A program made the translations under genes and the position numbers. Of a DNA stretch of 61,232 nucleotides, positions 1 through 61,232 are shown piece by piece. Location: positions 1 through 61,232 of the forward strand of contig NZ_JAGPBB010000012.1 in NCBI RefSeq assembly GCF_018063565.1, given 5' to 3'. Positions within the stretch are counted from its first letter, which is position 1. Every line of letters begins with the position of its first letter. This DNA comes from Rhodoferax sp. Lineage in GTDB: Bacteria > Pseudomonadota > Gammaproteobacteria > Burkholderiales > Burkholderiaceae_C. The notes under the pieces are model-generated. The model ran no database searches, was not told the origin of the DNA, and saw nothing but the letters and a program-made list of their open reading frames with translations.

Positions 1-1665
1 TTGCGTGGTCGGGTGGTGATCTCGCCTTTCCCGCTGGACCAGGAAATGGTGCGCAAAGCGCGTGAAATTCTCAACCGGCAGCCGCCCGCCAATCGCAGCT
101 ATAGCCGTATCAAGGCCCGTCTGCTGGGGCCGGAGCCAGCTGAATTCACCATTGCCAGCGTCGCCGGCATCGAAGCGCCCAACGTGCTGACGCGCGCCAG
201 CCAGCAGCCGCTCAATGCCGGCATTCCAGGGCTGTTCACACTCAAGGGATATCCGATTTTCCAGAAAGAGGCGGCGGCGGCCCTGGCGGATATTGGTCTG
301 GAGGACGCCTGGGTGCTGGGCCGGGCCAATGCCAACGTGGCGGCTGCGGTGCCCAATCCGGGTGAGGTGATGCAGCAGTCGCAACAGATTACCCGCCTTT
401 ACCTGACCGAGTACGCCAAAATTTGGCAGGAATACCTTGCCGATGTCCGGTTGATTCCGCGCAATGGACTCGCCGAGACGATCCAGGTCACACGCATTTT
501 GGCCAGTGCAGAGTCTCCTTTGCTGCTGCTGACCCGCGCTGCGGCACGCGAGACCACCCTGATCCGTTCGGACAGCAGTAGCTCAACCCGCGTTGACCAG
601 GCCATTGACCGACTCGACCGGATCAAGCAGGAAGTGACACGTGCTGCCAGTCTGGGTATTGGTGGCCCTACCGGCAATACCGGCCTGGACGACAAGATTG
701 AAATGATCGTACAAGGCCCGTTTGCCAACCTGCATGCCATCACCCGTGGGCCTCCCGGCACTGCACAAATCGACCTGTTGGGTAAGACGCTTGACGATTT
801 CCATGCCAGTCTGGTCGCTGCCGAGAGTGCCTTGCGAGGCGGCACCATCCCGCGCACCCAGGATGCCGAGAACCGATTGCGGGGTGAAGCGATCCGGATG
901 CCTGCCCCGGTTCGGGCCATTCTGGAAGCCCTGCTGAGCCAGGCGTCACAGCAGGTTGCAGGTGGTGCGCGCAGCAGTGCCAGCGCCAATGTCAAAGGCG
1001 GGGTCGGGCAAACCTGCGGTGCGGTGATCGCCGGGCGTTACCCCTTTGTACGGGGTGCGCAGCAGGATGTGCAGGCCAATGATTTTGCGCAGGTTTTCGC
1101 TCCGGGCGGCCTGATGGACGACACTTTCCAGAAAAATCTGGCACCTTTTGTGGACACCTCCAAGGCGACCTGGGCGCCACGGCCGGGTCCGGACGGTGCG
1201 GCCGCGGGGTCTGCCGCAGACCTGGCGCAGTTCCAGCGCGCGTCCATCATTCGCGACGCGTTTTTTGCGCCCGGCAGCCGCTCCATGAAGTTTGACCTGA
1301 TCGTGCGCTTTGTTCAGACCGGCGGTTTTGACAAGCTGGAACTCGACATTGACGGTCAAAGTGTGCTTGCCGGCGCCGGTCAGGACGGTGCCAAGCGGGT
1401 CAGTTGGCCCGGGGTGCGTGGCACCAACCAGGTTCGTCTGCTGGTTGGCGGCAAGACCACCCCCGCGCTCGCCACCGACGGCGCCTGGGCCTTGCACCGT
1501 CTGATTGACCGGGGTCAGTTGCAAGGCGGGACACCTCAGGAAAAAGTGCTGGTCAATTTCGTGGTGGAGGGTCGCAGCGTGAGCATTGAGTTTTTGGCGC
1601 AATCGGTCCGAAACCCGCTGAAGTTGCCGCAACTCGATGGTTTTGCCTGCCCGGGACGCGGTTGA
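1..1665 (+). CDS. tssM: TssM (IcmF/ImpL), type VI secretion membrane-complex subunit, 3' part only
   Basis: The frame is open from the first base, so this is the 3' half of a longer gene: about 554 residues are visible, while TssM proteins are usually 1,100-1,300. The visible part is the periplasmic region that in the TssJ-TssL-TssM membrane complex reaches the outer-membrane lipoprotein TssJ. Family support is the beta-rich C-terminal domain: a WPG motif at visible residues 469-471, a G-x-WALHRL motif shortly after it, and the ending NP-x(6-8)-F-x-CP. The first TTG is just an in-frame codon, not a believable start. The stop lies 2 bases before the ATG of tagF, so both belong to one transcript at the end of a T6SS cluster lying to the left. 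Effectors cannot be seen here. Confidence 0.9.
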   Translation: MRGRVVISPFPLDQEMVRKAREILNRQPPANRSYSRIKARLLGPEPAEFTIASVAGIEAPNVLTRASQQPLNAGIPGLFTLKGYPIFQKEAAAALADIGLEDAWVLGRANANVAAAVPNPGEVMQQSQQITRLYLTEYAKIWQEYLADVRLIPRNGLAETIQVTRILASAESPLLLLTRAAARETTLIRSDSSSSTRVDQAIDRLDRIKQEVTRAASLGIGGPTGNTGLDDKIEMIVQGPFANLHAITRGPPGTAQIDLLGKTLDDFHASLVAAESALRGGTIPRTQDAENRLRGEAIRMPAPVRAILEALLSQASQQVAGGARSSASANVKGGVGQTCGAVIAGRYPFVRGAQQDVQANDFAQVFAPGGLMDDTFQKNLAPFVDTSKATWAPRPGPDGAAAGSAADLAQFQRASIIRDAFFAPGSRSMKFDLIVRFVQTGGFDKLELDIDGQSVLAGAGQDGAKRVSWPGVRGTNQVRLLVGGKTTPALATDGAWALHRLIDRGQLQGGTPQEKVLVNFVVEGRSVSIEFLAQSVRNPLKLPQLDGFACPGRG

Positions 1666-1667
1666 TC

Positions 1668-2366
1668 ATGACGGCCGATGCACGGTCCTCGGGCTCACCG
1701 GCACCCGCTGCGGGTGCGGTCAGCGTGCCAGGGTTTGCCTGGTACGGCAAGTTGCCCAGTGCGGGTGACTTCATTTCGCGGCGTATGCCCTATCCCTTGC
1801 AACAGTTCTGGGATCATTTGTGCGCATCGGCCATGGAGTCGCTTCGGGCCGGCAGCAATGCCTCGGGTTGGGAGGTGTGGCGGGGCTGCGCCAAGTGGGC
1901 CTTCATATTGCCCGCCCAGCCAGGCATACCGTTGAGCCAGATCGGTGTCTGGGCCCCGTCCTGTGATCGCGTGGGGCGTAATTTTCCGTTTCTGGTCACA
2001 TTGCCCGTGCCGAACGACCGGGTCACCGCCTTTTTGCCCTACGCGGCCCATCTTGGACTGGCCTGGGGCGAGGTGATTGCGCAAGCACAAATGGCCCGCC
2101 ACAGCATCGACGAGGTGGACTCGCGCCTGCAATTGGCGCTGGCTGAGGTGTTGACCATTCCGGCGAGCGCCGAAGACAGCGAGCGAACGCTGCCACAGGG
2201 CATGAATCCGGTGACGTTACCCTGGTCGGACCTGGCGTCCAGTTTTGCGGGTGGGGACAGCGAGAGTTTTTGGTGGAGCGTGCCACCGGCGATGACCCGT
2301 TTCCGGGCGCGTGCACACAGTGGCACACTGCAAGGCATGTTTTTTCTGGGTCTGTGCGAGGGTTGA
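1668..2366 (+). CDS. tagF: TagF (ImpM), T6SS-associated regulatory protein
   Basis: This 232-residue protein belongs to the TagF/DUF2094 family. In Pseudomonas aeruginosa TagF represses type VI secretion after translation by interfering with the Fha scaffold; the same role here is inferred. The sequence shows the family's N-terminal signature W-Y-G-K-L-P-S-x-GDF (residues about 25-35), a conserved FPF block near the middle and an FWWS-x-PP motif near the end. The size matches stand-alone TagF and there is no fused phosphatase domain. I chose the ATG at 1668, two bases after the tssM stop; a TTG at 1662 in the same frame would overlap tssM by four bases and is also possible. It appears to be the last gene of the T6SS cluster, because the next gene is on the other strand. 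Confidence 0.88.
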   Translation: MTADARSSGSPAPAAGAVSVPGFAWYGKLPSAGDFISRRMPYPLQQFWDHLCASAMESLRAGSNASGWEVWRGCAKWAFILPAQPGIPLSQIGVWAPSCDRVGRNFPFLVTLPVPNDRVTAFLPYAAHLGLAWGEVIAQAQMARHSIDEVDSRLQLALAEVLTIPASAEDSERTLPQGMNPVTLPWSDLASSFAGGDSESFWWSVPPAMTRFRARAHSGTLQGMFFLGLCEG

Positions 2367-2443
2367 TCCCCCGCTCACCCGTCCACCTGACGCATGCCGG
2401 CGCGGACCGGCCCGTCACTTCGCATCTTTTAAGGCATTTGGTC

Positions 2444-2485
2444 CTCTGGCGCATACAGCTGTAGCACTGAATGCTATGAAAATAG
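2444..2485 (+). repeat. Interspersed ~40-bp repeat, copy 1 (intergenic)
   Basis: One copy of the family described in the findings, with the pattern T-A/G-GCGC at its left end and GCTATGAAAA at its right end, separated so that the two blocks begin 24 bases apart. It lies between the convergent genes tagF and rep and stops three bases before the rep stop codon. The rest of the 121-bp gap shows no clear hairpin terminator. Confidence 0.6.
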
Positions 2486-2487
2486 TT

Positions 2488-4668
2488 CTATAAAGGGCGG
2501 CCATGGTGGATACCCCCTGAGCTTGGCAGGGCAGCACCATCGGACTTGGGTGCGGCACGGCTGGCAAACTCGGCGCGCAATGCCCGCAGTTTGGCGCGAG
2601 GATCTTCCTTCGCGGTTGACGCATCGAGTGCCATTTCGGCAATGAACCGACTGGGTTGAGTGGCCACCAACTCACGCCCTTTCTTTCGTTTCTTGGTCCA
2701 GCTGACCGCCAGGCTGCGTTGCGCACGGGTGATGCCAACGTACATCAGGCGGCGCTCTTCCTGCAGATGTGCGCTCAGGCTTTCACTGGCGGCCTCTTGT
2801 GCCAGCGTATGTTGCAGTGCCGAGGCTCCACCGGCGCGCTCGGCGTCCGGGTTGTCACGCAGCTTGAAGGGCAACATGCCTTCGGTCACACCGACCAGCA
2901 GTACATGGGGCCACTCCAGCCCCTTGGATGCATGCAAAGTCGAGAGCGTCACCACGTTCTGGTCCTTTTCCTGCTCCGAGATGGTGGACAGCAACGACAC
3001 GGTTTGTGCCACCTCCAGCAGCGACTTCACCTCACCTGGGGTGTTGACGCCGGCGGCGTCGGCAATCTGACCGCCACAGCGCCCACTCATCCAGTCGACA
3101 AAGTCGGTCACATTGCTCCAGCGTGCGGCAGCCAGCGTGGCGCTGTCCTCACCGTCGTACAGGTGCTGTTCGTAGCCGATGTCTTTGAGCCAATCCATCA
3201 GGAAGCCCTTGGCGGCCTCCGCGCCGAGGGTGTGGCGGGCGCGAAACTCCAGCTCGTTGACCTCGCGGCCAAATTCGTGCAGGCTGCCCAGCGCCTTGCC
3301 CGACAGCACCGCGCCCAGGCTGGAAGAAAACAGTGCGGCAAACATACTCACCCGGTATTTGCTGGCGAAGTCGCCCAGGTGCGCCAGGGTCTGGTGACCA
3401 ATGCCGCGTTTGGGTGTGGTCACGGCGCGCAAAAAGGCCGGGTCGTCATTGTTGTTGATCCACAAACGAAACCAGGCGCACAGGTCTTTCACCTCGGCCC
3501 GGTCAAAAAAACTGGTGCCGCCCGATACCTTGTAGGGGATCTGAGCCTTGCGCAGCGCTTTCTCAAACGGTTTGGCCTGGTGGTTGGCGCGGTACAACAC
3601 GGCAAAGTCTTTCCATTCCTTGTACTGCGGGCCGCTCTGGTTCAGGCCACTGGCGCGCAGGCTCTGGATGCGCGCCACAGCACGCTCAGCTTCGTGTTCT
3701 TCGGTGTCGGCGTCCACCACCCGCACCGGATCACCTTCGCCCAACTCGCTCCACAGGTTCTTCACAAACAGCTTGGGGTTGGGGCCGATCACGTTGTTGG
3801 CAGCGCGCAGGATGGCGCTGGTGGAGCGGTAGTTCTGCTCCAGCTTGATGACTTTCAGACTCGGAAAGTCAACGGGCAGCCGTTTCAGGTTATCCAGCGT
3901 GGCTCCGCGCCAGCCGTAGATTGACTGGTCGTCATCCCCCACTGCCGTGAAGCGGGCGCGCTCGGCATCGCCCACCAGCAACTTCAGCAACTCGTATTGC
4001 GTGGCGTTGGTGTCCTGATACTCATCGACCAGCAAATGACCCACCAGCGCTTGCCACTTGGCCCTGATATGCTCGTGTTGTTGTAGCAATTTGAGGGGCA
4101 GGCCGATCAGGTCGTCAAAGTCCACACTCTGGTACGCGGTGAGCCGTTCCTCATAGTGCGCCATCACCCGCGCCACCATGCGTTCGCCGTCGTTGCTGGC
4201 CCGTGCAGCGGCCATGGCAGCGTTCAAGCCCTGGTTTTTCCACAGGCTGATGTTCCACTGCCAACTGCGCGCAGTGGCTGCATCGACGCTGCTGCCGGCG
4301 TCTTTCAGAATGCTGGTGACATCGTCACTGTCGAGAATCGAGAAATTCGCTTTCAGGCCCAGCGCTGCACCGTCCTCGCGCAGCAGACGCACCCCAAGCG
4401 CGTGAAAGGTGCAGATGAGGGTATCTTTGGCGGCGGCACCGATCAGGGCACGTGCCCGCTCCCGCATTTCGGTAGCCGCTTTGTTGGTGAAGGTGATGGC
4501 CAGAATGCGTCGGGCCGCCATACCCGACTGGATGAGTCGCCCGATTTTTTGCGTGATCACCCGCGTTTTGCCCGATCCCGCACCGGCCAACACCAGACAC
4601 GGGCCGTGCAGGTAATTGACCGCTTCCTGCTGCGCTAGATTGAGCCCGTGTGTGGGTAAGGTTGCCAT
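2488..4668 (-). CDS. rep: ATP-dependent DNA helicase Rep (UvrD/Rep superfamily 1)
   Basis: A 726-residue superfamily 1A helicase that moves 3'-5' on single-stranded DNA and helps the replication fork past obstacles. Visible motifs in order are Walker A AGAGSGKT (28-35), motif Ia TFTNKAA, Walker B VDEYQDT, motif III GDDDQSIYGWRGA, motif IV QNYRS, motif V TLHASKGLEW and motif VI VGITRA. The opening LNLAQQEAVNYLHGPCLVLA and the ALGLKANFSILD stretch resemble Rep more than UvrD. Length fits Rep (about 670) plus a basic C-terminal tail. The frame is open upstream to 4761, but I chose ATG 4668 because the family's conserved N terminus begins there. It diverges from the AEC permease gene with 70 bp between the starts. 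Confidence 0.9.
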   Translation of the reverse strand: MATLPTHGLNLAQQEAVNYLHGPCLVLAGAGSGKTRVITQKIGRLIQSGMAARRILAITFTNKAATEMRERARALIGAAAKDTLICTFHALGVRLLREDGAALGLKANFSILDSDDVTSILKDAGSSVDAATARSWQWNISLWKNQGLNAAMAAARASNDGERMVARVMAHYEERLTAYQSVDFDDLIGLPLKLLQQHEHIRAKWQALVGHLLVDEYQDTNATQYELLKLLVGDAERARFTAVGDDDQSIYGWRGATLDNLKRLPVDFPSLKVIKLEQNYRSTSAILRAANNVIGPNPKLFVKNLWSELGEGDPVRVVDADTEEHEAERAVARIQSLRASGLNQSGPQYKEWKDFAVLYRANHQAKPFEKALRKAQIPYKVSGGTSFFDRAEVKDLCAWFRLWINNNDDPAFLRAVTTPKRGIGHQTLAHLGDFASKYRVSMFAALFSSSLGAVLSGKALGSLHEFGREVNELEFRARHTLGAEAAKGFLMDWLKDIGYEQHLYDGEDSATLAAARWSNVTDFVDWMSGRCGGQIADAAGVNTPGEVKSLLEVAQTVSLLSTISEQEKDQNVVTLSTLHASKGLEWPHVLLVGVTEGMLPFKLRDNPDAERAGGASALQHTLAQEAASESLSAHLQEERRLMYVGITRAQRSLAVSWTKKRKKGRELVATQPSRFIAEMALDASTAKEDPRAKLRALRAEFASRAAPKSDGAALPSSGGIHHGRPL

Positions 4669-4738
4669 GTGTGCTGTCGGTAAAGGGGGGCGAATCATAC
4701 CCAGCAAGCCCTGACGCAACCCAAGAGACAATGCGCAG

Positions 4739-5707
4739 GTGATCAAAATTTTTACTGTCACCTTTCCTTTTTTTGCCTTGGTGCTGGCCGGATATCTGGC
4801 CGCACGCCGCCGCTATTTGCCGCTGGAGGCGATTCCAGGATTGAATGGGTTTGTGTTGTTTTTTGCTCTGCCCTGCATGCTGTACCGCTTCGGTGCCATG
4901 ACGCCAGTGTCGCAATTGCTGGATCTGTCGGTGGCCCTGACCTGGTTGCTGTGCGGTTTGACGGTGGTGGGTTTGACGGTGGCGTTCAGCCTGAACCCGC
5001 GAATCGGCTGGAATGACGCAGCATTTGGCGCCTTGGTGGCGGCGTTTCCCAATTCCGGATTCATGGGAGTGCCGCTGTTGGTGGCCTTGCTCGGCCCGCA
5101 GGCCGCTGGCCCCACCATTCTGAGCATGGCGATCGACATGCTGGTCATCACCTCGCTGTGCATTGCCCTGTCGCGTCTGGACGGAGCCGACCAACACGGC
5201 GCTGCCAAGGCGCTGCGTCGTGCGCTCCAGGGGGTGTTGACCAACCCGATGCCGTGGGCGATCTTGCTCGGTGCGATGGCTTCGGTGCTGGCCTTCGAGC
5301 TGCCTGCCCCGGTGGCCAAGGTGGTGGGTATGTTGGCCGATGCCGCCTCGCCGGTGGCGCTGTTCACCATCGGCGCGGTACTGGCACGCTCACAGATGCT
5401 CGCTGCCAGCGGTCATGCCGCAGCGCCCGTGTTGCGTGACTATCTGCCGGTTGCGCTGGTGAAACTGTTTTTGCACCCGCTGTTGCTGTTGCTGGTCGGG
5501 GCCGCGCTGATTCAGCTGGGGTTACCACTGGAGCGTTCTGCCTGGACCGTGCTGGTCCTGGTGGCGGCGCTGCCCAGTGCCAGCAATGTGTCGCTTCTGG
5601 CCGAACGTTTTGGTGCCGACAACGGGCGCGTGGCGCGCATCATTTTGCTGTCCACTGCGGCGGCGTTTGTGACTTTTTCCCTGACGGTTGCACTGTTGCT
5701 GCCTTGA
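4739..5707 (+). CDS. AEC-family (auxin efflux carrier-like) permease
   Basis: A 322-residue integral membrane protein with about ten hydrophobic segments, matching the AEC transporter family that includes malonate and other organic-anion permeases. Family hallmarks are the N-terminal F-P-F-F-A-L-V-L-A-GYLA segment, a conserved NSGFMGVPL block in the middle (about residue 98-106) and a second half that repeats the topology, with ALPSASN near residue 280. The start is a GTG at 4739; no ATG fits the hydrophobic N terminus better. It stands alone, divergent from rep, and the next gene on the strand has its own probable promoter. The substrate cannot be told from sequence; an organic acid is the usual guess. 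Confidence 0.82.
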   Translation: MIKIFTVTFPFFALVLAGYLAARRRYLPLEAIPGLNGFVLFFALPCMLYRFGAMTPVSQLLDLSVALTWLLCGLTVVGLTVAFSLNPRIGWNDAAFGALVAAFPNSGFMGVPLLVALLGPQAAGPTILSMAIDMLVITSLCIALSRLDGADQHGAAKALRRALQGVLTNPMPWAILLGAMASVLAFELPAPVAKVVGMLADAASPVALFTIGAVLARSQMLAASGHAAAPVLRDYLPVALVKLFLHPLLLLLVGAALIQLGLPLERSAWTVLVLVAALPSASNVSLLAERFGADNGRVARIILLSTAAAFVTFSLTVALLLP

Positions 5708-5709
5708 TT

Positions 5710-5750
5710 TTGATATTTGTCAACAAAGGGTTTTCCCGCAGGCGTCTAAT
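5710..5750 (+). promoter_or_regulatory. FNR-type box and -10 element upstream of the rquA-like gene
   Basis: TTGATATTTGTCAA at 5710-5723 matches the FNR/Anr consensus TTGAT-N4-ATCAA at nine of ten positions. A possible -10 element TCTAAT lies at 5745-5750. If transcription starts about seven bases later, near 5757, the centre of the box sits at about -41, the standard place for a class II FNR activator. The coding start is at 5815. Activation under low oxygen would suit rhodoquinone synthesis. The match is read by eye and untested. Confidence 0.5.
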
Positions 5751-5814
5751 ACCGGCTGGCCAAAATTGTGGCAGTTGGGCGCTTCGTTGACCCATTGCCT
5801 TCGGAAAGAATTCG

Positions 5815-6612
5815 ATGACTGACTGGGTAACGTACGCCGTCTTTGCGGTGTTGTTGGTGCTGACCAGCACCGCACTTTTCTTCTTCACCCTGACCCGCGG
5901 CACGCTGCTGATGCGTGGTGCGCTGGGGCGCCTGCAGCACGAGGCGGCCCATGTTTACCCGATCTATTCCAACCTGCGGCTGATCCGTCTGGTGGACTGG
6001 CAACCCATCATTGCGGCGATCCTGCTGTTTCAGTACAGTCGTCTGGTGTCCATCATCACCCACGGTCTGCGTCACACGGCGTTGCAGGACAAACAGGTGT
6101 TGATCACCTCATGCGCCTTTGGCAACGTGATGCCGCGGGTGGCGGGGGCCGCCATGAAAGCCGGCGCCAAGCGTCTGCTGGTGGCCGACATCATTCAGAA
6201 TGAGCTCGATCACGCCCGGGGCAAACTTGAATTTTGTGCCGCCCATACGGATTACCTGCAGCAAAACGCGACCGCCATGACCCTGCCCGATGCGTCCGTC
6301 GATGCCAACGTGATGTTTTTTTTGCTGCACGAGTTGCCGCACCACCTCAAGGAGCAGGCGCTGGCCGAGGCGATGCGGGTTCTGACGCCTGGCGGCAAGT
6401 TGTATCTGGCAGAGTTTCACCGGCCACGCCCCTGGCTGTTGCGTGCCTTGAGCTGGACTTACTTCAAGGTATTCGAGCCCTATGGCCTGGCCCTATGGAA
6501 TACCCATGACCCGGTGCTGCAACTTCAGGCCATGCCCGGCGTGCAGTGTGAGCGCCAGGTGGTGTTTTTTGGCAATTTCCAGGTGATAGTGGCGAGCAAG
6601 CGTGGCGTGTAA
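5815..6612 (+). CDS. rquA: RquA-like SAM-dependent enzyme, candidate rhodoquinone biosynthesis protein
   Basis: A 265-residue class I SAM-fold protein with an extra N-terminal hydrophobic segment (about residues 5-28). RquA converts ubiquinone to rhodoquinone, the low-potential quinone used in anaerobic fumarate respiration. As I recall the family, its signatures are an altered SAM motif I (C-x-(Y/F)-G in place of the usual D/E-x-G-x-G), FFLLHE-(L/I)-P, PGGK, a (D/E)-(Y/F)-HRP motif and F-EP-(F/Y)-x-x-x-LW. All are present: SCAFG, MFFLLHELP, TPGGKLYLAEFHRP and FEPYGLALW. The alternative is an ordinary methyltransferase of unknown function. The N-terminal hydrophobic extension seems unusual and could bring the enzyme to its membrane-bound substrate. 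An FNR-type box precedes the gene. Confidence 0.62.
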   Translation: MTDWVTYAVFAVLLVLTSTALFFFTLTRGTLLMRGALGRLQHEAAHVYPIYSNLRLIRLVDWQPIIAAILLFQYSRLVSIITHGLRHTALQDKQVLITSCAFGNVMPRVAGAAMKAGAKRLLVADIIQNELDHARGKLEFCAAHTDYLQQNATAMTLPDASVDANVMFFLLHELPHHLKEQALAEAMRVLTPGGKLYLAEFHRPRPWLLRALSWTYFKVFEPYGLALWNTHDPVLQLQAMPGVQCERQVVFFGNFQVIVASKRGV

Positions 6613-6678
6613 CTGGGCCTTTTGCCGCGCATAGGGTGGCGTCTCTTGCAATTTTTAACGCCATCCGGATCGACGCCC

Positions 6679-8910
6679 TTAAATTAGAAGCGGATCCACG
6701 TCGATCGCCCAGCGTAGCAGTCCCCGGCATTCGGGCAGGCTGCGATGGCTGTGCAACAAGGCTTGCCAGACCGACAAAAAGCGTTGCAGCGCCAGCCGTG
6801 ACGCACTCTCGATCAGCATTTGCGAGCGCTCGATGTTGGCCACGCGCTGAATTCCCATCGGTACCGCCGGGTAGAGTGTGATGTGTTCCAGCATTGTTGC
6901 AGCTTGCGCCAGGGTGCCAGCAGCCTGACGAGCCAGGTTGAGGAACGCCTGGGCTGCTTCCTGGGTACGCGCTTCGGCCCGTACCAAAGCCTGAAAACTG
7001 AAGGGTGGCATGCCCGCCTGCTGGCGTTCGTGCAACTGCGACTCGGCAAAAGCCGGATAGTCGTGGTGTTTCAGCGCCTCAAACAGCGGGTGTGTGGGGT
7101 GAAAGGTCTGCAGCCACATTTCGCTGTGGCCGCTTTGGCTGGCATCGCGCCCGGCCCGCCCGGCGGCTTGCATCAGCAAACCAAACAAACGTTCGGGGGC
7201 ACGAAAGTCGCTGGAAAACAGCGCGTTGTCAGGGTTCAGGGCTGCGACCAGCGTGATGCGGCGAAAGTCATGGCCCTTGGCAATCATCTGCGTGCCCACC
7301 AGCACATCCACTTCGCCCGCGTGCACCTGGGCCAGTTGTGATTCCAGCGCACCCTTGAAACGGGTGGTGTCGGCATCGATGCGCACGATGTTCACGGGTC
7401 GCCCGTCTGGCCGCGGGCTGTCGGCCAGCAGCGCGGCCAAAAGTTCTTCCAGCCGCTCGGTACCGCGCCCCAGTGGTGCGATGTCGAGGTTGCCACAGTC
7501 CGGGCAGGCGCGTGGCACCCGCTCGGTAAAACCGCAGTGGTGGCAGCGCAGCGTGCGGTCAATCTTGTGAAACACCCGGTAAGCACTGCAGTGCGGACAA
7601 CTGCTTTTCCAGTCGCAATCACCGCAGCTCAGCACCGGGGCGTAGCCGCGCCGATTCAGGAACACCATGCTTTGCTCGCCACGGGTGACGCGCTGCACGA
7701 TGGCATCGAGCAAGGGGGGCGAGATCACGCAACCTTTGGGCTGGTGGTTCATGTCGACGCGGCGCACCTGTGGCAGGGTAGCGCTGATGAGCGCGGCCGT
7801 ATCCTGGGCCTGTGTGGCGGTGCCACCAATCCGGCTGGGCATGTGCAGACGCTGGTAACGGCCACCCTCGCTTTGCGGGCGGCTGTGGTACCAACTCTCC
7901 AGCGACGGCGTTGCCGAGCCCAGCATCACCTTGGCACCTTCCAGCCGGCCGCGGTAGATGGCCAGGTCACGCGCCGAATAGCGGGCGCCTTCGTGGCTTT
8001 TGTAGCTGGGGTCGTGCTCCTCATCCACGATGATCAACTGAAGCTGCGGCATCGAGGCAAACACCGACATCCGGGTGCCCAGAACGATGCGGGCCACCCC
8101 ACTGTGGGCGGCCAGCCAGCTTTTCAGACGCTGAGCCGGCGTCATGCCGCTGTGCAGCGACACCACGGCATCTTCGCCGTACTGTGCGCCAAAACGTGCC
8201 TTGAAGCGTGCCTCCAGTTGGGGTGTCAGGTTGATCTCGGGCACCATCACCAGCGCCTGCGCTGTTCCTTGTGTGGCCAGCAGATCGGCGGTACAGCGCA
8301 TGTACACCTCGGTCTTGCCGCTGCCGGTGGCACCAAACAGCAGAAAGGGTCCGGAATTTGCATGAAATTGGTCAATAGCGCTTGTCTGTTCAGGGCTTGT
8401 TGCTATGAAAATCGGCAGCGGTTGTGCCGCCTGAATCAAACCTTGGGGCCGTTCGGCCTGACCGTTGCGCGTGGCTTGCACCTGAGTTTTGGCGCGCTTG
8501 AGGCGCCGCGCCAACTGCACCGTGCTCAGGTCACGCAGTTGCGGTGGCAACGCCGCCAGGGCCACTTCACCCGCGGCACGCTGGTAATAAGCCGCTGCAA
8601 AGTCAATCAGTTTGCGCCAGTTGGCACTCAGCGGCGGCACACCGTCCAGCACAGCGGCAATCGGGCGCAGCTTGGCCGGATCAAGTGGCGCTGCGCTTGC
8701 CGCACGGGAGTCGCCTGGGTCGGGCGGCGTATCCCAGACCACACCCATCAACTCGCGCTGTCCCAACGGCACCCTGACCAGGGTGCCAGGCGCAAGCAAA
8801 GTCGGACTCAGATAACTCAGCGCCAGCGCCACCTGACTGTAGGCCGGGGTGTGCAACAGCACCGGCACCCGGTACCGCAGTTCTGTGTCGAGTTGGGATG
8901 CTTTGTTCAA
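6679..8910 (-). CDS. priA: Primosomal protein N' (PriA), replication-restart helicase
   Basis: A 743-residue superfamily 2 helicase that recognises abandoned forks and starts reassembly of the primosome. Visible are Walker A GATGSGKT (193-200), Walker B VDEEHD, the zinc-binding region with CGDCDWKSSCPHC followed by CHHCG and CPDCG, and the C-terminal motifs LVGTQMIAKGHDF and QAAGRAGR. Length matches the family. The first usable start is a TTG at 8910; there is no ATG before the conserved region and a GTG at 8868 is an alternative, so the N terminus is uncertain. A copy of the interspersed repeat (8373-8412) is translated as the linker just before Walker A. hemE lies upstream on the same strand, 335 bp away. 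Confidence 0.93.
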   Translation of the reverse strand: MNKASQLDTELRYRVPVLLHTPAYSQVALALSYLSPTLLAPGTLVRVPLGQRELMGVVWDTPPDPGDSRAASAAPLDPAKLRPIAAVLDGVPPLSANWRKLIDFAAAYYQRAAGEVALAALPPQLRDLSTVQLARRLKRAKTQVQATRNGQAERPQGLIQAAQPLPIFIATSPEQTSAIDQFHANSGPFLLFGATGSGKTEVYMRCTADLLATQGTAQALVMVPEINLTPQLEARFKARFGAQYGEDAVVSLHSGMTPAQRLKSWLAAHSGVARIVLGTRMSVFASMPQLQLIIVDEEHDPSYKSHEGARYSARDLAIYRGRLEGAKVMLGSATPSLESWYHSRPQSEGGRYQRLHMPSRIGGTATQAQDTAALISATLPQVRRVDMNHQPKGCVISPPLLDAIVQRVTRGEQSMVFLNRRGYAPVLSCGDCDWKSSCPHCSAYRVFHKIDRTLRCHHCGFTERVPRACPDCGNLDIAPLGRGTERLEELLAALLADSPRPDGRPVNIVRIDADTTRFKGALESQLAQVHAGEVDVLVGTQMIAKGHDFRRITLVAALNPDNALFSSDFRAPERLFGLLMQAAGRAGRDASQSGHSEMWLQTFHPTHPLFEALKHHDYPAFAESQLHERQQAGMPPFSFQALVRAEARTQEAAQAFLNLARQAAGTLAQAATMLEHITLYPAVPMGIQRVANIERSQMLIESASRLALQRFLSVWQALLHSHRSLPECRGLLRWAIDVDPLLI
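8373..8412 (+). repeat. Interspersed ~40-bp repeat, copy 2 (inside priA)
   Basis: It begins CAATAGCGCTTG and ends GTTGCTATGAAAAT, with the two conserved blocks spaced exactly as in the other copies. It lies within priA, which is read on the other strand, and is translated without a stop as part of the stretch leading into the Walker A motif (around IFIATSPEQTSAIDQ). The reading frame is intact. Confidence 0.65.
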
Positions 8911-9245
8911 GTGAACTTGCGGAAATCGCCCTAAGTTGTTGATTTCTGGCTGTTTTACCGGTCATCCAAGTTTTCTGTGGATAACTTTGTGGACAGCAGG
9001 TCAATAGCCGTCGCCAAGCCTTGTAAATCAAGGCTTTGCTTAGGCTGCACAAAAAAACGGCAAAATAAAAAACTGTTCAAAATCAATGACTTGAGTTCGC
9101 TACCGGTTTGCTAGCGATGATTCGTGTGAATTCAGACCCGACTGCTGACGCTCACCTTTTTTGTGCATAAGTGACACAAAAATTTTGCTTTTGGCGCTCA
9201 AAAAGCCCGGAAAAGTGCTAGGTAACCCGGACCTGAGACCGCCGC
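8911..9245. other. Intergenic region upstream of priA with DnaA-box-like sites and hairpins
   Basis: No gene is visible in these 335 bases. TGTGGATAA at 8976-8984 is a perfect DnaA box (TTATCCACA on the other strand), and TGTGGACAG at 8988-8996 is a second, imperfect one in the same direction. A perfect inverted repeat, AAGCCTTG (9016-9023) and CAAGGCTT (9029-9036), and a second one, TCGCTA (9097-9102) and TAGCGA (9112-9117), flank an A-rich stretch at about 9050-9090. The region must contain the priA promoter. It is too short and lacks enough boxes to be called an origin. Confidence 0.45.
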
Positions 9246-10334
9246 TCAGCGCATCTGCCGCGATTGCTCATGCACCGCTTGCACCAGTGCGGCCACGTGT
9301 TCGGGTGGCGTGTGCTGGCTGATGCCATGACCCAGGTTAAAGATGTGGGTTGGCCCCTCGCCGCTGCCAGTGTGAGGGGTACCAAAGGCGGTGAGCACCT
9401 TCTGCACCTCGGCGGCGATTTGTTTCGGGTTGGCAAACAGCACGTTGGGGTCCAGATTACCCTGTAACGCTTTGCTACCACCCACCAGGGCACGCGCCTT
9501 GGTCAGGTTGACAGTCCAGTCCACACCCAGGGCGTTGCAGTCGAGTTCGGCCATCTCTTCCAGCCACAAGCCGCCCCCTTTGGTGAACACAATGCTGGGA
9601 ATCGTCGCGCCGGCCCAGGTCTTGTGCAGCTGCGCTAGCACGCGGCGTGTGTAGGCCAGGCTGAACTCCTGAAACGCACCATCGGCCAGCACGCCGCCCC
9701 AACTGTCAAACACCATCACCGCCTGTGCGCCGGCTTCGATTTGGGTGTTGAGGTAGAGCGCTACCGCATCGGCGTTGATCTGCAGCATCCTGTGCATCAG
9801 GTCGGGGCGGCTGTACATCATGGTTTTGACCAGCCGGTAGTCGTCCGAGCCTGCACCCTCAACCATGTAACAGGCCAGGGTCCACGGGCTGCCCGAAAAA
9901 CCGATCAGTGGCACCCGGCCTTGCAGCGCACGCCGGATCGAGGTGACGGCGTCAAACACATACCGCAGCTTGTCCATGTCAGGGACGGCGAGCCGGGCCA
10001 CCGCGGCCTCGTCGCGCACGGCATGGGCAAATTTGGGTCCCTCACCCAGAGCAAAACTCAGGCCCAGCCCCATCGCGTCGGGCACGGTCAGGATGTCGCT
10101 GAACAAAATGGCCGCATCGATGGGAAAGCGCTCCAGTGGCTGCAGCGTGACCTCGGTGGCAAAGTCGGTGTTGGTCGCCAGCCCCATGAAACTGCCTGCC
10201 TTGGCACGGGTGGCGCGGTACTCGGGCAAAAAGCGCCCGGCCTGTCGCATCATCCAGATCGGTGTGTAGTCGGTGGCCTGGCGCAGGCAGGCGCGCAAAA
10301 AGTTGTCGTTCTTGAGGGGGGCAAAGGTATTCAT
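9246..10334 (-). CDS. hemE: Uroporphyrinogen decarboxylase HemE
   Basis: A 362-residue cytoplasmic enzyme of heme synthesis that removes four carboxyl groups from uroporphyrinogen III to give coproporphyrinogen III. The substrate-binding signature [16 protein letters not shown] is at residues 25-40, the catalytic-aspartate block [12 protein letters not shown] near residue 80, and the later [13 protein letters not shown] and FNLGHGI motifs are all present. Length is typical. The open frame extends to 10358, but the ATG at 10334 directly precedes the conserved N terminus. The dsbD stop is 20 bp upstream on the same strand, so the two may be cotranscribed. Confidence 0.95.
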
Positions 10335-10354
10335 GTCTGAATTGTCGCATCGGG

Positions 10355-12523
10355 TCACAGCCCCGCGATGGCCTGGCGCAATTCACCCGCTGACAGGATT
10401 TCAGACAGCAGCACGGGCGCCCGGCCCTGCTGGTACAACACATACACTGGCACCCCATTGCGACCCAGGGCCGCCAGTGCTGCGGTGATGCTGGCGTCAC
10501 GCCGGGTCCAGTCAGCGCGCAGCAGGGTCACTTTCTTGGCATCAAAGTCAGCCAGTACCTCAGGGTTGGACAGTGCGGTTTTCTTGTTGTACTGGCAGGT
10601 CACACACCACGCGGCGGTGAAGTCCACAAATACCGGTGTACCGGTGGCCAGCAACTGTTCGACCTTGCCCGGTGCCCAGGGTTGCCAGCGCTGACCGATT
10701 GCACTGCTACCCGGCGCTTCAGTCATTTTGAGCACATGGGGGCCAAGCGCGCTGGTGAGCAAGGCGAAGGTGGCAATGGCAAAAGCCGCCATGTAGGGGC
10801 GACTGCGCCCGCGCAGGGTCAACGACCAGATCACCAGGGTCAGCGCCACCAGCAGTGCCAGCAAGGCGCCAGCGCCGTCGATGCCGGTCTGTTGCCCCAG
10901 CACCCAGACCAGCCAGACCACGGTGGCAAACATCGGAAAGGCCATGGCACGGCGGAAAGTGTCCATCCAGGGGCCAGGTCGTGGCAGCCTGCGCGCCAGC
11001 ATCGGCGACACACTGGCCGCCAGATACGGCAGCGCCATGCCAACGCCAATGGCGGCAAAGATCGCCAGCGCCTGCAAGGCGGGCAAACCCAGCGCCAGGC
11101 CAAGTGACGCTCCCATGAATGGCGCGGTGCAGGGTGAAGCGATGGCCACCGCCAGAATGCCGGACAAAAATGCATCCAGCGCCGGATTTTTCGCTTGCAG
11201 CGCGGCCAGGCGCCCCGGAACCATCTGGCCAAACTCAAACAGCCCTGCCAGGTTCAGGCCGATCAGCGCAAACAGCACCGCCAGAGCCACCACCACCGCC
11301 GGCGACTGCAGCTGAAACCCCCAACCCAGTTGCTCGCCGGCGCTGCGCAGCACAATCATCAGTGCGCCCAACGCGACAAACGACAGCACCACCCCGGCGC
11401 TGTAGGACAAGCCGCTGACGCGGTGGCCACGCCGGTCGTCGGCATGGCGGGTAAAACTCATCAACTTGATCGCCAGCACCGGAAACACGCAGGGCATCAG
11501 GTTCAGCAGCACGCCGCCCAGCAAGGCACCCAGCAGTGCCAGCCAGACGGTGCCGGAGGCCTGGGGGGCGGCCGGGATGCCGGGCAGCGGCTTCGAGATG
11601 ACCGGTGCGGCGCCTGCAGTGGTCGACTCAGCCTTGGCAGGCCAATGGCCGTCAAGTTGTGCCCGGGTGGCCCAGCCCTGGCGTTTGCCGCCCAGCTCGG
11701 CCACCAGCACCAGCGGCAGCGCATCCGGGCGGGCACTCTGGTGCGTGGCCAGCGGGATCCGGGCGCGCCATTGCGAGCCTTGCCAGGACTGGGTCCAGGC
11801 GGCGGCGACTTCGATCACCTCCGGTGTCTCCGGAAAAAACTCCAGCGTCTTGCCCTGCAGCCCGGTCGGCAGGCCATCGATGGTCAGCACCAGTTGTTGG
11901 CCCTCGGGCTTCATGCGGGCGATGCCGGCAGCAGGTTGGGGCGCGGCGGCAAAAGCGGCTTCAAAGGCCGCGGCGTTGGGTGCAGTCGAGCTTTGAACGG
12001 GCAACTGCAGCACAAACTCGCCGTCTTGCGGCACACACTCCTGACGGCACACCAGCCAGCTTGCCTGTAGCTTCACTTCGAGCTGCGGGTTCAGTGCGGA
12101 GGGTTTGAAATCCGGGGTGATGGTCAGCGGTACCGGCAGCAGCACCGTGCCATCAAAGCCGTAATTGGCCAGGTCGCCAATGGGCAGCTTGCGTGGAATC
12201 GGCCAGGCAATGTCGCCGGCCAGCACACCGGTGGGCAGGGTCCATTGAAGCGTGGTGGGTTGTCCGGAGTCACCCGAGTTTTTCCAGTAGGTGTGCCATT
12301 CGGGCTGGTGCGTCAGCTGCAAACCAACCCAGACCGTTTTACCCGCATCAACACCCTGCGGGGCGTGCACCATCAGCTCGGCGCGCACCTGCTCGGTAGT
12401 GACCACTGATTTGGCAAGGTTCTGCGCTACAGCCCAATTGCCAAAAGTGCTGACAGCTATCAAAAACAGCGTAAATAGCAGACGGTTGACGGGCTGTATC
12501 AAGGTCATGAGGTGTTGTCGCAT
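10355..12523 (-). CDS. dsbD: DsbD-type thiol:disulfide interchange protein (transmembrane reductase)
   Basis: A 722-residue membrane protein that carries electrons from cytoplasmic thioredoxin to periplasmic thiol proteins. Order of parts: signal segment ([14 protein letters not shown]), a long periplasmic N-terminal domain with a Cys pair in [13 protein letters not shown], a membrane domain of about eight helices with the two electron-relay cysteines in [13 protein letters not shown] and [10 protein letters not shown], and a C-terminal thioredoxin-like domain with AAWCVTC near residue 640. The N-terminal domain is of the longer ScsB/DsbC-like type rather than classical DsbD-alpha. Start is ATG 12523 or 12508; both fit the signal peptide. 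Natural partners in cytochrome c maturation or disulfide isomerisation are not next to it. Confidence 0.87.
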
Positions 12524-12651
12524 AAGGGGCACGCGCTGGATGGCGCTCTGGCCAGGGCCGGGGTGGACTCGTGCCACCGCGTTTAAGTTCCGCCAACCGG
12601 AGGTGCTGTCATCGGGTCGCTGGGCATACCCGCCGTCAGGGCAGAGCGGCA

Positions 12652-12966
12652 TCATGCCTGAAAAACCGACGGCAGCTTGCCGGGGGCCTTGATGCGCAGC
12701 TGTTTATTGACGTTTTCCTGGCCAAACACCACCGTGATGTCCGATACCCGTACACCAAACAGCGGTGCCAGAAAACGGACCATGTGGTCAGTGGCCTTGC
12801 CGTGTTCAGGCGCGGCGGTCACGCTGACCTTGAGCTGGGTGCCCTTGGGTTTGCCAATGGCGTCCTTGCTGGCGCCGGGTTTGCCCAGGATGTTGAGCAC
12901 CAGCACGTCGCCGTCCCAGGCAAAGAAGCTATCGCCCGTGAGGTTTCTGATGGGGCCGCGGCTCAT
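12652..12966 (-). CDS. yggU: YggU/DUF167 family small protein
   Basis: A 104-residue protein of the DUF167 (YggU) family, a conserved small alpha/beta fold whose biochemical role is not established. The family pattern is clear: LN-(I/V)-x-x-K-PGASKD near residue 27-35, LKV-x-V-TAAPEHGKAT in the middle (about 46-60) and a late hydrophobic strand. The ATG overlaps the stop of the upstream alaX-like gene by four bases (ATGA), so the two are translationally coupled. It ends 129 bp before the dsbD start. Confidence 0.85.
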   Translation of the reverse strand: MSRGPIRNLTGDSFFAWDGDVLVLNILGKPGASKDAIGKPKGTQLKVSVTAAPEHGKATDHMVRFLAPLFGVRVSDITVVFGQENVNKQLRIKAPGKLPSVFQA

Positions 12967-13739
12967 GGGATGGATGGTGCAAAACCCAGCACCACGCGAC
13001 GCGTCATGGCAGATTTTTTCTCGATCTTGGTGACGACGACCTGGCCAATTTCAGCGGTGTTGGCCACATGGGTGCCGCCGCAAGGCTGCAGGTCGATCAG
13101 GGTGTCGCTGCCAATGCGGATGGTGCGGATCTGGCCGCTGCCGCGCGGCGGTTGTACCGACATGCTTTTGACCAGCGCCGGGTTGGCATCGAGTTCGGCA
13201 TCGGTGATCCGACCGACCGCGACAGGAAGCGCGGCTTGCACCAACCCGGCGATGGCCGCACTCAGGCGGTCTTTGTCCAGCGCCTCAGTCATGTTGAAGT
13301 CCAGTCGGGCGTAGTCGGGTGTGATCGAGCAGCCGTTCACCAACTGCGGCACGATGTGGCACAGCAAATGGGTCGCCGTGTGAAAACGCATCATGCGGTG
13401 TCGGCGTGCCCAGTCGATGCGCGCCATCACGGGGGTACCAGCGGTCAGATGCGGGCCGGCAGTTTGGTCCTGAATCAATAGCTGTTGCAGCACGTCGTTA
13501 TTGGGCTGGTGGCATATTTCATTGCTGAAACTGCCGTCCTCGGCCTTGCCCTTGCGGGTGTCCACAATGCTGATCTGCGACCCATCGGGCAGCAGCAGCA
13601 CGCCACTGTCACCGGCCTGGCCGCCACCCAAAGGGTAAAACACGGTTCGGTCCAGCACGATGCCCTGTGGCGTGATGGCGGTGACGATGGCACTGCACTC
13701 GGGCAGGTAAGCGTCCTGGCGGAATAAGTCTTGTGTCAT
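12963..13739 (-). CDS. AlaX-like alanyl-tRNA editing hydrolase
   Basis: A 258-residue free-standing relative of the alanyl-tRNA synthetase editing domain; such AlaX proteins hydrolyse tRNA-Ala wrongly charged with serine or glycine. Zinc ligands are visible as HTATH (H120, H124) and CGGTH (C220, H224), and the N-terminal FYPLGGGQAGD signature is at about residues 34-44. The frame is open to 13814, but the ATG at 13739 fits the family start. The gene overlaps yggU by four bases and is divergent from yjdM (159 bp between starts). Whether it prefers Ser- or Gly-tRNA cannot be told. Confidence 0.85.
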   Translation of the reverse strand: MTQDLFRQDAYLPECSAIVTAITPQGIVLDRTVFYPLGGGQAGDSGVLLLPDGSQISIVDTRKGKAEDGSFSNEICHQPNNDVLQQLLIQDQTAGPHLTAGTPVMARIDWARRHRMMRFHTATHLLCHIVPQLVNGCSITPDYARLDFNMTEALDKDRLSAAIAGLVQAALPVAVGRITDAELDANPALVKSMSVQPPRGSGQIRTIRIGSDTLIDLQPCGGTHVANTAEIGQVVVTKIEKKSAMTRRVVLGFAPSIP

Positions 13740-13897
13740 GCTGAGCATTTTCGCAGTTTGGTGTCCGGGTCGGGTGTCATCGGCTTGCGATGCCCGGTAT
13801 TCGATAATATGCAATGCAAGCCTCGCGCCCGGAGTGTCCCGTGCTTGCGTACTCGCCTGGCCCCAGGCTCGACCCTGTTATGGATGACGCCAATCTC

Positions 13898-14245
13898 ATG
13901 TCCAACTTGCCCGCCTGTCCCCAATGCACGCTCGAAAACACCTACCCCGATGGCGACAATTTTGTCTGCCCCGACTGCGGGTTTGAGTGGCCGCGGGTCG
14001 CAGTGGGCGACGAGGTTGATGCAGCGGGTGGCCCGGTGGTCGACGCCAATGGCAACACCTTGGTCAGTGGAGACACGGTGATCCTGATCAAAGACCTGAA
14101 GGTCAAGGGGTCGTCCATCGTGCTGAAGAAAGGCACCAAGATCAAGGGCATCCGTCTGCCTGAGGGTGCGGGTGACCATGAGGTGGATTGCAAGACCGAT
14201 CAGGGTGCCTTCATGCTCAAAGCCGAATTCATGAAAAAAGCCTGA
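13898..14245 (+). CDS. yjdM: YjdM/PhnA family zinc-ribbon protein
   Basis: A 115-residue protein of the YjdM (formerly PhnA) family. It has an N-terminal zinc ribbon with CPQC (C7, C10) and CPDC (C24, C27) followed by a KOW/SH3-like beta domain with the conserved GDTVILIKDLKVKGSS segment. The old name suggests alkylphosphonate use, but the family's function is not settled and no phn genes are nearby. I chose ATG 13898 because the zinc ribbon starts directly after it; an ATG at 13880 and a longer open frame to 13814 exist. The creatininase-family gene begins 32 bp after the stop. Confidence 0.85.
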   Translation: MSNLPACPQCTLENTYPDGDNFVCPDCGFEWPRVAVGDEVDAAGGPVVDANGNTLVSGDTVILIKDLKVKGSSIVLKKGTKIKGIRLPEGAGDHEVDCKTDQGAFMLKAEFMKKA

Positions 14246-14277
14246 GCCCATCCCTGTTTTTGTCACTGCTGACTGCC

Positions 14278-15120
14278 ATGTCCACACCTTCACGTTTCTG
14301 GGCCGACCTCGGCACCCACGACTTTGCCGCCTTGCAGGCCAGTGGTGCGATGGCGCGCACCATTGCGGTGTTGCCGGTCGGTGCCACCGAACAACACGGC
14401 CCGCACCTGCCGCTGCGGGTGGATACGGCACTGGTCGATGGTGTGATTGCGGCGGCGCAGTCCCACCTGGCCGACGATTTGAAGGTGCTTTTCTTGCCGA
14501 CCCAAGCGGTTGGGTTGAGTCCGGAGCACGCGCGTTTTCCAGGCACCCTGACGCTGAAGAACGAGACCATTCTGCGACTCTGGACCGACCTGGCGGAGTC
14601 GGTTGTGGCCAGCGGGGTCCAGAAGCTGCTGATCTTCAACGCCCATGGCGGCAACGTCAGCGTGATGGACCTGGTGGCGCGTGACCTGCGTGCCCGTCTG
14701 GGAATGCTGGTCTACAGCGCCAGTTGGTTCAATCTGCCACTGATCGATGCGCAAGGGCAAGATTTGAGTGCCCAGTTCGGCGCGCCGGAGCAGCGTTTTG
14801 GCATTCACGGTGGCGCTTTGGAGACCTCGATGATGCTGGCGCTGGAGCCGAACCAGGTGGTGATGCAGCGGGCGCAGAGCTTTGGTTCAAGCGCCCAGTT
14901 GCGGGCGGCGCGATTCGACATTTTGGGCAATGGCAAAAGCGCCAAGCTGGCCTGGCAAATGCAGGACTACAACCCGGCGGGTGCGGTTGGCAATGCGGCT
15001 GCAGCCACTGCGGGCGCTGGCCAGGCCTTGCTGGACGCAGCGGGTCGGGCGCTGGCGCAGCTGCTGGCCGAGATGGATCAGCTGCCTGCCGACACGCTGC
15101 GCGGCGAGCTGGCGCAGTAG
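14278..15120 (+). CDS. Creatininase-family amidohydrolase
   Basis: A 280-residue protein of the creatininase (creatinine amidohydrolase) superfamily, metal-dependent enzymes acting on cyclic or linear amides. The metal-site motif PVGATEQHGPHLPLRVDT is at about residues 29-46, the FNAHGGN block near residue 118-124 and the G-x-H-x-G-x-LETS motif near residue 178-186. The substrate could be creatinine, a formamide or a peptide-type precursor as in MftE; nothing around it decides this. The ATG at 14278 precedes the conserved domain; the frame is open further upstream through the end of yjdM. An EamA permease gene follows 26 bp later and is probably in the same transcript. Confidence 0.82.
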   Translation: MSTPSRFWADLGTHDFAALQASGAMARTIAVLPVGATEQHGPHLPLRVDTALVDGVIAAAQSHLADDLKVLFLPTQAVGLSPEHARFPGTLTLKNETILRLWTDLAESVVASGVQKLLIFNAHGGNVSVMDLVARDLRARLGMLVYSASWFNLPLIDAQGQDLSAQFGAPEQRFGIHGGALETSMMLALEPNQVVMQRAQSFGSSAQLRAARFDILGNGKSAKLAWQMQDYNPAGAVGNAAAATAGAGQALLDAAGRALAQLLAEMDQLPADTLRGELAQ

Positions 15121-15146
15121 GCGGCCGCTTGGTTCAGACCGATCCG

Positions 15147-16040
15147 ATGCTCAGTTACGATTTGTTTGCGCTGGGGGCAGCCGCCTGTTGGGCACTGGGC
15201 AGCGTGACCTCGGTCACCCCGGCGCGTCATCTGGGGGCGTTTGCCTTTACCCGTTGGCGCATGGCGATGGTGGCGTTGATGCTGTGGACGGTGGTGGCTG
15301 TGACCGGGCATTGGCGTGGCTTCGAACCCAGCTACTGGGGGGTGATGGCCATCAGCGGCCTGATTGGCATCTTCGTCGGTGACACGGCACTGTTTGCCGC
15401 CATGAATCGCCTGGGGCCGCGCCGTGCCGGGGTGCTGTTTGCCACCCATGCGGCGTTCAGCGCTGCGCTGGGTTTTGTCGTATTGGGTGAACGCATGAGT
15501 TTGCAGGCCTTTGCCGGTGCCGTGCTGACCCTGGTGGGCGTGATGACCGCGATTGTGCTGGGCCGCCACAAGGACGAAACCCATGCCTGGGAGGCAGATC
15601 GTGGCCACGTCGGGCTGGGTGTGGCGCTGGCTTTGCTGGCGGCCTTGTGCCAGGCGGTGGGTTCGCTGGTGGCCAAACCGGTGATGGCCTTGCAGGTTGA
15701 TCCGGTGATGGCCTCCGCTGTGCGGGTGACGGTGGCCACCTGCGCCCACTTTGTGCTGTTGGCGGTTGGTTTTGGGGCTGCGCGGGCACAGCAGCCAGCC
15801 ACGGCCCGGGTGCTGGCGCAAACCGCGCTCAACGGCTTCATCGCCATGGGCATCGGCATGACGCTGGTGTTGCTGGCGCTGGAAAAGGGTGACGTGGGGA
15901 TGGTGGCCATCCTGTCGTCAGTGTCGCCCATACTGGTGTTGCCCCTGTTGTGGTTGCAACTGGGGCGTGCCCCGGCACCCGGTGCGTGGGTAGGCGCCAT
16001 TCAGACCGTGCTGGGTACCGGGCTGATCCTGTGGCGCTGA
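15147..16040 (+). CDS. EamA/DMT-family transporter
   Basis: A 297-residue inner-membrane protein with ten predicted hydrophobic segments in two EamA repeats, the drug/metabolite transporter architecture. Visible features are the opening YDLFALGAAACWALGSV and repeated glycine-rich helix ends such as GDTALFAAMNRLGP. The start ATG at 15147 gives a normal DMT N terminus; the open frame continues far upstream only as an overlap with the creatininase gene. Substrate unknown. Its place 26 bp behind the creatininase gene suggests one operon, perhaps moving the product or substrate of that enzyme, but this is inference. Confidence 0.82.
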   Translation: MLSYDLFALGAAACWALGSVTSVTPARHLGAFAFTRWRMAMVALMLWTVVAVTGHWRGFEPSYWGVMAISGLIGIFVGDTALFAAMNRLGPRRAGVLFATHAAFSAALGFVVLGERMSLQAFAGAVLTLVGVMTAIVLGRHKDETHAWEADRGHVGLGVALALLAALCQAVGSLVAKPVMALQVDPVMASAVRVTVATCAHFVLLAVGFGAARAQQPATARVLAQTALNGFIAMGIGMTLVLLALEKGDVGMVAILSSVSPILVLPLLWLQLGRAPAPGAWVGAIQTVLGTGLILWR

Positions 16041-16081
16041 GATGGGTCCAAACAAGTACTTAGAGTTGCCGCTCTAAGAAA

Positions 16082-16159
16082 ATGTTGCATTGCAACAAAA
16101 AGTGCTTGCATGGGCACGGGTTATCCCTATAATTCGTTCCATGCTGCACTGCAACATAA
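16082..16159 (+). promoter_or_regulatory. Phasin promoter with two copies of a palindromic operator (PhaR-like)
   Basis: A strong sigma-70 promoter has -35 TTGCAT at 16106-16111, a 16-base spacer and -10 TATAAT at 16128-16133. Two copies of one motif bracket it: ATGTTGCATTGCAACAAAA at 16082-16100 and ATGCTGCACTGCAACATAA at 16141-16159. They match at 16 of 19 positions, and each carries a TTGCA/CTGCA-N-TGCAA palindrome. One copy lies just upstream of -35 and the other on the start point. PhaR, the PHA-responsive repressor, binds TGC-rich palindromes at phasin promoters, so PhaR is the likely ligand. Confidence 0.65.
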
Positions 16160-16207
16160 ATTGCAAAGCAGTTGACCCAACCCGCAACCTACCTGAAAGT
16201 AACCACC

Positions 16208-16753
16208 ATGTTCATGACCGCCGACCAATTCGCCACCTCCAACAAAGCCAACCTGGAAACCATCAAGGGTTTGTCGACCAAGACCTTCGCCGGGTTCGAG
16301 AAGATGGCTGAACTCAACCTCGCCGCTGCCAAAGCGCTGATGACCGAGTCCTATGAGCACGCCCAGTCCCTGCTGGCAGCCAAAGACGCCCAACAAGTGA
16401 TCGCCCTGCAAACCGGCCTGGTCGCCCCCATGGCCGAGAAGGCAGCGGCCTACGGTCGCCATGTGTATGGCATCGCTGTTGAAACCAGCGCCGAGTTCAC
16501 CAAAGTGCTCGAAGGCAAGGCCGTTGAAGGTCAAAAGGCTTTCAACCAAGCCATGGACAGCATGACCAAGAATGCCCCCGCGGGCACCGAGTCGGCTGTG
16601 GCGGTGCTCAAGAGCGCCCTGGCTTCGAGCCAAAGCGCCATTGAATCCGCTCAGAGCGCTGCCAAGCAAGCCCTGGCCATGGCCGAGAGCAATGTCTCTG
16701 CCGTGACCGAGCAAGCCCTGAGCGCTGCCGCTGCCGTCAGCAAGAAGGCCTAA
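16208..16753 (+). CDS. phaP: Phasin family protein (PHA granule surface protein)
   Basis: A 181-residue, helix-rich, alanine- and lysine-rich protein of the phasin_2 type, which coats polyhydroxyalkanoate granules. The family pattern is visible: an N-terminal Q-x-A-x-S-x-K-A-N-L-E-T segment, F-x-G-F-E-K-(M/L)-x-E-L-N-L-A-A-A-K-A (about 35-52), and a C-terminal Ala/Ser-rich coiled coil ending SKKA. Two ATGs are possible, 16208 and 16214. No PHA synthase is near, as is common for phaP. It is monocistronic, with its own promoter and operators upstream and a strong hairpin terminator right after the stop. Confidence 0.88.
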   Translation: MFMTADQFATSNKANLETIKGLSTKTFAGFEKMAELNLAAAKALMTESYEHAQSLLAAKDAQQVIALQTGLVAPMAEKAAAYGRHVYGIAVETSAEFTKVLEGKAVEGQKAFNQAMDSMTKNAPAGTESAVAVLKSALASSQSAIESAQSAAKQALAMAESNVSAVTEQALSAAAAVSKKA

Positions 16754-16779
16754 ACCCCCTCGACATCACCTCGTGATGC

Positions 16780-16809
16780 AAAAAAAAGCACCTTCGGGTG
16801 CTTTTTTTT
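16780..16809 (+). terminator. Rho-independent terminator of the phasin gene
   Basis: A stem of A-rich/T-rich arms around AAGCACC-TTCG-GGTGCTT, with a stable TTCG tetraloop, followed by a run of eight T residues. It starts 27 bases after the phasin stop codon. Confidence 0.9.
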
Positions 16810-17245
16810 ATTCCTTTTCCTGGGTCTTGCCACGCTGTTGGCCCGGCGATCTCTTGAAGTCCAATGCTTGCATGGACTTGGATCATTTTCAATTGACAGC
16901 TTTAGGCCTGAGAGGAGCCGGTCGCTGAAGCAGATTGGCGTTCTCAACCCGACCCGTTGCTGTCGTAGCGATCGCCCAAGTCGACGCCCATTGGCCGACT
17001 GGGTGCCTCAAGGTCAGCAAGGTGGCCGCCTGCCGACACAGGACGAACCAGAAAGGAACTCTGCTGAATCAAATGAAGAAATCTTGATCCACAGCAAAAC
17101 CCAAATGTTACTAAACCAAAAAAATATACCGCTTTGCCCTTAAAACTAAATGAATGCCCGTCGCATCATTGTCGGCAACCCTGAATGAGGATTGGGCATC
17201 TCACTCGTAGGTCATTTGTACATTCATTCGCGAAGTCGCAGTCTC
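16810..17245. other. Gap between phasin terminator and chemoreceptor gene
   Basis: No gene is supported in these 436 bases. It contains the left copy of an 18-bp direct repeat at 16921-16938. To the right of that repeat the sequence is visibly poorer in GC (for example 17080-17150, rich in A) than the surrounding genes. A weak sigma-28-like arrangement, TAAA at 17141 followed 15 bases later by GTCGCATC, could be the chemoreceptor promoter, but it matches the consensus at only five of eight positions in the downstream block. Confidence 0.4.
16921..16938 (+). repeat. 18-bp direct repeat, left copy, flanking the chemoreceptor block
   Basis: GTCGCTGAAGCAGATTGG is repeated without mismatch at 19843-19860, about 2.9 kb away in the same orientation. 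The bases just outside the two copies are unrelated. The pair encloses exactly one gene, the chemoreceptor at 17246-19726, and reads like an attachment-site or target duplication. Confidence 0.7.
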
Positions 17246-19726
17246 ATGAACAACCTTTCACTCAAACTCAAACTGTTCCTTTTAGCGCTCGTGGCCACTG
17301 TGTCGTTGGCGACCATCATCGTCGTCGGGTTGGGCGCGCAATCGCAATTGGTCCAGGCATCCAGCGAAATTGGTGCTGTGCGCTTGCCATCTATCGTCGG
17401 ATTGGCCAAGATGAATGTGAGCCTGGCGGAGTTGCGCTCTATCAACCGTCATGTCGCGTTTTACGAACTCGACTACAAGAGCCAAACGGGGTTTGTAAAT
17501 GACCTGGCTGCCCGCACTCAAGCCTGGAGAGGATATCAAGAAGGCCTGAAGATTTATGAGCCCCTTCCACAAACCAAAGAGGAAGCAGCGTTGTGGGGAG
17601 ACTTTCTCAAAGAATTTGAGGCAGCAAAGGCCGCAGATGCCAAGTTTGAGGAGGTTGTTGTTTCGTTAAGCCAAAACACGGTTGAAAAACGCCAAGTGGA
17701 ACTTTTCAAGGACTACTACCGCCTCATGGAAAGTATTGATCCGCTTTATGAGAAGACGGATGCGATTCTGGAAAAAATCGTCAAGCTCAACGAAGATGTG
17801 GGTAATTCGGAGGTGGTGACGGCAACCAGCACGGCCGCTCAAGCCAAGGTACTGCTGCTCGGAAGTGGGGCTGCAGCGGTTGTCATCCTCCTGTTGGCAT
17901 GCATTTGGATCGCCAAGAGCATTTTCAATCAGCTCGGTGCAGAGCCGTCATTGGTCGTTAACGTAGCCAGCCAGATTGCAGCGGGAGATCTGAGTTACAC
18001 CTATCGGCTTAAAGCCGGCGACACGACAAGTCTGCTGGCGTCTGCCAAGCGGATCAGTGACTCAGTTAAGGCGCTGGTTCACGACGTGCATCACCTGTCC
18101 GATGAAGCCGTGCAAGGCAACTTGGCAACCCGTGCAGACCCGAGCGTGCATCGCGGCGACTACCGCACGTTGGTCGAAGGCGTCAATGGCACACTGGACG
18201 CGGTGATCGGCCCGTTAAACGTCGCTGCGGGATATATTGACCGTATTTCCAAGGGAGACATTCCACCACCCATTGTGGAGGTCTACAAGGGCGACTTCAA
18301 CGTCCTGAAAACAAACCTGAACAAAGCGATCGAGGCGGTCAATGCCTTGGTTGGAGATGCAAGCAAGCTTGTTGAGGCGGCCGTGAACGGACAACTATCC
18401 ACACGCGCTGACGTCAGCCAACACCAGGGAGATTTTCGTCAAATCATTCAGGGCGTCAACGATACGCTTGACGCCGTGATTGGCCCTCTGAACGTGGCCG
18501 CAACCTGTGTCGATCGCATTGCCAAAGGTGATATCCCGGCACCTATTACTGAGAATTATCGCGGTGACATCAATACGCTGAAAGACAACCTCAATCAGGC
18601 CATAGCCGCTGTCAATCTGATGGCCTCCGACGCGACCACATTGTCGGCCGCCGCGGTAGAAGGCCGGCTGGAAACACGCGCAGACGCACAAAGACATCAA
18701 GGTGATTTCCGCAAGATTATTCAGGGTGTGAACGACACGCTGGATGCCATTGTGAGTCCGGTGCAGGAAGTTCAGGGCGTATTGGTCGGGATGGAAAACG
18801 GAGATTTGACTCAGTCCGTGAATGGCGTGTATCGCGGTGATTTCGCGCAACTCAAAAATGCGGTGAACAACACGGTGAAAAAGCTCTTGGACACTGTCTC
18901 TGAAGTTCGAGGGGCCGCAGACGCCCTCACCGGCGCCGCCAATCAGGTCAGTGCCACTGCACAATCGTTATCTCAGGCCGCCAGTGAACAAGCGGCAAGC
19001 GTTGAGGAAAGTACGTCGTCCATCGATGCCATGTCGGCGTCGATCAGTCAAAACAGTGAAAATGCCAAAGTGACCAACGCGATGGCCAGCAAAACCTCTA
19101 CTGAAGCCGTCGATGGTGGTCACGCCGTCAATCAGACCGTGGTGGCCATGAAGCAGATAGCGGCCAAGATCGGCATTGTGGATGACATTGCATACCAGAC
19201 CAATCTGCTGGCGTTGAACGCTGCCATTGAGGCTGCACGAGCTGGTGAGCATGGCAAGGGGTTTGCCGTAGTGGCTGCAGAGGTACGCAAACTCGCCGAG
19301 CGCAGCCAGGAAGCTGCCAAAGAGATTGGGGAACTCGCTGGCAACAGCGTGACCACCGCCGAGCGCGCCGGCAAACTTCTCGACGAAATCGTGCCAAGCA
19401 TCCAGAAAACCAGCGAGCTGGTGCAAGAAATTGCAGCGGCCAGCAGCGAACAAAGCGAATCGGTCACCCAAATTGGTGGGGCCATGGGACAGCTGAGCAA
19501 GGCCACTCAGCAAAACGCCAGTGCCAGCGAAGAACTGGCAGCCACCAGCGAAGAACTCTCGGGGCAAGCCGAGCAATTGCAGCAAAGCATTGCGTTCTTC
19601 AACACCGGTGAGAGTGCATCAAAGGTGCGCAGTAGGCACGAACCCCCTGCGATCGAGCGTCGGGCTTCGGCACCCAGGCTAACCACAAATGCAGTGCGAA
19701 AAGGTTCGAATTTTCGGCCCTATTGA
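17246..19726 (+). CDS. Methyl-accepting chemotaxis protein with tandem HAMP-like repeats
   Basis: An 826-residue chemoreceptor. Order: TM1 (about 8-30), a four-helix-bundle periplasmic sensor, TM2 (about 203-225), a first HAMP, then three tandem units of about 91 residues (starting near 284, 375 and 466), each with G-V-N-x-T-LDA and (K/R)-GD-(F/I) patterns, and a C-terminal signalling domain whose tip [20 protein letters not shown] is near residue 646. The repeats are also visible in the DNA, every 273 bases, and look like a poly-HAMP chain. The C terminus lacks a CheR/CheB-tethering pentapeptide. The ATG at 17246 begins the TM1 segment; the frame is open to 17192. The gene is framed by 18-bp direct repeats. 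Confidence 0.9.
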
Positions 19727-19842
19727 GCACTCTAACGCCTCAACGAAAGATCCGTATCTCAGCGAATAGGCAAACCGAGAGTCCGAGCCGCATTCGAGCC
19801 CAACCAATCAGGATCTGACTGATCAATTCAATAGGGATGTCA

Positions 19843-19860
19843 GTCGCTGAAGCAGATTGG
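19843..19860 (+). repeat. 18-bp direct repeat, right copy, flanking the chemoreceptor block
   Basis: Perfect second copy of the repeat at 16921-16938. It lies 116 bases after the chemoreceptor stop and 8 bases before the end of the phzF gene, so the boundary of the block touches the 3' end of that gene. Confidence 0.7.
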
Positions 19861-19867
19861 TGACCGG

Positions 19868-20776
19868 TTACAGCGTAACGCCACCGCTGACACACGTCAC
19901 CACTTCCCCACCGATCCAGATCTGGCCGTCATTGCCGCGCTGCACAAAGACTTGCCCGTGACGCTGCAGGCGTGAGCCCTGGGTGGCGACGTAGCGCGGC
20001 GGCAACCAGGCGTCAGCCACCAGCCATTGCGCCAGACTGGCATTCAGACTGCCAGTGACCGGGTCCTCATTGACCCCCACTGCCGCAGCAAAGGCACGTA
20101 CCTGCAAGCCTGATGCACCATCATTCTGATCAGGATTTGCTGCTAAGCTTGTAGCTTCTGAGGACCTTTGGATATGGGCTACCCCTACTTTTATGCCCAA
20201 GTTCCTGAGTTCAGGGTGATTGGGGTCAAGCGCCAGAAGAACTTCGGCGCTGTCAATAAGCAGCCCCAGCCACACCGGCCCATTGTCAAGCCACTGACTG
20301 GCCACAATGTGTCGGGCATCCAGGTCAAGGGCGAGCGCCACCTGCGCCACGGTGGCCGGGTCGGGCGAGCGACGCGTGAGCGGCGGTGCGGCAAAGGCCA
20401 GGCGTGGGCCATCACGCCGAAGGCGCACCAGGCCGACACCACACTCTTGCAGCAGTTCACTGGTGTCCGGGAGATCGGTTAGCCCGTCCAGACCCTGCGC
20501 CTCTAACCAGGCGTGGCAGCTGCCCAAAGTCGGGTGGCCGGCAAACGGCAGCTCAGCGCCGGGTGTGAAGATGCGTACCCGGTAATGCGCGCCCTGTGCC
20601 GCCGCCGCTGGTGTGGGCGGCAGCAAAAACACGGTTTCCGACAGGTTGGTCCAGTGAGCAAAGTGCTGCATCTGCTCGGTGGATAGGTCCGAGCCATCCA
20701 GCACCACGGCCAAGGGGTTGCCCAGGTAGGGCGTGGCGGTGAAGACGTCGACTTGCTTGAATGGACGTGTTTTCAT
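19868..20776 (-). CDS. PhzF-family isomerase/epimerase
   Basis: A 302-residue protein of the PhzF superfamily, related to diaminopimelate epimerase but lacking the two catalytic cysteines. The family hallmark NLSETVF carries the catalytic glutamate (E47), preceded by TPYLGNPLAVVLDG (15-28); FAGHPTLGS and the late EDPVTGSLN motifs are also present. In phenazine synthesis PhzF isomerises a dihydroxyanthranilate, but most PhzF proteins have other, unknown substrates and no phz genes are present. It is the last of five closely packed genes with an aminotransferase, a permease, a racemase and a LysE exporter, so a role on an amino acid or derivative is likely. Confidence 0.87.
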   Translation of the reverse strand: MKTRPFKQVDVFTATPYLGNPLAVVLDGSDLSTEQMQHFAHWTNLSETVFLLPPTPAAAAQGAHYRVRIFTPGAELPFAGHPTLGSCHAWLEAQGLDGLTDLPDTSELLQECGVGLVRLRRDGPRLAFAAPPLTRRSPDPATVAQVALALDLDARHIVASQWLDNGPVWLGLLIDSAEVLLALDPNHPELRNLGIKVGVAHIQRSSEATSLAANPDQNDGASGLQVRAFAAAVGVNEDPVTGSLNASLAQWLVADAWLPPRYVATQGSRLQRHGQVFVQRGNDGQIWIGGEVVTCVSGGVTL

Positions 20777-20780
20777 GGCA

Positions 20781-22046
20781 TCAGGCCGTCAATGTGGTGG
20801 CATAAACATTCAGCGCAGCGGCCAAGGCCGCGACGCCTCGATGAATTTCCTCCACGCTGGGCGTCACAAAACTCAGCCGCAATGTGCGCGCATCGCCATG
20901 GTCGGCATAAAACGGTGCACCGGGCACAAAGGCCACGCCCTGCTCCACCGCAAACGGCAGCAAATCCTGCGCGTCCATGCCCGCAGGCAGGCGCGCCCAC
21001 AAAAACATGCCACCCGCCGGGGTGTTCCAGGTCAGCCGGGCGTCGGCCTCAGCCGCTGGCATGGCCTCAACATCGGGCGGCATCGCGCCAAAGTGCCGCG
21101 CCAGCGCGGCCAGCATGGCATCGCGCTGGGCCTTGTACAACGCACGGATGGTCGGCACATGGCGGTCCAGAAAGCCGTCTTTCATCACCTCGGCAATCAT
21201 GCGCTGGTTAAAACCCGGGCTGTGCAGGTCCGCGGCCTGCTTGGCTTGTAACAGTTTGGGGTACACCGCCTTGGGTGCCACCAAAAACCCCAGGCGCAGG
21301 CCGGGTGCCAGCACTTTGGAAAACGAGCCCAGGTATATGCAGTTGTCGGGGTGGCGTGCCGACAGCGGCGCCGGTGGCGGGGTATCAAACCACAGGTCGC
21401 CGTAGGGGTTGTCCTCGATCAGCGGCAGGTTCAGTTCAAACGCCGTGGTACTGAGCGCGGCGCGGCGCGACTCGTCCATGCTGCGCCCGGTCGGGTTCTG
21501 AAAATTGGGCAGCACGTACAAAAAACGCGCGCCACTGGCCTTGGCGCGCAAGTCGTCAATGAGTACGCCATGCGCGTCACTGTCCACTGCCACAATGTCA
21601 GGCTCCATCGGCACAAACGCTGATACCGCACCCAGGTAGGTGGGTGATTCGACCAGAATCTTGCTGCCGGCATCCACCAGCACCTTGGCCACCAGATCCA
21701 GCCCCTGCTGGCTGCCGGTGGTGATCAGTACCTGCGCCGGGTCCACCGCCCAGGGCACACCGGCGGCGCTGCTTTGTTCGCTCAGGGTCTGCGCCACGGC
21801 TTCGCGCAACGGGCCAAAGCCTTCGCTGGCGGCGTATTGCAGCGCGCCTTTGGGGTCGTCGGTCAGCACCTTGGCACAGGCTGCCTCGAACTCGGCCACC
21901 GGAAAGGTTTTGCTCGATGGCAGGCCACCGGCAAAACTGATGATGCCAGGGCGCTCGGTGACTTTCAGGATTTCGCGAATGACCGACGGGTTCATGCGCG
22001 CGGCGCGGCGCGCCAGTTGCCAGGGGGATGCGGGTGGGGTATTCAT
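20781..22046 (-). CDS. PLP-dependent aminotransferase (class I/II, 2-aminoadipate/MocR-like branch)
   Basis: A 421-residue fold-type I aminotransferase. The opening ERPGIISFAGGLPSSKTFP and YAASEGFGPLREAV, the pocket motif NFQNPTGRS and the PLP-lysine motif GSFSKVLAPGLRLGF place it in the branch containing LysN (2-aminoadipate aminotransferase) and the C-terminal domains of MocR regulators. There is no DNA-binding domain, so it acts as an enzyme. Its start overlaps the stop of the EamA gene by four bases, and its stop is four bases before the phzF start. The amino acid substrate is unknown. Confidence 0.87.
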   Translation of the reverse strand: MNTPPASPWQLARRAARMNPSVIREILKVTERPGIISFAGGLPSSKTFPVAEFEAACAKVLTDDPKGALQYAASEGFGPLREAVAQTLSEQSSAAGVPWAVDPAQVLITTGSQQGLDLVAKVLVDAGSKILVESPTYLGAVSAFVPMEPDIVAVDSDAHGVLIDDLRAKASGARFLYVLPNFQNPTGRSMDESRRAALSTTAFELNLPLIEDNPYGDLWFDTPPPAPLSARHPDNCIYLGSFSKVLAPGLRLGFLVAPKAVYPKLLQAKQAADLHSPGFNQRMIAEVMKDGFLDRHVPTIRALYKAQRDAMLAALARHFGAMPPDVEAMPAAEADARLTWNTPAGGMFLWARLPAGMDAQDLLPFAVEQGVAFVPGAPFYADHGDARTLRLSFVTPSVEEIHRGVAALAAALNVYATTLTA

Positions 22047-22993
22047 GGTGTGTTGACCTTTAGCGTGGCGGGTTGAGGTGATGGCGTCGGTTCAATGGTG
22101 TGCACCGGCATTTTTCGACCGACAAACACAACCGCAATCACGGCCAGGCCGAAACCCACCGTGAGAAGGTCGAGCCGCTCGCCCAGAATGGGCACGGCAA
22201 ACAGCATGCTCAAGAACGGTTGCAGTAACTGCACCTGGCTGACACGCACCGTGCCGCCCAGCGCCAGACCGCGGTACCAGGCAAAAAAGCCGAGCCATTG
22301 GGAAAACAGCGCCACGTAGACAAAGCCACACCATGCATTGAAACCAATAGCTGCCTGCGGATATTCCATAAGCGCTAGCGGCATATTTAACGGCAAACCC
22401 AGAATCAGCGCCCAACAGATCACATGCTCCGCGCGCATGCGCTGCGACAACAATGAGCCCATGCCATAGCCCACGGCCGCGCAGCCCATGGCTGCCAGCA
22501 GCAGCGTGTCGGCCCAGCTCAGACTCAGGTTGCCAGCGCCAGAACGCAGCATGGCAAAGCCAATCACCAGCGCCGAGCCCAAGGCCGCACACAGCCAAAA
22601 CCCGGCCGAGGGTCGCTGACGGTGCAGCCAGGCACCCACTCCGGCCGTGGCCAATGGCAGCACACCCAGCATCACGCTGGCGTGCACGGCTTCCACATGG
22701 CGCATGGCAATCGACGAAAACATTGGAAAACCAAATACCACGCCCAGCATCACCACCGCCAGCGCGGGCAGGTTGGCACGCGCGGGCCAGGGTGCGCGAG
22801 TGGCCCACAGAAAAACGATGGACAGCAGCGCCGCCACCGTTGCCCGCCCGGTCGAGACAAACAGACCTGAGAGTTGCGGCGCTTGCGGCGTGCCCACCGC
22901 CAGGCGGGTGAGCGGCAGTGTCAGCGCAAAAATCACCACGCCCAGCAGCCCCAGCCACAGGCCTTTCTTGACCTCAGGTGACAGGTGTTTCAT
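22043..22993 (-). CDS. EamA/DMT-family transporter
   Basis: A 316-residue membrane protein with ten hydrophobic segments in two EamA repeats. Typical elements are the opening GLLGVVIFALTLPLTRLAV and the C-terminal QLLQPFLSMLFAVPILGERL, which ends the second repeat. The ATG at 22993 overlaps the racemase stop by four bases, so translation is coupled; the open frame reaches 23008. The interspersed repeat at 22341-22380 is translated within it, in a loop around MPLALMEYPQAAIGF. As part of an amino-acid operon with a LysE exporter, export of an amino acid or derivative is a reasonable guess. Confidence 0.84.
   Translation of the reverse strand: MKHLSPEVKKGLWLGLLGVVIFALTLPLTRLAVGTPQAPQLSGLFVSTGRATVAALLSIVFLWATRAPWPARANLPALAVVMLGVVFGFPMFSSIAMRHVEAVHASVMLGVLPLATAGVGAWLHRQRPSAGFWLCAALGSALVIGFAMLRSGAGNLSLSWADTLLLAAMGCAAVGYGMGSLLSQRMRAEHVICWALILGLPLNMPLALMEYPQAAIGFNAWCGFVYVALFSQWLGFFAWYRGLALGGTVRVSQVQLLQPFLSMLFAVPILGERLDLLTVGFGLAVIAVVFVGRKMPVHTIEPTPSPQPATLKVNTP
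22341..22380 (-). repeat. Interspersed ~40-bp repeat, copy 3 (inside an EamA gene)
   Basis: Read on the minus strand it begins CGCTAGCGCTTATGG and has GCTATTGGTTT at its end, with the two blocks spaced exactly as in the other copies. It is in the same orientation as the host gene and translated in frame. Confidence 0.65.
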
Positions 22994-23685
22994 GGCGTTA
23001 TCGCCCACAGTGCGCTGCTTTTGGCATGCAGCGCGGTGGTGTCAAACAGCGGCAGGGCGGTGTGTTGTGGCTGCACCAGCATGGCAATCTCGGTGCAGCC
23101 CAAGATGATGGCCTGTGCGCCTTGTTGGCGCAGATCGTCGATCACCTGCAGGTAGGCTTGGCGCGAGGTCTCGTTGACCTGACCCAGACACAGCTCTTCA
23201 TAAATGATCTGGTGTACCAGTTCGCGCCCGCTGGCAGGCGGCGTCAGTACCGTCAGACCGTGGTTTTGTTCCAGGCGGCTGCGGTAAAAGTCCTGCTCCA
23301 TGGTGAAACGCGTGCCAAGCAGCCCCACGGTGGCGAACCCGGCCTGCTGGATGGCTAGTGCAGTCGGGTCGGCAATATGCAGCAGCGGGATGTCCACGGC
23401 GCGCTCAATGGCGCTGGCCACCTTGTGCATGGTGTTGGTGCACAGCACCAGCGCGTCGGCCCCGGCGCTTGCCAGCTTGTGCGCGGCATTGGCCAGCAGC
23501 GCGCCAGCGGCGTCCCACTGGTCGGTTCTTTGCAGATGTTCGACCTCTGCGAAATTCACGCTGTACAGAATGATCCTGGCCGAATGCAAACCGCCGAGCT
23601 GTTGACGCACCGTCTGGTTGATCAACTGGTAATACGGCACGGTCGATTCCCAACTCATGCCGCCGATCAGGCCTAAGGTTTTCAT
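22990..23685 (-). CDS. Aspartate/glutamate racemase family protein
   Basis: A 231-residue protein of the Asp/Glu/hydantoin racemase superfamily, close to the aspartate racemase / YgeA group. The start MKTLGLIGGMSWEST is typical. The two catalytic cysteines are C82 in LCTNTMHK and C197 in LGCTEI, so a two-base racemase mechanism is intact. The substrate could be aspartate, glutamate or another amino acid. The ATG at 23685 is chosen because it starts the Rossmann-like first strand; the open frame reaches 23706. It is the second gene of the operon, 64 bp behind lysE, with a four-base overlap with the EamA gene. Confidence 0.87.
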   Translation of the reverse strand: MKTLGLIGGMSWESTVPYYQLINQTVRQQLGGLHSARIILYSVNFAEVEHLQRTDQWDAAGALLANAAHKLASAGADALVLCTNTMHKVASAIERAVDIPLLHIADPTALAIQQAGFATVGLLGTRFTMEQDFYRSRLEQNHGLTVLTPPASGRELVHQIIYEELCLGQVNETSRQAYLQVIDDLRQQGAQAIILGCTEIAMLVQPQHTALPLFDTTALHAKSSALWAITP

Positions 23686-23749
23686 CTGAATTACTTCGTT
23701 AGTCATAGCTGGTCGTGCTTATTTTGTATGGGCTGGAACTTAATTTCTG

Positions 23750-24361
23750 TCAGAAGGTAGTCATCCATGCTGCAGTGACCACCAGCACCACTGCCATGCT
23801 GCGGTTAAACCAGCGCAGACGCCGACCACCATGCTCCGCATCAGCCAGCCAGCGCCGCAGCAGCGTGCCGATCAGCGCATAGGTCAAGTTGCTGCACAGG
23901 CCAAACGCCAGCAGGATGGGCAGCACCACGGCAAAGCGGCTCAGCGCGTCCTCGCGCCCGGCCAGCCAGCCCGCCACCACGGTGAGCGCCAGCATCCAGG
24001 CCTTGATGTTCAGAAACTGCAGCATCACCCCTTGCCAGAACGTCACCTGCAAACGCCCAGAATCGGCCTGGGCGAGTGTGTTGGCGCGCCAGAGCTTGAG
24101 CGCCAGCCACAACAAGTAGCCCACGCCAGTCGCCTGCACCCCCAGTCGCAGCACGGGGACGGCCAGCACCATGGCGCCCACACCCGCTGCGCACAGGCTG
24201 AACAGCAGGCCCCAGCCGACAGGTACCGAAAGCACAAACCGTACGGCCCGACGCAGTCCCAAATTGGCTGCCAGGGCGGTCGATAACGTGGTGTTGGGCC
24301 CCGGCGTAAAGCTGGTGGCGGTGCACAACACCAGCAATGCGGTGAGTTCAGCGGCGGTCAT
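23750..24361 (-). CDS. LysE/RhtB-family amino-acid exporter
   Basis: A 203-residue membrane protein with about six hydrophobic segments. The family motif FTPGPNTTLSTALA-x-N-x-G (residues about 18-38) is nearly complete and the size is typical of LysE/RhtB translocators, which export amino acids such as lysine, homoserine, threonine or leucine. It is the first gene of the five-gene minus-strand operon and diverges from the MocR-type regulator with 280 bp between their starts. Control by that regulator is inferred from the layout and from direct repeats 49 bases upstream of its start. Confidence 0.87.
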   Translation of the reverse strand: MTAAELTALLVLCTATSFTPGPNTTLSTALAANLGLRRAVRFVLSVPVGWGLLFSLCAAGVGAMVLAVPVLRLGVQATGVGYLLWLALKLWRANTLAQADSGRLQVTFWQGVMLQFLNIKAWMLALTVVAGWLAGREDALSRFAVVLPILLAFGLCSNLTYALIGTLLRRWLADAEHGGRRLRWFNRSMAVVLVVTAAWMTTF

Positions 24362-24409
24362 GGGGTTTGAGTGGGCGGTTCATGGCGTCGAATGTAGCTT
24401 GAAAAACAG

Positions 24410-24426
24410 TACACTAACGATACACT
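24410..24426 (-). promoter_or_regulatory. Direct repeat TACACT x2, possible MocR operator
   Basis: TACACT occurs at 24410-24415 and again at 24421-24426, an 11-base (one helical turn) tandem. MocR-type regulators commonly bind direct repeats of this kind. It lies 49 bases upstream of the lysE start, where a regulator could act on the operon promoter. Six-base repeats can arise by chance, so this is tentative. Confidence 0.35.
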
Positions 24427-24480
24427 TTGCAAGACATTATGAAAATCTGTATTGATAATGCACATGACACAGATGGCTCG

Positions 24481-24608
24481 GGCTTTGGGTTCTCCAGCAC
24501 AACACGGTCGTTGGCACGAGGGAGGACAGGGGTGGATGCCGATTTCTGGTACTCCAGTATGAGGCACCCGCCCTTGTCCTCCCCCGTGCGAGGCGCAGAT
24601 CCAAAGCC
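24481..24608. repeat. Large imperfect palindrome upstream of the MocR-type gene
   Basis: The 29-base arms at 24512-24540 and 24563-24591 pair at 24 of 29 positions (cores GGAGGACA and TGTCCTCC). Between them is a 22-base spacer that itself contains CTGG-TACT-CCAG. Outside, GGCTTTGG (24481-24488) pairs with CCAAAGCC (24601-24608), with a small offset. No T-run follows either arm, so it is not a terminator. It resembles a small non-coding inverted-repeat element, or a leader-RNA structure for the gene that starts at 24642. Confidence 0.65.
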
Positions 24609-24641
24609 AAACCTGAATCTGCAGCCAAGGCGACCCCGACC

Positions 24642-26084
24642 ATGCTGATCAAAACCCCCACCCGCCCCCTGGCCGAGCAACTTGCTGCCCGCTTGAGTGA
24701 GCGCATTCAAACCGGCCTGCTGGCCCCAGGCGCGCGCCTGCCCTCGGTACGGCAATGTGCGCAGCAGCTGGGCGTGAGTCCCAGCACGGTGGTGGCGGCC
24801 TATGACCAACTCCTGGCGCAAGGCCTGGTCGACGCCCAGAAAAATCGGGGGTTTTATATAAGAAACAGGCATCCAGCCCAGATTGAAAAAGCGCTGACAG
24901 CTACTGAATCAGAAGCAAAACAATCGACTGATACAGCACGGCCGACCTCCCTGCCACACGCCCCCGTCAACGCCACCGCGCTGATTCGTGGCATGTTCCA
25001 GGGTGGTAGCAACTTGCCGCAACCCGGCCTGGGTGCTTTTCCGCCAGATTGGCTGGAGACCCCGTTCTTGTCCGCCGCGATCCGGCGCGTGACCACTGGC
25101 GCGCAGCTCAACGACTTCTCGCTGCAATACGGCGAGCCTGCCGGCGACTCGGGGCTACGCCAGGCGCTGGCGGCCCGGTTGAGTGCCTTGTCGATCCCGG
25201 CCAGCCCGCAGCAGATCATGACCACGGTGGGAGCCACCCATGCGCTTGACATTGTGAGCCGCACGCTGCTGCGCGCCGGTGACTGTGTGATGGTCGAAGA
25301 GCCCGGCTGGGCCATTGAATTTGCCCGCCTGGACGCCCTGGGCATGCGCATTTTGCCAGTGCCTCGGGGACCGGACGGACCTGACCTTGCGGTGATGGCG
25401 CGTTACTGCGAACTGCACGCACCCAAGCTGTTTGTGAGTGTCAGTGTGTTCCACAACCCGACCGGCTACTGCCTGAGTCCAGGCGCCGCGCACCGCTTGC
25501 TGCAACTGGCCAATGCGCACCATTTTCACATTGTTGAAGACGACACCTACAGTCATCTGGCCCCCGACCACGCCACGCGACTGTCGGCGCTGGACGGCTT
25601 GCAGCGCACCATTTATGTCAGCGGCTTCTCAAAAATTCTGGCGCCGGGATGGCGCGTGGGTTTCATGGCGGCGCCAGCGGATCTGTTCGAGCGCCTGCTT
25701 GACACCAAGTTGCTGGCCACACTGACCACCCCGGCCTTGCTGGAAAAAGCACTGGCCTGGTGCATCGAACAGGGCCAATTGCGCCGCCACGCGCAGCAGG
25801 TGCGCAGCCGACTGGACCAGGCACGCGCCCGCAGTGTCAAGCTGGCGCTGGGCGCTGGCTGCCGCTTTGCCGCGCCACCGGCCGGGTTGTTTGGCTGGGT
25901 GGATACCGGGGTCGATACCGACGCGCTGGCGCAGCGCATGCTCGATGTGGGCTATTTGCTGGCGCCGGGTTCGCTGTTTCACGCGAACCGTGTACCCGAC
26001 ACGCTGATGCGCATCAACTTCTGCACCACACAGGAGGCAGCGTTTTGGCAGGTGTTGACGGCCGTTCGTGCCGAACTCGCGTGA
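24642..26084 (+). CDS. MocR-type (GntR/aminotransferase fusion) transcriptional regulator
   Basis: A 480-residue PLP-dependent regulator. Residues 1-75 are a GntR winged helix (PLAEQLAARL, LPSVRQCAQQLGVSPSTVVAAYDQL), then comes a linker, then a full fold-type I aminotransferase domain with the cofactor lysine in YVSGFSKILAPGWRVGF and the VSVFHNPTGY block. Such proteins sense an amino acid or PLP adduct and usually control a divergent gene set. Here that is the lysE-racemase-eamA-aminotransferase-phzF operon. The linker (about 80-100) contains a translated copy of the interspersed repeat. The ATG at 24642 directly precedes the winged helix and lies 33 bases after a large palindrome. Confidence 0.9.
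   Translation: MLIKTPTRPLAEQLAARLSERIQTGLLAPGARLPSVRQCAQQLGVSPSTVVAAYDQLLAQGLVDAQKNRGFYIRNRHPAQIEKALTATESEAKQSTDTARPTSLPHAPVNATALIRGMFQGGSNLPQPGLGAFPPDWLETPFLSAAIRRVTTGAQLNDFSLQYGEPAGDSGLRQALAARLSALSIPASPQQIMTTVGATHALDIVSRTLLRAGDCVMVEEPGWAIEFARLDALGMRILPVPRGPDGPDLAVMARYCELHAPKLFVSVSVFHNPTGYCLSPGAAHRLLQLANAHHFHIVEDDTYSHLAPDHATRLSALDGLQRTIYVSGFSKILAPGWRVGFMAAPADLFERLLDTKLLATLTTPALLEKALAWCIEQGQLRRHAQQVRSRLDQARARSVKLALGAGCRFAAPPAGLFGWVDTGVDTDALAQRMLDVGYLLAPGSLFHANRVPDTLMRINFCTTQEAAFWQVLTAVRAELA
24886..24925 (+). repeat. Interspersed ~40-bp repeat, degenerate copy 4 (inside the MocR-type gene)
   Basis: AAAAAGCGCTGACAG at the left and GAAGCAAAACAAT at the right keep the 24-base spacing of the two conserved blocks, but the right block has lost the TAT of GCTAT. 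It is translated within the flexible linker between the DNA-binding and aminotransferase domains. Weaker than the other copies. Confidence 0.4.
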
Positions 26085-26105
26085 TGGAAATGGCGACCGG
26101 GAGGC

Positions 26106-27896
26106 TCAGCCGATCGCCAGCGCTTCCGCCAGCCGGATGCCATCGACAGCCGCCGACAGGATGCCACCCGCGTAGCCCGCGCCTTCACCGCCCGGGTAAA
26201 GCCCAGCGGTGTTGAAGCTTTGAAAGTTCTCGCCGCGCGGCATGCGCAGGGGTGACGAAGTACGGGTTTCCACACCGGTCAATACCGCGTCGGGCAAATC
26301 GAACCCCTTGATCTTTTTGCCGAAAGCCGGCAGCGCCTCGCGCAGTGCGGCGATCGCGTAGTCCGGCAGGCTTGTGTGCAGGTCGCCAAGTTTGACCCCC
26401 GGCTGGTAAGACGGCTGCACCGTACCCCATCCGCTTGAGGCTTCACCGCGGATGAACTCGCCCACCAACTGCCCTGGGGCTTCATAGTTGCCGCCACCGA
26501 GCACAAACGCCCGGGCTTCGAGCTCGCGCTGCAGGCTGATGCCCGACAGCGGATGCACTGCGGCGGGCATGCTTGCTCTTGATCGCATCACTTCCTGCGC
26601 ATAGTCAGCGCCCGCTACCGGTCCGAAAGCTTCAATAAACGCAGGTGCATCCTGCGGATAGTCCCGCGGCTCGATGCCGACCACCAAGCCGGCATTGGCA
26701 TTGCGCTCGTTGCGTGAATACTGGCTCATGCCGTTGGTCACGACCCGGCCCGGTTCGCTGGTGGCAGCCACCACGGTGCCACCCGGGCACATGCAAAAGC
26801 TGTACACCGCGCGTCCATTGCTGGCATGGTGCACGAGTTTGTAGGCAGCAGCACCCAGCAAAGGGTGGCCAGCGTGGCGGCCCCACAGCGCGCGATCGAT
26901 CAGGCTTTGCGGATGCTCCACCCGAAAACCCACCGAGAACGGCTTGGCCAGCAGCGACACGCCGCGCTCGTGCAGCATGGCAAAGGTGTCGCGCGCGCTG
27001 TGTCCCAGTGCCAGAATGACCTGGTCGGCGCGCAGGGTCTCGGTTTGCCCGGTGGCCTGGTTCAGCACCCTCAACCCACGCACCTGCCGCGTGCCCGAGG
27101 TGGTTTCGATGTGCAGGTCGACCACGCGCTGCCCAAAGCGCACCTCGCCACCCAGCGCGATGATCTGTGCGCGCAGGTTCTCCACGACCCGCACCAGTTT
27201 GAAGGTGCCAATGTGCGGGTGCGCCTCGACCAGAATCTCGGGTGGCGCACCGGCATTGACAAATTCTTCCATCACTTTGCGCCCCAGATGACGCGGGTCC
27301 TTGATCTGGCTCCACAGCTTGCCGTCAGAGAATGTGCCTGCGCCGCCTTCGCCAAACTGCACGTTGCTCTCGGGGTTGAGCACATGTTTGCGCCACAGGC
27401 CCCAGGTGTCTTTGGTGCGCTCACGTACCGGTTTGCCGCGCTCGAGCACGATGGGTTTGAAGCCCATCTGCGCCAACACCAGTGCCGCAAAAATGCCGCA
27501 AGGGCCAAAACCCACCACGACTGGACGCAAAGCCAGGTTGGCCGGGGCATGGGCCACCAGCCGGTAAGCCATGTCGGGCGTGGCAAGTATGTGGGGGTGA
27601 TCGGGAAAGCGCGCCAGCACCGCCGCCTCCTGCGTGGCATCGGCCAGCGCAATGTCGACGATGTAGACGGCGAGTAGCTCGGCTTTGCGCGCATCAAAAC
27701 TGCGTTTGAAGACGTTCAGTTGCCTGATGTCCTCTGCTGCAACGCCCAGGGTGCTGGCGCAGCGCTGGGTCAGCGCGGCGAGCGGGTGTGGGTCTGGCAA
27801 CCGATCGGCGTCGGTCTCGCTGGGCGCATCCGCAGCGCGGCGGGTGGCCACTGGCAGCGCAGACAGGGGCAGTTTGAGTTCAGTCAGGCGGATCAT
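26106..27896 (-). CDS. NAD(P)/FAD-dependent dehydrogenase (COG2509-like)
   Basis: A 596-residue flavoprotein. After an N-terminal region of about 120 residues with the pattern LNVFKRSFDARK, the FAD-binding Rossmann motif VVVGFGPCGIFAALVLAQMG lies at 126-145. Further family blocks are NVQFGEGGAGTFSDGKL, LALGHSARDTF, SFCMCPGGTVVAATSE, and the closing GLYPGGEGAGYAGGI that completes the FAD site. Proteins of this type are widespread single genes of unknown substrate. The ATG at 27896 is chosen; the open frame extends to 27959. It faces the MocR-type gene tail-to-tail (22 bp) and diverges from the alkD-like gene. Confidence 0.85.
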   Translation of the reverse strand: MIRLTELKLPLSALPVATRRAADAPSETDADRLPDPHPLAALTQRCASTLGVAAEDIRQLNVFKRSFDARKAELLAVYIVDIALADATQEAAVLARFPDHPHILATPDMAYRLVAHAPANLALRPVVVGFGPCGIFAALVLAQMGFKPIVLERGKPVRERTKDTWGLWRKHVLNPESNVQFGEGGAGTFSDGKLWSQIKDPRHLGRKVMEEFVNAGAPPEILVEAHPHIGTFKLVRVVENLRAQIIALGGEVRFGQRVVDLHIETTSGTRQVRGLRVLNQATGQTETLRADQVILALGHSARDTFAMLHERGVSLLAKPFSVGFRVEHPQSLIDRALWGRHAGHPLLGAAAYKLVHHASNGRAVYSFCMCPGGTVVAATSEPGRVVTNGMSQYSRNERNANAGLVVGIEPRDYPQDAPAFIEAFGPVAGADYAQEVMRSRASMPAAVHPLSGISLQRELEARAFVLGGGNYEAPGQLVGEFIRGEASSGWGTVQPSYQPGVKLGDLHTSLPDYAIAALREALPAFGKKIKGFDLPDAVLTGVETRTSSPLRMPRGENFQSFNTAGLYPGGEGAGYAGGILSAAVDGIRLAEALAIG

Positions 27897-27976
27897 GGTG
27901 GGCTCGTGGCGATCAAGCAGGGTGCAATGATAATTCGCGGCTCTTACCGCCTGTTTCACGCCTATCCCTTCTTGCG

Positions 27977-28738
27977 ATGAATGACATGAATTCTGTCAAC
28001 CAAGGTCAGATCGTTTTTCCGGATGCCCAGACTCCGGACCACTCGCAGGCCCAGGCCGCGCTGCAGGCGCTGGCCAATGCAGACAAGGCGGCCTTTTTGG
28101 CGGGTTATTTCAAGACCGGCCCGGGCCAATATGGCGAGGGCGACTGTTTTCTGGGTGTGGTCGTGCCTGACGTACGCCAAATGGCCAAGCGCTTCAGGCG
28201 CTTAAGCCTGCCAGAGTGCCAGCGGCTGCTGGATTCTCCGCACAATGAAGCCCGTTTGCTGGCGCTGCTGATCCTGGTGGACCACTTTGAGCGCGGTGAT
28301 TCGCTGATCCGGTCACGTATCTATGACCTCTACCTGACGTGCCGGCATCGGGTCAACAATTGGAACCTGGTGGACAGTTCGGCTCCAGCCATCGTTGGTG
28401 GCCATTTGCGCTCGCGTGACCGTGCTGTGCTGGATGACCTGGCGCGCTCGGGCGTGTTGTGGGATCGGCGCATCGCGGTGCTGGCGACCTTGGCGTTTGT
28501 GCGTGCGGGGGATTTTGCTGATACCTTGCGTCTGTGCACCTTGTTGCTCAATGAACCGCACGACCTGATTCACAAGGCCTGCGGCTGGATGCTGCGCGAA
28601 GTAGGCCATCGCGATGCGGCGGTTCTGACGGATTTTGTGCGCAGCTATCAGACGCAGATGCCGCGCACCATGCTGCGCTACGCGATTGAACGCATGCCAC
28701 CTGAACGGCGACGGCTGGCCCTCGCTGGAGAATTGTGA
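27977..28738 (+). CDS. AlkD-like DNA alkylation repair protein
   Basis: A 253-residue all-helical (HEAT-like repeat) protein of the AlkD family, DNA glycosylases that remove bulky or cationic alkylated bases without flipping them out. Family motifs are the early FFKTG-like stretch YFKTGPGQYGEGDCFLGV(V)VP, the DNA-contacting NNWNLVDSSAP (about 117-127) with its W and D, and DLIHKACGWMLREVG near residue 200. The start ATG at 27977 lies 80 bp from the divergent FAD dehydrogenase start. No other adaptive-response gene is near. Confidence 0.88.
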   Translation: MNDMNSVNQGQIVFPDAQTPDHSQAQAALQALANADKAAFLAGYFKTGPGQYGEGDCFLGVVVPDVRQMAKRFRRLSLPECQRLLDSPHNEARLLALLILVDHFERGDSLIRSRIYDLYLTCRHRVNNWNLVDSSAPAIVGGHLRSRDRAVLDDLARSGVLWDRRIAVLATLAFVRAGDFADTLRLCTLLLNEPHDLIHKACGWMLREVGHRDAAVLTDFVRSYQTQMPRTMLRYAIERMPPERRRLALAGEL

Positions 28739-28946
28739 GCAAGCCAGCCCCGCAAAAGCGGTAGCTGTTTTACAGGCAAAGGTGCGGTTGGGTCTGTTTT
28801 TAGAGTGCCTGATGCTATCAATTACGTAGTATTCTGGCGTTCGATGCTGTCGGCATGACAGACGGGATTGTTTTTGAAAGAGATCGACATGCAGACCGCG
28901 TTCATGGCTATGATGCAACTCAGCTTCGGCCTAGCGGACGTGCATC

Positions 28947-30536
28947 ATGCAACTCAACGACCTCAAAATTTCCACCCGACTGGTTTTTGGTTTTGGCATC
29001 CTCGGTTTGCTGCTGGCCTTTATGGCGGCAGTGTCGGTTGTCAAGTTCAAGAGCATGAACGCCATGTTTGATGAGGTCATCAATGATCAGGTCCCCAAAA
29101 TCGCGGTCATCAATGACATCAAGGCTGATGTGACCCTGATCGCCGATGCGTTGCGCAACATGCTCATCATGAGCAACAGTGCCGACATTCGTGCAGAGGG
29201 CGAGCGCATCGAGGTGGCGCGCAAGCGCATTGGCGAGCGTTTCGCCAGACTCGATGCCCAACTGGTTTCCAACGATGCCCGTGGGGCGCTGGCTGCGGTG
29301 GTGCAGGCGCGCGCCGTTTACGAACCGTTGCAGGCCGAGGCGATGGAGCTGGCCATCGGTGGCCAGACCTTTGAGGCCAAGGCGCTGCTGCTCGACAAGG
29401 TGCGCCCGGCGCAAAAGATCTATTTTGATGCGCTGGATCGCCTGCTCAAGCAGCAGGATGCCCTGATGCAGCAATCGGCCAGTGCCACCCAGGCGGCCAC
29501 CGCCAATATGGTGGTCGTGATCGGGGCAACGGTTGTGGCCGCACTGGCAGCGGGTGTTGTGATGGCGCTGTGGATCATTCGTTCGATCACGGGACCGATC
29601 AACCTGGCTGTGGCGGTTTCGCGGGCGGTGGCGGGTGGCGACCTGAGCCTGCAGTTTGACACCCGTGGAAAAAATGAGATTGCCCAACTCCTGCAAGCCC
29701 TCAAAGAGATGCAACTGGCCCTGGTCAGCGTGGTGGCCGACGTGCGGGAAGGGGCAGAGGCGGTGGCGCGGGCCAGCGCCGGTATTGCGCAAAGCGACCT
29801 TGACCTGTCTTCACGCACCGAAAGCCAGGCGCATTCGCTGCAAGACACCACGTCGTCGATGGAACAACTTGGCGAGCAGGTCAACCTGAATGCGGCCAAC
29901 GCCAGCAAGGCCAACGCGCTGGCGGTCAGTGCCTCCGAGGTGGCAGCGCGTGGCGGTGCTGCAGTGAGCGAGGTGATTGTCACCATGAAAGGCATCAACG
30001 AGTCATCGCACAAGATATCGGACATCATCGCCGTGATTGACGGCATTGCCTTTCAGACCAACATCCTGGCGCTTAACGCGGCGGTTGAAGCTGCGCGTGC
30101 AGGTGAGCAGGGTCGTGGCTTTGCGGTGGTGGCCAGCGAAGTGCGCAGCCTGGCGGGCCGATCGGCCGAGGCCGCGCGTGAAATCAAGGGACTCATCAGC
30201 GCCAGCGTGCAGCGGGTGGAGCAAGGCACCGTGCTGGTTGACAAGGCAGGTGCCACCATGGCCGAGGTGGTGAGCAGCATTCGCCATGTGACAACCATCA
30301 TGGCTGAAATCAGCGCGGCCAGCGAGGCGCAAAGCGAGGGCGTGTCTCAACTGGGTGTGGCCATTCAACTGATGGACCAGATGACACAACAAAACGCGCA
30401 ATTGGTTGATGTCATGTCAGTTGCAGCGGGCAGCTTGCAATCTCAGGCAGACGCATTGGTGAACACGGTTGAAGTGTTCAAACTTGGCCAATCGGTCGGT
30501 CGGGGCCAACTGGCGCTGGCTGCCCCTCAGGTGTAG
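28947..30536 (+). CDS. Methyl-accepting chemotaxis protein (Tar/Tsr-like topology)
   Basis: A 529-residue chemoreceptor. Order: a short cytoplasmic N terminus, TM1 (about 10-30), a four-helix-bundle periplasmic domain, TM2 (about 188-210) with [10 protein letters not shown] starting the HAMP domain, then the signalling domain with the tip [33 protein letters not shown] (written here as two motifs, tip [20 protein letters not shown] and [18 protein letters not shown]). Methylation-helix Glu/Gln/Ala patterns are present; the C terminus has no CheR pentapeptide. The upstream gap (28739-28946) shows no gene. It ends 16 bp from the convergent cysM stop. The ligand is unknown. Confidence 0.92.
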
Positions 30537-30552
30537 CAGTGGCAAAAAGCGG

Positions 30553-31470
30553 TCAGCCGGGTAAAAAGCCTTCCACCGAAAAATAGCGCTCGCCGGTGTC
30601 GTAGTTAAAGCCCAATACCGTCGCACCAGTTGCAATGTCAGGCAGTTTCTGGGCAATGGCAGCCAGGGTGGCACCACTGGAAATGCCCACCAGCAGGCCT
30701 TCTTGTGCGGCGCTGCGTCGGGCGTAGTTCATTGCCGCGTCGCCTTCGACGGTGATCACCCCGTCCAGCAGCTCGGTCTTCAGGTTTTTCGGCACAAAGC
30801 CGGCACCGATGCCCTGGATCGGGTGGGGCGCGGCAGTGCCACCGGAAATCACGGGTGAGCCTGCGGGTTCTACGGCAAACACCTGCAGTCGCGGCCATTT
30901 CGCCTTGAGGGTGAGTGCCACGCCGCTCAAATGGCCGCCGGTGCCGACCCCGGTGATCAGCACGTCGATACCGTCCGGGAAATCCAGCAAAATTTCACGG
31001 GCCGTGGTCAGAGCATGCACTTCCACGTTGGCTGGATTGTCGAATTGTTGTGGCACCCACGAACCGGGCACTGACAGCGAAAGCGCATACGCACGGGTGA
31101 TGGCGCCTTTCATGCCTTTTTCGCGCGGGGTCAGGTCCACCTTGGCACCGTACGCCAGCATCAGCTTGCGCCGCTCGGCACTCATGTTGTCGGGCATCAC
31201 CAGGATCAGCTTGTAACCCTTGACCGCCGCCACCAGGGCCAAGCCCACGCCGGTGTTGCCTGAGGTCGGTTCGATGATGGTTCCCCCGGGCCGCAGCACA
31301 CCCGATCTCTCGGCGGCCTCCACCATGGCAAGCGCGGTGCGGTCCTTGATCGATCCGCCCGGGTTGCTGCGTTCGGATTTCACATAGACCAGATGGGTAT
31401 TGCCAAACAGGCGGTTGATGCGGATATGCGGCGTGTTGCCAATGGTTTGCAGGACGTTGTCAGCGCGCAT
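30553..31470 (-). CDS. cysM: Cysteine synthase B (O-acetylserine sulfhydrylase CysM)
   Basis: A 305-residue fold-type II PLP enzyme that makes cysteine from O-acetylserine and sulfide or thiosulfate. The PLP lysine is K42 in [11 protein letters not shown], the substrate loop is [13 protein letters not shown], and the phosphate cup is [11 protein letters not shown]. Length and the missing C-terminal extension fit CysM rather than cystathionine beta-synthase. The ATG at 31470 fits the family N terminus; the frame stays open upstream to 31587, which would overlap the rnpB gene. It diverges from rnpB by 70 bp. Confidence 0.9.
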
Positions 31471-31540
31471 AAGACTTCTCGAGTTGGGGTGGTGTATTTT
31501 GAACCAAAGTGCCCACCCACTTGACACGATAATGCACTCT

Positions 31541-31900
31541 GTGAAGCCCGCCAGACTGTCGCTGGTGCAATGGTGGAAACACCGCACTGGAGGAACGTCC
31601 GGACTGCATAGGGCAGCGTAGCAGTTAACGGCTGTCCACTGAAAGGCAGGTTCCGCAAGGGGCCGGTTATAAGGTGAGGATCAGAGCAACAGAGACGAGT
31701 CGTCCGGCCGGGCAACCGGGCGGACGGGTGAAACGGGCAATCTCTACGCGCAGCAATACCAAGTAGGCCAGCGTTGATGGGGCCCCCAGAGCTGGCGGGT
31801 AGGTAGCACCGAGCTGCTGGGTGACCAGCAGCCCAGATTAATGACAGTCACGCCCAGGGAAACCCGGGCGCACAGAATCCGGCTTATCGGTGGGCTTCAC
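31541..31900 (+). ncRNA. rnpB: RNase P RNA (class A)
   Basis: The RNA subunit of ribonuclease P, which trims tRNA 5' ends. The closing P1 helix is formed by GTGAAGCCCGCC at 31541-31552 and GGTGGGCTTCAC at 31889-31900. The universally conserved core block GAGGAACGTCCGGAC is at 31590-31604 and the partner ACAGAATCCGGCTTAT at 31872-31887. About 360 nt is a normal bacterial A-type size. A short T-run (CACACTTTTT) follows. The -10-like GATAAT at 31528-31533 is seven bases before the 5' end, without a convincing -35 at the usual distance. Confidence 0.96.
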
Positions 31901-31908
31901 ACTTTTTA

Positions 31909-32433
31909 TCAGCTGCGCGCCAGCAGCGACTGACCCAGCGCAAACACCGAGTTAGGCGCGGTCGTACGCACCGTTTGCAAGGCCGGTTTTTTGAACACAC
32001 CGCGATTGGGGGCAGGTTTTTGCTCGATCTTCACGCCCTTCGCCAACTGTTCCAGCACCAACGAGCGCAACGTGACCGACTGCATGAAGTCCAGCACCTT
32101 GGCATTCATCGCATCCCACAGGTCTTGCGCCATATCCTGCGCGGGCAGCAGCTCATCAGCCTTGGATTTTTGTGGCGCATCCTCCACCGCAGCGATGATG
32201 TCGGCCACCGTGATGGCGTCGGTGCGTTGCCCCAGGGTATAGCCGCCCCCAGGACCACGGGTGCTGGTGACCAGCCCTTCTGAACGCAGGCGGCTGAACA
32301 TCTGCTCCAGATAGGAGAGTGAAATTTGTTGCCGTGCGGCAATGTCCGACAGTGGTACGGGACCCAGCTTTTCGCGCAGTGCGACGTCGATCATGGCGGT
32401 AACGGCGAATCGGCCTTTGGTACTTAAACGCAT
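31909..32433 (-). CDS. Rrf2/IscR-like regulator lacking all Fe-S ligands
   Basis: A 174-residue winged-helix regulator of the Rrf2 family. The DNA-reading part (1-68) is almost IscR: MRLSTKGRFAVTAM, SLSYLEQMFSRLR with the key E43, and RGPGGGYTLG. The region that in IscR holds the 2Fe-2S ligands (three Cys and one His before ALW) reads QKSKADELLPAQDMAQDLW here, and the whole protein contains no cysteine. Beyond it comes an unrelated basic tail of about 40 residues. It therefore cannot bind a cluster the IscR way and may behave like permanent apo-IscR. The ATG at 32433 fits the family start; the frame is open to 32478. No isc genes are adjacent; it diverges from nhaR. Confidence 0.85.
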   Translation of the reverse strand: MRLSTKGRFAVTAMIDVALREKLGPVPLSDIAARQQISLSYLEQMFSRLRSEGLVTSTRGPGGGYTLGQRTDAITVADIIAAVEDAPQKSKADELLPAQDMAQDLWDAMNAKVLDFMQSVTLRSLVLEQLAKGVKIEQKPAPNRGVFKKPALQTVRTTAPNSVFALGQSLLARS

Positions 32434-32501
32434 TTTTGTAACTCCTGTCAATGTCTTCAGTTCAGACACGCCTTGCACTTTAATGGTTCAATCACTTCGT
32501 G

Positions 32502-32546
32502 TAAATTCGAATTATGAACAAATAAGCTTCGATAAATTCGAATAAT
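32502..32546. promoter_or_regulatory. Tandem ATTCGAAT palindromes in the iscR-like/nhaR intergenic region
   Basis: TAAATTCGAATTAT at 32502-32515 and TAAATTCGAATAAT at 32533-32546 share 13 of 14 bases and start 31 bases apart, about three helical turns, so both present the same face of the DNA. Each contains the perfect palindrome ATTCGAAT. They lie between the divergent starts at 32433 and 32572, the usual place for LysR-type autoregulation; either neighbour could be the ligand. Confidence 0.55.
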
Positions 32547-32571
32547 CAGTCCATCAGATAGGGGCACAACG

Positions 32572-33468
32572 ATGAACTTCAAGCATCTTTACTATTTCTG
32601 GGTGACGGCGCGCTCGGGCGGCATCATGCGTGCCGGTGAGCAGTTGCACACTACACCGCAAACCCTGTCCGGACAGATCAAGTTGCTGGAGGACTGGCTG
32701 GGGCGCAAGCTGTTTCGCAAAAGTGGTCGCCAGTTGGAGTTGACCGAGCACGGCCGGCTGGCATTGGGTTACGCCGACCAGATCTTCAGTCTGGGGCAGG
32801 ATCTGGAGACCGCCCTGCGCCAGACCCGCAGCACGCAGCGTCGACTCGACTTTCGGGTTGGTGTGGCCGACTCGGTGTCCAAATCGGTGGCTTATCGCCT
32901 GTTGGAGCCAGCCTTCTCCATCGATCAGCCGATCAAGCTGCTGGCCAGCGAAGGCAAGTTTGACGAGTTGCTGGCAGCATTGGCTTTGCACCGGCTGGAC
33001 CTGGTGATTGCGGATGAGCCCATGCCCCGTCGCGTCAGTGTCAAGGCCTTCAACCATGCGCTGGGCCGCAGTGCCCTGAGTTTCTTCTGTGCGCCCGCTT
33101 TGCGATCCTTGATTCAGGGGGAGTTTCCACAGTGCCTGGACGGCGTGCCGATGCTGGTGCCCGGTGCCAGCAGCTCGGTGCGTCGGCAGCTGGAAGACTG
33201 GTTTGCCCGTCATCGGCTGGTGCCGATTGTGGTGGGGGAATTTGACGATGCGGCGCTGATGAAAGCGTTCGGCCGTGAAGGACAAGGGGTGTTCATGACG
33301 CCCAGTGTGCTCGACGATGAAACCTGCAGACAGTTTGGTGTCGAGGTACTGGGGCGCACCACCGATCTGGTCGAAGAGTTCTATGCGGTGTCGGTCGAGC
33401 GGCGTATCACCCACCCGTGTGTGCTGGCCATCACCGACGCCGCGCGCGGGCAACTGTTTGGTGTTTGA
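32572..33468 (+). CDS. nhaR: LysR-family regulator NhaR
   Basis: A 298-residue LysR-type regulator closely resembling E. coli NhaR, which activates the sodium/proton antiporter gene nhaA in response to sodium. Shared blocks are the opening NFKHLYYFWV, the helix-turn-helix with TPQTLSGQIKLLE, VGVADSVSK in the effector domain, and GEFDDAALMKAFG near residue 220. No nhaA gene is present in this window, so its targets lie elsewhere or the role has changed. Two tandem palindromes just upstream are likely operator sites. The VanX-type gene begins 20 bp after the stop and may be cotranscribed. Confidence 0.87.
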   Translation: MNFKHLYYFWVTARSGGIMRAGEQLHTTPQTLSGQIKLLEDWLGRKLFRKSGRQLELTEHGRLALGYADQIFSLGQDLETALRQTRSTQRRLDFRVGVADSVSKSVAYRLLEPAFSIDQPIKLLASEGKFDELLAALALHRLDLVIADEPMPRRVSVKAFNHALGRSALSFFCAPALRSLIQGEFPQCLDGVPMLVPGASSSVRRQLEDWFARHRLVPIVVGEFDDAALMKAFGREGQGVFMTPSVLDDETCRQFGVEVLGRTTDLVEEFYAVSVERRITHPCVLAITDAARGQLFGV

Positions 33469-33488
33469 GGGCGTCGATAATTCACGCC

Positions 33489-34061
33489 ATGCCGCTTCAG
33501 GAAATACAACACCCCGCCGTCGATGTCGACCTGCGTTACGCCACCGTCGATAACTTTACCGGACAACGCATTTATGACCATGCGGCCGCTTTTCTGCACA
33601 AGGATGCACTCGATGCGCTGTACCGCGCGGCTGCGCTGGCGCAGGCGCTGGGCTGGCGTTTGTGTGTGCTGGATGCCTATCGCCCTTCGGCCGCGCAATG
33701 GCGTTTGTGGGCCACCGTGCCGGATCCGCGGTTTGTTGCCGACCCACGCGTGGGCTCCATGCACACGCGCGGTGTGGCTGTCGACCTGACCCTGTGTGAT
33801 GCCCAAGGGCTGGTGCTGGACATGGGGACCGCTTTTGACGAGATGACCGAACAGTCGTTTCACGCCCGTACTGACATCTCACGCCAGGCCCAGAGCAACC
33901 GCTTGCTGCTGCTGGGCATCATGGTCGCGGCCGGCTGGGAACACCATCCCTGTGAATGGTGGCATTACAACCTGCCCGAGCCAACGCGTTATCCGATCCT
34001 GAGTGACCGCGTCGAGGGCACGGCACTGATGGATTTGCCGCCACTCGCACCGGTCGCCTGA
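33489..34061 (+). CDS. ddpX: D-alanyl-D-alanine dipeptidase (VanX/DdpX family)
   Basis: A 190-residue zinc dipeptidase of the M15D family, which splits D-Ala-D-Ala. The zinc-site pattern S-x-H-x-x-G-x-A-x-D is present as SMHTRGVAVD (H92, D99), and the catalytic E156 and third ligand H159 lie in CEWWH. The arginine in DAYRPSAAQW also fits. Without vanH/vanA nearby it is more likely to recycle peptidoglycan dipeptides, as DdpX does in E. coli, than to give vancomycin resistance. No signal peptide is visible, so it acts in the cytoplasm. The ATG at 33489 is the natural start; the frame is open to 33417 inside nhaR. Confidence 0.88.
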   Translation: MPLQEIQHPAVDVDLRYATVDNFTGQRIYDHAAAFLHKDALDALYRAAALAQALGWRLCVLDAYRPSAAQWRLWATVPDPRFVADPRVGSMHTRGVAVDLTLCDAQGLVLDMGTAFDEMTEQSFHARTDISRQAQSNRLLLLGIMVAAGWEHHPCEWWHYNLPEPTRYPILSDRVEGTALMDLPPLAPVA

Positions 34062-34077
34062 ACTTGGCACCGCCGCT

Positions 34078-34893
34078 CTAAAAGCGTTCCTGCGGCAGCA
34101 AATAACGCCACATGCCGGCAGGCAGCCCCGCCAGACCCACGCGGCCCAGGCGTTGCAATTTCATGCTCAGAACCTGGAGCCGGTGTTGAGCACACAGGCT
34201 CGCCAGCATTCCCGGATGACTGCCTTTGACGGCCCAGCGCAAAACCGTACCGGCGGCATGTGTGCTGCTGATGCTGACTTTGAACGGGATACCCAGGGGC
34301 TGGCTGGCGTGGGCAAGTTGCAACAACACGCCAGGCTCGATCGGGCCAGACACTTCGACCAGCCATTCATGTTCGATCAGGGCCGCATCCTCCGTCAGTT
34401 TGCGTTGTATGCGCCAGTCCTGCGTGAACACCCACAGGCCGCTGGCGTTGGCTTCGAGCGATTCGGAGGTTTGCAAACCGGACAGATGACGCTGCAGCAC
34501 CGGCGTCGGCGAGGGGTCCTGAGGCCAGTGGTTCTGTACCCGGATCAAACCACCGGTTGATGCATTCGGCGAGCGAGTTGCAGGGGTCTTGCCCTGGGTG
34601 TGCGTGGGTGCGGATCGGTGCAGCAAAATGGTCACGGCTGTGGCGCCGCCCAGCCGGGCCTGTGGGTCAAGTTGCACCTGCTGTTGGGTGATCCGCCGCA
34701 TCGGTATCTCAACCACCACGCCGTCCACGCGAACCCAGCCACCTTCGATGTATTGCTCAGCTTCGCGGCGCGAACAGCTGGCCAGTCGCATCACACACTT
34801 CGACAATCGTTCCCCCGCGCTTGGGCGTTCAGCAGGATCCGATCGACCCGGTTTTGCAGATGGTTTTGGGGTAGGTCGTGCGGCCATGGTCAT
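34078..34893 (-). CDS. S4-domain pseudouridine-synthase-like protein with altered catalytic motif
   Basis: A 271-residue protein built like RsuA/RluB/RluF pseudouridine synthases: basic N-terminal tail, S4 RNA-binding domain (about 28-75, ERLSKCVMRLASCSRREAEQYI and GGWVRVDG), then the synthase fold. The catalytic motif, normally R-L-D-x-x-(T/S)-x-G-L, reads S-L-E-A-N-A-S-G-L at residues 145-153, so both the Arg and the catalytic Asp are changed. The rest, including LTEDAALIEHEWLVEV and the closing LGRVGLAGLPAG, follows the family. It may be an RNA-binding protein without synthase activity. Start ATG 34893 or 34887; the frame is open to 35073. It diverges from the EF-hand/BON gene. Confidence 0.78.
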   Translation of the reverse strand: MTMAARPTPKPSAKPGRSDPAERPSAGERLSKCVMRLASCSRREAEQYIEGGWVRVDGVVVEIPMRRITQQQVQLDPQARLGGATAVTILLHRSAPTHTQGKTPATRSPNASTGGLIRVQNHWPQDPSPTPVLQRHLSGLQTSESLEANASGLWVFTQDWRIQRKLTEDAALIEHEWLVEVSGPIEPGVLLQLAHASQPLGIPFKVSISSTHAAGTVLRWAVKGSHPGMLASLCAQHRLQVLSMKLQRLGRVGLAGLPAGMWRYLLPQERF

Positions 34894-35016
34894 GGCTGCG
34901 ATGGTAACGGCAGTGTCGCGCCGGTTTATTGGTACAGTACACGGCCCCGATGCTGGCGAGAAGGCAGCTCGGGTTCCCACAATTTTGCACATGGCGTGCC
35001 TACCCTGGAGATTTCG

Positions 35017-35484
35017 ATGCGTCTGCTTTTTGCCCTGATCGCTTCCCTGGCCATGACGGCTGCCTTTGCCCAAAGTGGCAACAGCTCTGACGGCAATGTC
35101 AACAATAACGCGTTCAAGACGCTTGATAAAAACGCCGACGGCGGGCTGAGCAAAGACGAAGTGGCTGCAGACAAGGAAACCGCAAAACGCTTCACCAAGT
35201 TCGACGCCAACAAGGATGGCAAGTTGCAGGAGGCAGAGTACCTCAAGGCCGGGCAGGACAACGACAAACGGGTGCTGGCCGACTCCGCCATCACCACCAA
35301 GGTCAAAAGCAAATTTCTGATCACCAAAGGCATTCCGTCCACAGCGATTTCGGTCGAGACCTATGAAGGCACCGTGCAGTTGTCAGGCTTTGTGGACAGC
35401 AAGGAGCAGTTGGCATCGGCCGCCAAGGTCGCCAAATCGATCTCCGGGGTCAAGTCCGTGAAGAACAATCTGACGGTCAAGTAA
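35017..35484 (+). CDS. Secreted EF-hand plus BON-domain protein
   Basis: A 155-residue exported protein. A signal peptide (MRLLFALIASLAMTAAFAQS) is followed by two canonical calcium-binding EF-hand loops, DKNADGGLSKDE (37-48) and DANKDGKLQEAE (63-74), each with Asp/Asn at 1, 3, 5, Gly at 6 and Glu at 12. A BON domain occupies about 87-155 with the pattern AITTKVKSKFL, TYEGTVQLSGFV and VKSVKNNLTV. BON domains bind phospholipid or other envelope surfaces, and OsmY is the known periplasmic example, so calcium-dependent envelope binding is a reasonable inference. A GGAG ribosome site precedes the ATG at 35017; the frame is open upstream through the divergent gene. Confidence 0.85.
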   Translation: MRLLFALIASLAMTAAFAQSGNSSDGNVNNNAFKTLDKNADGGLSKDEVAADKETAKRFTKFDANKDGKLQEAEYLKAGQDNDKRVLADSAITTKVKSKFLITKGIPSTAISVETYEGTVQLSGFVDSKEQLASAAKVAKSISGVKSVKNNLTVK

Positions 35485-35498
35485 ATCGCAACTTGGCC

Positions 35499-36317
35499 TC
35501 ACCAGCCGCGTGGATCCACCTGGTAATACTGGGTGAATTGCTGGTAGAGGGCCGGGTGTTCCTGCGCCATGGCGCCGGGTTGCTCAAAAAACACCTCGGA
35601 TGCCACTGCAAAAAATTCAGCCGGGTCGGTGGCAGCATAGTCACCCAACAGACTGGGGGCGCCGCGCGTGACCCGCGCCTGCAGCGTTCTGAACTCTTCG
35701 CCTAACACCGCGGCCCAAGCCTGGTACTGCGAGGGGTGTGCCAGCTCTGGCGCGCCATTGGCCCAGCCGGTTTGCTGGTCGAGCTGATGGGCGAACTCAT
35801 GGATGGCCACATTCTGCCCATCATCGGGAATGGCGGCACCGTCCACAGTGTCTTGCCAGGACAATACTACCTGGCCTTGCGACCAGGATTCACCCGCGAG
35901 AACCTGGCGCGCCCGATGCGCCACACCCACGCCGTCGGTGTGGTCACGCTGCACCACAAAACTGCCCGGGTACACCAGAATCTGCCGCAAGTTGGGGTAG
36001 TAAGCAGCGGGTCGGTTGAGTAACAGCAGGCCTGCATGTGCCGCAATGGTCACCCGCATGTCGTCGTCAATGGTCAGACCCTGACAGCCGGTAAACTGCT
36101 TTTCAGCCAGCAAAATCTGAATGTGCCCTTTGAGTTTTAGCTGCAGGTCGGTGGGCAGCTTTTGATAAAGCGGCACCCGCTGGCGCAGGATATGCCGCCA
36201 GGCTTCAGGAAATGGCTGACGGCGCAACGCCTGACGGCGCCGCTGACGCAGCCAGGGCTGCCCGATCAGCCAGGCCACCAGCAGCAAGGCCAAAACGGAG
36301 ATGATGACGGCTGGCAT
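35499..36317 (-). CDS. mtfA: MtfA-like zinc metallopeptidase (M90)
   Basis: A 272-residue protein with one N-terminal membrane segment (ISVLALLLVAWLIG) and an M90 peptidase domain. The zinc motif HEFAH is at 173-177, with the third-ligand glutamate likely in DPAEFFAVASEVFFE near residue 230. In E. coli MtfA binds the glucose repressor Mlc and has aminopeptidase activity; here the extra membrane anchor is a common betaproteobacterial form. No Mlc or PTS gene is near. The ATG at 36317 places the membrane segment at the N terminus. It is convergent with the EF-hand/BON gene (14 bp apart). Confidence 0.87.
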   Translation of the reverse strand: MPAVIISVLALLLVAWLIGQPWLRQRRRQALRRQPFPEAWRHILRQRVPLYQKLPTDLQLKLKGHIQILLAEKQFTGCQGLTIDDDMRVTIAAHAGLLLLNRPAAYYPNLRQILVYPGSFVVQRDHTDGVGVAHRARQVLAGESWSQGQVVLSWQDTVDGAAIPDDGQNVAIHEFAHQLDQQTGWANGAPELAHPSQYQAWAAVLGEEFRTLQARVTRGAPSLLGDYAATDPAEFFAVASEVFFEQPGAMAQEHPALYQQFTQYYQVDPRGW

Positions 36318-36374
36318 GGCACATGGCCCGGGTTGGTTGCAACAGCGCCGTACTTGGGCACCCGGCGACAAATT

Positions 36375-38054
36375 TCAATCGTCGTGTCGATCAATCATCG
36401 ATTCGATACGCGCCACATGGGCCAGCAGCGAGCGTTTCGCCACCGGCCACATGCGCGCAGGCACATCATCGTAAACCACGGCCAGCCAGTCATCCAGCGA
36501 GGCCTGGGGTTGTGCCTGCATGGCGCGCATCACCTTGGTTTCACGTTGCAGCCGGTGCTGCTTGAGGCGCAACAGCGCTGCCATCGCCTCGTCGTCCGGG
36601 CCGCCGATGGCATAACCATGGGCTGGCAGGATGAACTTGACCTGCTGTGCCTGACAGGCCGCGATCAACAGCTCAAGCGAATTCAGGTAGTCGTCCATGT
36701 CGCCGTCGGGCGGGTCGATTACCGTGGTGCTGCCGTTGAGAACATGGTCGCCTGAAAACAGCAAGCCGTCCTGCAGCAACAGCAGGCACAGGTGATTGGC
36801 AGCGTGCCCGGGCGTGTGAATGACCTGCAGCGTATGGCAGCTTTCATGCGAAGAATTGGCCTCTAGCCCAGGTGGGGAAAGGGTTAGCAGCTCTCCGTTC
36901 AAGAGCGACCTGTCGGGCGTGAAGGCGCTGGCCGCGCGCGCTGTGGCGGCACTGGCAAATCCCGCAATCGGCGGAGTGTTGGCGCATAGCGCCTGTAGCG
37001 GCTGCGCGCCGGGGGAGTGGTCGGGGTGTGAGTGGGTGCACACGATCAGGCGAATGTCGCCACCGGCGGCGCGATAAAGTTTGGCCAGATGCTCACCGTC
37101 CAGCGGGCCTGGGTCGATCACGATGTAGCCGGTGCTGGCATCACCCACCAGGTAGCTGTTGGTGCCGGGGCCGGTCATCACGCCCGGGTTGGATGCGGTC
37201 AGGCGCTGCACATTGTTGAGCAATGGCACCACCCGCTCGTGCTGCCAGTCCAAGGGGTGCACGATCTGGCCATCGGGACACACCAGGGCCAGTTCACCAA
37301 AAGCCGACTCATGCTCCATGTAACGCGCTTCGCGCCCGGCCAGCAGACCGGTGCGGGGGCAACTGGTCCACAAAGGCGCTTCGCTGACCGCGCAGGCCTG
37401 CAATACCGCCGCCACGTCGACAAAATCTAGCAGCCGTTCAAGCGTGCGGATGGTGGGGTAGATCATGAAGAAGCTACCCGACTTGTGGCGTGCCAGTGCA
37501 TCGGCGGGTTTGACCCATACCGGCTCGAACTGTTCGGTTTCGTCGGCCACGGGCTGTTGATCAGGCGGCATTCGCGCCACCAGAAACGGGACATCAAAGC
37601 GTTTGGGCAGATCACGATCGGTGATCCAGCGCGCCAGCACAAACACGGCATCGGCCGCCAGCGTCAGGCCGGCGGCGCTGCATTGCGTGTGCAGATCGAC
37701 TTGGCGGTCTAGTGCCTCGATGTCGGCCTGACTGGCCCAACGGCCGTCGGCATGGCGGGCCAGAAGCACGCCGAGTTCCTCGAAACTCTCGCGGATGGCA
37801 GCCACAGCCTGTGTCAGCTGCGTGCTGCTCTGGCTGATGCGCCGCTGCAACCTGGTGTGGCAGCCCGCATCTGCGACGTCCACACCGCCACCCGGAAACA
37901 CATAGGCGCCTGGCACAAAACTGGCTGTGGCCGAGCGCCGGGTCATCAACACCTCCATGCCTTGATCGCCATCACGCAACAGCAACACGGTCGCAGCATC
38001 GCGCGCGGGAGCGGGCGGGCGGGCGGGGTACAGGAGCTGGGTTTGGCGTGGCAT
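36375..38054 (-). CDS. NUDIX hydrolase / metallo-beta-lactamase fusion protein
   Basis: A 559-residue two-domain protein. The N-terminal part (about 15-230) is NUDIX-like: FVPGAYVFPGGGVD followed, after an insertion, by AAIRESFEELGVLL, the RE-x(2)-EE-x-G core of the Nudix box. The C-terminal part (about 285-530) is a metallo-beta-lactamase fold with H341-x-H343-x-D345-H346 (THSHPDHS), a GHAANHLC ligand block, FSGDHVL and the late PAHG. The second half is close to LACTB2-type hydrolases. The substrates are unknown; a two-step hydrolysis of a CoA- or nucleotide-linked compound is one idea. The ATG at 38054 precedes the NUDIX part; the open frame runs to 38228, overlapping the next gene's start. 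Confidence 0.83.
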   Translation of the reverse strand: MPRQTQLLYPARPPAPARDAATVLLLRDGDQGMEVLMTRRSATASFVPGAYVFPGGGVDVADAGCHTRLQRRISQSSTQLTQAVAAIRESFEELGVLLARHADGRWASQADIEALDRQVDLHTQCSAAGLTLAADAVFVLARWITDRDLPKRFDVPFLVARMPPDQQPVADETEQFEPVWVKPADALARHKSGSFFMIYPTIRTLERLLDFVDVAAVLQACAVSEAPLWTSCPRTGLLAGREARYMEHESAFGELALVCPDGQIVHPLDWQHERVVPLLNNVQRLTASNPGVMTGPGTNSYLVGDASTGYIVIDPGPLDGEHLAKLYRAAGGDIRLIVCTHSHPDHSPGAQPLQALCANTPPIAGFASAATARAASAFTPDRSLLNGELLTLSPPGLEANSSHESCHTLQVIHTPGHAANHLCLLLLQDGLLFSGDHVLNGSTTVIDPPDGDMDDYLNSLELLIAACQAQQVKFILPAHGYAIGGPDDEAMAALLRLKQHRLQRETKVMRAMQAQPQASLDDWLAVVYDDVPARMWPVAKRSLLAHVARIESMIDRHDD

Positions 38055-38206
38055 GGGGGAATTATCGGTGAGTCGATACAGTGCAAAGGTTTTTGCGTTG
38101 ACGCACAATACGGCCCTCACCGCAGTCCATCTGGCGGCCCGTGGTGACATCAATTTCCTTGAACACCCCATGCGTTTGAAACATCGGACCGGAGGGTTTT
38201 TTGCGT

Positions 38207-39706
38207 ATGAACCCTGAAGTTGTGGCATCGCCTGTGAGCATCTGGATGTATGTCAGTGTGGTCGCCATGGCGTTGGCCGTGCTGGGTTTTTCCCTGTATC
38301 GACGCGAGCTTCGGCGCAGCGAACGTTTGCTGGAGGATATTGAGCGCATGACTCAGCAGGCCTCCCAGGATCTGCTGCAGGAGCGCTCCAGTGGCCTGTT
38401 GACGCGTGCCGGGTTTGACGCGGCGCTGGACCAGGCCATGCATTCCGTGGACAGTCATGGCGGCACTTTCAGTGTGCTCTACATCGCACTGGACAATTTT
38501 GGGCTGCTGAACGATGCCTTCGGTCAGAGCATGGGTGACAAGGTGCTCAACGAGGTGTCGGTGCGTCTGGGCAAGGCATGTCGACAGACCTTGGGGTTGA
38601 GCCGCGTGACATCCGGCGAGTTTGCCCTCCTGGTCAGCGGAGATGCGACAGTGGCGCGCGCCGCGGCGATGCGGATTTCGACCTTGATGACCGAACCATT
38701 CGGGTTTGAGTCGTTCCCCGCGAGCGTGACATGCTCGGTTGGTGTCGCCACTTATCCCGAGCATGGCTCGCGCGCCAAGATCGTCTCCAACGCTGCCTTG
38801 GCCATGCGCAGTGTCAAACTCAATGGCGGTGCGGATTTCTGCATTTATGACCACAACATGGGCATGGAGCTGCGCGACCAGTCGATTCTGCTGCAGGACT
38901 TGCGAGGCGCACTGGAAAACGGCCAGCTGGAATTGTTTTTTCAACCCAAGATCGACGCACGCAGCCTGCAGGTGACGGCTGCTGAAGCCTTGTTGCGCTG
39001 GCACCATCCCGAACGTGGATCCGTCAGCCCGATGGTGTTCATACCACTGGCAGAGCGCTACGGGTTGATCGGCACCATTGGCAATTGGGTGATCGAGGAG
39101 GCATGCCGAACCGCCGCAGGTTGGCGTGAACGTGGTTTGCGAATGCGGGTGGCCGTCAATATTTCGGGTTACCAGATGCGCGAGGACGACCTGGTTGAGC
39201 GCATTGAGGCGGCGTTGTCACGTTTTGGCCTGCAGCCTGGGCGTTTTACCTGTGAAATCACGGAGTCCCTGGCCATGGAAGACACCAAAGTGACGCAAAG
39301 CACCTTGGAGAAGATGCGCCGATCCGGGTTTCATGTGTCGATCGACGATTTTGGCACGGGTTACTCCAGCCTGGCCACCCTGCGCCGCCTGAAGGCCGAC
39401 GAGCTCAAGATAGACCGGGCTTTCGTCACGGACCTGGAGCACAGCGAGGATGCCCGCCTGATTGCCAACTCCATTGTTGGCATGGCACGTGCCCTGAAGT
39501 TGCGGGTTGTGGCCGAGGGCGTGGAAACGATCGCCCAGTGCAATCTGCTGGTCGAGATGGGTTGTGACGAGCTCCAGGGGTATTTGTTCTCGCGTCCGAT
39601 CTGCGCGAAAGAGCTGGAACGTCTTGCGCTGGACGTGAAGGGGCCAGGCAGTGTCGCCTTCAGGGCATCGCTCTATTCAGCCACGGCCTACTTTGACGCG
39701 AGTTGA
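38207..39706 (+). CDS. Membrane-anchored GGDEF-EAL protein with degenerate GGDEF, probable c-di-GMP phosphodiesterase
   Basis: A 499-residue protein with one N-terminal membrane segment (about 12-30), a short coiled linker, a GGDEF domain and an EAL domain. The GGDEF signature is changed to S-G-E-F at 136-139, so cyclase activity is unlikely. The EAL signature is intact at 260-262 (AAEALLRWHHPERG), with N in RVAVNISG, E in EITES, DDFGTGYSSL and the late K-x-D and E-G-V-E motifs, so it should cleave c-di-GMP. GGAGG at 38191-38195 is 5 bases from a TTG at 38201 and 11 from the ATG at 38207; either may be the start. Confidence 0.87.
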   Translation: MNPEVVASPVSIWMYVSVVAMALAVLGFSLYRRELRRSERLLEDIERMTQQASQDLLQERSSGLLTRAGFDAALDQAMHSVDSHGGTFSVLYIALDNFGLLNDAFGQSMGDKVLNEVSVRLGKACRQTLGLSRVTSGEFALLVSGDATVARAAAMRISTLMTEPFGFESFPASVTCSVGVATYPEHGSRAKIVSNAALAMRSVKLNGGADFCIYDHNMGMELRDQSILLQDLRGALENGQLELFFQPKIDARSLQVTAAEALLRWHHPERGSVSPMVFIPLAERYGLIGTIGNWVIEEACRTAAGWRERGLRMRVAVNISGYQMREDDLVERIEAALSRFGLQPGRFTCEITESLAMEDTKVTQSTLEKMRRSGFHVSIDDFGTGYSSLATLRRLKADELKIDRAFVTDLEHSEDARLIANSIVGMARALKLRVVAEGVETIAQCNLLVEMGCDELQGYLFSRPICAKELERLALDVKGPGSVAFRASLYSATAYFDAS

Positions 39707-39750
39707 GTGCGCGCCGGTCGGTACCGGGCCTTCCCGTTACCATTGAACCC

Positions 39751-40173
39751 ATGAAAGTCGCCAGCCTCTCATCAACCGCTCCATGTCCCTGCGGCAGTGG
39801 GCAAAGTTACGCCGCCTGCTGCGCCGTCTGGCACGATGGCTGGAACCAGGGCATTGACCCGCCCGACCCGCAGGTGCTGATGCGTGCGCGTTACAGTGCC
39901 TATGTTCTGGCTCGGGTTGACTATTTGCTGGCCACCTGGCATCCGGATACGGTGCCGGGAGAACTTGAGCTTGCGCCAGTCAAGTGGCTGGGCCTGGAGG
40001 TGCGTGACAGCCAGGCCAGCGTCGACGCAGGGGTGGTCGAGTTTGTGGCCCGTTACCGTGACAGGGGCCGCGGTGTCCGGATGCACGAAATCAGCCGGTT
40101 TGTACGGGAAAACGGTCGCTGGTTGTACGTCGATGGGCAGCAGCGGCTGGGCGACCCGCCCCAACCGGCTTGA
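39751..40173 (+). CDS. ychJ: YchJ family SEC-C motif protein
   Basis: A 140-residue protein of the YchJ/UPF0225 family. The N-terminal SEC-C zinc motif CPCGSGQSYAACC is at about residues 11-23, followed by the family domain with LMRARYSAYVL, WHPDT, WLGLEV and the closing F-x-R-E-NGRWLYVDG. The function is unknown; SEC-C motifs bind zinc and are also found at the end of SecA. The ATG at 39751 is chosen; the frame runs on upstream across the end of the EAL gene. The proline-rich TonB-like gene begins 19 bp later. Confidence 0.88.
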   Translation: MKVASLSSTAPCPCGSGQSYAACCAVWHDGWNQGIDPPDPQVLMRARYSAYVLARVDYLLATWHPDTVPGELELAPVKWLGLEVRDSQASVDAGVVEFVARYRDRGRGVRMHEISRFVRENGRWLYVDGQQRLGDPPQPA

Positions 40174-40192
40174 ACGGGCCTGACCGGTGTCT

Positions 40193-41362
40193 ATGAGCTG
40201 CACACCAAGGCGTGCTGATCTGTCTGACCTGCAGCGGTCGCCAGTGTCACGGCCGGCGGCACTGGTCACCGGGGTATTGCATCTGGGTCTGCTGGTGCTG
40301 CTGCTGCAATCGGGCCCGGCCGTTCAGGTCAGCCAGCAGATTGTGCAGTATCTCAAGCCGATCACGCTGCCCCAGGAGCCACCGCCCAAGCCAGTGGTCC
40401 TACCCAAGCCTGAGCCGCCCCAATGGGACGCCAGGAAACCCACTGTCACGGTGACGGCACCGCCGCTTCAAAAGCGCATCACCGTGCCGCCGCCTGTCTT
40501 AGCACCACAGCCGCAGCCAGTCGTCCCAAAGCCGGTGCTACCGCCACCAGCACCGAAAAGCCCGCCAGAACCGGTTCCAACACCGGTGCTCACCGTGCCA
40601 CCTGAACCCGTGCCACGGCAGGAGCCGATCACCAAGGCGTTGCCACAGGTGCCTGAGCCGGTGCCTGAACCCGTGCCGGTTGAAGTGCCAGTGGCCGAGC
40701 CCATGCCCATGCCGGTGGTGGCAACGCCTGTGCCAAAGGTGCCGCCGCTGCCGCAGCCGACCGCCCCCGCGTTGCGCGAGGCCAGCGAGCCGCCGGTGAC
40801 GGCGACCGCCCCGGCTTTGCCAGCCCCGGCGCCGCGTGAGACGCCGGTTGAGCCGGTGGCAGCACTGCAGCCGCCGCCGGAAGTCAAGCCTGCACCGGCC
40901 CCCGCTGCGCCGGTGGGGCCGGCCCTGACGCCTGAGCGACTGCCACAGGTCGACCTGCGCCAGGCGCCTGTTGCAACTGCTGCACCGCCGCGTCCGGCTG
41001 CCATCACACCTGCCACACCGATCCAAAGTGCGCCTGTGCCATCGCTCGTCACTGGTCCAGCGGGGCCAGCAGCGACCGCCAGCAGCAGCAGTGTGGCCAC
41101 TGCGGTTCCCGCCGGGCCGTCGATACGCAGTCCGCCGCGCAGCTTTCCCAATCTGATGCAGGCACGGCCTGGTCAACGCAGTCTGGCCGATTTGGCCAAT
41201 GAGCAGATCAATGGCGGGCGCGCCCCGCGAGACCCGCTGGCTGACGGTGTGGCGGGTGCGGCCTTGCCGGATTGCATTGCCCCCAACCCAGGCGGCAGTC
41301 TGATCGGCTTGATCACCTTGCCGTATTCGGCGGCGACCGGCAAGTGCCGTATGCCCCGCTAA
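40193..41362 (+). CDS. Proline-rich TonB-like protein without a canonical TonB C-terminal domain
   Basis: A 389-residue protein directly before exbB and two exbD genes. It has one N-terminal membrane anchor (about 24-41, VTGVLHLGLLVLLL) and then more than 230 residues dominated by Pro, Val, Ala and Glu (PKPEPP, PEPVPEPVPV), the rigid periplasm-spanning type of region seen in TonB. The C-terminal region lacks the normal TonB domain (no YP-x-x-A-x-x-x-x-x-x-G-x-V pattern). Instead it ends with a compact region carrying two cysteines, C361 in ALPDCIAPNPGG and C385 in AATGKCRMPR, which could form a disulfide. An in-frame GTG at 40187 is an alternative start. I do not recognise the C-terminal domain. 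Confidence 0.75.
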   Translation: MSCTPRRADLSDLQRSPVSRPAALVTGVLHLGLLVLLLQSGPAVQVSQQIVQYLKPITLPQEPPPKPVVLPKPEPPQWDARKPTVTVTAPPLQKRITVPPPVLAPQPQPVVPKPVLPPPAPKSPPEPVPTPVLTVPPEPVPRQEPITKALPQVPEPVPEPVPVEVPVAEPMPMPVVATPVPKVPPLPQPTAPALREASEPPVTATAPALPAPAPRETPVEPVAALQPPPEVKPAPAPAAPVGPALTPERLPQVDLRQAPVATAAPPRPAAITPATPIQSAPVPSLVTGPAGPAATASSSSVATAVPAGPSIRSPPRSFPNLMQARPGQRSLADLANEQINGGRAPRDPLADGVAGAALPDCIAPNPGGSLIGLITLPYSAATGKCRMPR

Positions 41363-41389
41363 TGTTCACTCTTCCCGAGGATTCATCCC

Positions 41390-42292
41390 ATGATGCACCG
41401 TTTTGTTAACTTGGTCCGCTGGCGTATCGGCGCAGCGACTCTGGCATGTGCGCTGCTGCCGGCGCTGGTATTTGGGCAAACCGCCGGGCCGGCCGTTGCA
41501 CCCGTGGCGGCGGTCTCGTCGCCGGTGTCAGCCGACACCCTGATTTCAGCGACCAGCCTGTCCAGCGCCGGTATCGTGGCGCCGGTGGCAGATGCGCCGG
41601 CACCACGTCAACCGTATGGGTTTCGGTCGGTATGGGCGCAGGGCGATGGGGTGGCTCGCCTGACCATCGTGGTGCTGCTGATCATGTCCTTGTTGAGCTG
41701 GTACATCATGGTGGCCAAGCTGATCGAGCAGCGGCGCCTGGCCGCCCAGTCATTGGCGGCGCAGCGGGTGCTCAGTGGCAGTGCACCGCTGACCAGCCGG
41801 GTGCAGACCTTGCCAGCCGGCAGCCCCTTTTACCTGCTGGTCGACTCGGCCTTGAAGGCAAGCGACCGCCATGCCGGTCTGTCCGGTCAGGTCGACCGGG
41901 CCAGCTGGCTGAGTCAGGACATCGTGGCGAGCGTGACCTCGTTGCAGATGCGCGCGCAGGACGGGCTGTCGGTGCTGGCAACGGTGGGTGCCACGGCTCC
42001 GTTTGTCGGTCTGTTTGGTACCGTCTGGGGCATCTACAACGCGCTGGTCACCATTGGTGTGTCCGGGCAGGCATCGATTGACAAGGTCGCAGGGCCGGTG
42101 GGCGAGGCCTTGATCATGACCGCGCTCGGCCTGGCGGTTGCGGTGCCCGCCGTATTGGGCTACAACTGGCTGGTGCGTCGCAACCGGGTCACGTTGCACG
42201 TCCTGCGCGGATTCGGGTCCGAGCTGCACACCCAGTTGCTGGAGGAGCTTGAACAACAAGCGCGCAACAATACCGAGCAGCAGGTGGCCTGA
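41390..42292 (+). CDS. exbB: ExbB/TolQ/MotA-type proton-channel protein
   Basis: A 300-residue inner-membrane protein that with ExbD converts proton flow into mechanical work. A signal-like N terminus and an Ala/Pro-rich periplasmic stretch (about 28-80) precede TM1 (VVLLIMSLLSWYIMVAKL), a cytoplasmic loop, and the family core GATAPFVGLFGTVWGIYNA leading into TM2, then TM3 with EALIMTALGLAVAVPAVLGYN. The long periplasmic extension is of the kind found in two-exbD systems. GAGG nine bases before the ATG at 41390 is a good ribosome site. exbD starts four bases after the stop. Confidence 0.9.
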   Translation: MMHRFVNLVRWRIGAATLACALLPALVFGQTAGPAVAPVAAVSSPVSADTLISATSLSSAGIVAPVADAPAPRQPYGFRSVWAQGDGVARLTIVVLLIMSLLSWYIMVAKLIEQRRLAAQSLAAQRVLSGSAPLTSRVQTLPAGSPFYLLVDSALKASDRHAGLSGQVDRASWLSQDIVASVTSLQMRAQDGLSVLATVGATAPFVGLFGTVWGIYNALVTIGVSGQASIDKVAGPVGEALIMTALGLAVAVPAVLGYNWLVRRNRVTLHVLRGFGSELHTQLLEELEQQARNNTEQQVA

Positions 42293-42295
42293 GCC

Positions 42296-42736
42296 ATGGC
42301 CATCGTGTTCAAGGAGGGTGATCTGGCTGACGACACCATGCTGTCCGAAATCAACACGACACCCCTGGTGGACGTGATGCTGGTATTGCTCATCATCTTC
42401 CTGATCACCGTGCCCGTCATCAACACCTCGGTGGTGGTGCGTTTGCCCAGACAGGCCAACCAGCTGCAGCAGGGTGAGGCACAGGCGGTGTTGATTTCGG
42501 TGGATGCGCTGGGAGGCACCTACTGGTTTGACAGTCGTATCCAGGACCCGCAAACCCTGTCTGAGCGCTTGCGAGAGGTGGCGGCGCGCCAGCCACAACC
42601 GCCGATTCATATTCGTGGTGACGCGCGTGCCGACTACGCGGCGGTGGCGCGAGTGCTGCAGGCAGCGCAGGCGGCGGGTCTGGCGCGTGTCGGCTTTGTC
42701 ACGGAACCACCTGGAGCGTCTGGCCATGGCGATTGA
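42296..42736 (+). CDS. exbD: ExbD/TolR protein, first copy
   Basis: A 146-residue biopolymer transport protein with a short cytoplasmic N terminus, one membrane segment and a periplasmic domain. The essential proton-path aspartate is D26 in EINTTPLVDVMLVLLIIFL. The periplasmic part has the ExbD pattern LISVDALGG and P-I-H-I-RGDARADYAAVARVL. It follows exbB by three bases and its end overlaps the second exbD by eleven bases. Confidence 0.9.
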   Translation: MAIVFKEGDLADDTMLSEINTTPLVDVMLVLLIIFLITVPVINTSVVVRLPRQANQLQQGEAQAVLISVDALGGTYWFDSRIQDPQTLSERLREVAARQPQPPIHIRGDARADYAAVARVLQAAQAAGLARVGFVTEPPGASGHGD

Positions 42737-43157
42737 CTATGCTGATCATGCCGATCTGGAGAACCTGAGCTTGTCTTCAGGCATCAACATCACACCCTTG
42801 ATCGATGTGCTGCTGGTGTTGCTGGTGATGTTGATCATCACCATTCCGATCCAGCTCAACGCGGTTCATATGGAGCTGCCGGCGGGGGCACCGACGGCAC
42901 CGACCCCGGTACCCCAAGTGGTCAGGCTTGAGGTGGGCGCCGACCACCAGATCAGCTGGAACGGCCAGGTCCTGTCAGATCGGGCCACTCTTTATGCACG
43001 CCTGCAGGCAGCGGCGGCACTGCCCGAGCCCCCTGAGATCCACGTCCGTGCACACGCCGCAGCCAAGTACGACACGGTGGCCGCGGTGCTGAGCGCAGCG
43101 CAGCGCATGGGACTGGAGAAGATCGGTGTGGTGGGGCTTGAGGCATATGCCCCCTGA
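42726..43157 (+). CDS. exbD2: ExbD/TolR protein, second copy
   Basis: A 143-residue second ExbD with the aspartate D27 in INITPLIDVLLVLLVMLI and a diverged periplasmic domain (RLEVGADHQISWNG, EIHVRAHAAAKYDTVAAVL). It differs from the first copy over most of its length, so it is not a recent duplication and the two may form a heteromer or serve different partners. Translation is coupled to the first exbD through an 11-base overlap. Two exbD genes with one exbB resemble the tonB-exbB-exbD1-exbD2 arrangement known in Xanthomonas. It is the last gene of the unit; a 60-bp AT-rich gap follows. Confidence 0.88.
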   Translation: MAIDYADHADLENLSLSSGINITPLIDVLLVLLVMLIITIPIQLNAVHMELPAGAPTAPTPVPQVVRLEVGADHQISWNGQVLSDRATLYARLQAAAALPEPPEIHVRAHAAAKYDTVAAVLSAAQRMGLEKIGVVGLEAYAP

Positions 43158-43217
43158 ATGGCAATTTTGACGCCATTGTGGGTTGAATTGTTTTAAAAAA
43201 TATAGCAATAAAGTTCC

Positions 43218-44909
43218 GTGAATATTGGGCTAAAAGGCAATTTGACTCATAAAGTTGCCGTGGCGCCACGCATTGTGCTGTGCACGCTCAATGCCCGCTA
43301 CATCCACGCTTCTCTGGGACTACGTTGTCTGTTGGCCAACCTGGATCGCCATGGTGGTGCGGGTCTGCGTGCACAGGCGGTGTTGCGCGAGTACACCGTT
43401 GCCCGACCAACACATGAGCTGCTGGCTGACTTGTTGCACTTGCTCGGCGATGAGCCGCAGGGTCCGGGCCAGACCTCGCAGGTGCTTGGTCTGGGCGTGT
43501 ACATCTGGAACGTTGTGGCGACGACGGAGCTGTTGCGTCTGGTCAAACTGGCCCGGCCGCAGCTACGGGTGGTGCTGGGCGGCCCGGAAGTCAGCCACGA
43601 GACCGACGGGCAAGCGATTGTGGCGCTGGCTGACCATGTGATCACCGGTTGGGGTGAGGTGAGTTTTGCCTGCCTGTGCCGCGACCTGTTGCAAGGCGGA
43701 CAGCCGCAGCCCAAGATCATGGCCGGGGTGCAGCCGGAACTGGCGCAGCTTGAATTGCCCTATGGCGAATACACCGGCGCTGACCTGGCGCATCGACTGC
43801 TGTATGTAGAGGCCTCACGAGGCTGCCCGTTTCACTGTGCATTCTGTCTGAGTGCGCTCGACAAAACCGCCTGGGCCTTTGATCTGACGCAGGTGCTGGC
43901 CGCACTGGAGGTGCTGTACCAGCGGGGTGCCCGGCACTTCAAGTTTGTCGACCGGACATTCAACCTGCGCCGGGACAACGCGCTGCGCATTTTGCAGTTC
44001 TTTCTCGACAAACAGGCCAGTGGGGCGCCCGGTCAGCCCGTGTCCCTGCATTTTGAGGTGGTTCCGGACCGCCTCGACCAGAGGCTGCGTGAGCACTTGG
44101 CACAGTTTGCTCCAGGTGTCCTGCAACTGGAGATGGGGGTGCAGAGCTTTAACCCGCAGGTGCAGCGCAACATCTCGCGCCGTCAGGACGATGAGGCGAC
44201 TGCATTCAACATGCGCTGGCTGCTCGCACATAGCCATGCGCATCTGCATGCCGATCTGGTGTTCGGACTGCCCGGCGAAAGTCTGCAGAGTTTTGCGGAG
44301 GGTTTTGACCGCTTGTTGGCCATCGGCCCTCAGGAAATCCAGCTGGGTATTCTCAAGCGTTTGCGTGGTGCGCCGATGACCCGCCACGACCAGACCCATG
44401 GCACGGTGTATGCCTCGCAGCCGCCCTATCAGGTGACACAAACCGCATTGATCGATGCCGCCAGCATGCAGCGATTCGTCCGCTTCGCGCGGTACTGGGA
44501 TCTGCTGGCGAATTCCGGTCGCTTTGTGCTCACCCTGTCCCTGTTGCTGGCAACAGGTGACCCAGCGACGGTACCGCAGGCAGTCGTGGCGGGCGGCGGG
44601 CCTGACGCGGCAACCGGGGCCAGGGCGGGTTCAGCGTTCTGGCGTTTCATGGATTTTTCGGACTGGTTGTGGCAACAGCTTGGCAGCACCCACCAACTGA
44701 CACCGGAGCGGCTGGTGGATGCCCTGTTTGGCTACCTGTGCCAGGTCTTGCCGCTGCAAACGGTGCGTCAGGCCTTGCTGGCGGATTACGTGTCGAGCGG
44801 TGCACGCGCCAGCCCGCAGGCTTTGCGGGGCTGGTTGCCGCGCATGACTGACGGCACGGGCACCGTCGCGTCGACCCTGAAAGCGCGGCAACATCGCCAT
44901 TCACGCTGA
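43218..44909 (+). CDS. B12-binding-domain radical SAM protein (DUF4080 type)
   Basis: A 563-residue class B-like radical SAM protein. An N-terminal cobalamin-binding-like domain (about 17-165, with LGLGVYIWN and VVLGGPEVS) is followed by the radical SAM domain with the 4Fe-4S motif C203-x3-C207-x2-C210 in RGCPFHCAFCLSALDK, and FKFVDRTFN, LEMGVQSF and LVFGLPGES blocks, then a helical DUF4080-like C-terminal region. Proteins of this type are common single genes of unknown substrate. The start is uncertain: GTG 43218 is the first possible and a GTG near 43259 directly precedes the conserved APRIVLCTLNARY. Confidence 0.87.
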   Translation: MNIGLKGNLTHKVAVAPRIVLCTLNARYIHASLGLRCLLANLDRHGGAGLRAQAVLREYTVARPTHELLADLLHLLGDEPQGPGQTSQVLGLGVYIWNVVATTELLRLVKLARPQLRVVLGGPEVSHETDGQAIVALADHVITGWGEVSFACLCRDLLQGGQPQPKIMAGVQPELAQLELPYGEYTGADLAHRLLYVEASRGCPFHCAFCLSALDKTAWAFDLTQVLAALEVLYQRGARHFKFVDRTFNLRRDNALRILQFFLDKQASGAPGQPVSLHFEVVPDRLDQRLREHLAQFAPGVLQLEMGVQSFNPQVQRNISRRQDDEATAFNMRWLLAHSHAHLHADLVFGLPGESLQSFAEGFDRLLAIGPQEIQLGILKRLRGAPMTRHDQTHGTVYASQPPYQVTQTALIDAASMQRFVRFARYWDLLANSGRFVLTLSLLLATGDPATVPQAVVAGGGPDAATGARAGSAFWRFMDFSDWLWQQLGSTHQLTPERLVDALFGYLCQVLPLQTVRQALLADYVSSGARASPQALRGWLPRMTDGTGTVASTLKARQHRHSR

Positions 44910-45044
44910 AGGCGGGTCGCCAGGCTGGTTTTGGGAGGTGCGCAAAGAAATGATCCAAACAAGCCACGAGCCCAGTATTCATCGACACTCATTGCTGTAA
45001 AAAGCAGAGTGACTGACGGCACTTCAGGGTGCGACAATCCGGGC

Positions 45045-45803
45045 ATGGAATACCTGATTGTTTCGTTGGCCAGTCTGTTTGCCGGGTTTGTGGATTCGAT
45101 TGTGGGAGGCGGTGGTCTGATTTTGGTGCCGGCATTGTTTGCCACCTTTCCCGCAGCGCATCCGGCCACCTTGTTTGGCACCAACAAAGGCGCCTCGGTT
45201 TGGGGTACGGCCTTTGCCACCTGGCAATACAGCCATCGGGTGGAGATGCGCTGGTCAGCACTTTGGCCCGCTGCCGCGGCAGGTTTGCTGGCGTCGTTGG
45301 CCGGTGCCTGGCTGGTGACGGTGATCTCACCCGATTTTTTGCGCCGCGTGCTGCCATTTGTGTTGCTGCTGGTGCTGCTCTACACCTTGTTGAAGAAGGA
45401 CCTCGGGCGTTCACACCGACCCCAGTACGCGGGACGTCGCGAGCAGTCGATCGGCGTCGGCATCGGTTTGCTGATCGGGTTTTACGACGGGTTTTTCGGG
45501 CCCGGGGCCGGGAGTTTTCTGGTGTTCCTGTTTGTGCGTTTGATGGGTTACGACTTTCTCAACGCCTCTGCCGCCGCCAAGTTGATCAATACCGCCACCA
45601 ATTTGTCGGCACTGCTGCTGTTCATTGCCAAGGGACACATCTGGTGGCATTTTGTATTGGTGATGGCGGCGGCCAATGTGCTGGGCAGTCTGCTGGGGAC
45701 TCGCATGGCGCTGCGACATGGCACCGGTTTTGTCCGGGTGGTATTTCTGCTGGTGGTGTCTGCCCTGATTCTGAAAACGGGGGCAGATGCCTTTCTGAAA
45801 TAG
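45045..45803 (+). CDS. TSUP (TauE/SafE) family permease
   Basis: A 252-residue membrane protein with about eight hydrophobic segments, from the TauE/SafE family of sulfite/sulfoacetate/organosulfur exporters. The two repeated family motifs are visible: FAGFVDSIVGGGGLILVPAL near the N terminus and IGFYDGFFGPGAGSFL in the second half. LFGTNKG in the first repeat is also typical. Substrate unknown. The ATG at 45045 begins the first hydrophobic segment; the frame is open to 44931. The diguanylate cyclase gene starts 28 bp later. Confidence 0.86.
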   Translation: MEYLIVSLASLFAGFVDSIVGGGGLILVPALFATFPAAHPATLFGTNKGASVWGTAFATWQYSHRVEMRWSALWPAAAAGLLASLAGAWLVTVISPDFLRRVLPFVLLLVLLYTLLKKDLGRSHRPQYAGRREQSIGVGIGLLIGFYDGFFGPGAGSFLVFLFVRLMGYDFLNASAAAKLINTATNLSALLLFIAKGHIWWHFVLVMAAANVLGSLLGTRMALRHGTGFVRVVFLLVVSALILKTGADAFLK

Positions 45804-45831
45804 CGCAGTATCATTGCCCACCCCGATCGCC

Positions 45832-46866
45832 ATGAACAAACCGCAGAAGTACACCCAGTCCAAGGAAAAAAGCGCCGAGTTGCTGCGCATTGTTCTGGCA
45901 CGCATGGGGCAACATGATGCGGCGTTCAATCCACTCACTTTTACTGTCTGGTTTGAGTATGCGGCCGGGATCAACCATCAGCTGAACCAGGCCATTGATG
46001 CGTTGTTGCAGACGCAGCCGCGGCTTGGTGATATGGACTTGTGGAACCTGTACCACTCGCATGTAGCCGAGGTTGACCCACAGGCCATGCACCGTATCGG
46101 TGACGAGTTGCAACTGGTGATGAAAACGCTGGGGACGGCCGCCTCTGACACGGGTGGGCAGGCGGGAAAATTTGGCGCTCAACTGGAGAGTCTGGCGGCT
46201 GAACTGCAGGGTGTCAGTGACAAACTGGTGTCGCCTGCGATGACGCAGGCGATTGAAGGCACGACGCTGATGCGGCGTTCCGCGCAGGCACTGGAGTCTG
46301 AGGTGCGCAACAACCAGATTGAAATTCAACGGCTGCAAAGTGAGTTGAACCGGGTGCGTGATGAGTCGCTGGTGGACGCGCTGACGCAAGTGCTCAACCG
46401 CAAAGGGTTTGAAACCAAGCTGGCCGCCATGATGGGGCAGCCAACCGGCACGGACCGTGCCCACTGGCTGGTCATGTTTGACCTCGACCATTTCAAGAAG
46501 GTCAACGACACCCATGGCCATGTCATGGGTGACCGGGTTTTGCAGGCTTTGGGTGAAGTGCTCAAGAGTTGTCTGAGTGTGTGCCCGCACGCCAGTGTGG
46601 CTCGATACGGGGGGGAAGAATTTGCGCTGATGCTGCCCGACAGCAGCAAGGATGAATGCAGCAAAATGGCGGAACTGGTACGCACCCGGACCAAAGCCCT
46701 GAAAATCCGCGATCGGCGCACCCAGGAGGTGGTCCTGACCGTGACCATTTCCGGCGGTATGTCTGCCATGAAAGCTGATGACGACAGCCACAGCCTGGTG
46801 GCGCGGGCCGATGCGGCGCTTTACCAGTCCAAACAAGGTGGTCGTGACCGGATTACCTTTGCCTGA
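45832..46866 (+). CDS. Diguanylate cyclase with active GGDEF domain
   Basis: A 344-residue cytoplasmic protein. A helical N-terminal region (about 10-170, ending in a long coiled coil EVRNNQIEIQRLQSELNRVR) precedes a GGDEF domain with FDLDHFKKVNDTHGH and the active-site signature GGEEF at 260-264, so it should make c-di-GMP. No R-x-x-D inhibitory site is obvious five residues before GGEEF. There is no membrane segment. The start is ATG 45832 (a TTG at 45814 is in frame). It overlaps mrdA tail-to-tail by 14 bases. Confidence 0.9.
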   Translation: MNKPQKYTQSKEKSAELLRIVLARMGQHDAAFNPLTFTVWFEYAAGINHQLNQAIDALLQTQPRLGDMDLWNLYHSHVAEVDPQAMHRIGDELQLVMKTLGTAASDTGGQAGKFGAQLESLAAELQGVSDKLVSPAMTQAIEGTTLMRRSAQALESEVRNNQIEIQRLQSELNRVRDESLVDALTQVLNRKGFETKLAAMMGQPTGTDRAHWLVMFDLDHFKKVNDTHGHVMGDRVLQALGEVLKSCLSVCPHASVARYGGEEFALMLPDSSKDECSKMAELVRTRTKALKIRDRRTQEVVLTVTISGGMSAMKADDDSHSLVARADAALYQSKQGGRDRITFA

Positions 46867-48898
46867 GTTTTGCGTCCGCGCCAGCAGGTGAGGATGCAGC
46901 AGCGTTCACCGGCGTCGATGCCGCAGGTGCCGGTGCGGCAAGGGGCTCGGAAGCACGGCTTGATGGCCATGCCATTTCGGCCGCCAGTCGCGGTTTGCCG
47001 ATCGGGGCGGTGGCTTGACCCTTGCTGACGGCGTTCATGTCTTCCTCTGTGGGGTGCAGACCGAGTAACCAGTAATCGAAAACCCGACGCGCGATCGGCG
47101 CGGCCGATGCCGCGCCGAAACCGGCGTTTTCGACAATCGCTGCCAGGGCAATTTTCGGGTCATCTGCTGGCGCAAAAGCAATGTAGAGTGAGTGGTCACG
47201 ATGCCGCTCGGCCATGCGTGCGGCGTTGTACTTCTCGTTCTTGCCCAGAGACACGGCTTGCGCGGTCCCTGTTTTGCCACCACTGAGGTAGGCTGCACCG
47301 GCAAAAACCCGGGTGGATGTGCCCCCTTGCGTCACCCCCACCATGGCTTGGCGCACCAGGTCAATGTCGGATTGGCGAAAGCCGAGGTTTTGCGCTGGCG
47401 TCGGTGCCACCGGGACACTGACCTGGGTGCTGGTGTCCTGAATCGCAATCACCAGATGGGGTACGTGTTTGATGCCGTTATTGGCCACCACGGCGGTGGC
47501 CTGTGCCATTTGCAGCATGGTGAAACTGTTGTAGCCCTGACCAATGCCGAGCGAAATGGTTTCGCCCGCATACCACTTCTGCTGTTCCGGACGTTTGTAA
47601 TACCGTCGTTTCCAGTCTTGGCTGGGCAGCACACCGCGTACCTCGCCAAGGATATCGATACCGGTGATCTGGCCAAATCCCAGTGGTCTCATGAAGTCAT
47701 GGATGGTGTCGACCCCCATTTCGTTGGCCAGCGAATAAAAGTAGACGTTGCTGGATTCCACGATGGCTCGGCGCATGTCCATGATGCCACCGCGCTCGTT
47801 CTCCGGACTGCCGAAGCGGTGTCCGCCAAACATGTAGTAGCCCGGATCATTGATCAGCACCGACGGCCCGCGGGTGCCGGTCTGCAAAGCGCCCAGCGCC
47901 ATGAAGGGCTTGTAGGTCGAGCCGGGGGGGTAGGTGCCACGCAGCGCCCGGTTGAGCAAAGGGCGGTCGGGGGACTCATTGAGCAACTGCCAGTTCTCCT
48001 GGTCAATGCCTTCGACGAACAGGTTGGGATCAAACGTCGGCTTGCTGACAAAGGCCAGCACCTCACCCGATTTGGGGTCAATTGCCACCAATGCACCACG
48101 GCGCTCACCGTACATGTCTTCAATGAGCTTCTGCAGTTTGATGTCGATCGAAAGTCGGACGGTGTTGCCCGGCGTTGAGTCCTGGCTCGCCAGGCGTCGG
48201 GTGGCTCGCCCGCCGGCCGAGGTCTCCATGGCATCCACACCGGTAATGCCGTGCAACTGGCTCTCATAGCTTTGCTCGATGCCGAGCTTTCCGATGTAGT
48301 CGGTGCCCCGGTAGTTGGCCGGGTCATCCGACTCTTCAATGGCTTCTTTCTCGGCAGTGTTGATGCGACCGATATAGCCAATCACGTGGCTGGCCAGTTC
48401 ACCGTAGGGGTAGTTCCGGAACAGGCGGGCTTTGATGTCAACGCCGGGAAAGCGCCAGCGCTGGGCGGCAAAGCGGGCCACTTCGTCGTCGCTCAGTCGG
48501 CTGCGCAGTGGCAGCGATTCAAAATTCCTGGCCTCATCGCGCAGTTTCTTGAAGTGCCTGCGGTCACGCGCAGTGATCTCCAGCACCTGCGACAACTCAT
48601 CAATGGTCCGTTCCAGGTCAGTCACCCGCGACGGCGTGATCTCCAGTGTGTAGGCAGAGTAGTTGGTGGCCAGAACGATGCCATTGCGGTCCAGGATAAG
48701 CCCCCGGTTGGGCACGATGGGCACCACCGCCGTGCGGTTGTTCTCGGCCTGGGCTCGCAACTCGTCGTGACGCAGCACCTGCAGGTAAATCAGGCGGGCC
48801 ACCACCAGTCCAAAACACACGGCCACGACGATGCTTGCGACCAGCACGCGCAACCGGAATCGTGATAACTCGGCCTGAACGTTGCGGATGACCGTCAT
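46853..48898 (-). CDS. mrdA: Penicillin-binding protein 2 (MrdA), elongasome transpeptidase
   Basis: A 681-residue class B penicillin-binding protein that cross-links peptidoglycan during rod elongation. One N-terminal membrane segment (about 15-37) is followed by the dimerisation domain (NRGLILDRNG) and the transpeptidase domain with S327-x-x-K330 (PPGSTYKPF), SSN (ESSNVY) and KTG (SGGKTGTAQ). A Pro/Ala/Ser-rich tail of about 60 residues ends the protein. It is the last gene of mreB-mreC-mreD-mrdA, six bases behind mreD. rodA, which often follows, is absent here: a convergent diguanylate cyclase gene overlaps the 3' end by 14 bases. Confidence 0.95.
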   Translation of the reverse strand: MTVIRNVQAELSRFRLRVLVASIVVAVCFGLVVARLIYLQVLRHDELRAQAENNRTAVVPIVPNRGLILDRNGIVLATNYSAYTLEITPSRVTDLERTIDELSQVLEITARDRRHFKKLRDEARNFESLPLRSRLSDDEVARFAAQRWRFPGVDIKARLFRNYPYGELASHVIGYIGRINTAEKEAIEESDDPANYRGTDYIGKLGIEQSYESQLHGITGVDAMETSAGGRATRRLASQDSTPGNTVRLSIDIKLQKLIEDMYGERRGALVAIDPKSGEVLAFVSKPTFDPNLFVEGIDQENWQLLNESPDRPLLNRALRGTYPPGSTYKPFMALGALQTGTRGPSVLINDPGYYMFGGHRFGSPENERGGIMDMRRAIVESSNVYFYSLANEMGVDTIHDFMRPLGFGQITGIDILGEVRGVLPSQDWKRRYYKRPEQQKWYAGETISLGIGQGYNSFTMLQMAQATAVVANNGIKHVPHLVIAIQDTSTQVSVPVAPTPAQNLGFRQSDIDLVRQAMVGVTQGGTSTRVFAGAAYLSGGKTGTAQAVSLGKNEKYNAARMAERHRDHSLYIAFAPADDPKIALAAIVENAGFGAASAAPIARRVFDYWLLGLHPTEEDMNAVSKGQATAPIGKPRLAAEMAWPSSRASEPLAAPAPAASTPVNAAASSPAGADAKLRQR

Positions 48899-48904
48899 CG
48901 TGTT

Positions 48905-49435
48905 TCACAGCGGGCGGTTGGCATCGGGATCGGGTGCCTGGCGCTGCGGCAGCAGCAGCAACACGCTGACGACCGGCCAAAGCAGGGCCTCGAGTACTGG
49001 AGCCAGCGCGATCCAGCCGCCGGGAAAGTCATCACCCGCAAGCAGGCGCACGCACAAGGTCAGTGCATGGGCCACCGCAAACAGCGGGAAAACCTGCGCC
49101 GCCTGGCTGGGGACACTGAACCACAGCAGTCGGCGGTGAATGCCGATCGCCAAAAAGACCAGTACCGTGTACGCCAGGGCATGTTGACCCAGCAAGGCGC
49201 TTTGATGCACATCCATACACAAGCCCAGCACGAAGGCCGCAGCCACCCCAATGCGCTGGGGTTGGTGGATGGTCCAGAAAACCAGCACCAGCGCCAGCAG
49301 TTCGGGCTGCCAGGCGGCGCGTCCCCATAGCGCCATGTTTTGCAGCATGTCCAGCGTCATCGCACTCAGCAGGCTGCCCCAGATAAAAACCGGGTTGGCC
49401 GGCAGCAGCAATTGCTGCCCTTTGGGCATGATCAT
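48905..49435 (-). CDS. mreD: Rod shape-determining protein MreD
   Basis: A 176-residue inner-membrane protein with about five hydrophobic segments, an MreD component of the elongasome. Low sequence conservation is normal; the family is recognised by size, the conserved GLCMDVHQSALLGQHAL stretch and by position between mreC and mrdA. The ATG overlaps the mreC stop by four bases (ATGA), supporting the start at 49435 over the second Met two codons later. Confidence 0.92.
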   Translation of the reverse strand: MIMPKGQQLLLPANPVFIWGSLLSAMTLDMLQNMALWGRAAWQPELLALVLVFWTIHQPQRIGVAAAFVLGLCMDVHQSALLGQHALAYTVLVFLAIGIHRRLLWFSVPSQAAQVFPLFAVAHALTLCVRLLAGDDFPGGWIALAPVLEALLWPVVSVLLLLPQRQAPDPDANRPL

Positions 49436-50352
49436 GGCCTGGCTCCGGAATTCGGCGGGTTCCTGCCAGGAACGGGGTCCGGCGGAGGCGGGATCGACCC
49501 TGCCACGGGCTTGAGGACCAGGACATGCAGACTTCCCGCTGCCCGTGCCACCGGTTCACAATGTATGCGTGCGAATGCCGAGTCGGCGCGCCGTTCTATT
49601 TTGGCGATCCGCGCCACCGGTACCCCTGGTGGGTAAACCCCATCCACGCCACTGGTGGTCAACAGGTCTCCGTTTTGCATGTCGACATTGGCGTCCATGA
49701 ACCTCAGCTCAAGCTGACCGCTACGCAACACGCTGTTGCCAAACGCCAGCCCGCGTGCGCCGGTCCGAACATTGAGGACCGGAATGGCCTGGTTGCGGTC
49801 GGTGATCAGCGTCACTTCGCTGAGCAGTGGATACACCCGTGTCACCTGACCCAGAATACCCGTCTCGTCAGCGACGGGTGAGCCGGCCTGCACGGCGGCG
49901 ATTGAGCCTTTGTCGATGATCACTTTGCGGGTGTACGGGTCAGCGGCGTCGTACAGCACCTGCGCCGCCAGTGCCGGTGCAGCCACGCGCTCGCGCATCT
50001 CCAGCAAGGCACGCAGGCGCGTGTTCTCCAGGGTCAGTTGCTCCACCTGCAGCGCACGCTGGGACTGCAGTCCCAGCTTGAACTGCGCCGCAGCCTCACG
50101 GGTCTGTGATTGTGAAAGCGACTCGAAATAGTGGCTGGTGTTCTGAATCAGCCGCACCGGTTGCAAACCCAGCCATTGCAGCGGGTACAAAGCAGCTGCC
50201 ACCGCCACCCGCAGCGGATCGGCGATCCGAAAGCGCAGGTCGGCGACCATCAATGCCACACAGATCAGGCTGAAAAAAACCAGCTTGCTGAGCGCCGATG
50301 GTCCCTGGCGGAAAAAAGGTGGCGGCGTGCCGTCCAGCGTACCCAGTGGCAT
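49432..50352 (-). CDS. mreC: Rod shape-determining protein MreC
   Basis: A 306-residue protein that links MreB filaments to the periplasmic wall machinery. It has one membrane segment (about 23-40), a coiled coil (about 75-118, AAAQFKLGLQSQRALQVEQL) and the MreC double beta-barrel with KGSIAAVQAGSPVADETGIL, TDRNQAIPV and the late TSGVDGVYPPGVPVA. The proline-rich tail PPPPDPVPGRNPP is species-variable. It lies 15 bases behind mreB and overlaps mreD by four bases. Confidence 0.95.
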   Translation of the reverse strand: MPLGTLDGTPPPFFRQGPSALSKLVFFSLICVALMVADLRFRIADPLRVAVAAALYPLQWLGLQPVRLIQNTSHYFESLSQSQTREAAAQFKLGLQSQRALQVEQLTLENTRLRALLEMRERVAAPALAAQVLYDAADPYTRKVIIDKGSIAAVQAGSPVADETGILGQVTRVYPLLSEVTLITDRNQAIPVLNVRTGARGLAFGNSVLRSGQLELRFMDANVDMQNGDLLTTSGVDGVYPPGVPVARIAKIERRADSAFARIHCEPVARAAGSLHVLVLKPVAGSIPPPPDPVPGRNPPNSGARP

Positions 50353-50367
50353 CGCTGTACTGCCTGA

Positions 50368-51468
<1,101 letters not shown>

Positions 51469-51611
51469 TCAAAATGGTGAATTTTCGGCAGTAAACCATG
51501 CCGATTCAGGCTGCAGCCCAAAGGCGGGATAATACCCTATTGCCTGTGTATAACTATTTCTGCGGATGGTCAACCATCACGATTACCTGATTGCTGCAAT
51601 CAAAAAAAACC

Positions 51612-51911
51612 ATGTCCCTGACCCTTACTGACATCGACCGGCTGGCCCATCTGGCCCGGCTGGGTCTTCAACCGGAGCAATCTGTACGGATGTGCTCGCA
51701 ACTTAATGATTTTTTCGGCATTGTCGAGAAAATGCGTGCCGTCGACACCACCGGCATCGTGCCGCTGGCGCATCCGGTGGATGTGACCGGCACCATGGCC
51801 CTGCGCTTGCGCGACGATGTGGTCAGCGAGTCCAACCAGCGCGAGGCGAACCAGCAGAATGCACCGGCCGTGGAGTCAGGGCTTTTCCTGGTTCCCAAGG
51901 TTATCGAGTAA
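51612..51911 (+). CDS. gatC: Asp-tRNA(Asn)/Glu-tRNA(Gln) amidotransferase subunit C
   Basis: A 99-residue subunit that wraps around and stabilises GatA in the GatCAB complex. The family pattern is clear: [13 protein letters not shown] near the start, [11 protein letters not shown] and a late RDDVV. The ATG at 51612 matches the family; the open frame begins at 51591. It is the first gene of gatCAB, 18 bp ahead of gatA. The complex amidates mischarged Glu-tRNA(Gln), and where needed Asp-tRNA(Asn). Confidence 0.93.
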
Positions 51912-51929
51912 ACCGGGGCGGCACCTACC

Positions 51930-53420
51930 ATGACCATTGCTACCGATCTGCATGACCTGACGGTCACTGAACTGGCCAGCCAGCTGCGCCAGCGCAAAAT
52001 TTCTGCCGTGGAGACCGCGCGGCACTTCCTGGGCCGCATGGAGGCCCATCGTGAACTGGGTGCTTTCCTGCATGTGTCGCCCGAAGTCACGCTGGCGCAA
52101 GCCCGGGCGGCCGATGGCCGTCTGGCGGATGGCACGGCCGGCGCGCTTGCCGGGGTGCCGATCGCGCACAAGGATATTTTTGTAACCCGGGACTTTGTCA
52201 CCACCGCTGGATCAAAGATGCTGCAGGGGTACCGTTCGCCATTCAATGCCACCGTGGTGGAGCGGCTGGCACAGGCGGGTGCGGTGACCTTGGGCAAACT
52301 CAACTGTGACGAATTCGCCATGGGCTCGGCCAACGAAAACTCGGCCTATGGCCCTGTCAGGAACCCTTGGGACACGCATCGCACCCCAGGTGGCTCCTCG
52401 GGCGGCAGCGCGGCCGCAGTGGCTGCGCGCTTGACACCTGCCGCAACCGGTACCGATACCGGCGGCTCCATCCGTCAGCCGGCCTCCTTTTGTGGCATCA
52501 CCGGCATCAAGCCGACCTACGGGCGCGCTTCAAGGTACGGAATGGTGGCATTTGCCTCCAGTCTCGACCAGGCTGGCCTGCTGGCGCGCAGTGCCGAGGA
52601 TTGTGCGCTGCTGCTGTCGGTGATGTGTGGGCCTGATGCAGATCGCGACGCCACCTCACTGGATATTGCACCAGAAGACTATTCCAGCCAGCTCAACAGC
52701 AGCATTGACGGCCTGCGAATTGGTGTGCCCGACGAGTTTTTTGGTGAAGGTTTGAGCGCCGATGTCCGCGCCGCGGTGGATGCAGCGCTGAAAACTTACC
52801 AAAACCTGGGCGCGCGGCTGGTGCCGATCTCGCTGCCGCGCACCGAGCTGTCGATTCCGGTGTACTACATCATTGCGCCGGCCGAAGCATCCAGCAACCT
52901 GAGCCGGTTTGACGGGGTCAAGTTTGGCCACCGTGCCAAAGAATTCAAGGACTTGACCGGCATGTACGAGCAAACGCGGGCCGAGGGCTTTGGCGACGAG
53001 GTCAAGCGACGCATCATGATCGGCACCTATGTGCTCAGTCATGGCTATTACGATGCTTACTATCTGCAGGCGCAGAAGATCCGTCGCATGATTGCAGATG
53101 ACTTCCAACAGGCGTTCCAGCAATGTGATGTGATTGCCGGCCCGGTGGCACCGACGGTGGCCTGGGCACTCGGCGGCCATGGCAACGACCCGCTGGCAGA
53201 CTATCTGGCCGACATCTTTACCTTGCCGGCCTCACTGGCCGGTTTGCCGGGCATGAGTCTGCCGGTGGGTTTTGGGGACGGGAACATGCCAGTCGGAATG
53301 CAATTGATCGGCAACCACCTGACTGAGTCGCGCCTTCTCAATGTGGCGCATCGATTTCAGCAGGACACCCAATGGCACACCGTCAAGCCGGCGGTGCCAG
53401 CAACAGGAGTGCGTCCATGA
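51930..53420 (+). CDS. gatA: Asp-tRNA(Asn)/Glu-tRNA(Gln) amidotransferase subunit A (glutaminase)
   Basis: A 496-residue amidase-family enzyme that releases ammonia from glutamine for tRNA amidation. The Ser-cisSer-Lys triad is K81 (IAHKDIF), S156 ([12 protein letters not shown]) and S180 ([13 protein letters not shown]), with [13 protein letters not shown] after it. Length and motif spacing are typical of GatA. The stop overlaps the gatB start (ATGA), so translation is coupled. Confidence 0.97.
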
Positions 53421-54892
53421 GTACGCCAGCAGACACAAGCATCACAACAAAGTCCCTGCTGGTGCGGGGCTACGAGGTGGTCATCGGGTTTGAAACCCAC
53501 GCCCAGCTCGCCACACAGTCCAAAATCTTCAGTCGGGCCGCGACCGCTTTTGGAGCCGAACCCAATACCCAAGCGTGTGCGGTGGACCTGGCCCTGCCTG
53601 GCACCCTACCGGTAATGAACAAGGGTGCAGTCGAATGTGCCATCAAGCTCGGCCTGGCGCTGGGCAGCACGATTGCGCCGCGCAGCATTTTTGCGCGCAA
53701 GAATTACTTTTACCCCGATTTGCCGAAGGGCTACCAGATCAGCCAGTTTGAGATTCCGGTGGTGCAGGGTGGCTCGGTTGAGTTTTACCTGGGCGACGAG
53801 AAAAAGTCAGTACGCTTGGTGCGCGCCCATCTGGAGGAAGATGCGGGCAAGTCCTTGCACGAAGACTTCATTGGTCAGACCGGTATCGACCTGAACCGGG
53901 CTGGTACACCCCTGCTCGAGATCGTGACCGAGCCCGACATGCGCTCCACCGCCGAGGCTGTGGCCTACGCCCGGGAGTTGCACAAGATCGTGACCTGGAT
54001 CGGCATTTGTGATGGCAACATGCAGGAAGGCAGCTTCAGGTGTGACGCCAACGTGTCGGTGCGCAAGCCCGGTGCGCCGCTGGGCACACGGCGCGAGATC
54101 AAGAACCTTAACAGCTTCAAGTTCATGCAGCAGGCGATCGATTTTGAGATCCGCTGGCAGATTGACGAAATTGAAGACGGCCGTGCCATCCAACAGGCCA
54201 CCGTGCTGTTCAATCCCGATACCGGCGAGACGCGTGCCATGCGCAGCAAGGAAGACGCGGCCGACTACCGCTACTTTCCCGACCCAGACTTGCCTCCGCT
54301 GGTGGTGGCGCCCGAGTGGGTGCAGCAAGTGCGTGCGGCGATGACCGAGCTGCCGCGTGTCATGGCTGCACGTTTTATCACTGCCTATGATTTATCGGAT
54401 TATGATGCTTCAGCGCTTACCCAGAGCCGTGAGGTAGCTAGCTATTTTGAAGCGGCTGCAAAAGCCTGCGGGCAAGCCAAACTGGTCGGTAACTGGATCA
54501 TGGGCGAGATCTCGCGTCGCCTCAACACCGCCGAGCAGGACATCAGCGCCTGCCCGGTCAAACCGGCGCAGTTGGCGCAGCTGATCGGGCGCATCCATGA
54601 TGGCACCATCTCGAACAACGCCGCGCGTCAGGTCATGGATGCGCTGTGGGCAGACCCGCAAAGCGGGGTCGATGCGGTCATTGAGGCCAAGGGCCTCAGG
54701 CAGATGAACGACAGCAGCGCGCTGGAAAAGATTGTGGATGCCGTGCTGGCGGCCAACCCGAAGAATGTGGCCGAGTACCGTGGCGGCAACGCCAAGGCGC
54801 TGAATGCGCTGGTCGGCCAGATCATGAAAGGCAGCCAGGGCAAGGCCAACCCGCAGCAGGTCAATGAGGTGCTGCGTCAAAAACTGGGGTGA
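53417..54892 (+). CDS. gatB: Asp-tRNA(Asn)/Glu-tRNA(Gln) amidotransferase subunit B (kinase/amidase)
   Basis: A 491-residue subunit that activates the misacylated tRNA by phosphorylation and delivers ammonia. The opening [33 protein letters not shown], the [11 protein letters not shown] block and [19 protein letters not shown] are all conserved, and the C-terminal helical YqeY-like tail ends the protein. The ATG at 53417 overlaps the gatA stop by four bases. A copy of the interspersed repeat (54408-54451) is translated in the helical domain region around [18 protein letters not shown]; the frame is intact. Confidence 0.97.
54408..54451 (+). repeat. Interspersed ~40-bp repeat, copy 5 (inside gatB)
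   Basis: CTTCAGCGCTTACC at the left and GGTAGCTAGCTATTTTGAA at the right. The right block carries a four-base duplication of the GCTA core compared with other copies. It is in the same orientation as gatB and translated in frame. Confidence 0.55.
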
Positions 54893-55247
54893 GGCGGGGT
54901 CGGGTGAAAGAGGTTATCAGGGCGACTGTCCCCCACTGTTTTCTGACATAAAGTGGCTCTAGCGCTTCTTGATATTGGGTTATTTGCTATACAAGTTAAA
55001 GCTTGACCGGCGACCGTACCTGCTGTGTAGTGGTTGGGCTGGTGCTGACGTGCACCGTGAATCTGCGCTCGAGGCTTCGTCCAAGGTCGGGCGAGGGTGT
55101 TCAAACATCAGAAGTCCAGTGACTGCTGTACCCGTGAGACCGGTCTTTCATTGGGATTGCCGTTGGTGAGCTTCGTGCCCATTGCTGTCAGTCAGGCTAG
55201 GGCCAGAAGCCAAAAACCTTCTTGAATAAGCCCTATTCCCGGCCTTG
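54893..55247. other. Gap between gatB and the multi-PAS gene
   Basis: No gene is supported in these 355 bases. A short open frame at 54969-55169 has no recognisable product. The region holds one full copy of the interspersed repeat (54957-54996). I see no strong hairpin terminator for either convergent gene. Confidence 0.4.
54957..54996 (+). repeat. Interspersed ~40-bp repeat, copy 6 (intergenic)
   Basis: CTCTAGCGCTTCTTG at the left and TTTGCTATACAAGTT at the right, with the standard 24-base spacing of the GCGCT and GCTAT blocks. It lies 65 bases after the gatB stop codon. Confidence 0.65.
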
Positions 55248-58200
55248 TTACCGCAACATTGCCAACAGCTGCGCCAGCAAACGGTCGCGCAAGCGGTAAA
55301 AATCCTCCATTCGCGCCAGCAACGCATCCGACTGGCCAGATGACTTCAGGCTGAACATCTCTGTCGCCAAAGCATGGATTTCGCTATGCAAAGGTTCAAT
55401 CGCCGCGATGGCTGCTGAATGATCGGCATGCTGCTCGCGGGCGTGGCCAAGCCATTGCCCAACACGGCAGGTTTTGCAATCCAGGGGCGGCGAGTCGCTG
55501 CGTTCAGCGTTCAAGTAGCTCACAACATGCGCGATCCAGGCGCGATGTTCCACCCAGGCGTGCAAAATGGGCATGTCTTCGCGCCGGATCGGTGCACGGC
55601 CAAACCAGGCCACATCCGGACGCCAGGTTGCCAGCCAATTGGGTATGGCAGCAGCCGGCATGGGGCGCGCGATGGCATAGCCTTGTACCAGCGGGCAGCC
55701 GAGCTGCAGCAGGACCTCGCCATGGGCCAGGGTTTCCACCCCTTCGGCGATCGCCTGACGGCGAAATGCACTGGCCAGACCGAGTACGCCGTCCAGAATC
55801 GCCAGATCGTCGGGGTCTTCCAGCATGTCGCGCACAAAGCTCTGGTCAATTTTCAGCATGCCAGCAGGTAGACGCTTCAGATAGGTGAGCGAAGAATAGC
55901 CCGTACCAAAGTCATCGAGCGCGAACCCAACCCCCATCTCGTGACAAGCCAGGATCACGCCCGAAACATGGGCGATGTCTTGCAGTGCGCTGGTTTCCAG
56001 CACTTCGAGCTCCAGGTCGCCGGCCACGACCCCAGTGTGCCTCGACAGTTGCTGGCGCAAGCGCTCAACAAAATCCGCTTGCTCCAGCTGGATGGCATCA
56101 ATGTTGACGCTGACCGGCAGCACCAGGCCGGCAGCCTTCCAGGTCTCGATCTGCGTCATGGCGACATCCAGCACCCATTCGCCAATCTCAATGGCCAGTG
56201 GATGCTCGGCAATCAGCGGCAAAAAGGTGACTGGTGGCAGCAAGCCCTTCTCTGGGTGCTGCCAGCGGATCAGGGCCTCAGCGCCGACAACGACACCCGT
56301 GCGCATGTTCACCTTGGGCTGGTAATACAGAACGAACTCCCGCTCGTCCAGCGCCTGCTTGATGCGCTCCAGGCTTTCGTGATGACCGCGCACGCTGCGA
56401 TCGTGTTCGGTATCAAAGACGTGATAACGATTTTTCCCAGATTGCTTGGCCTGATACATCGCCTGATCGGCCTGACGCAGCAGTTGCTCGGCATCAATGG
56501 CATCCGCCTGTGGGTAAAAAGTGACCCCCAGGCTGGCCGAAACCCGCAGGGCATTGCCGTCTTCGTAAACCACTTCTGCCGCCGCTGCGATCAGGCGCGA
56601 AAGCAAGGGCGCTGAGGATTCGACATCCGACAGATCCAGGAGAATTGCGACGAATTCATCACCCCCCAAACGCGCCAGCGTATCGCCCTCCCTTAATGAT
56701 GCTTTCATGTGGCCGGCGAGCGCGGTGAGCATGCGGTCCCCCACATCGTGACCGTATTGGTCATTGATCGCCTTGAATCCATCCAGATCAATATAGGCCA
56801 CCGCCAGCACTTTGTTATGGCGCTGCGCTTGCGCCAGGGCCTGGTGCAGGCGGTCAGCCAGCAGGACACGATTGGGCAGAGCGGTCAGGGTATCGAAATG
56901 GGCAATGTGTTCGAGTTGCTTCTGGTGCGCCGCGCGCTCAGTGATGTCATGGCCAATCCCCAGAACACCCACCAGTCGGCCGTCTGGCATGCGCATCGGC
57001 GTTTTGGTGGTCTCCAGCAAAACGCGGCGGCCGTCGCTGGCACAGGTGGTCCATGCTTCGTTGCGGGTTGCCGCACCGCCAGCAATGGCGGCGCGGTCTT
57101 GTGCGCTATAGGAGTCGGCCAGCTCCTTGGACACGAAGTCGTAATCGGTTTTGCCGACAATGTCACTTTCAGTCACGTTGGCAAAACGTTCAAATTCCGG
57201 ATTGCAGGCGAGATAGGTGCCGTCTCCCGCTTTCAGCCAGATCAGATCGGGGATGGTATTCACCAGGGTTTGCAGTTGCGTACGCTGAATTTCCATCGCC
57301 TGCTGTGTGCGGCGCTGCTCACTGATATCGAGGCCAACACCCAGCAGGTAGAGTTGATCACCAATGGTGCTACGGTGCCCTTGGAGGTGGTAGGGCAGTT
57401 TGCGTCCATCCTTGGTCTGGACATCCGCTTCGACTTCCGCCGTCCCTTGCGTGAAGACCCGGTGCATGGCTTCGACCACCTGCCGCCGGTCATCCCCGGC
57501 AAAAAAGTCAGTGGCCCGCATGCTTGCCAGTTCGACATCGGTATAGCCAGTCAGTTGGCTGAACTGATGATTCCAGCGCACAAAGCGGCCGGTCGCGTCA
57601 AACATGTAGAAAACGCCGGGCAGGGCATTCAGGGAATCTTCTGAAAACTGCTTTTCGTGAAGCAGCGCGATTGCCGCCTGCTTGCGCTCGGTAATGTCAG
57701 CCGAATAGCCTGCTGCGAACAGAGGGCGCCCCACAGAATCACGCTGCACCACCCGGCCCACCGTTTGCAGCCATCGGTAGCCGCCAGCGTGGTCGTCGAA
57801 GCGGTACTCAAAATCGAAGCCGCGGGTGTCGTCCGGTTGCAGAGCCCGCGCTATTTTCTCGGTGAATCGCGTGCGGTCATCGGAGTGCACCCGCGCCTGC
57901 CAGCCTGCCAGCGTATCAGGGGCATCGGCCTTATCCAGGCCTAGATCGATCATGTCGCTGCTGTCGTAGCCCAGTTTGCCGGTGGTGAAGTCCATTTCCC
58001 AAATCAGGATCTTCGACGCGTCCAAAGCCAGGGCGAGACGACGTTGCTCCCGTTTTTGCTCGGAGACGTCGCGAGCAAATCCGACACTGCCTACCACGCC
58101 ACCGGTACCGTCGAAAACCGGGGCTTTGTAGGTCTCAAACCATTTTCGCGTCCCGTCGGCATCGACGATCTCTTCCTCGACGTTCTTCTTGTTCCCGGAA

Positions 58201-59996
58201 GCGAGCACGGCCCGGTCGTCGCTCCGGTAGCCCTCGGCCAAATCAGCGGGTGCAATGTCGAAGTCGTTCTTGCCGACCAGGTCGGCAGAGTGGCGTTGGC
58301 CGAACAACTGCGCGAACCCCTGGTTGACGGCGAGAAAACGGCTCTTGGTGTCCTTGAGCCAGACAGCGAAAGGGAAGTTGTCGAGCAAGGCACGCTGATA
58401 TTGCTCGCGCTGCTGCAGTTCGTGCTCTTTTTGCTTGCGCTCGGTGATGTCCTCGCCAGCTGACAGGCCACCAATGATGTTGCCGTCCTTGTCGCGTATG
58501 GTGCTGTTGTGCCAGGCAATCAGGCGCTCGTCATTGCTGCGTGTACGTACCGGATTCTCAAAGTACTCGGAACCAGCCAGGTCGCCCGCCAACGCCATTT
58601 GGAACACCTTGCGCACCTGGTTGACATCGATTCTGTGGGGCAGGCAGGTGGCAAACCAATCCTGACCGATCAACTCGTCTTCGGTGTAGCCCAAGAGCTG
58701 GCACGCCTTGCGGTTGGCCAGCGTGATGCGTCCTTCGGTGTCAAGCGCGACAATCATCGCTTCCACCGTCGCCAGAATGTTGCGGGTGCTGTCGCGCTCA
58801 AATCGAAGCGCCTGTTCTTTCCTGATCTCTTCGGTGATATCCAGGCTTAACCCGACCAGCGCCACCGGGCGTTGATCGCCATCCCGCTTGACGGCCTTGA
58901 TGACGCGCAGGTCATGGATCTGACCATCAACGAATGGCAGGCGCTGGTGCGTGACGCTGACGTCGGCACTGGCCAAAGCCTTGGCATCAGAGTCCAGACA
59001 TTGCGGCCGGAACTCCGGCGCAATCAGCTCGCCGTAATGGTCAACCGACCGAAACTGCGCCTCCGAAATCCCGGTGGCCTGACAAAACGCCTTATTGACG
59101 AAGGCCATCTTGCCCTGGCCATCCTGAAGCCAGATTCCGATCGGCGCATAGTCCAAAATCAGTTGCAGCGATTCCCGCTCACGCCGCAATGCCTGTTCGG
59201 CCCTGACTTGATCGGTGATCACGCGGGCGATGCCAAACAGACCGGTAATCTCACTCTGCGCATTCCTGATCGGATGCTTGCGGTTGTCAACCCACCCTTT
59301 GGAGCCGTCAAGGGTCGCGTATTCCTGAATCTCATGCGCCACCGTCATTCCCGCGAACACCTGCTTCTCCAGGCGGTAATAGATATCGGCATACTCCTCG
59401 GGGAACACGTCGTAATCTGTTTGTCCGATCAGGTCGGTCCAGTGCGTCGAGGGCTCGGTTACGCTGACCAGGGTTTGGCTGGCGCCGGTAAAAACGTGGT
59501 GTCGATCCTTGAAAAAAATGAAATCATTGGTGCTTTCCATCATCGAGCGAAAACCGGGGTTGGCAGCCAGTGCATCCGTCGGGTCAAACAGGCTTTTGGC
59601 ATCGCGCAGACGCAGGTTGAGAACCGCACCAGCCGCCGTCAACTGGTGGTCATATTCGGCAACCAGACAGCGGATACGGCCATTTGCCTGGCGCATGCGC
59701 AAGTTGCTGACGTGGGTTTGTGGCTGGGCGGCAGACGGCGGCTCAATGCACAACATGGCATCCAGCACATCCTGATCGTCAGGGTGGACCAGAGCCATGA
59801 TCGACACCTTCCCTTGCAGAAGCAGGCTGGCGTTGTAACCGAGCATCGACTCGACATCGCCTGCAACCGATAAAACGGTGTGTGGCGCAACCGGCAGAAA
59901 CTTCAACCTGGCTTCGAGTTGAATTGGAGTAAGCATGAGATCTGTTATGCGCTGAACCAGCGGCAATTTACCGTCCATTCTATTGATGACAGGCAA
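55248..59996 (-). CDS. Multi-PAS GGDEF-EAL protein with C-terminal CZB-like zinc-sensor domain
   Basis: A 1,582-residue protein with no clear membrane segment. Residues 1-1060 look like about eight consecutive PAS/PAC modules, recognised by repeated GxTDYD(V/F)xP(E/A), (D/N)xxGxxxG(x)(V/I)GxxxD(I/V)(S/T)E(Q/R) endings such as GIGHDITERAAHQKQLEH. An intact GGDEF is at 1111-1115 (ARLGGDEFVAIL) and an intact EAL at 1240-1242 (GAEALIRWQHPEKG), with DDFGTGYSSLTYLK. The last 100 residues resemble a CZB zinc-binding domain, with H1484, C1510 (CRVGQWL), H1537 and H1541 (HSEIH) as likely ligands. Both activities may be present. Start may be Met1, Met7 or Met21. It seems to stand alone. Confidence 0.85.
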   Translation of the reverse strand: MPVINRMDGKLPLVQRITDLMLTPIQLEARLKFLPVAPHTVLSVAGDVESMLGYNASLLLQGKVSIMALVHPDDQDVLDAMLCIEPPSAAQPQTHVSNLRMRQANGRIRCLVAEYDHQLTAAGAVLNLRLRDAKSLFDPTDALAANPGFRSMMESTNDFIFFKDRHHVFTGASQTLVSVTEPSTHWTDLIGQTDYDVFPEEYADIYYRLEKQVFAGMTVAHEIQEYATLDGSKGWVDNRKHPIRNAQSEITGLFGIARVITDQVRAEQALRRERESLQLILDYAPIGIWLQDGQGKMAFVNKAFCQATGISEAQFRSVDHYGELIAPEFRPQCLDSDAKALASADVSVTHQRLPFVDGQIHDLRVIKAVKRDGDQRPVALVGLSLDITEEIRKEQALRFERDSTRNILATVEAMIVALDTEGRITLANRKACQLLGYTEDELIGQDWFATCLPHRIDVNQVRKVFQMALAGDLAGSEYFENPVRTRSNDERLIAWHNSTIRDKDGNIIGGLSAGEDITERKQKEHELQQREQYQRALLDNFPFAVWLKDTKSRFLAVNQGFAQLFGQRHSADLVGKNDFDIAPADLAEGYRSDDRAVLASGNKKNVEEEIVDADGTRKWFETYKAPVFDGTGGVVGSVGFARDVSEQKREQRRLALALDASKILIWEMDFTTGKLGYDSSDMIDLGLDKADAPDTLAGWQARVHSDDRTRFTEKIARALQPDDTRGFDFEYRFDDHAGGYRWLQTVGRVVQRDSVGRPLFAAGYSADITERKQAAIALLHEKQFSEDSLNALPGVFYMFDATGRFVRWNHQFSQLTGYTDVELASMRATDFFAGDDRRQVVEAMHRVFTQGTAEVEADVQTKDGRKLPYHLQGHRSTIGDQLYLLGVGLDISEQRRTQQAMEIQRTQLQTLVNTIPDLIWLKAGDGTYLACNPEFERFANVTESDIVGKTDYDFVSKELADSYSAQDRAAIAGGAATRNEAWTTCASDGRRVLLETTKTPMRMPDGRLVGVLGIGHDITERAAHQKQLEHIAHFDTLTALPNRVLLADRLHQALAQAQRHNKVLAVAYIDLDGFKAINDQYGHDVGDRMLTALAGHMKASLREGDTLARLGGDEFVAILLDLSDVESSAPLLSRLIAAAAEVVYEDGNALRVSASLGVTFYPQADAIDAEQLLRQADQAMYQAKQSGKNRYHVFDTEHDRSVRGHHESLERIKQALDEREFVLYYQPKVNMRTGVVVGAEALIRWQHPEKGLLPPVTFLPLIAEHPLAIEIGEWVLDVAMTQIETWKAAGLVLPVSVNIDAIQLEQADFVERLRQQLSRHTGVVAGDLELEVLETSALQDIAHVSGVILACHEMGVGFALDDFGTGYSSLTYLKRLPAGMLKIDQSFVRDMLEDPDDLAILDGVLGLASAFRRQAIAEGVETLAHGEVLLQLGCPLVQGYAIARPMPAAAIPNWLATWRPDVAWFGRAPIRREDMPILHAWVEHRAWIAHVVSYLNAERSDSPPLDCKTCRVGQWLGHAREQHADHSAAIAAIEPLHSEIHALATEMFSLKSSGQSDALLARMEDFYRLRDRLLAQLLAMLR

Positions 59997-60448
59997 GGCC
60001 CGGTTGCCTCAATCGCTCGGCTGGACCTTGGCCTTAGATGTTTTCTCAGGGGCCTGCAGGCGATGCCCTTGCAAGCCGGCAAGACCAGGCTGTTTTTGCG
60101 GCCCGTCGATGCAAACATCAGCCCGCGGGGCCACAAAATCAACGTCCGATCTGGTGGCATCTCGAACATGCGGCAGGCCGTTGGCTTGTCGAGTGCCAGT
60201 TCAACACCATCCCTACGGCAACTCGGTGGTTTGCGCATTCATGGTGCTGTCACAAGCCACCCACAAAGTTTGTCACTACTCAGAAACACAGGGGGCGTGG
60301 CGATAACCAATTTCCGAATCATTGACAGTGCGAGGATGGCTTCACAGCCCCGTCGCCCGTGTGCCACGCAAGGCCAAAAAAACTGGAAAATAGGCCCCTA
60401 GCGCTTGACCATATTCAATCCAGTGCTATGAAAAATATCCAGGCGCAG
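59997..60448. other. Gap between the multi-PAS gene and pyrE
   Basis: I see no recognisable gene in these 452 bases. A 173-codon open frame on the plus strand (59880-60401) overlaps the start of the multi-PAS gene, and its translation resembles no family I know. The right end holds a copy of the interspersed repeat (60396-60437), eleven bases before the pyrE stop. The promoter of the multi-PAS gene should lie at the left end. Confidence 0.4.
60396..60437 (+). repeat. Interspersed ~40-bp repeat, copy 7 (intergenic)
   Basis: CCCTAGCGCTTGACC at the left and GTGCTATGAAAAATA at the right. Together with copies 1 and 2 it defines the consensus best: all three share GCGC and GCTATGAAAA at identical spacing. 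It lies just downstream of pyrE. Confidence 0.7.
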
Positions 60449-61132
60449 TCAATCAGTCACACCGTACCGTGCCCGGTAGGCCAGCACCCGCTGGTGGGCG
60501 CTCGCCAATGCCGGCGTATCCTGATGCTGTAAAAACTGCATCAGGTCGTCTAGCCGGGCAATCGCCGCCACCTTCAGCCCCAGCGTGCCACGTACGTACT
60601 GCACTGCGCTGTGCGGCACGTCCTGACCGCCTTCGGTTGCCTTCTCCTGCCGGTCCAGCGCAATCACCACCGCGTGGGGTCGGGCACCCGCAGACTCAAT
60701 CAGCGCAATCGACTCCCGCACGGCGGTGCCGGCTGACATCACATCGTCAACAATCAGCACCCGCCCCTGCAACGGTGCCCCCACCAGCGTGCCGCCTTCG
60801 CCGTGGTCCTTGGCTTCCTTTCGGTTATAGGCAAAAGGCACACTGCGACCGCGCCGCGCCAGCTCCGCGGCCAGTACGGCGCCAAGGGGGATACCCTTGT
60901 AGGCAGGGCCAAAAATCATGTCGAATTCGATCGGGCTGGCCAGCAGCCGCTGGGCATAAAATTGTGCCAGCCGGTCAAGTTTGGCGCCATCGTCAAACAG
61001 CCCGGCGTTAAAGAAGTAGGGGCTCATACGCCCCGCTTTGGTTTTGAACTCGCCAAAACGCAACACACCACAGTCCACCGCAAACTGCACAAATGCCTGC
61101 GCCAGCGGATCCTGAACCTGCTCTGATGACAT
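60449..61132 (-). CDS. pyrE: Orotate phosphoribosyltransferase PyrE
   Basis: A 227-residue enzyme of pyrimidine synthesis that joins orotate and PRPP to give orotidine 5'-monophosphate. The PRPP-binding motif VLIVDDVMSAGTAVRE is near residues 123-138, with GEFKTKAGRMSPYFFNAG near the N terminus, FGPAYKGIPLG, and the flexible loop YNRKEAKDHGEGG. The ATG at 61132 is the family start; the frame is open to 61195. Its start is only ten bases from the divergent xthA start, so its promoter must lie inside the xthA coding region. Confidence 0.95.
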   Translation of the reverse strand: MSSEQVQDPLAQAFVQFAVDCGVLRFGEFKTKAGRMSPYFFNAGLFDDGAKLDRLAQFYAQRLLASPIEFDMIFGPAYKGIPLGAVLAAELARRGRSVPFAYNRKEAKDHGEGGTLVGAPLQGRVLIVDDVMSAGTAVRESIALIESAGARPHAVVIALDRQEKATEGGQDVPHSAVQYVRGTLGLKVAAIARLDDLMQFLQHQDTPALASAHQRVLAYRARYGVTD

Positions 61133-61142
61133 GGGGAATTCC

Positions 61143-61232
61143 TTGTTTAAACTGACCACACTCAACCTCAATGGCATCCGGTCCGCAACCAGCAAGGGCC
61201 TTGAAGCCTGGCTGGCCGAAAGTGCGCCAGAT
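61143..61232 (+). CDS. xthA: Exodeoxyribonuclease III, 5' end only
   Basis: The first 30 codons of a gene cut by the window edge. The translation FKLTTLNLNGIRSATSKGLE, then AWLAESAPD, matches the start of exodeoxyribonuclease III, the AP endonuclease and 3' exonuclease of base excision repair; LNLNGIR contains the metal-binding Asn. The start is a TTG at 61143, five bases after a GGGGA ribosome site (61133-61137). It is divergent from pyrE with ten bases between the two start codons. Confidence 0.85.
   Translation, partial: MFKLTTLNLNGIRSATSKGLEAWLAESAPD

Follow-up and report, generated by a model that had tools for sequence, protein, structure and literature searches.

Introduction

Rhodoquinone serves fumarate reduction. 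RquA, the closest described relative of the protein studied here, is reported to aminate ubiquinone, with SAM as the amino donor, in a reaction that requires detergent and, preferably, Mn (PMC9814641), and the portions of two studies that we draw on suggest that the conversion of ubiquinone to rhodoquinone needs no enzyme other than RquA (PMC9814641, PMC6529003), the second of them naming R. ferrireducens as a rhodoquinone producer. SAM contacts in the R. rubrum enzyme are given as D118 and D143 (PMC9814641), and the motif I of RquA proteins carries a signature consisting of Q at position 3 and V at position 7 (PMC7813818). Respiratory genes are often found beside rquA, and the part of the report cited here found no linked quinone-biosynthesis gene (PMC5953543).

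Other described systems resemble the locus in one feature and depart from it in another. The rquA paralogues of heterotrich ciliates provide a precedent for more than one RquA-type protein per organism, but in the ciliate proteins motif I reportedly retains its Q and V (PMC7813818), unlike in our gene. The predicted FNR sites of ubiTUV likewise place a palindromic 14-bp box before a quinone-related low-oxygen gene, but one belonging to the ubiquinone pathway (PMC11707229); in the portion of that paper cited here there is no mention of a gene of the present type. The UbiE/COQ5 quinone C-methyltransferases (TIGR01934, PF01209) share with it a methyltransferase domain and, probably, SAM binding, but have RNxT where it has HExP.

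Here we describe this gene on a Rhodoferax sp. contig (NZ_JAGPBB010000012.1), the whole analyzed stretch of which, 61,232 nt, we refer to as the window. RquA itself is known already; the window type is RquA-related, not RquA, and in the literature searched (on rquA, rhodoquinone, Rhodoferax, FNR and aminoquinones, with papers covered in part) we found neither a mention nor an earlier description of it, while no paper in that literature uses the term "RquA-like". Throughout, W denotes proteins of the window type, R canonical RquA, and Y, a type named by its score band, the RquA relatives of other proteobacteria.

Results

The window gene

The window gene, identified by its reading frame, profile score and trees, extends over 265 codons plus stop from an ATG at position 5815 to position 6612 on the forward strand, and is preceded by a probable ribosome-binding site, GGAAAG (5803–5808, forward strand), with AAGGA or GAAAG similarly preceding many orthologue starts. 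The initial annotation had described a 265-residue protein with the motifs SCAFG, MFFLLHELP, TPGGK, EFHRP and FEPYGLALW, and we recover both the frame and every one of these motifs. The frame is kept open over its full length in relatives of 59–90% identity, the exceptions being pieces at contig ends and one split copy (genome G390), and comparison with the nearest relative, L177, gives a dN/dS of ≈0.04 (ungapped NG86, with dS near saturation). On the strength of the open frame in relatives and the dN/dS value, 5815–6612 is a real gene. An auxin-efflux-type transporter gene (PF03547, 4739–5707) lies upstream on the same strand and the PriA gene (6679–8910) downstream on the opposite strand, and the window gene therefore looks monocistronic. 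At the left end of the window, 1–2366 on the forward strand, are type VI secretion genes, encoding an IcmF-related, IcmF_C domain protein (TssM-like) and a TagF_N protein.

Relation to RquA and UbiE

The RquA model NF038261 (NCBIfam) is the best of 21 families for the window protein, at 123.1 bits against a curated cut-off of 175; the next best family gives 51 bits, and the UbiE model TIGR01934 gives 51 bits, below its cut-off of 158. The Pfam families PF08241 and PF01209 are both matched above their gathering scores, and searches of solved structures with the window protein return remote methyltransferases only. The same genome holds a second RquA-type gene on another contig (G000:C1:41911–42570; L002, L257), the product of which scores 311.1 bits with NF038261 (cut-off 175). 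A search of the genome with the window gene matched it at 41944–42567 with 32% identity, the two proteins having 59 residues in common over 251 aligned positions, and its motif I region reads VLQVACVYG, with Q and V in place, compared to VLITSCAFG in the window protein. The genome's own UbiE (L005) is a third and separate protein, scoring 398 bits (cut-off 378).

Scores with NF038261 fall into bands. R proteins reach 264–322 bits as near full-length matches, with fragments lower; Y proteins mostly lie at 155–186 bits, with one at 225; full-length W proteins lie at 95–123 bits, and UbiE-like proteins at 37–50 bits. The identification as rquA made in the initial annotation is thus right as to the nearest known family, but the canonical rquA is elsewhere in the genome. 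Nor is motif I RquA-typical, as had been claimed: the Q and V of the published signature are missing, and the window protein has I and A instead. Judged by its sequence, the window gene is a putative membrane-anchored RquA relative, not the genome's rhodoquinone-making gene itself.

Conserved and changed residues

We aligned 19 W, 37 R, 25 Y and two UbiE-type sequences, numbering conserved residues by the window protein and changed positions by the genome's own RquA reading frame. The H, E and P of the RquA-type HExP motif, present in the window protein as HELP (residues 172–175; 6328–6339, forward strand), are found in 19/19 W, 37/37 R and 25/25 Y sequences, while both UbiE-type sequences have R, N and T. 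W proteins further keep D125, K137, G193-G194, E221-P222, W228 and G253, as they do H172-E173-x-P175, in common with R and most Y proteins, and Q256 in common with R. Both UbiE-type sequences depart from W at HExP, K137, W228 and Q256. What W and RquA have in common can be summarized as HExP, the SAM-ribose Asp, K137, EP....LW and FG..Q.

Against this background, seven sites that are near-constant in R and Y are changed in all 19 W sequences: Y59 to V/I, W61 to P, A62 to I/L, Q107 to I/V, V111 to A, Y112 to F and Q138 to E. An eighth such site, Y263, is F in 17 of the 19, and P52 and Y54 are lost as well, in a region where W is variable and the alignment less sure. The motif I Q (position 3) is present in 36/37 R and 24/25 Y sequences and the V (position 7) in 34/37 and 23/25, compared to none of the 19 W sequences for either; the altered motif, SCAFG (residues 99–103; 6109–6123, forward strand), is invariant in 57 W proteins. 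The SAM-ribose Asp, D125 in the window protein, is kept in 19/19 W sequences. The second SAM aspartate column is N151 in the window protein, with N in 15 and D in 4 of the 19 W sequences, and N is also found there in 18 of 25 Y sequences; the match of these columns to R. rubrum D118 and D143 is our own assignment, R. rubrum RquA being, as far as known, not in the alignment. Given the loss of the polar motif I residue and the Asn at the second aspartate, SAM binding could be impaired. Taken with a dN/dS of ≈0.04, the fixed differences speak for a change of function under constraint, not for decay.

A further difference from RquA is a hydrophobic N-terminal segment (residues ~5–26; 5827–5892, forward strand), a predicted membrane anchor that is followed by a TRGxL motif. 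The mean hydropathy of the window protein is 2.38 at residues 8–26. A 19-residue hydropathy of 1.6 is reached within the first 45 residues by 77 of 80 W orthologues, and before the conserved PxYL by none of 37 canonical RquA proteins; the segment, which the initial annotation had pointed out as unusual, is therefore real and typical of the clade. F22, F23, F24, T27, G29, L31 and R34 are invariant in 57 W proteins.

Phylogeny

Two trees were built, one of 85 and one of 60 sequences, with no known characterized RquA in either; the split gene of G390 was left out of both, and the long outgroup sequences L003 and L006 of the larger tree were left out of the smaller, where L285 is again long. In both trees W is monophyletic (100/99) on a stem of ~2 changes per site, and W, R and Y together stand apart from the outgroup sequences (100/96 with 85 sequences; 100/97 with 60, where the outgroup is UbiE-type). 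W is a separate clade of its own, related to RquA. Its exact place is less firm. The best trees, in which long branches are involved, put W outside R+Y (89/78 with 85 sequences, 93/89 with 60), but in AU tests the alternatives that join W to R (p = 0.381), to Y (0.397) or to the R subclade holding the genome's own RquA (0.258) are not rejected. Grouping outside the RquA clade, which the initial annotation had named as refuting its assignment, is what the best trees show, while the AU tests allow an origin beside or inside RquA. In the 85-sequence tree two of the 25 Y sequences, L129 and L151, group with canonical RquA.

Two simple identities can be set aside on these data. That the window gene is the genome's canonical rquA is ruled out by its score (123 vs 311 bits), the motif I changes and the clade of its own; that it is UbiE/COQ5 is ruled out by the UbiE-model score of 51 bits (cut-off 158) and by the split from UbiE-type sequences at 100/97.

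The FNR-type box and promoter

An FNR-type box, TTGATATTTGTCAA, matching nine of ten key bases, was read in the sequence at 5710–5723 (forward strand) and found again in a pattern scan, and a −10 element, TCTAAT, follows 21 nt after it at 5745–5750 (forward strand). The window gene thus has the class II arrangement, i.e., a box with at least nine of ten key bases and a −10 about 21–23 nt after it, from which we infer a start site near 5757 with the box centre near −41. One FNR-type site alone is weak evidence, since the window contains 8 sites with at most one mismatch (0.9 expected) and the genome 255, compared to 23 for the reversed pattern.

For conservation, we used upstream regions (up to 250 bp) of 80 W orthologues, taken from the best 80 of 160 stretches that encode a W relative, and 2760 random windows from the same loci as control. 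A site with at least nine of ten key bases is found in 20/80 W regions, 17 of these being perfect, compared to 31/2760 control windows and 0.4% of shuffles; 60 of the 80 W regions have no such site, though 34 have one matching eight of ten. When a −10-like hexamer 20–24 nt after the box is also demanded, 17/81 W regions (window included) have a box of at least 9/10, vs 0/2760 control windows, and with at least 8/10 the counts are 27/81 and 12/2760. Of 21 promoters with a box of at least 9/10, window included, 15 have a −10-like hexamer 21 nt after the box and 3 more have it at 22 nt. Conservation above control makes the box more than a chance match, an explanation that the 20/80 and 31/2760 counts rule out; the conserved promoters are, at the same time, not independent of each other, since they come mostly from the closest relatives. 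The box and −10 at class II spacing that had been noted at the outset are accordingly present, and some members of the family share them.

The genome encodes an Fnr orthologue (G000:C105:19723–20439; 238.4 bits, cut-off 228), and Fnr would, on this promoter reading, activate the window gene under low oxygen. RquA shares this setting in some genomes: within the genus, a perfect FNR box lies upstream of canonical rquA in 5 of 20 cases, and a box of at least 9/10 is found at 6 of 86 loci, repeats included, in a wider set of canonical rquA (shuffles, 0.5%). Within about 350 bp of the genome's own canonical rquA no FNR box was found, the best site there matching 6/10.

Linkage to rquA and fumarate reductase

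W lies directly upstream of canonical rquA, on the same strand and with a gap of ~255–261 nt, in two genomes of a second family (around G1449): Betaproteobacteria RIFCSPLOWO2_02_FULL_65_20 (L254) and G1510 (L299). The rquA products there score 303 and 299 bits, respectively, and facing each pair are genes for FrdB (399 and 397 bits, cut-off 333), FrdD (124 and 123 bits, cut-off 60) and an FrdC-like protein (87 and 89 bits, below the cut-off of 143). This arrangement is found at 2 of the 140 W-bearing loci scanned, many of which are short and some from one genome. At the other W loci the neighbours vary by lineage (auxin-efflux-type transporter and priA, serS, ispH, and others), and those named in the scan are not quinone enzymes.

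Distribution and co-occurrence with rquA

A pattern scan of genome contigs finds 160 stretches encoding a W relative. Among the best 80 of these the carriers are mostly Rhodoferax, Comamonadaceae, Burkholderiales and uncultured betaproteobacteria, with a few MAGs of Polaromonas, Janthinobacterium, Ramlibacter, Paucibacter, Methylotenera and Oxalobacteraceae, one "Gammaproteobacteria bacterium" and two plain proteobacteria. Isolates among the same 80 include Rhodoferax antarcticus ANT.BR and Rhodoferax sp. BLA1, U11-2br and U2-2l, and the W gene nearest to the window gene, at 90% identity, is from a Rhodoferax MAG. In strain ANT.BR the W gene lies at L208:8001–8792, and the genome contains a canonical rquA as well.

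We counted W and R across samples of related genomes (both/W only/R only/neither; Fisher test), and this relatedness means that the p values overstate independence. The genus sample of 60 genomes gives 35/5/6/14 (p = 1.3 × 10⁻⁵), or 21/3/1/7 (p = 3 × 10⁻⁴) for the 32 good assemblies only. The family sample of 399 genomes gives 12/4/19/364 (p = 7 × 10⁻¹²; "both" being 11 plus G224), or 6/2/13/120 (p = 7 × 10⁻⁵) when counted by genus, and the 98 genomes of the second family give 12/4/10/72 (p = 9 × 10⁻⁷). In the order sample (399 genomes) W is found in the window's genome and G773 only, both with R, and in the phylum (398) and class (229) samples in the window's genome only, with R or Y in 77 and 26 others, respectively; in the family, order, phylum and class samples some genomes had only part of their candidates scored, and absences hold at that depth. 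Counted as present are the split W gene of G390, the contig-end rquA fragments of G224 and G017, and, in the second family, a two-piece rquA match in G1514 (175 and 104 bits). Some genomes are shared between samples: G086, G224 and G773 appear twice, at identical places.

Since R genes had first been called by resemblance to W, we scored those of the genus (41 loci) and family samples, bar the G224 fragment, against a W, an R and a Y profile. Every one fits R best; 13 of the family loci had also served to build the R profile. A binning artefact as the source of the W–rquA pairing is ruled out by G009, G066 and G076, single-contig genomes that carry both.

Co-occurrence is not obligatory on either side. 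Of 45 genomes chosen as W carriers, 32 have R over the cut-off, one has an R fragment and 12, of unstated completeness, show no R; W is therefore no obligate partner of rquA, which suggests that W can be useful alone. W without rquA is also seen in G005, G011, G037 and G086, genomes that are 98–100% complete, and in the family sample 19 of 31 R genomes lack W. A genome search of G037, a W carrier in a single contig of 3.0 Mb, found no Fnr match, and with the rquA-less carriers this makes the link to rhodoquinone and Fnr not a strict one. Within the genus, W is further associated with a class of the U32 peptidase family (34/6/8/12, p = 7 × 10⁻⁴), taken here for UbiU on its size and score, in one case on a fragment. 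W and rquA could both simply mark a low-oxygen life style. An origin of W by duplication of a betaproteobacterial rquA would agree with its narrow range and its pairing with rquA but not with the best tree; the AU tests are compatible with a split either before or after canonical RquA arose.

Some further observations concern single genomes. G037 keeps an open W gene and has no rquA over the cut-off. Two W copies occur in one assembly (G016:C257 and G016:C475), and likewise in one MAG (L215 and L226); G652 (C42, C28) and G257 (C1, C3; L058, L303) have two canonical RquA genes each, and G1054 two Y-band genes (C8, C4).

Discussion

With moderate confidence, we take the window gene to encode an Fnr-induced, membrane-tethered, RquA-related enzyme that acts on the low-oxygen quinone pool, probably as a SAM-using ring modifier and not as the main amination enzyme. 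The protein would be held in the cytoplasmic membrane by its single N-terminal helix, with the SAM-methyltransferase-type domain behind it placed on the cytoplasmic side, as the Arg after the helix would suggest. On falling oxygen, Fnr may activate the gene from the class II site, and the product would then share the membrane quinone pool with RquA and fumarate reductase, its presumed substrate being a quinone; most likely it would use SAM to modify the ring of ubiquinone or rhodoquinone, and the main ubiquinone-to-rhodoquinone amination would be left to the canonical rquA elsewhere in the genome. We advance only tentatively the wider proposal that this is a second component of bacterial rhodoquinone metabolism, a tethered, Fnr-induced RquA paralogue that would make a further ring-modified quinone out of ubiquinone or rhodoquinone, or work with RquA at fumarate reductase.

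W resembles RquA in its shared residues, in the FNR box found upstream of both in some genomes, and in its low-oxygen setting, and it differs in lacking the motif I Q and V, in the added N-terminal membrane helix, in its separate long-stemmed clade and in coexisting with canonical RquA in the same genome. In a first rival reading, which is the function proposed in the initial annotation, W is an additional rhodoquinone synthase: an RquA isoenzyme that evolved fast, carries out the same ubiquinone amination and is perhaps anchored for very low oxygen. That RquA is the nearest family, that HExP and other RquA-shared residues are kept, that AU tests (p = 0.26–0.40) allow an origin beside or within RquA, and that W persists in some genomes without rquA, where it could serve alone, are all consistent with an isoenzyme; we nonetheless consider it unlikely, given a score below the RquA cut-off, the loss of the motif I Q and V in 19/19 W sequences, and the changes at eight near-constant RquA positions. 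Isoenzymes that replace each other would also be expected apart, yet W and rquA co-occur.

The altered motif I can be read differently, as the mark of a pseudo-enzyme and non-catalytic partner. Its anchor, a helix without counterpart in the canonical RquA sequences, would recruit RquA, or a dimer of it, to the membrane and supply it with ubiquinone. Co-occurrence and tandem order with rquA agree with such a role, as does the detergent needed by purified RquA in the portion of the biochemical work cited (PMC9814641), but the same source has purified RquA making rhodoquinone in vitro, catalytic-type residues are invariant in W, 12/45 W carriers have no rquA and 19/31 rquA genomes of the family sample no W, and we judge this partner role less likely again. 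Least probable to us is a low-oxygen role outside quinones, in which W would be a SAM-dependent methyltransferase whose substrate is some other membrane lipid or a small molecule. The varied neighbours (auxin-efflux-type transporter, priA, serS, ispH), the genomes with W and no rquA, and the long stem of the clade speak for such a role, while the retention of RquA-shared residues, the rquA and fumarate reductase genes adjoining W in two genomes, and co-occurrence with rquA in two families argue against it.

Given its co-occurrence with rquA in two families, its place before rquA and beside fumarate reductase genes in two genomes, and the low-oxygen box found in part of its range, W would be a candidate for a second step or partner in rhodoquinone metabolism, or for a new quinone. 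Searches by resemblance only can call W genes rquA, in which case rhodoquinone producers are miscounted. As a separate observation on the NCBIfam model, its cut-off of 175 cuts through the large Y clade (L130–L153), most members of which score 155–186 bits.
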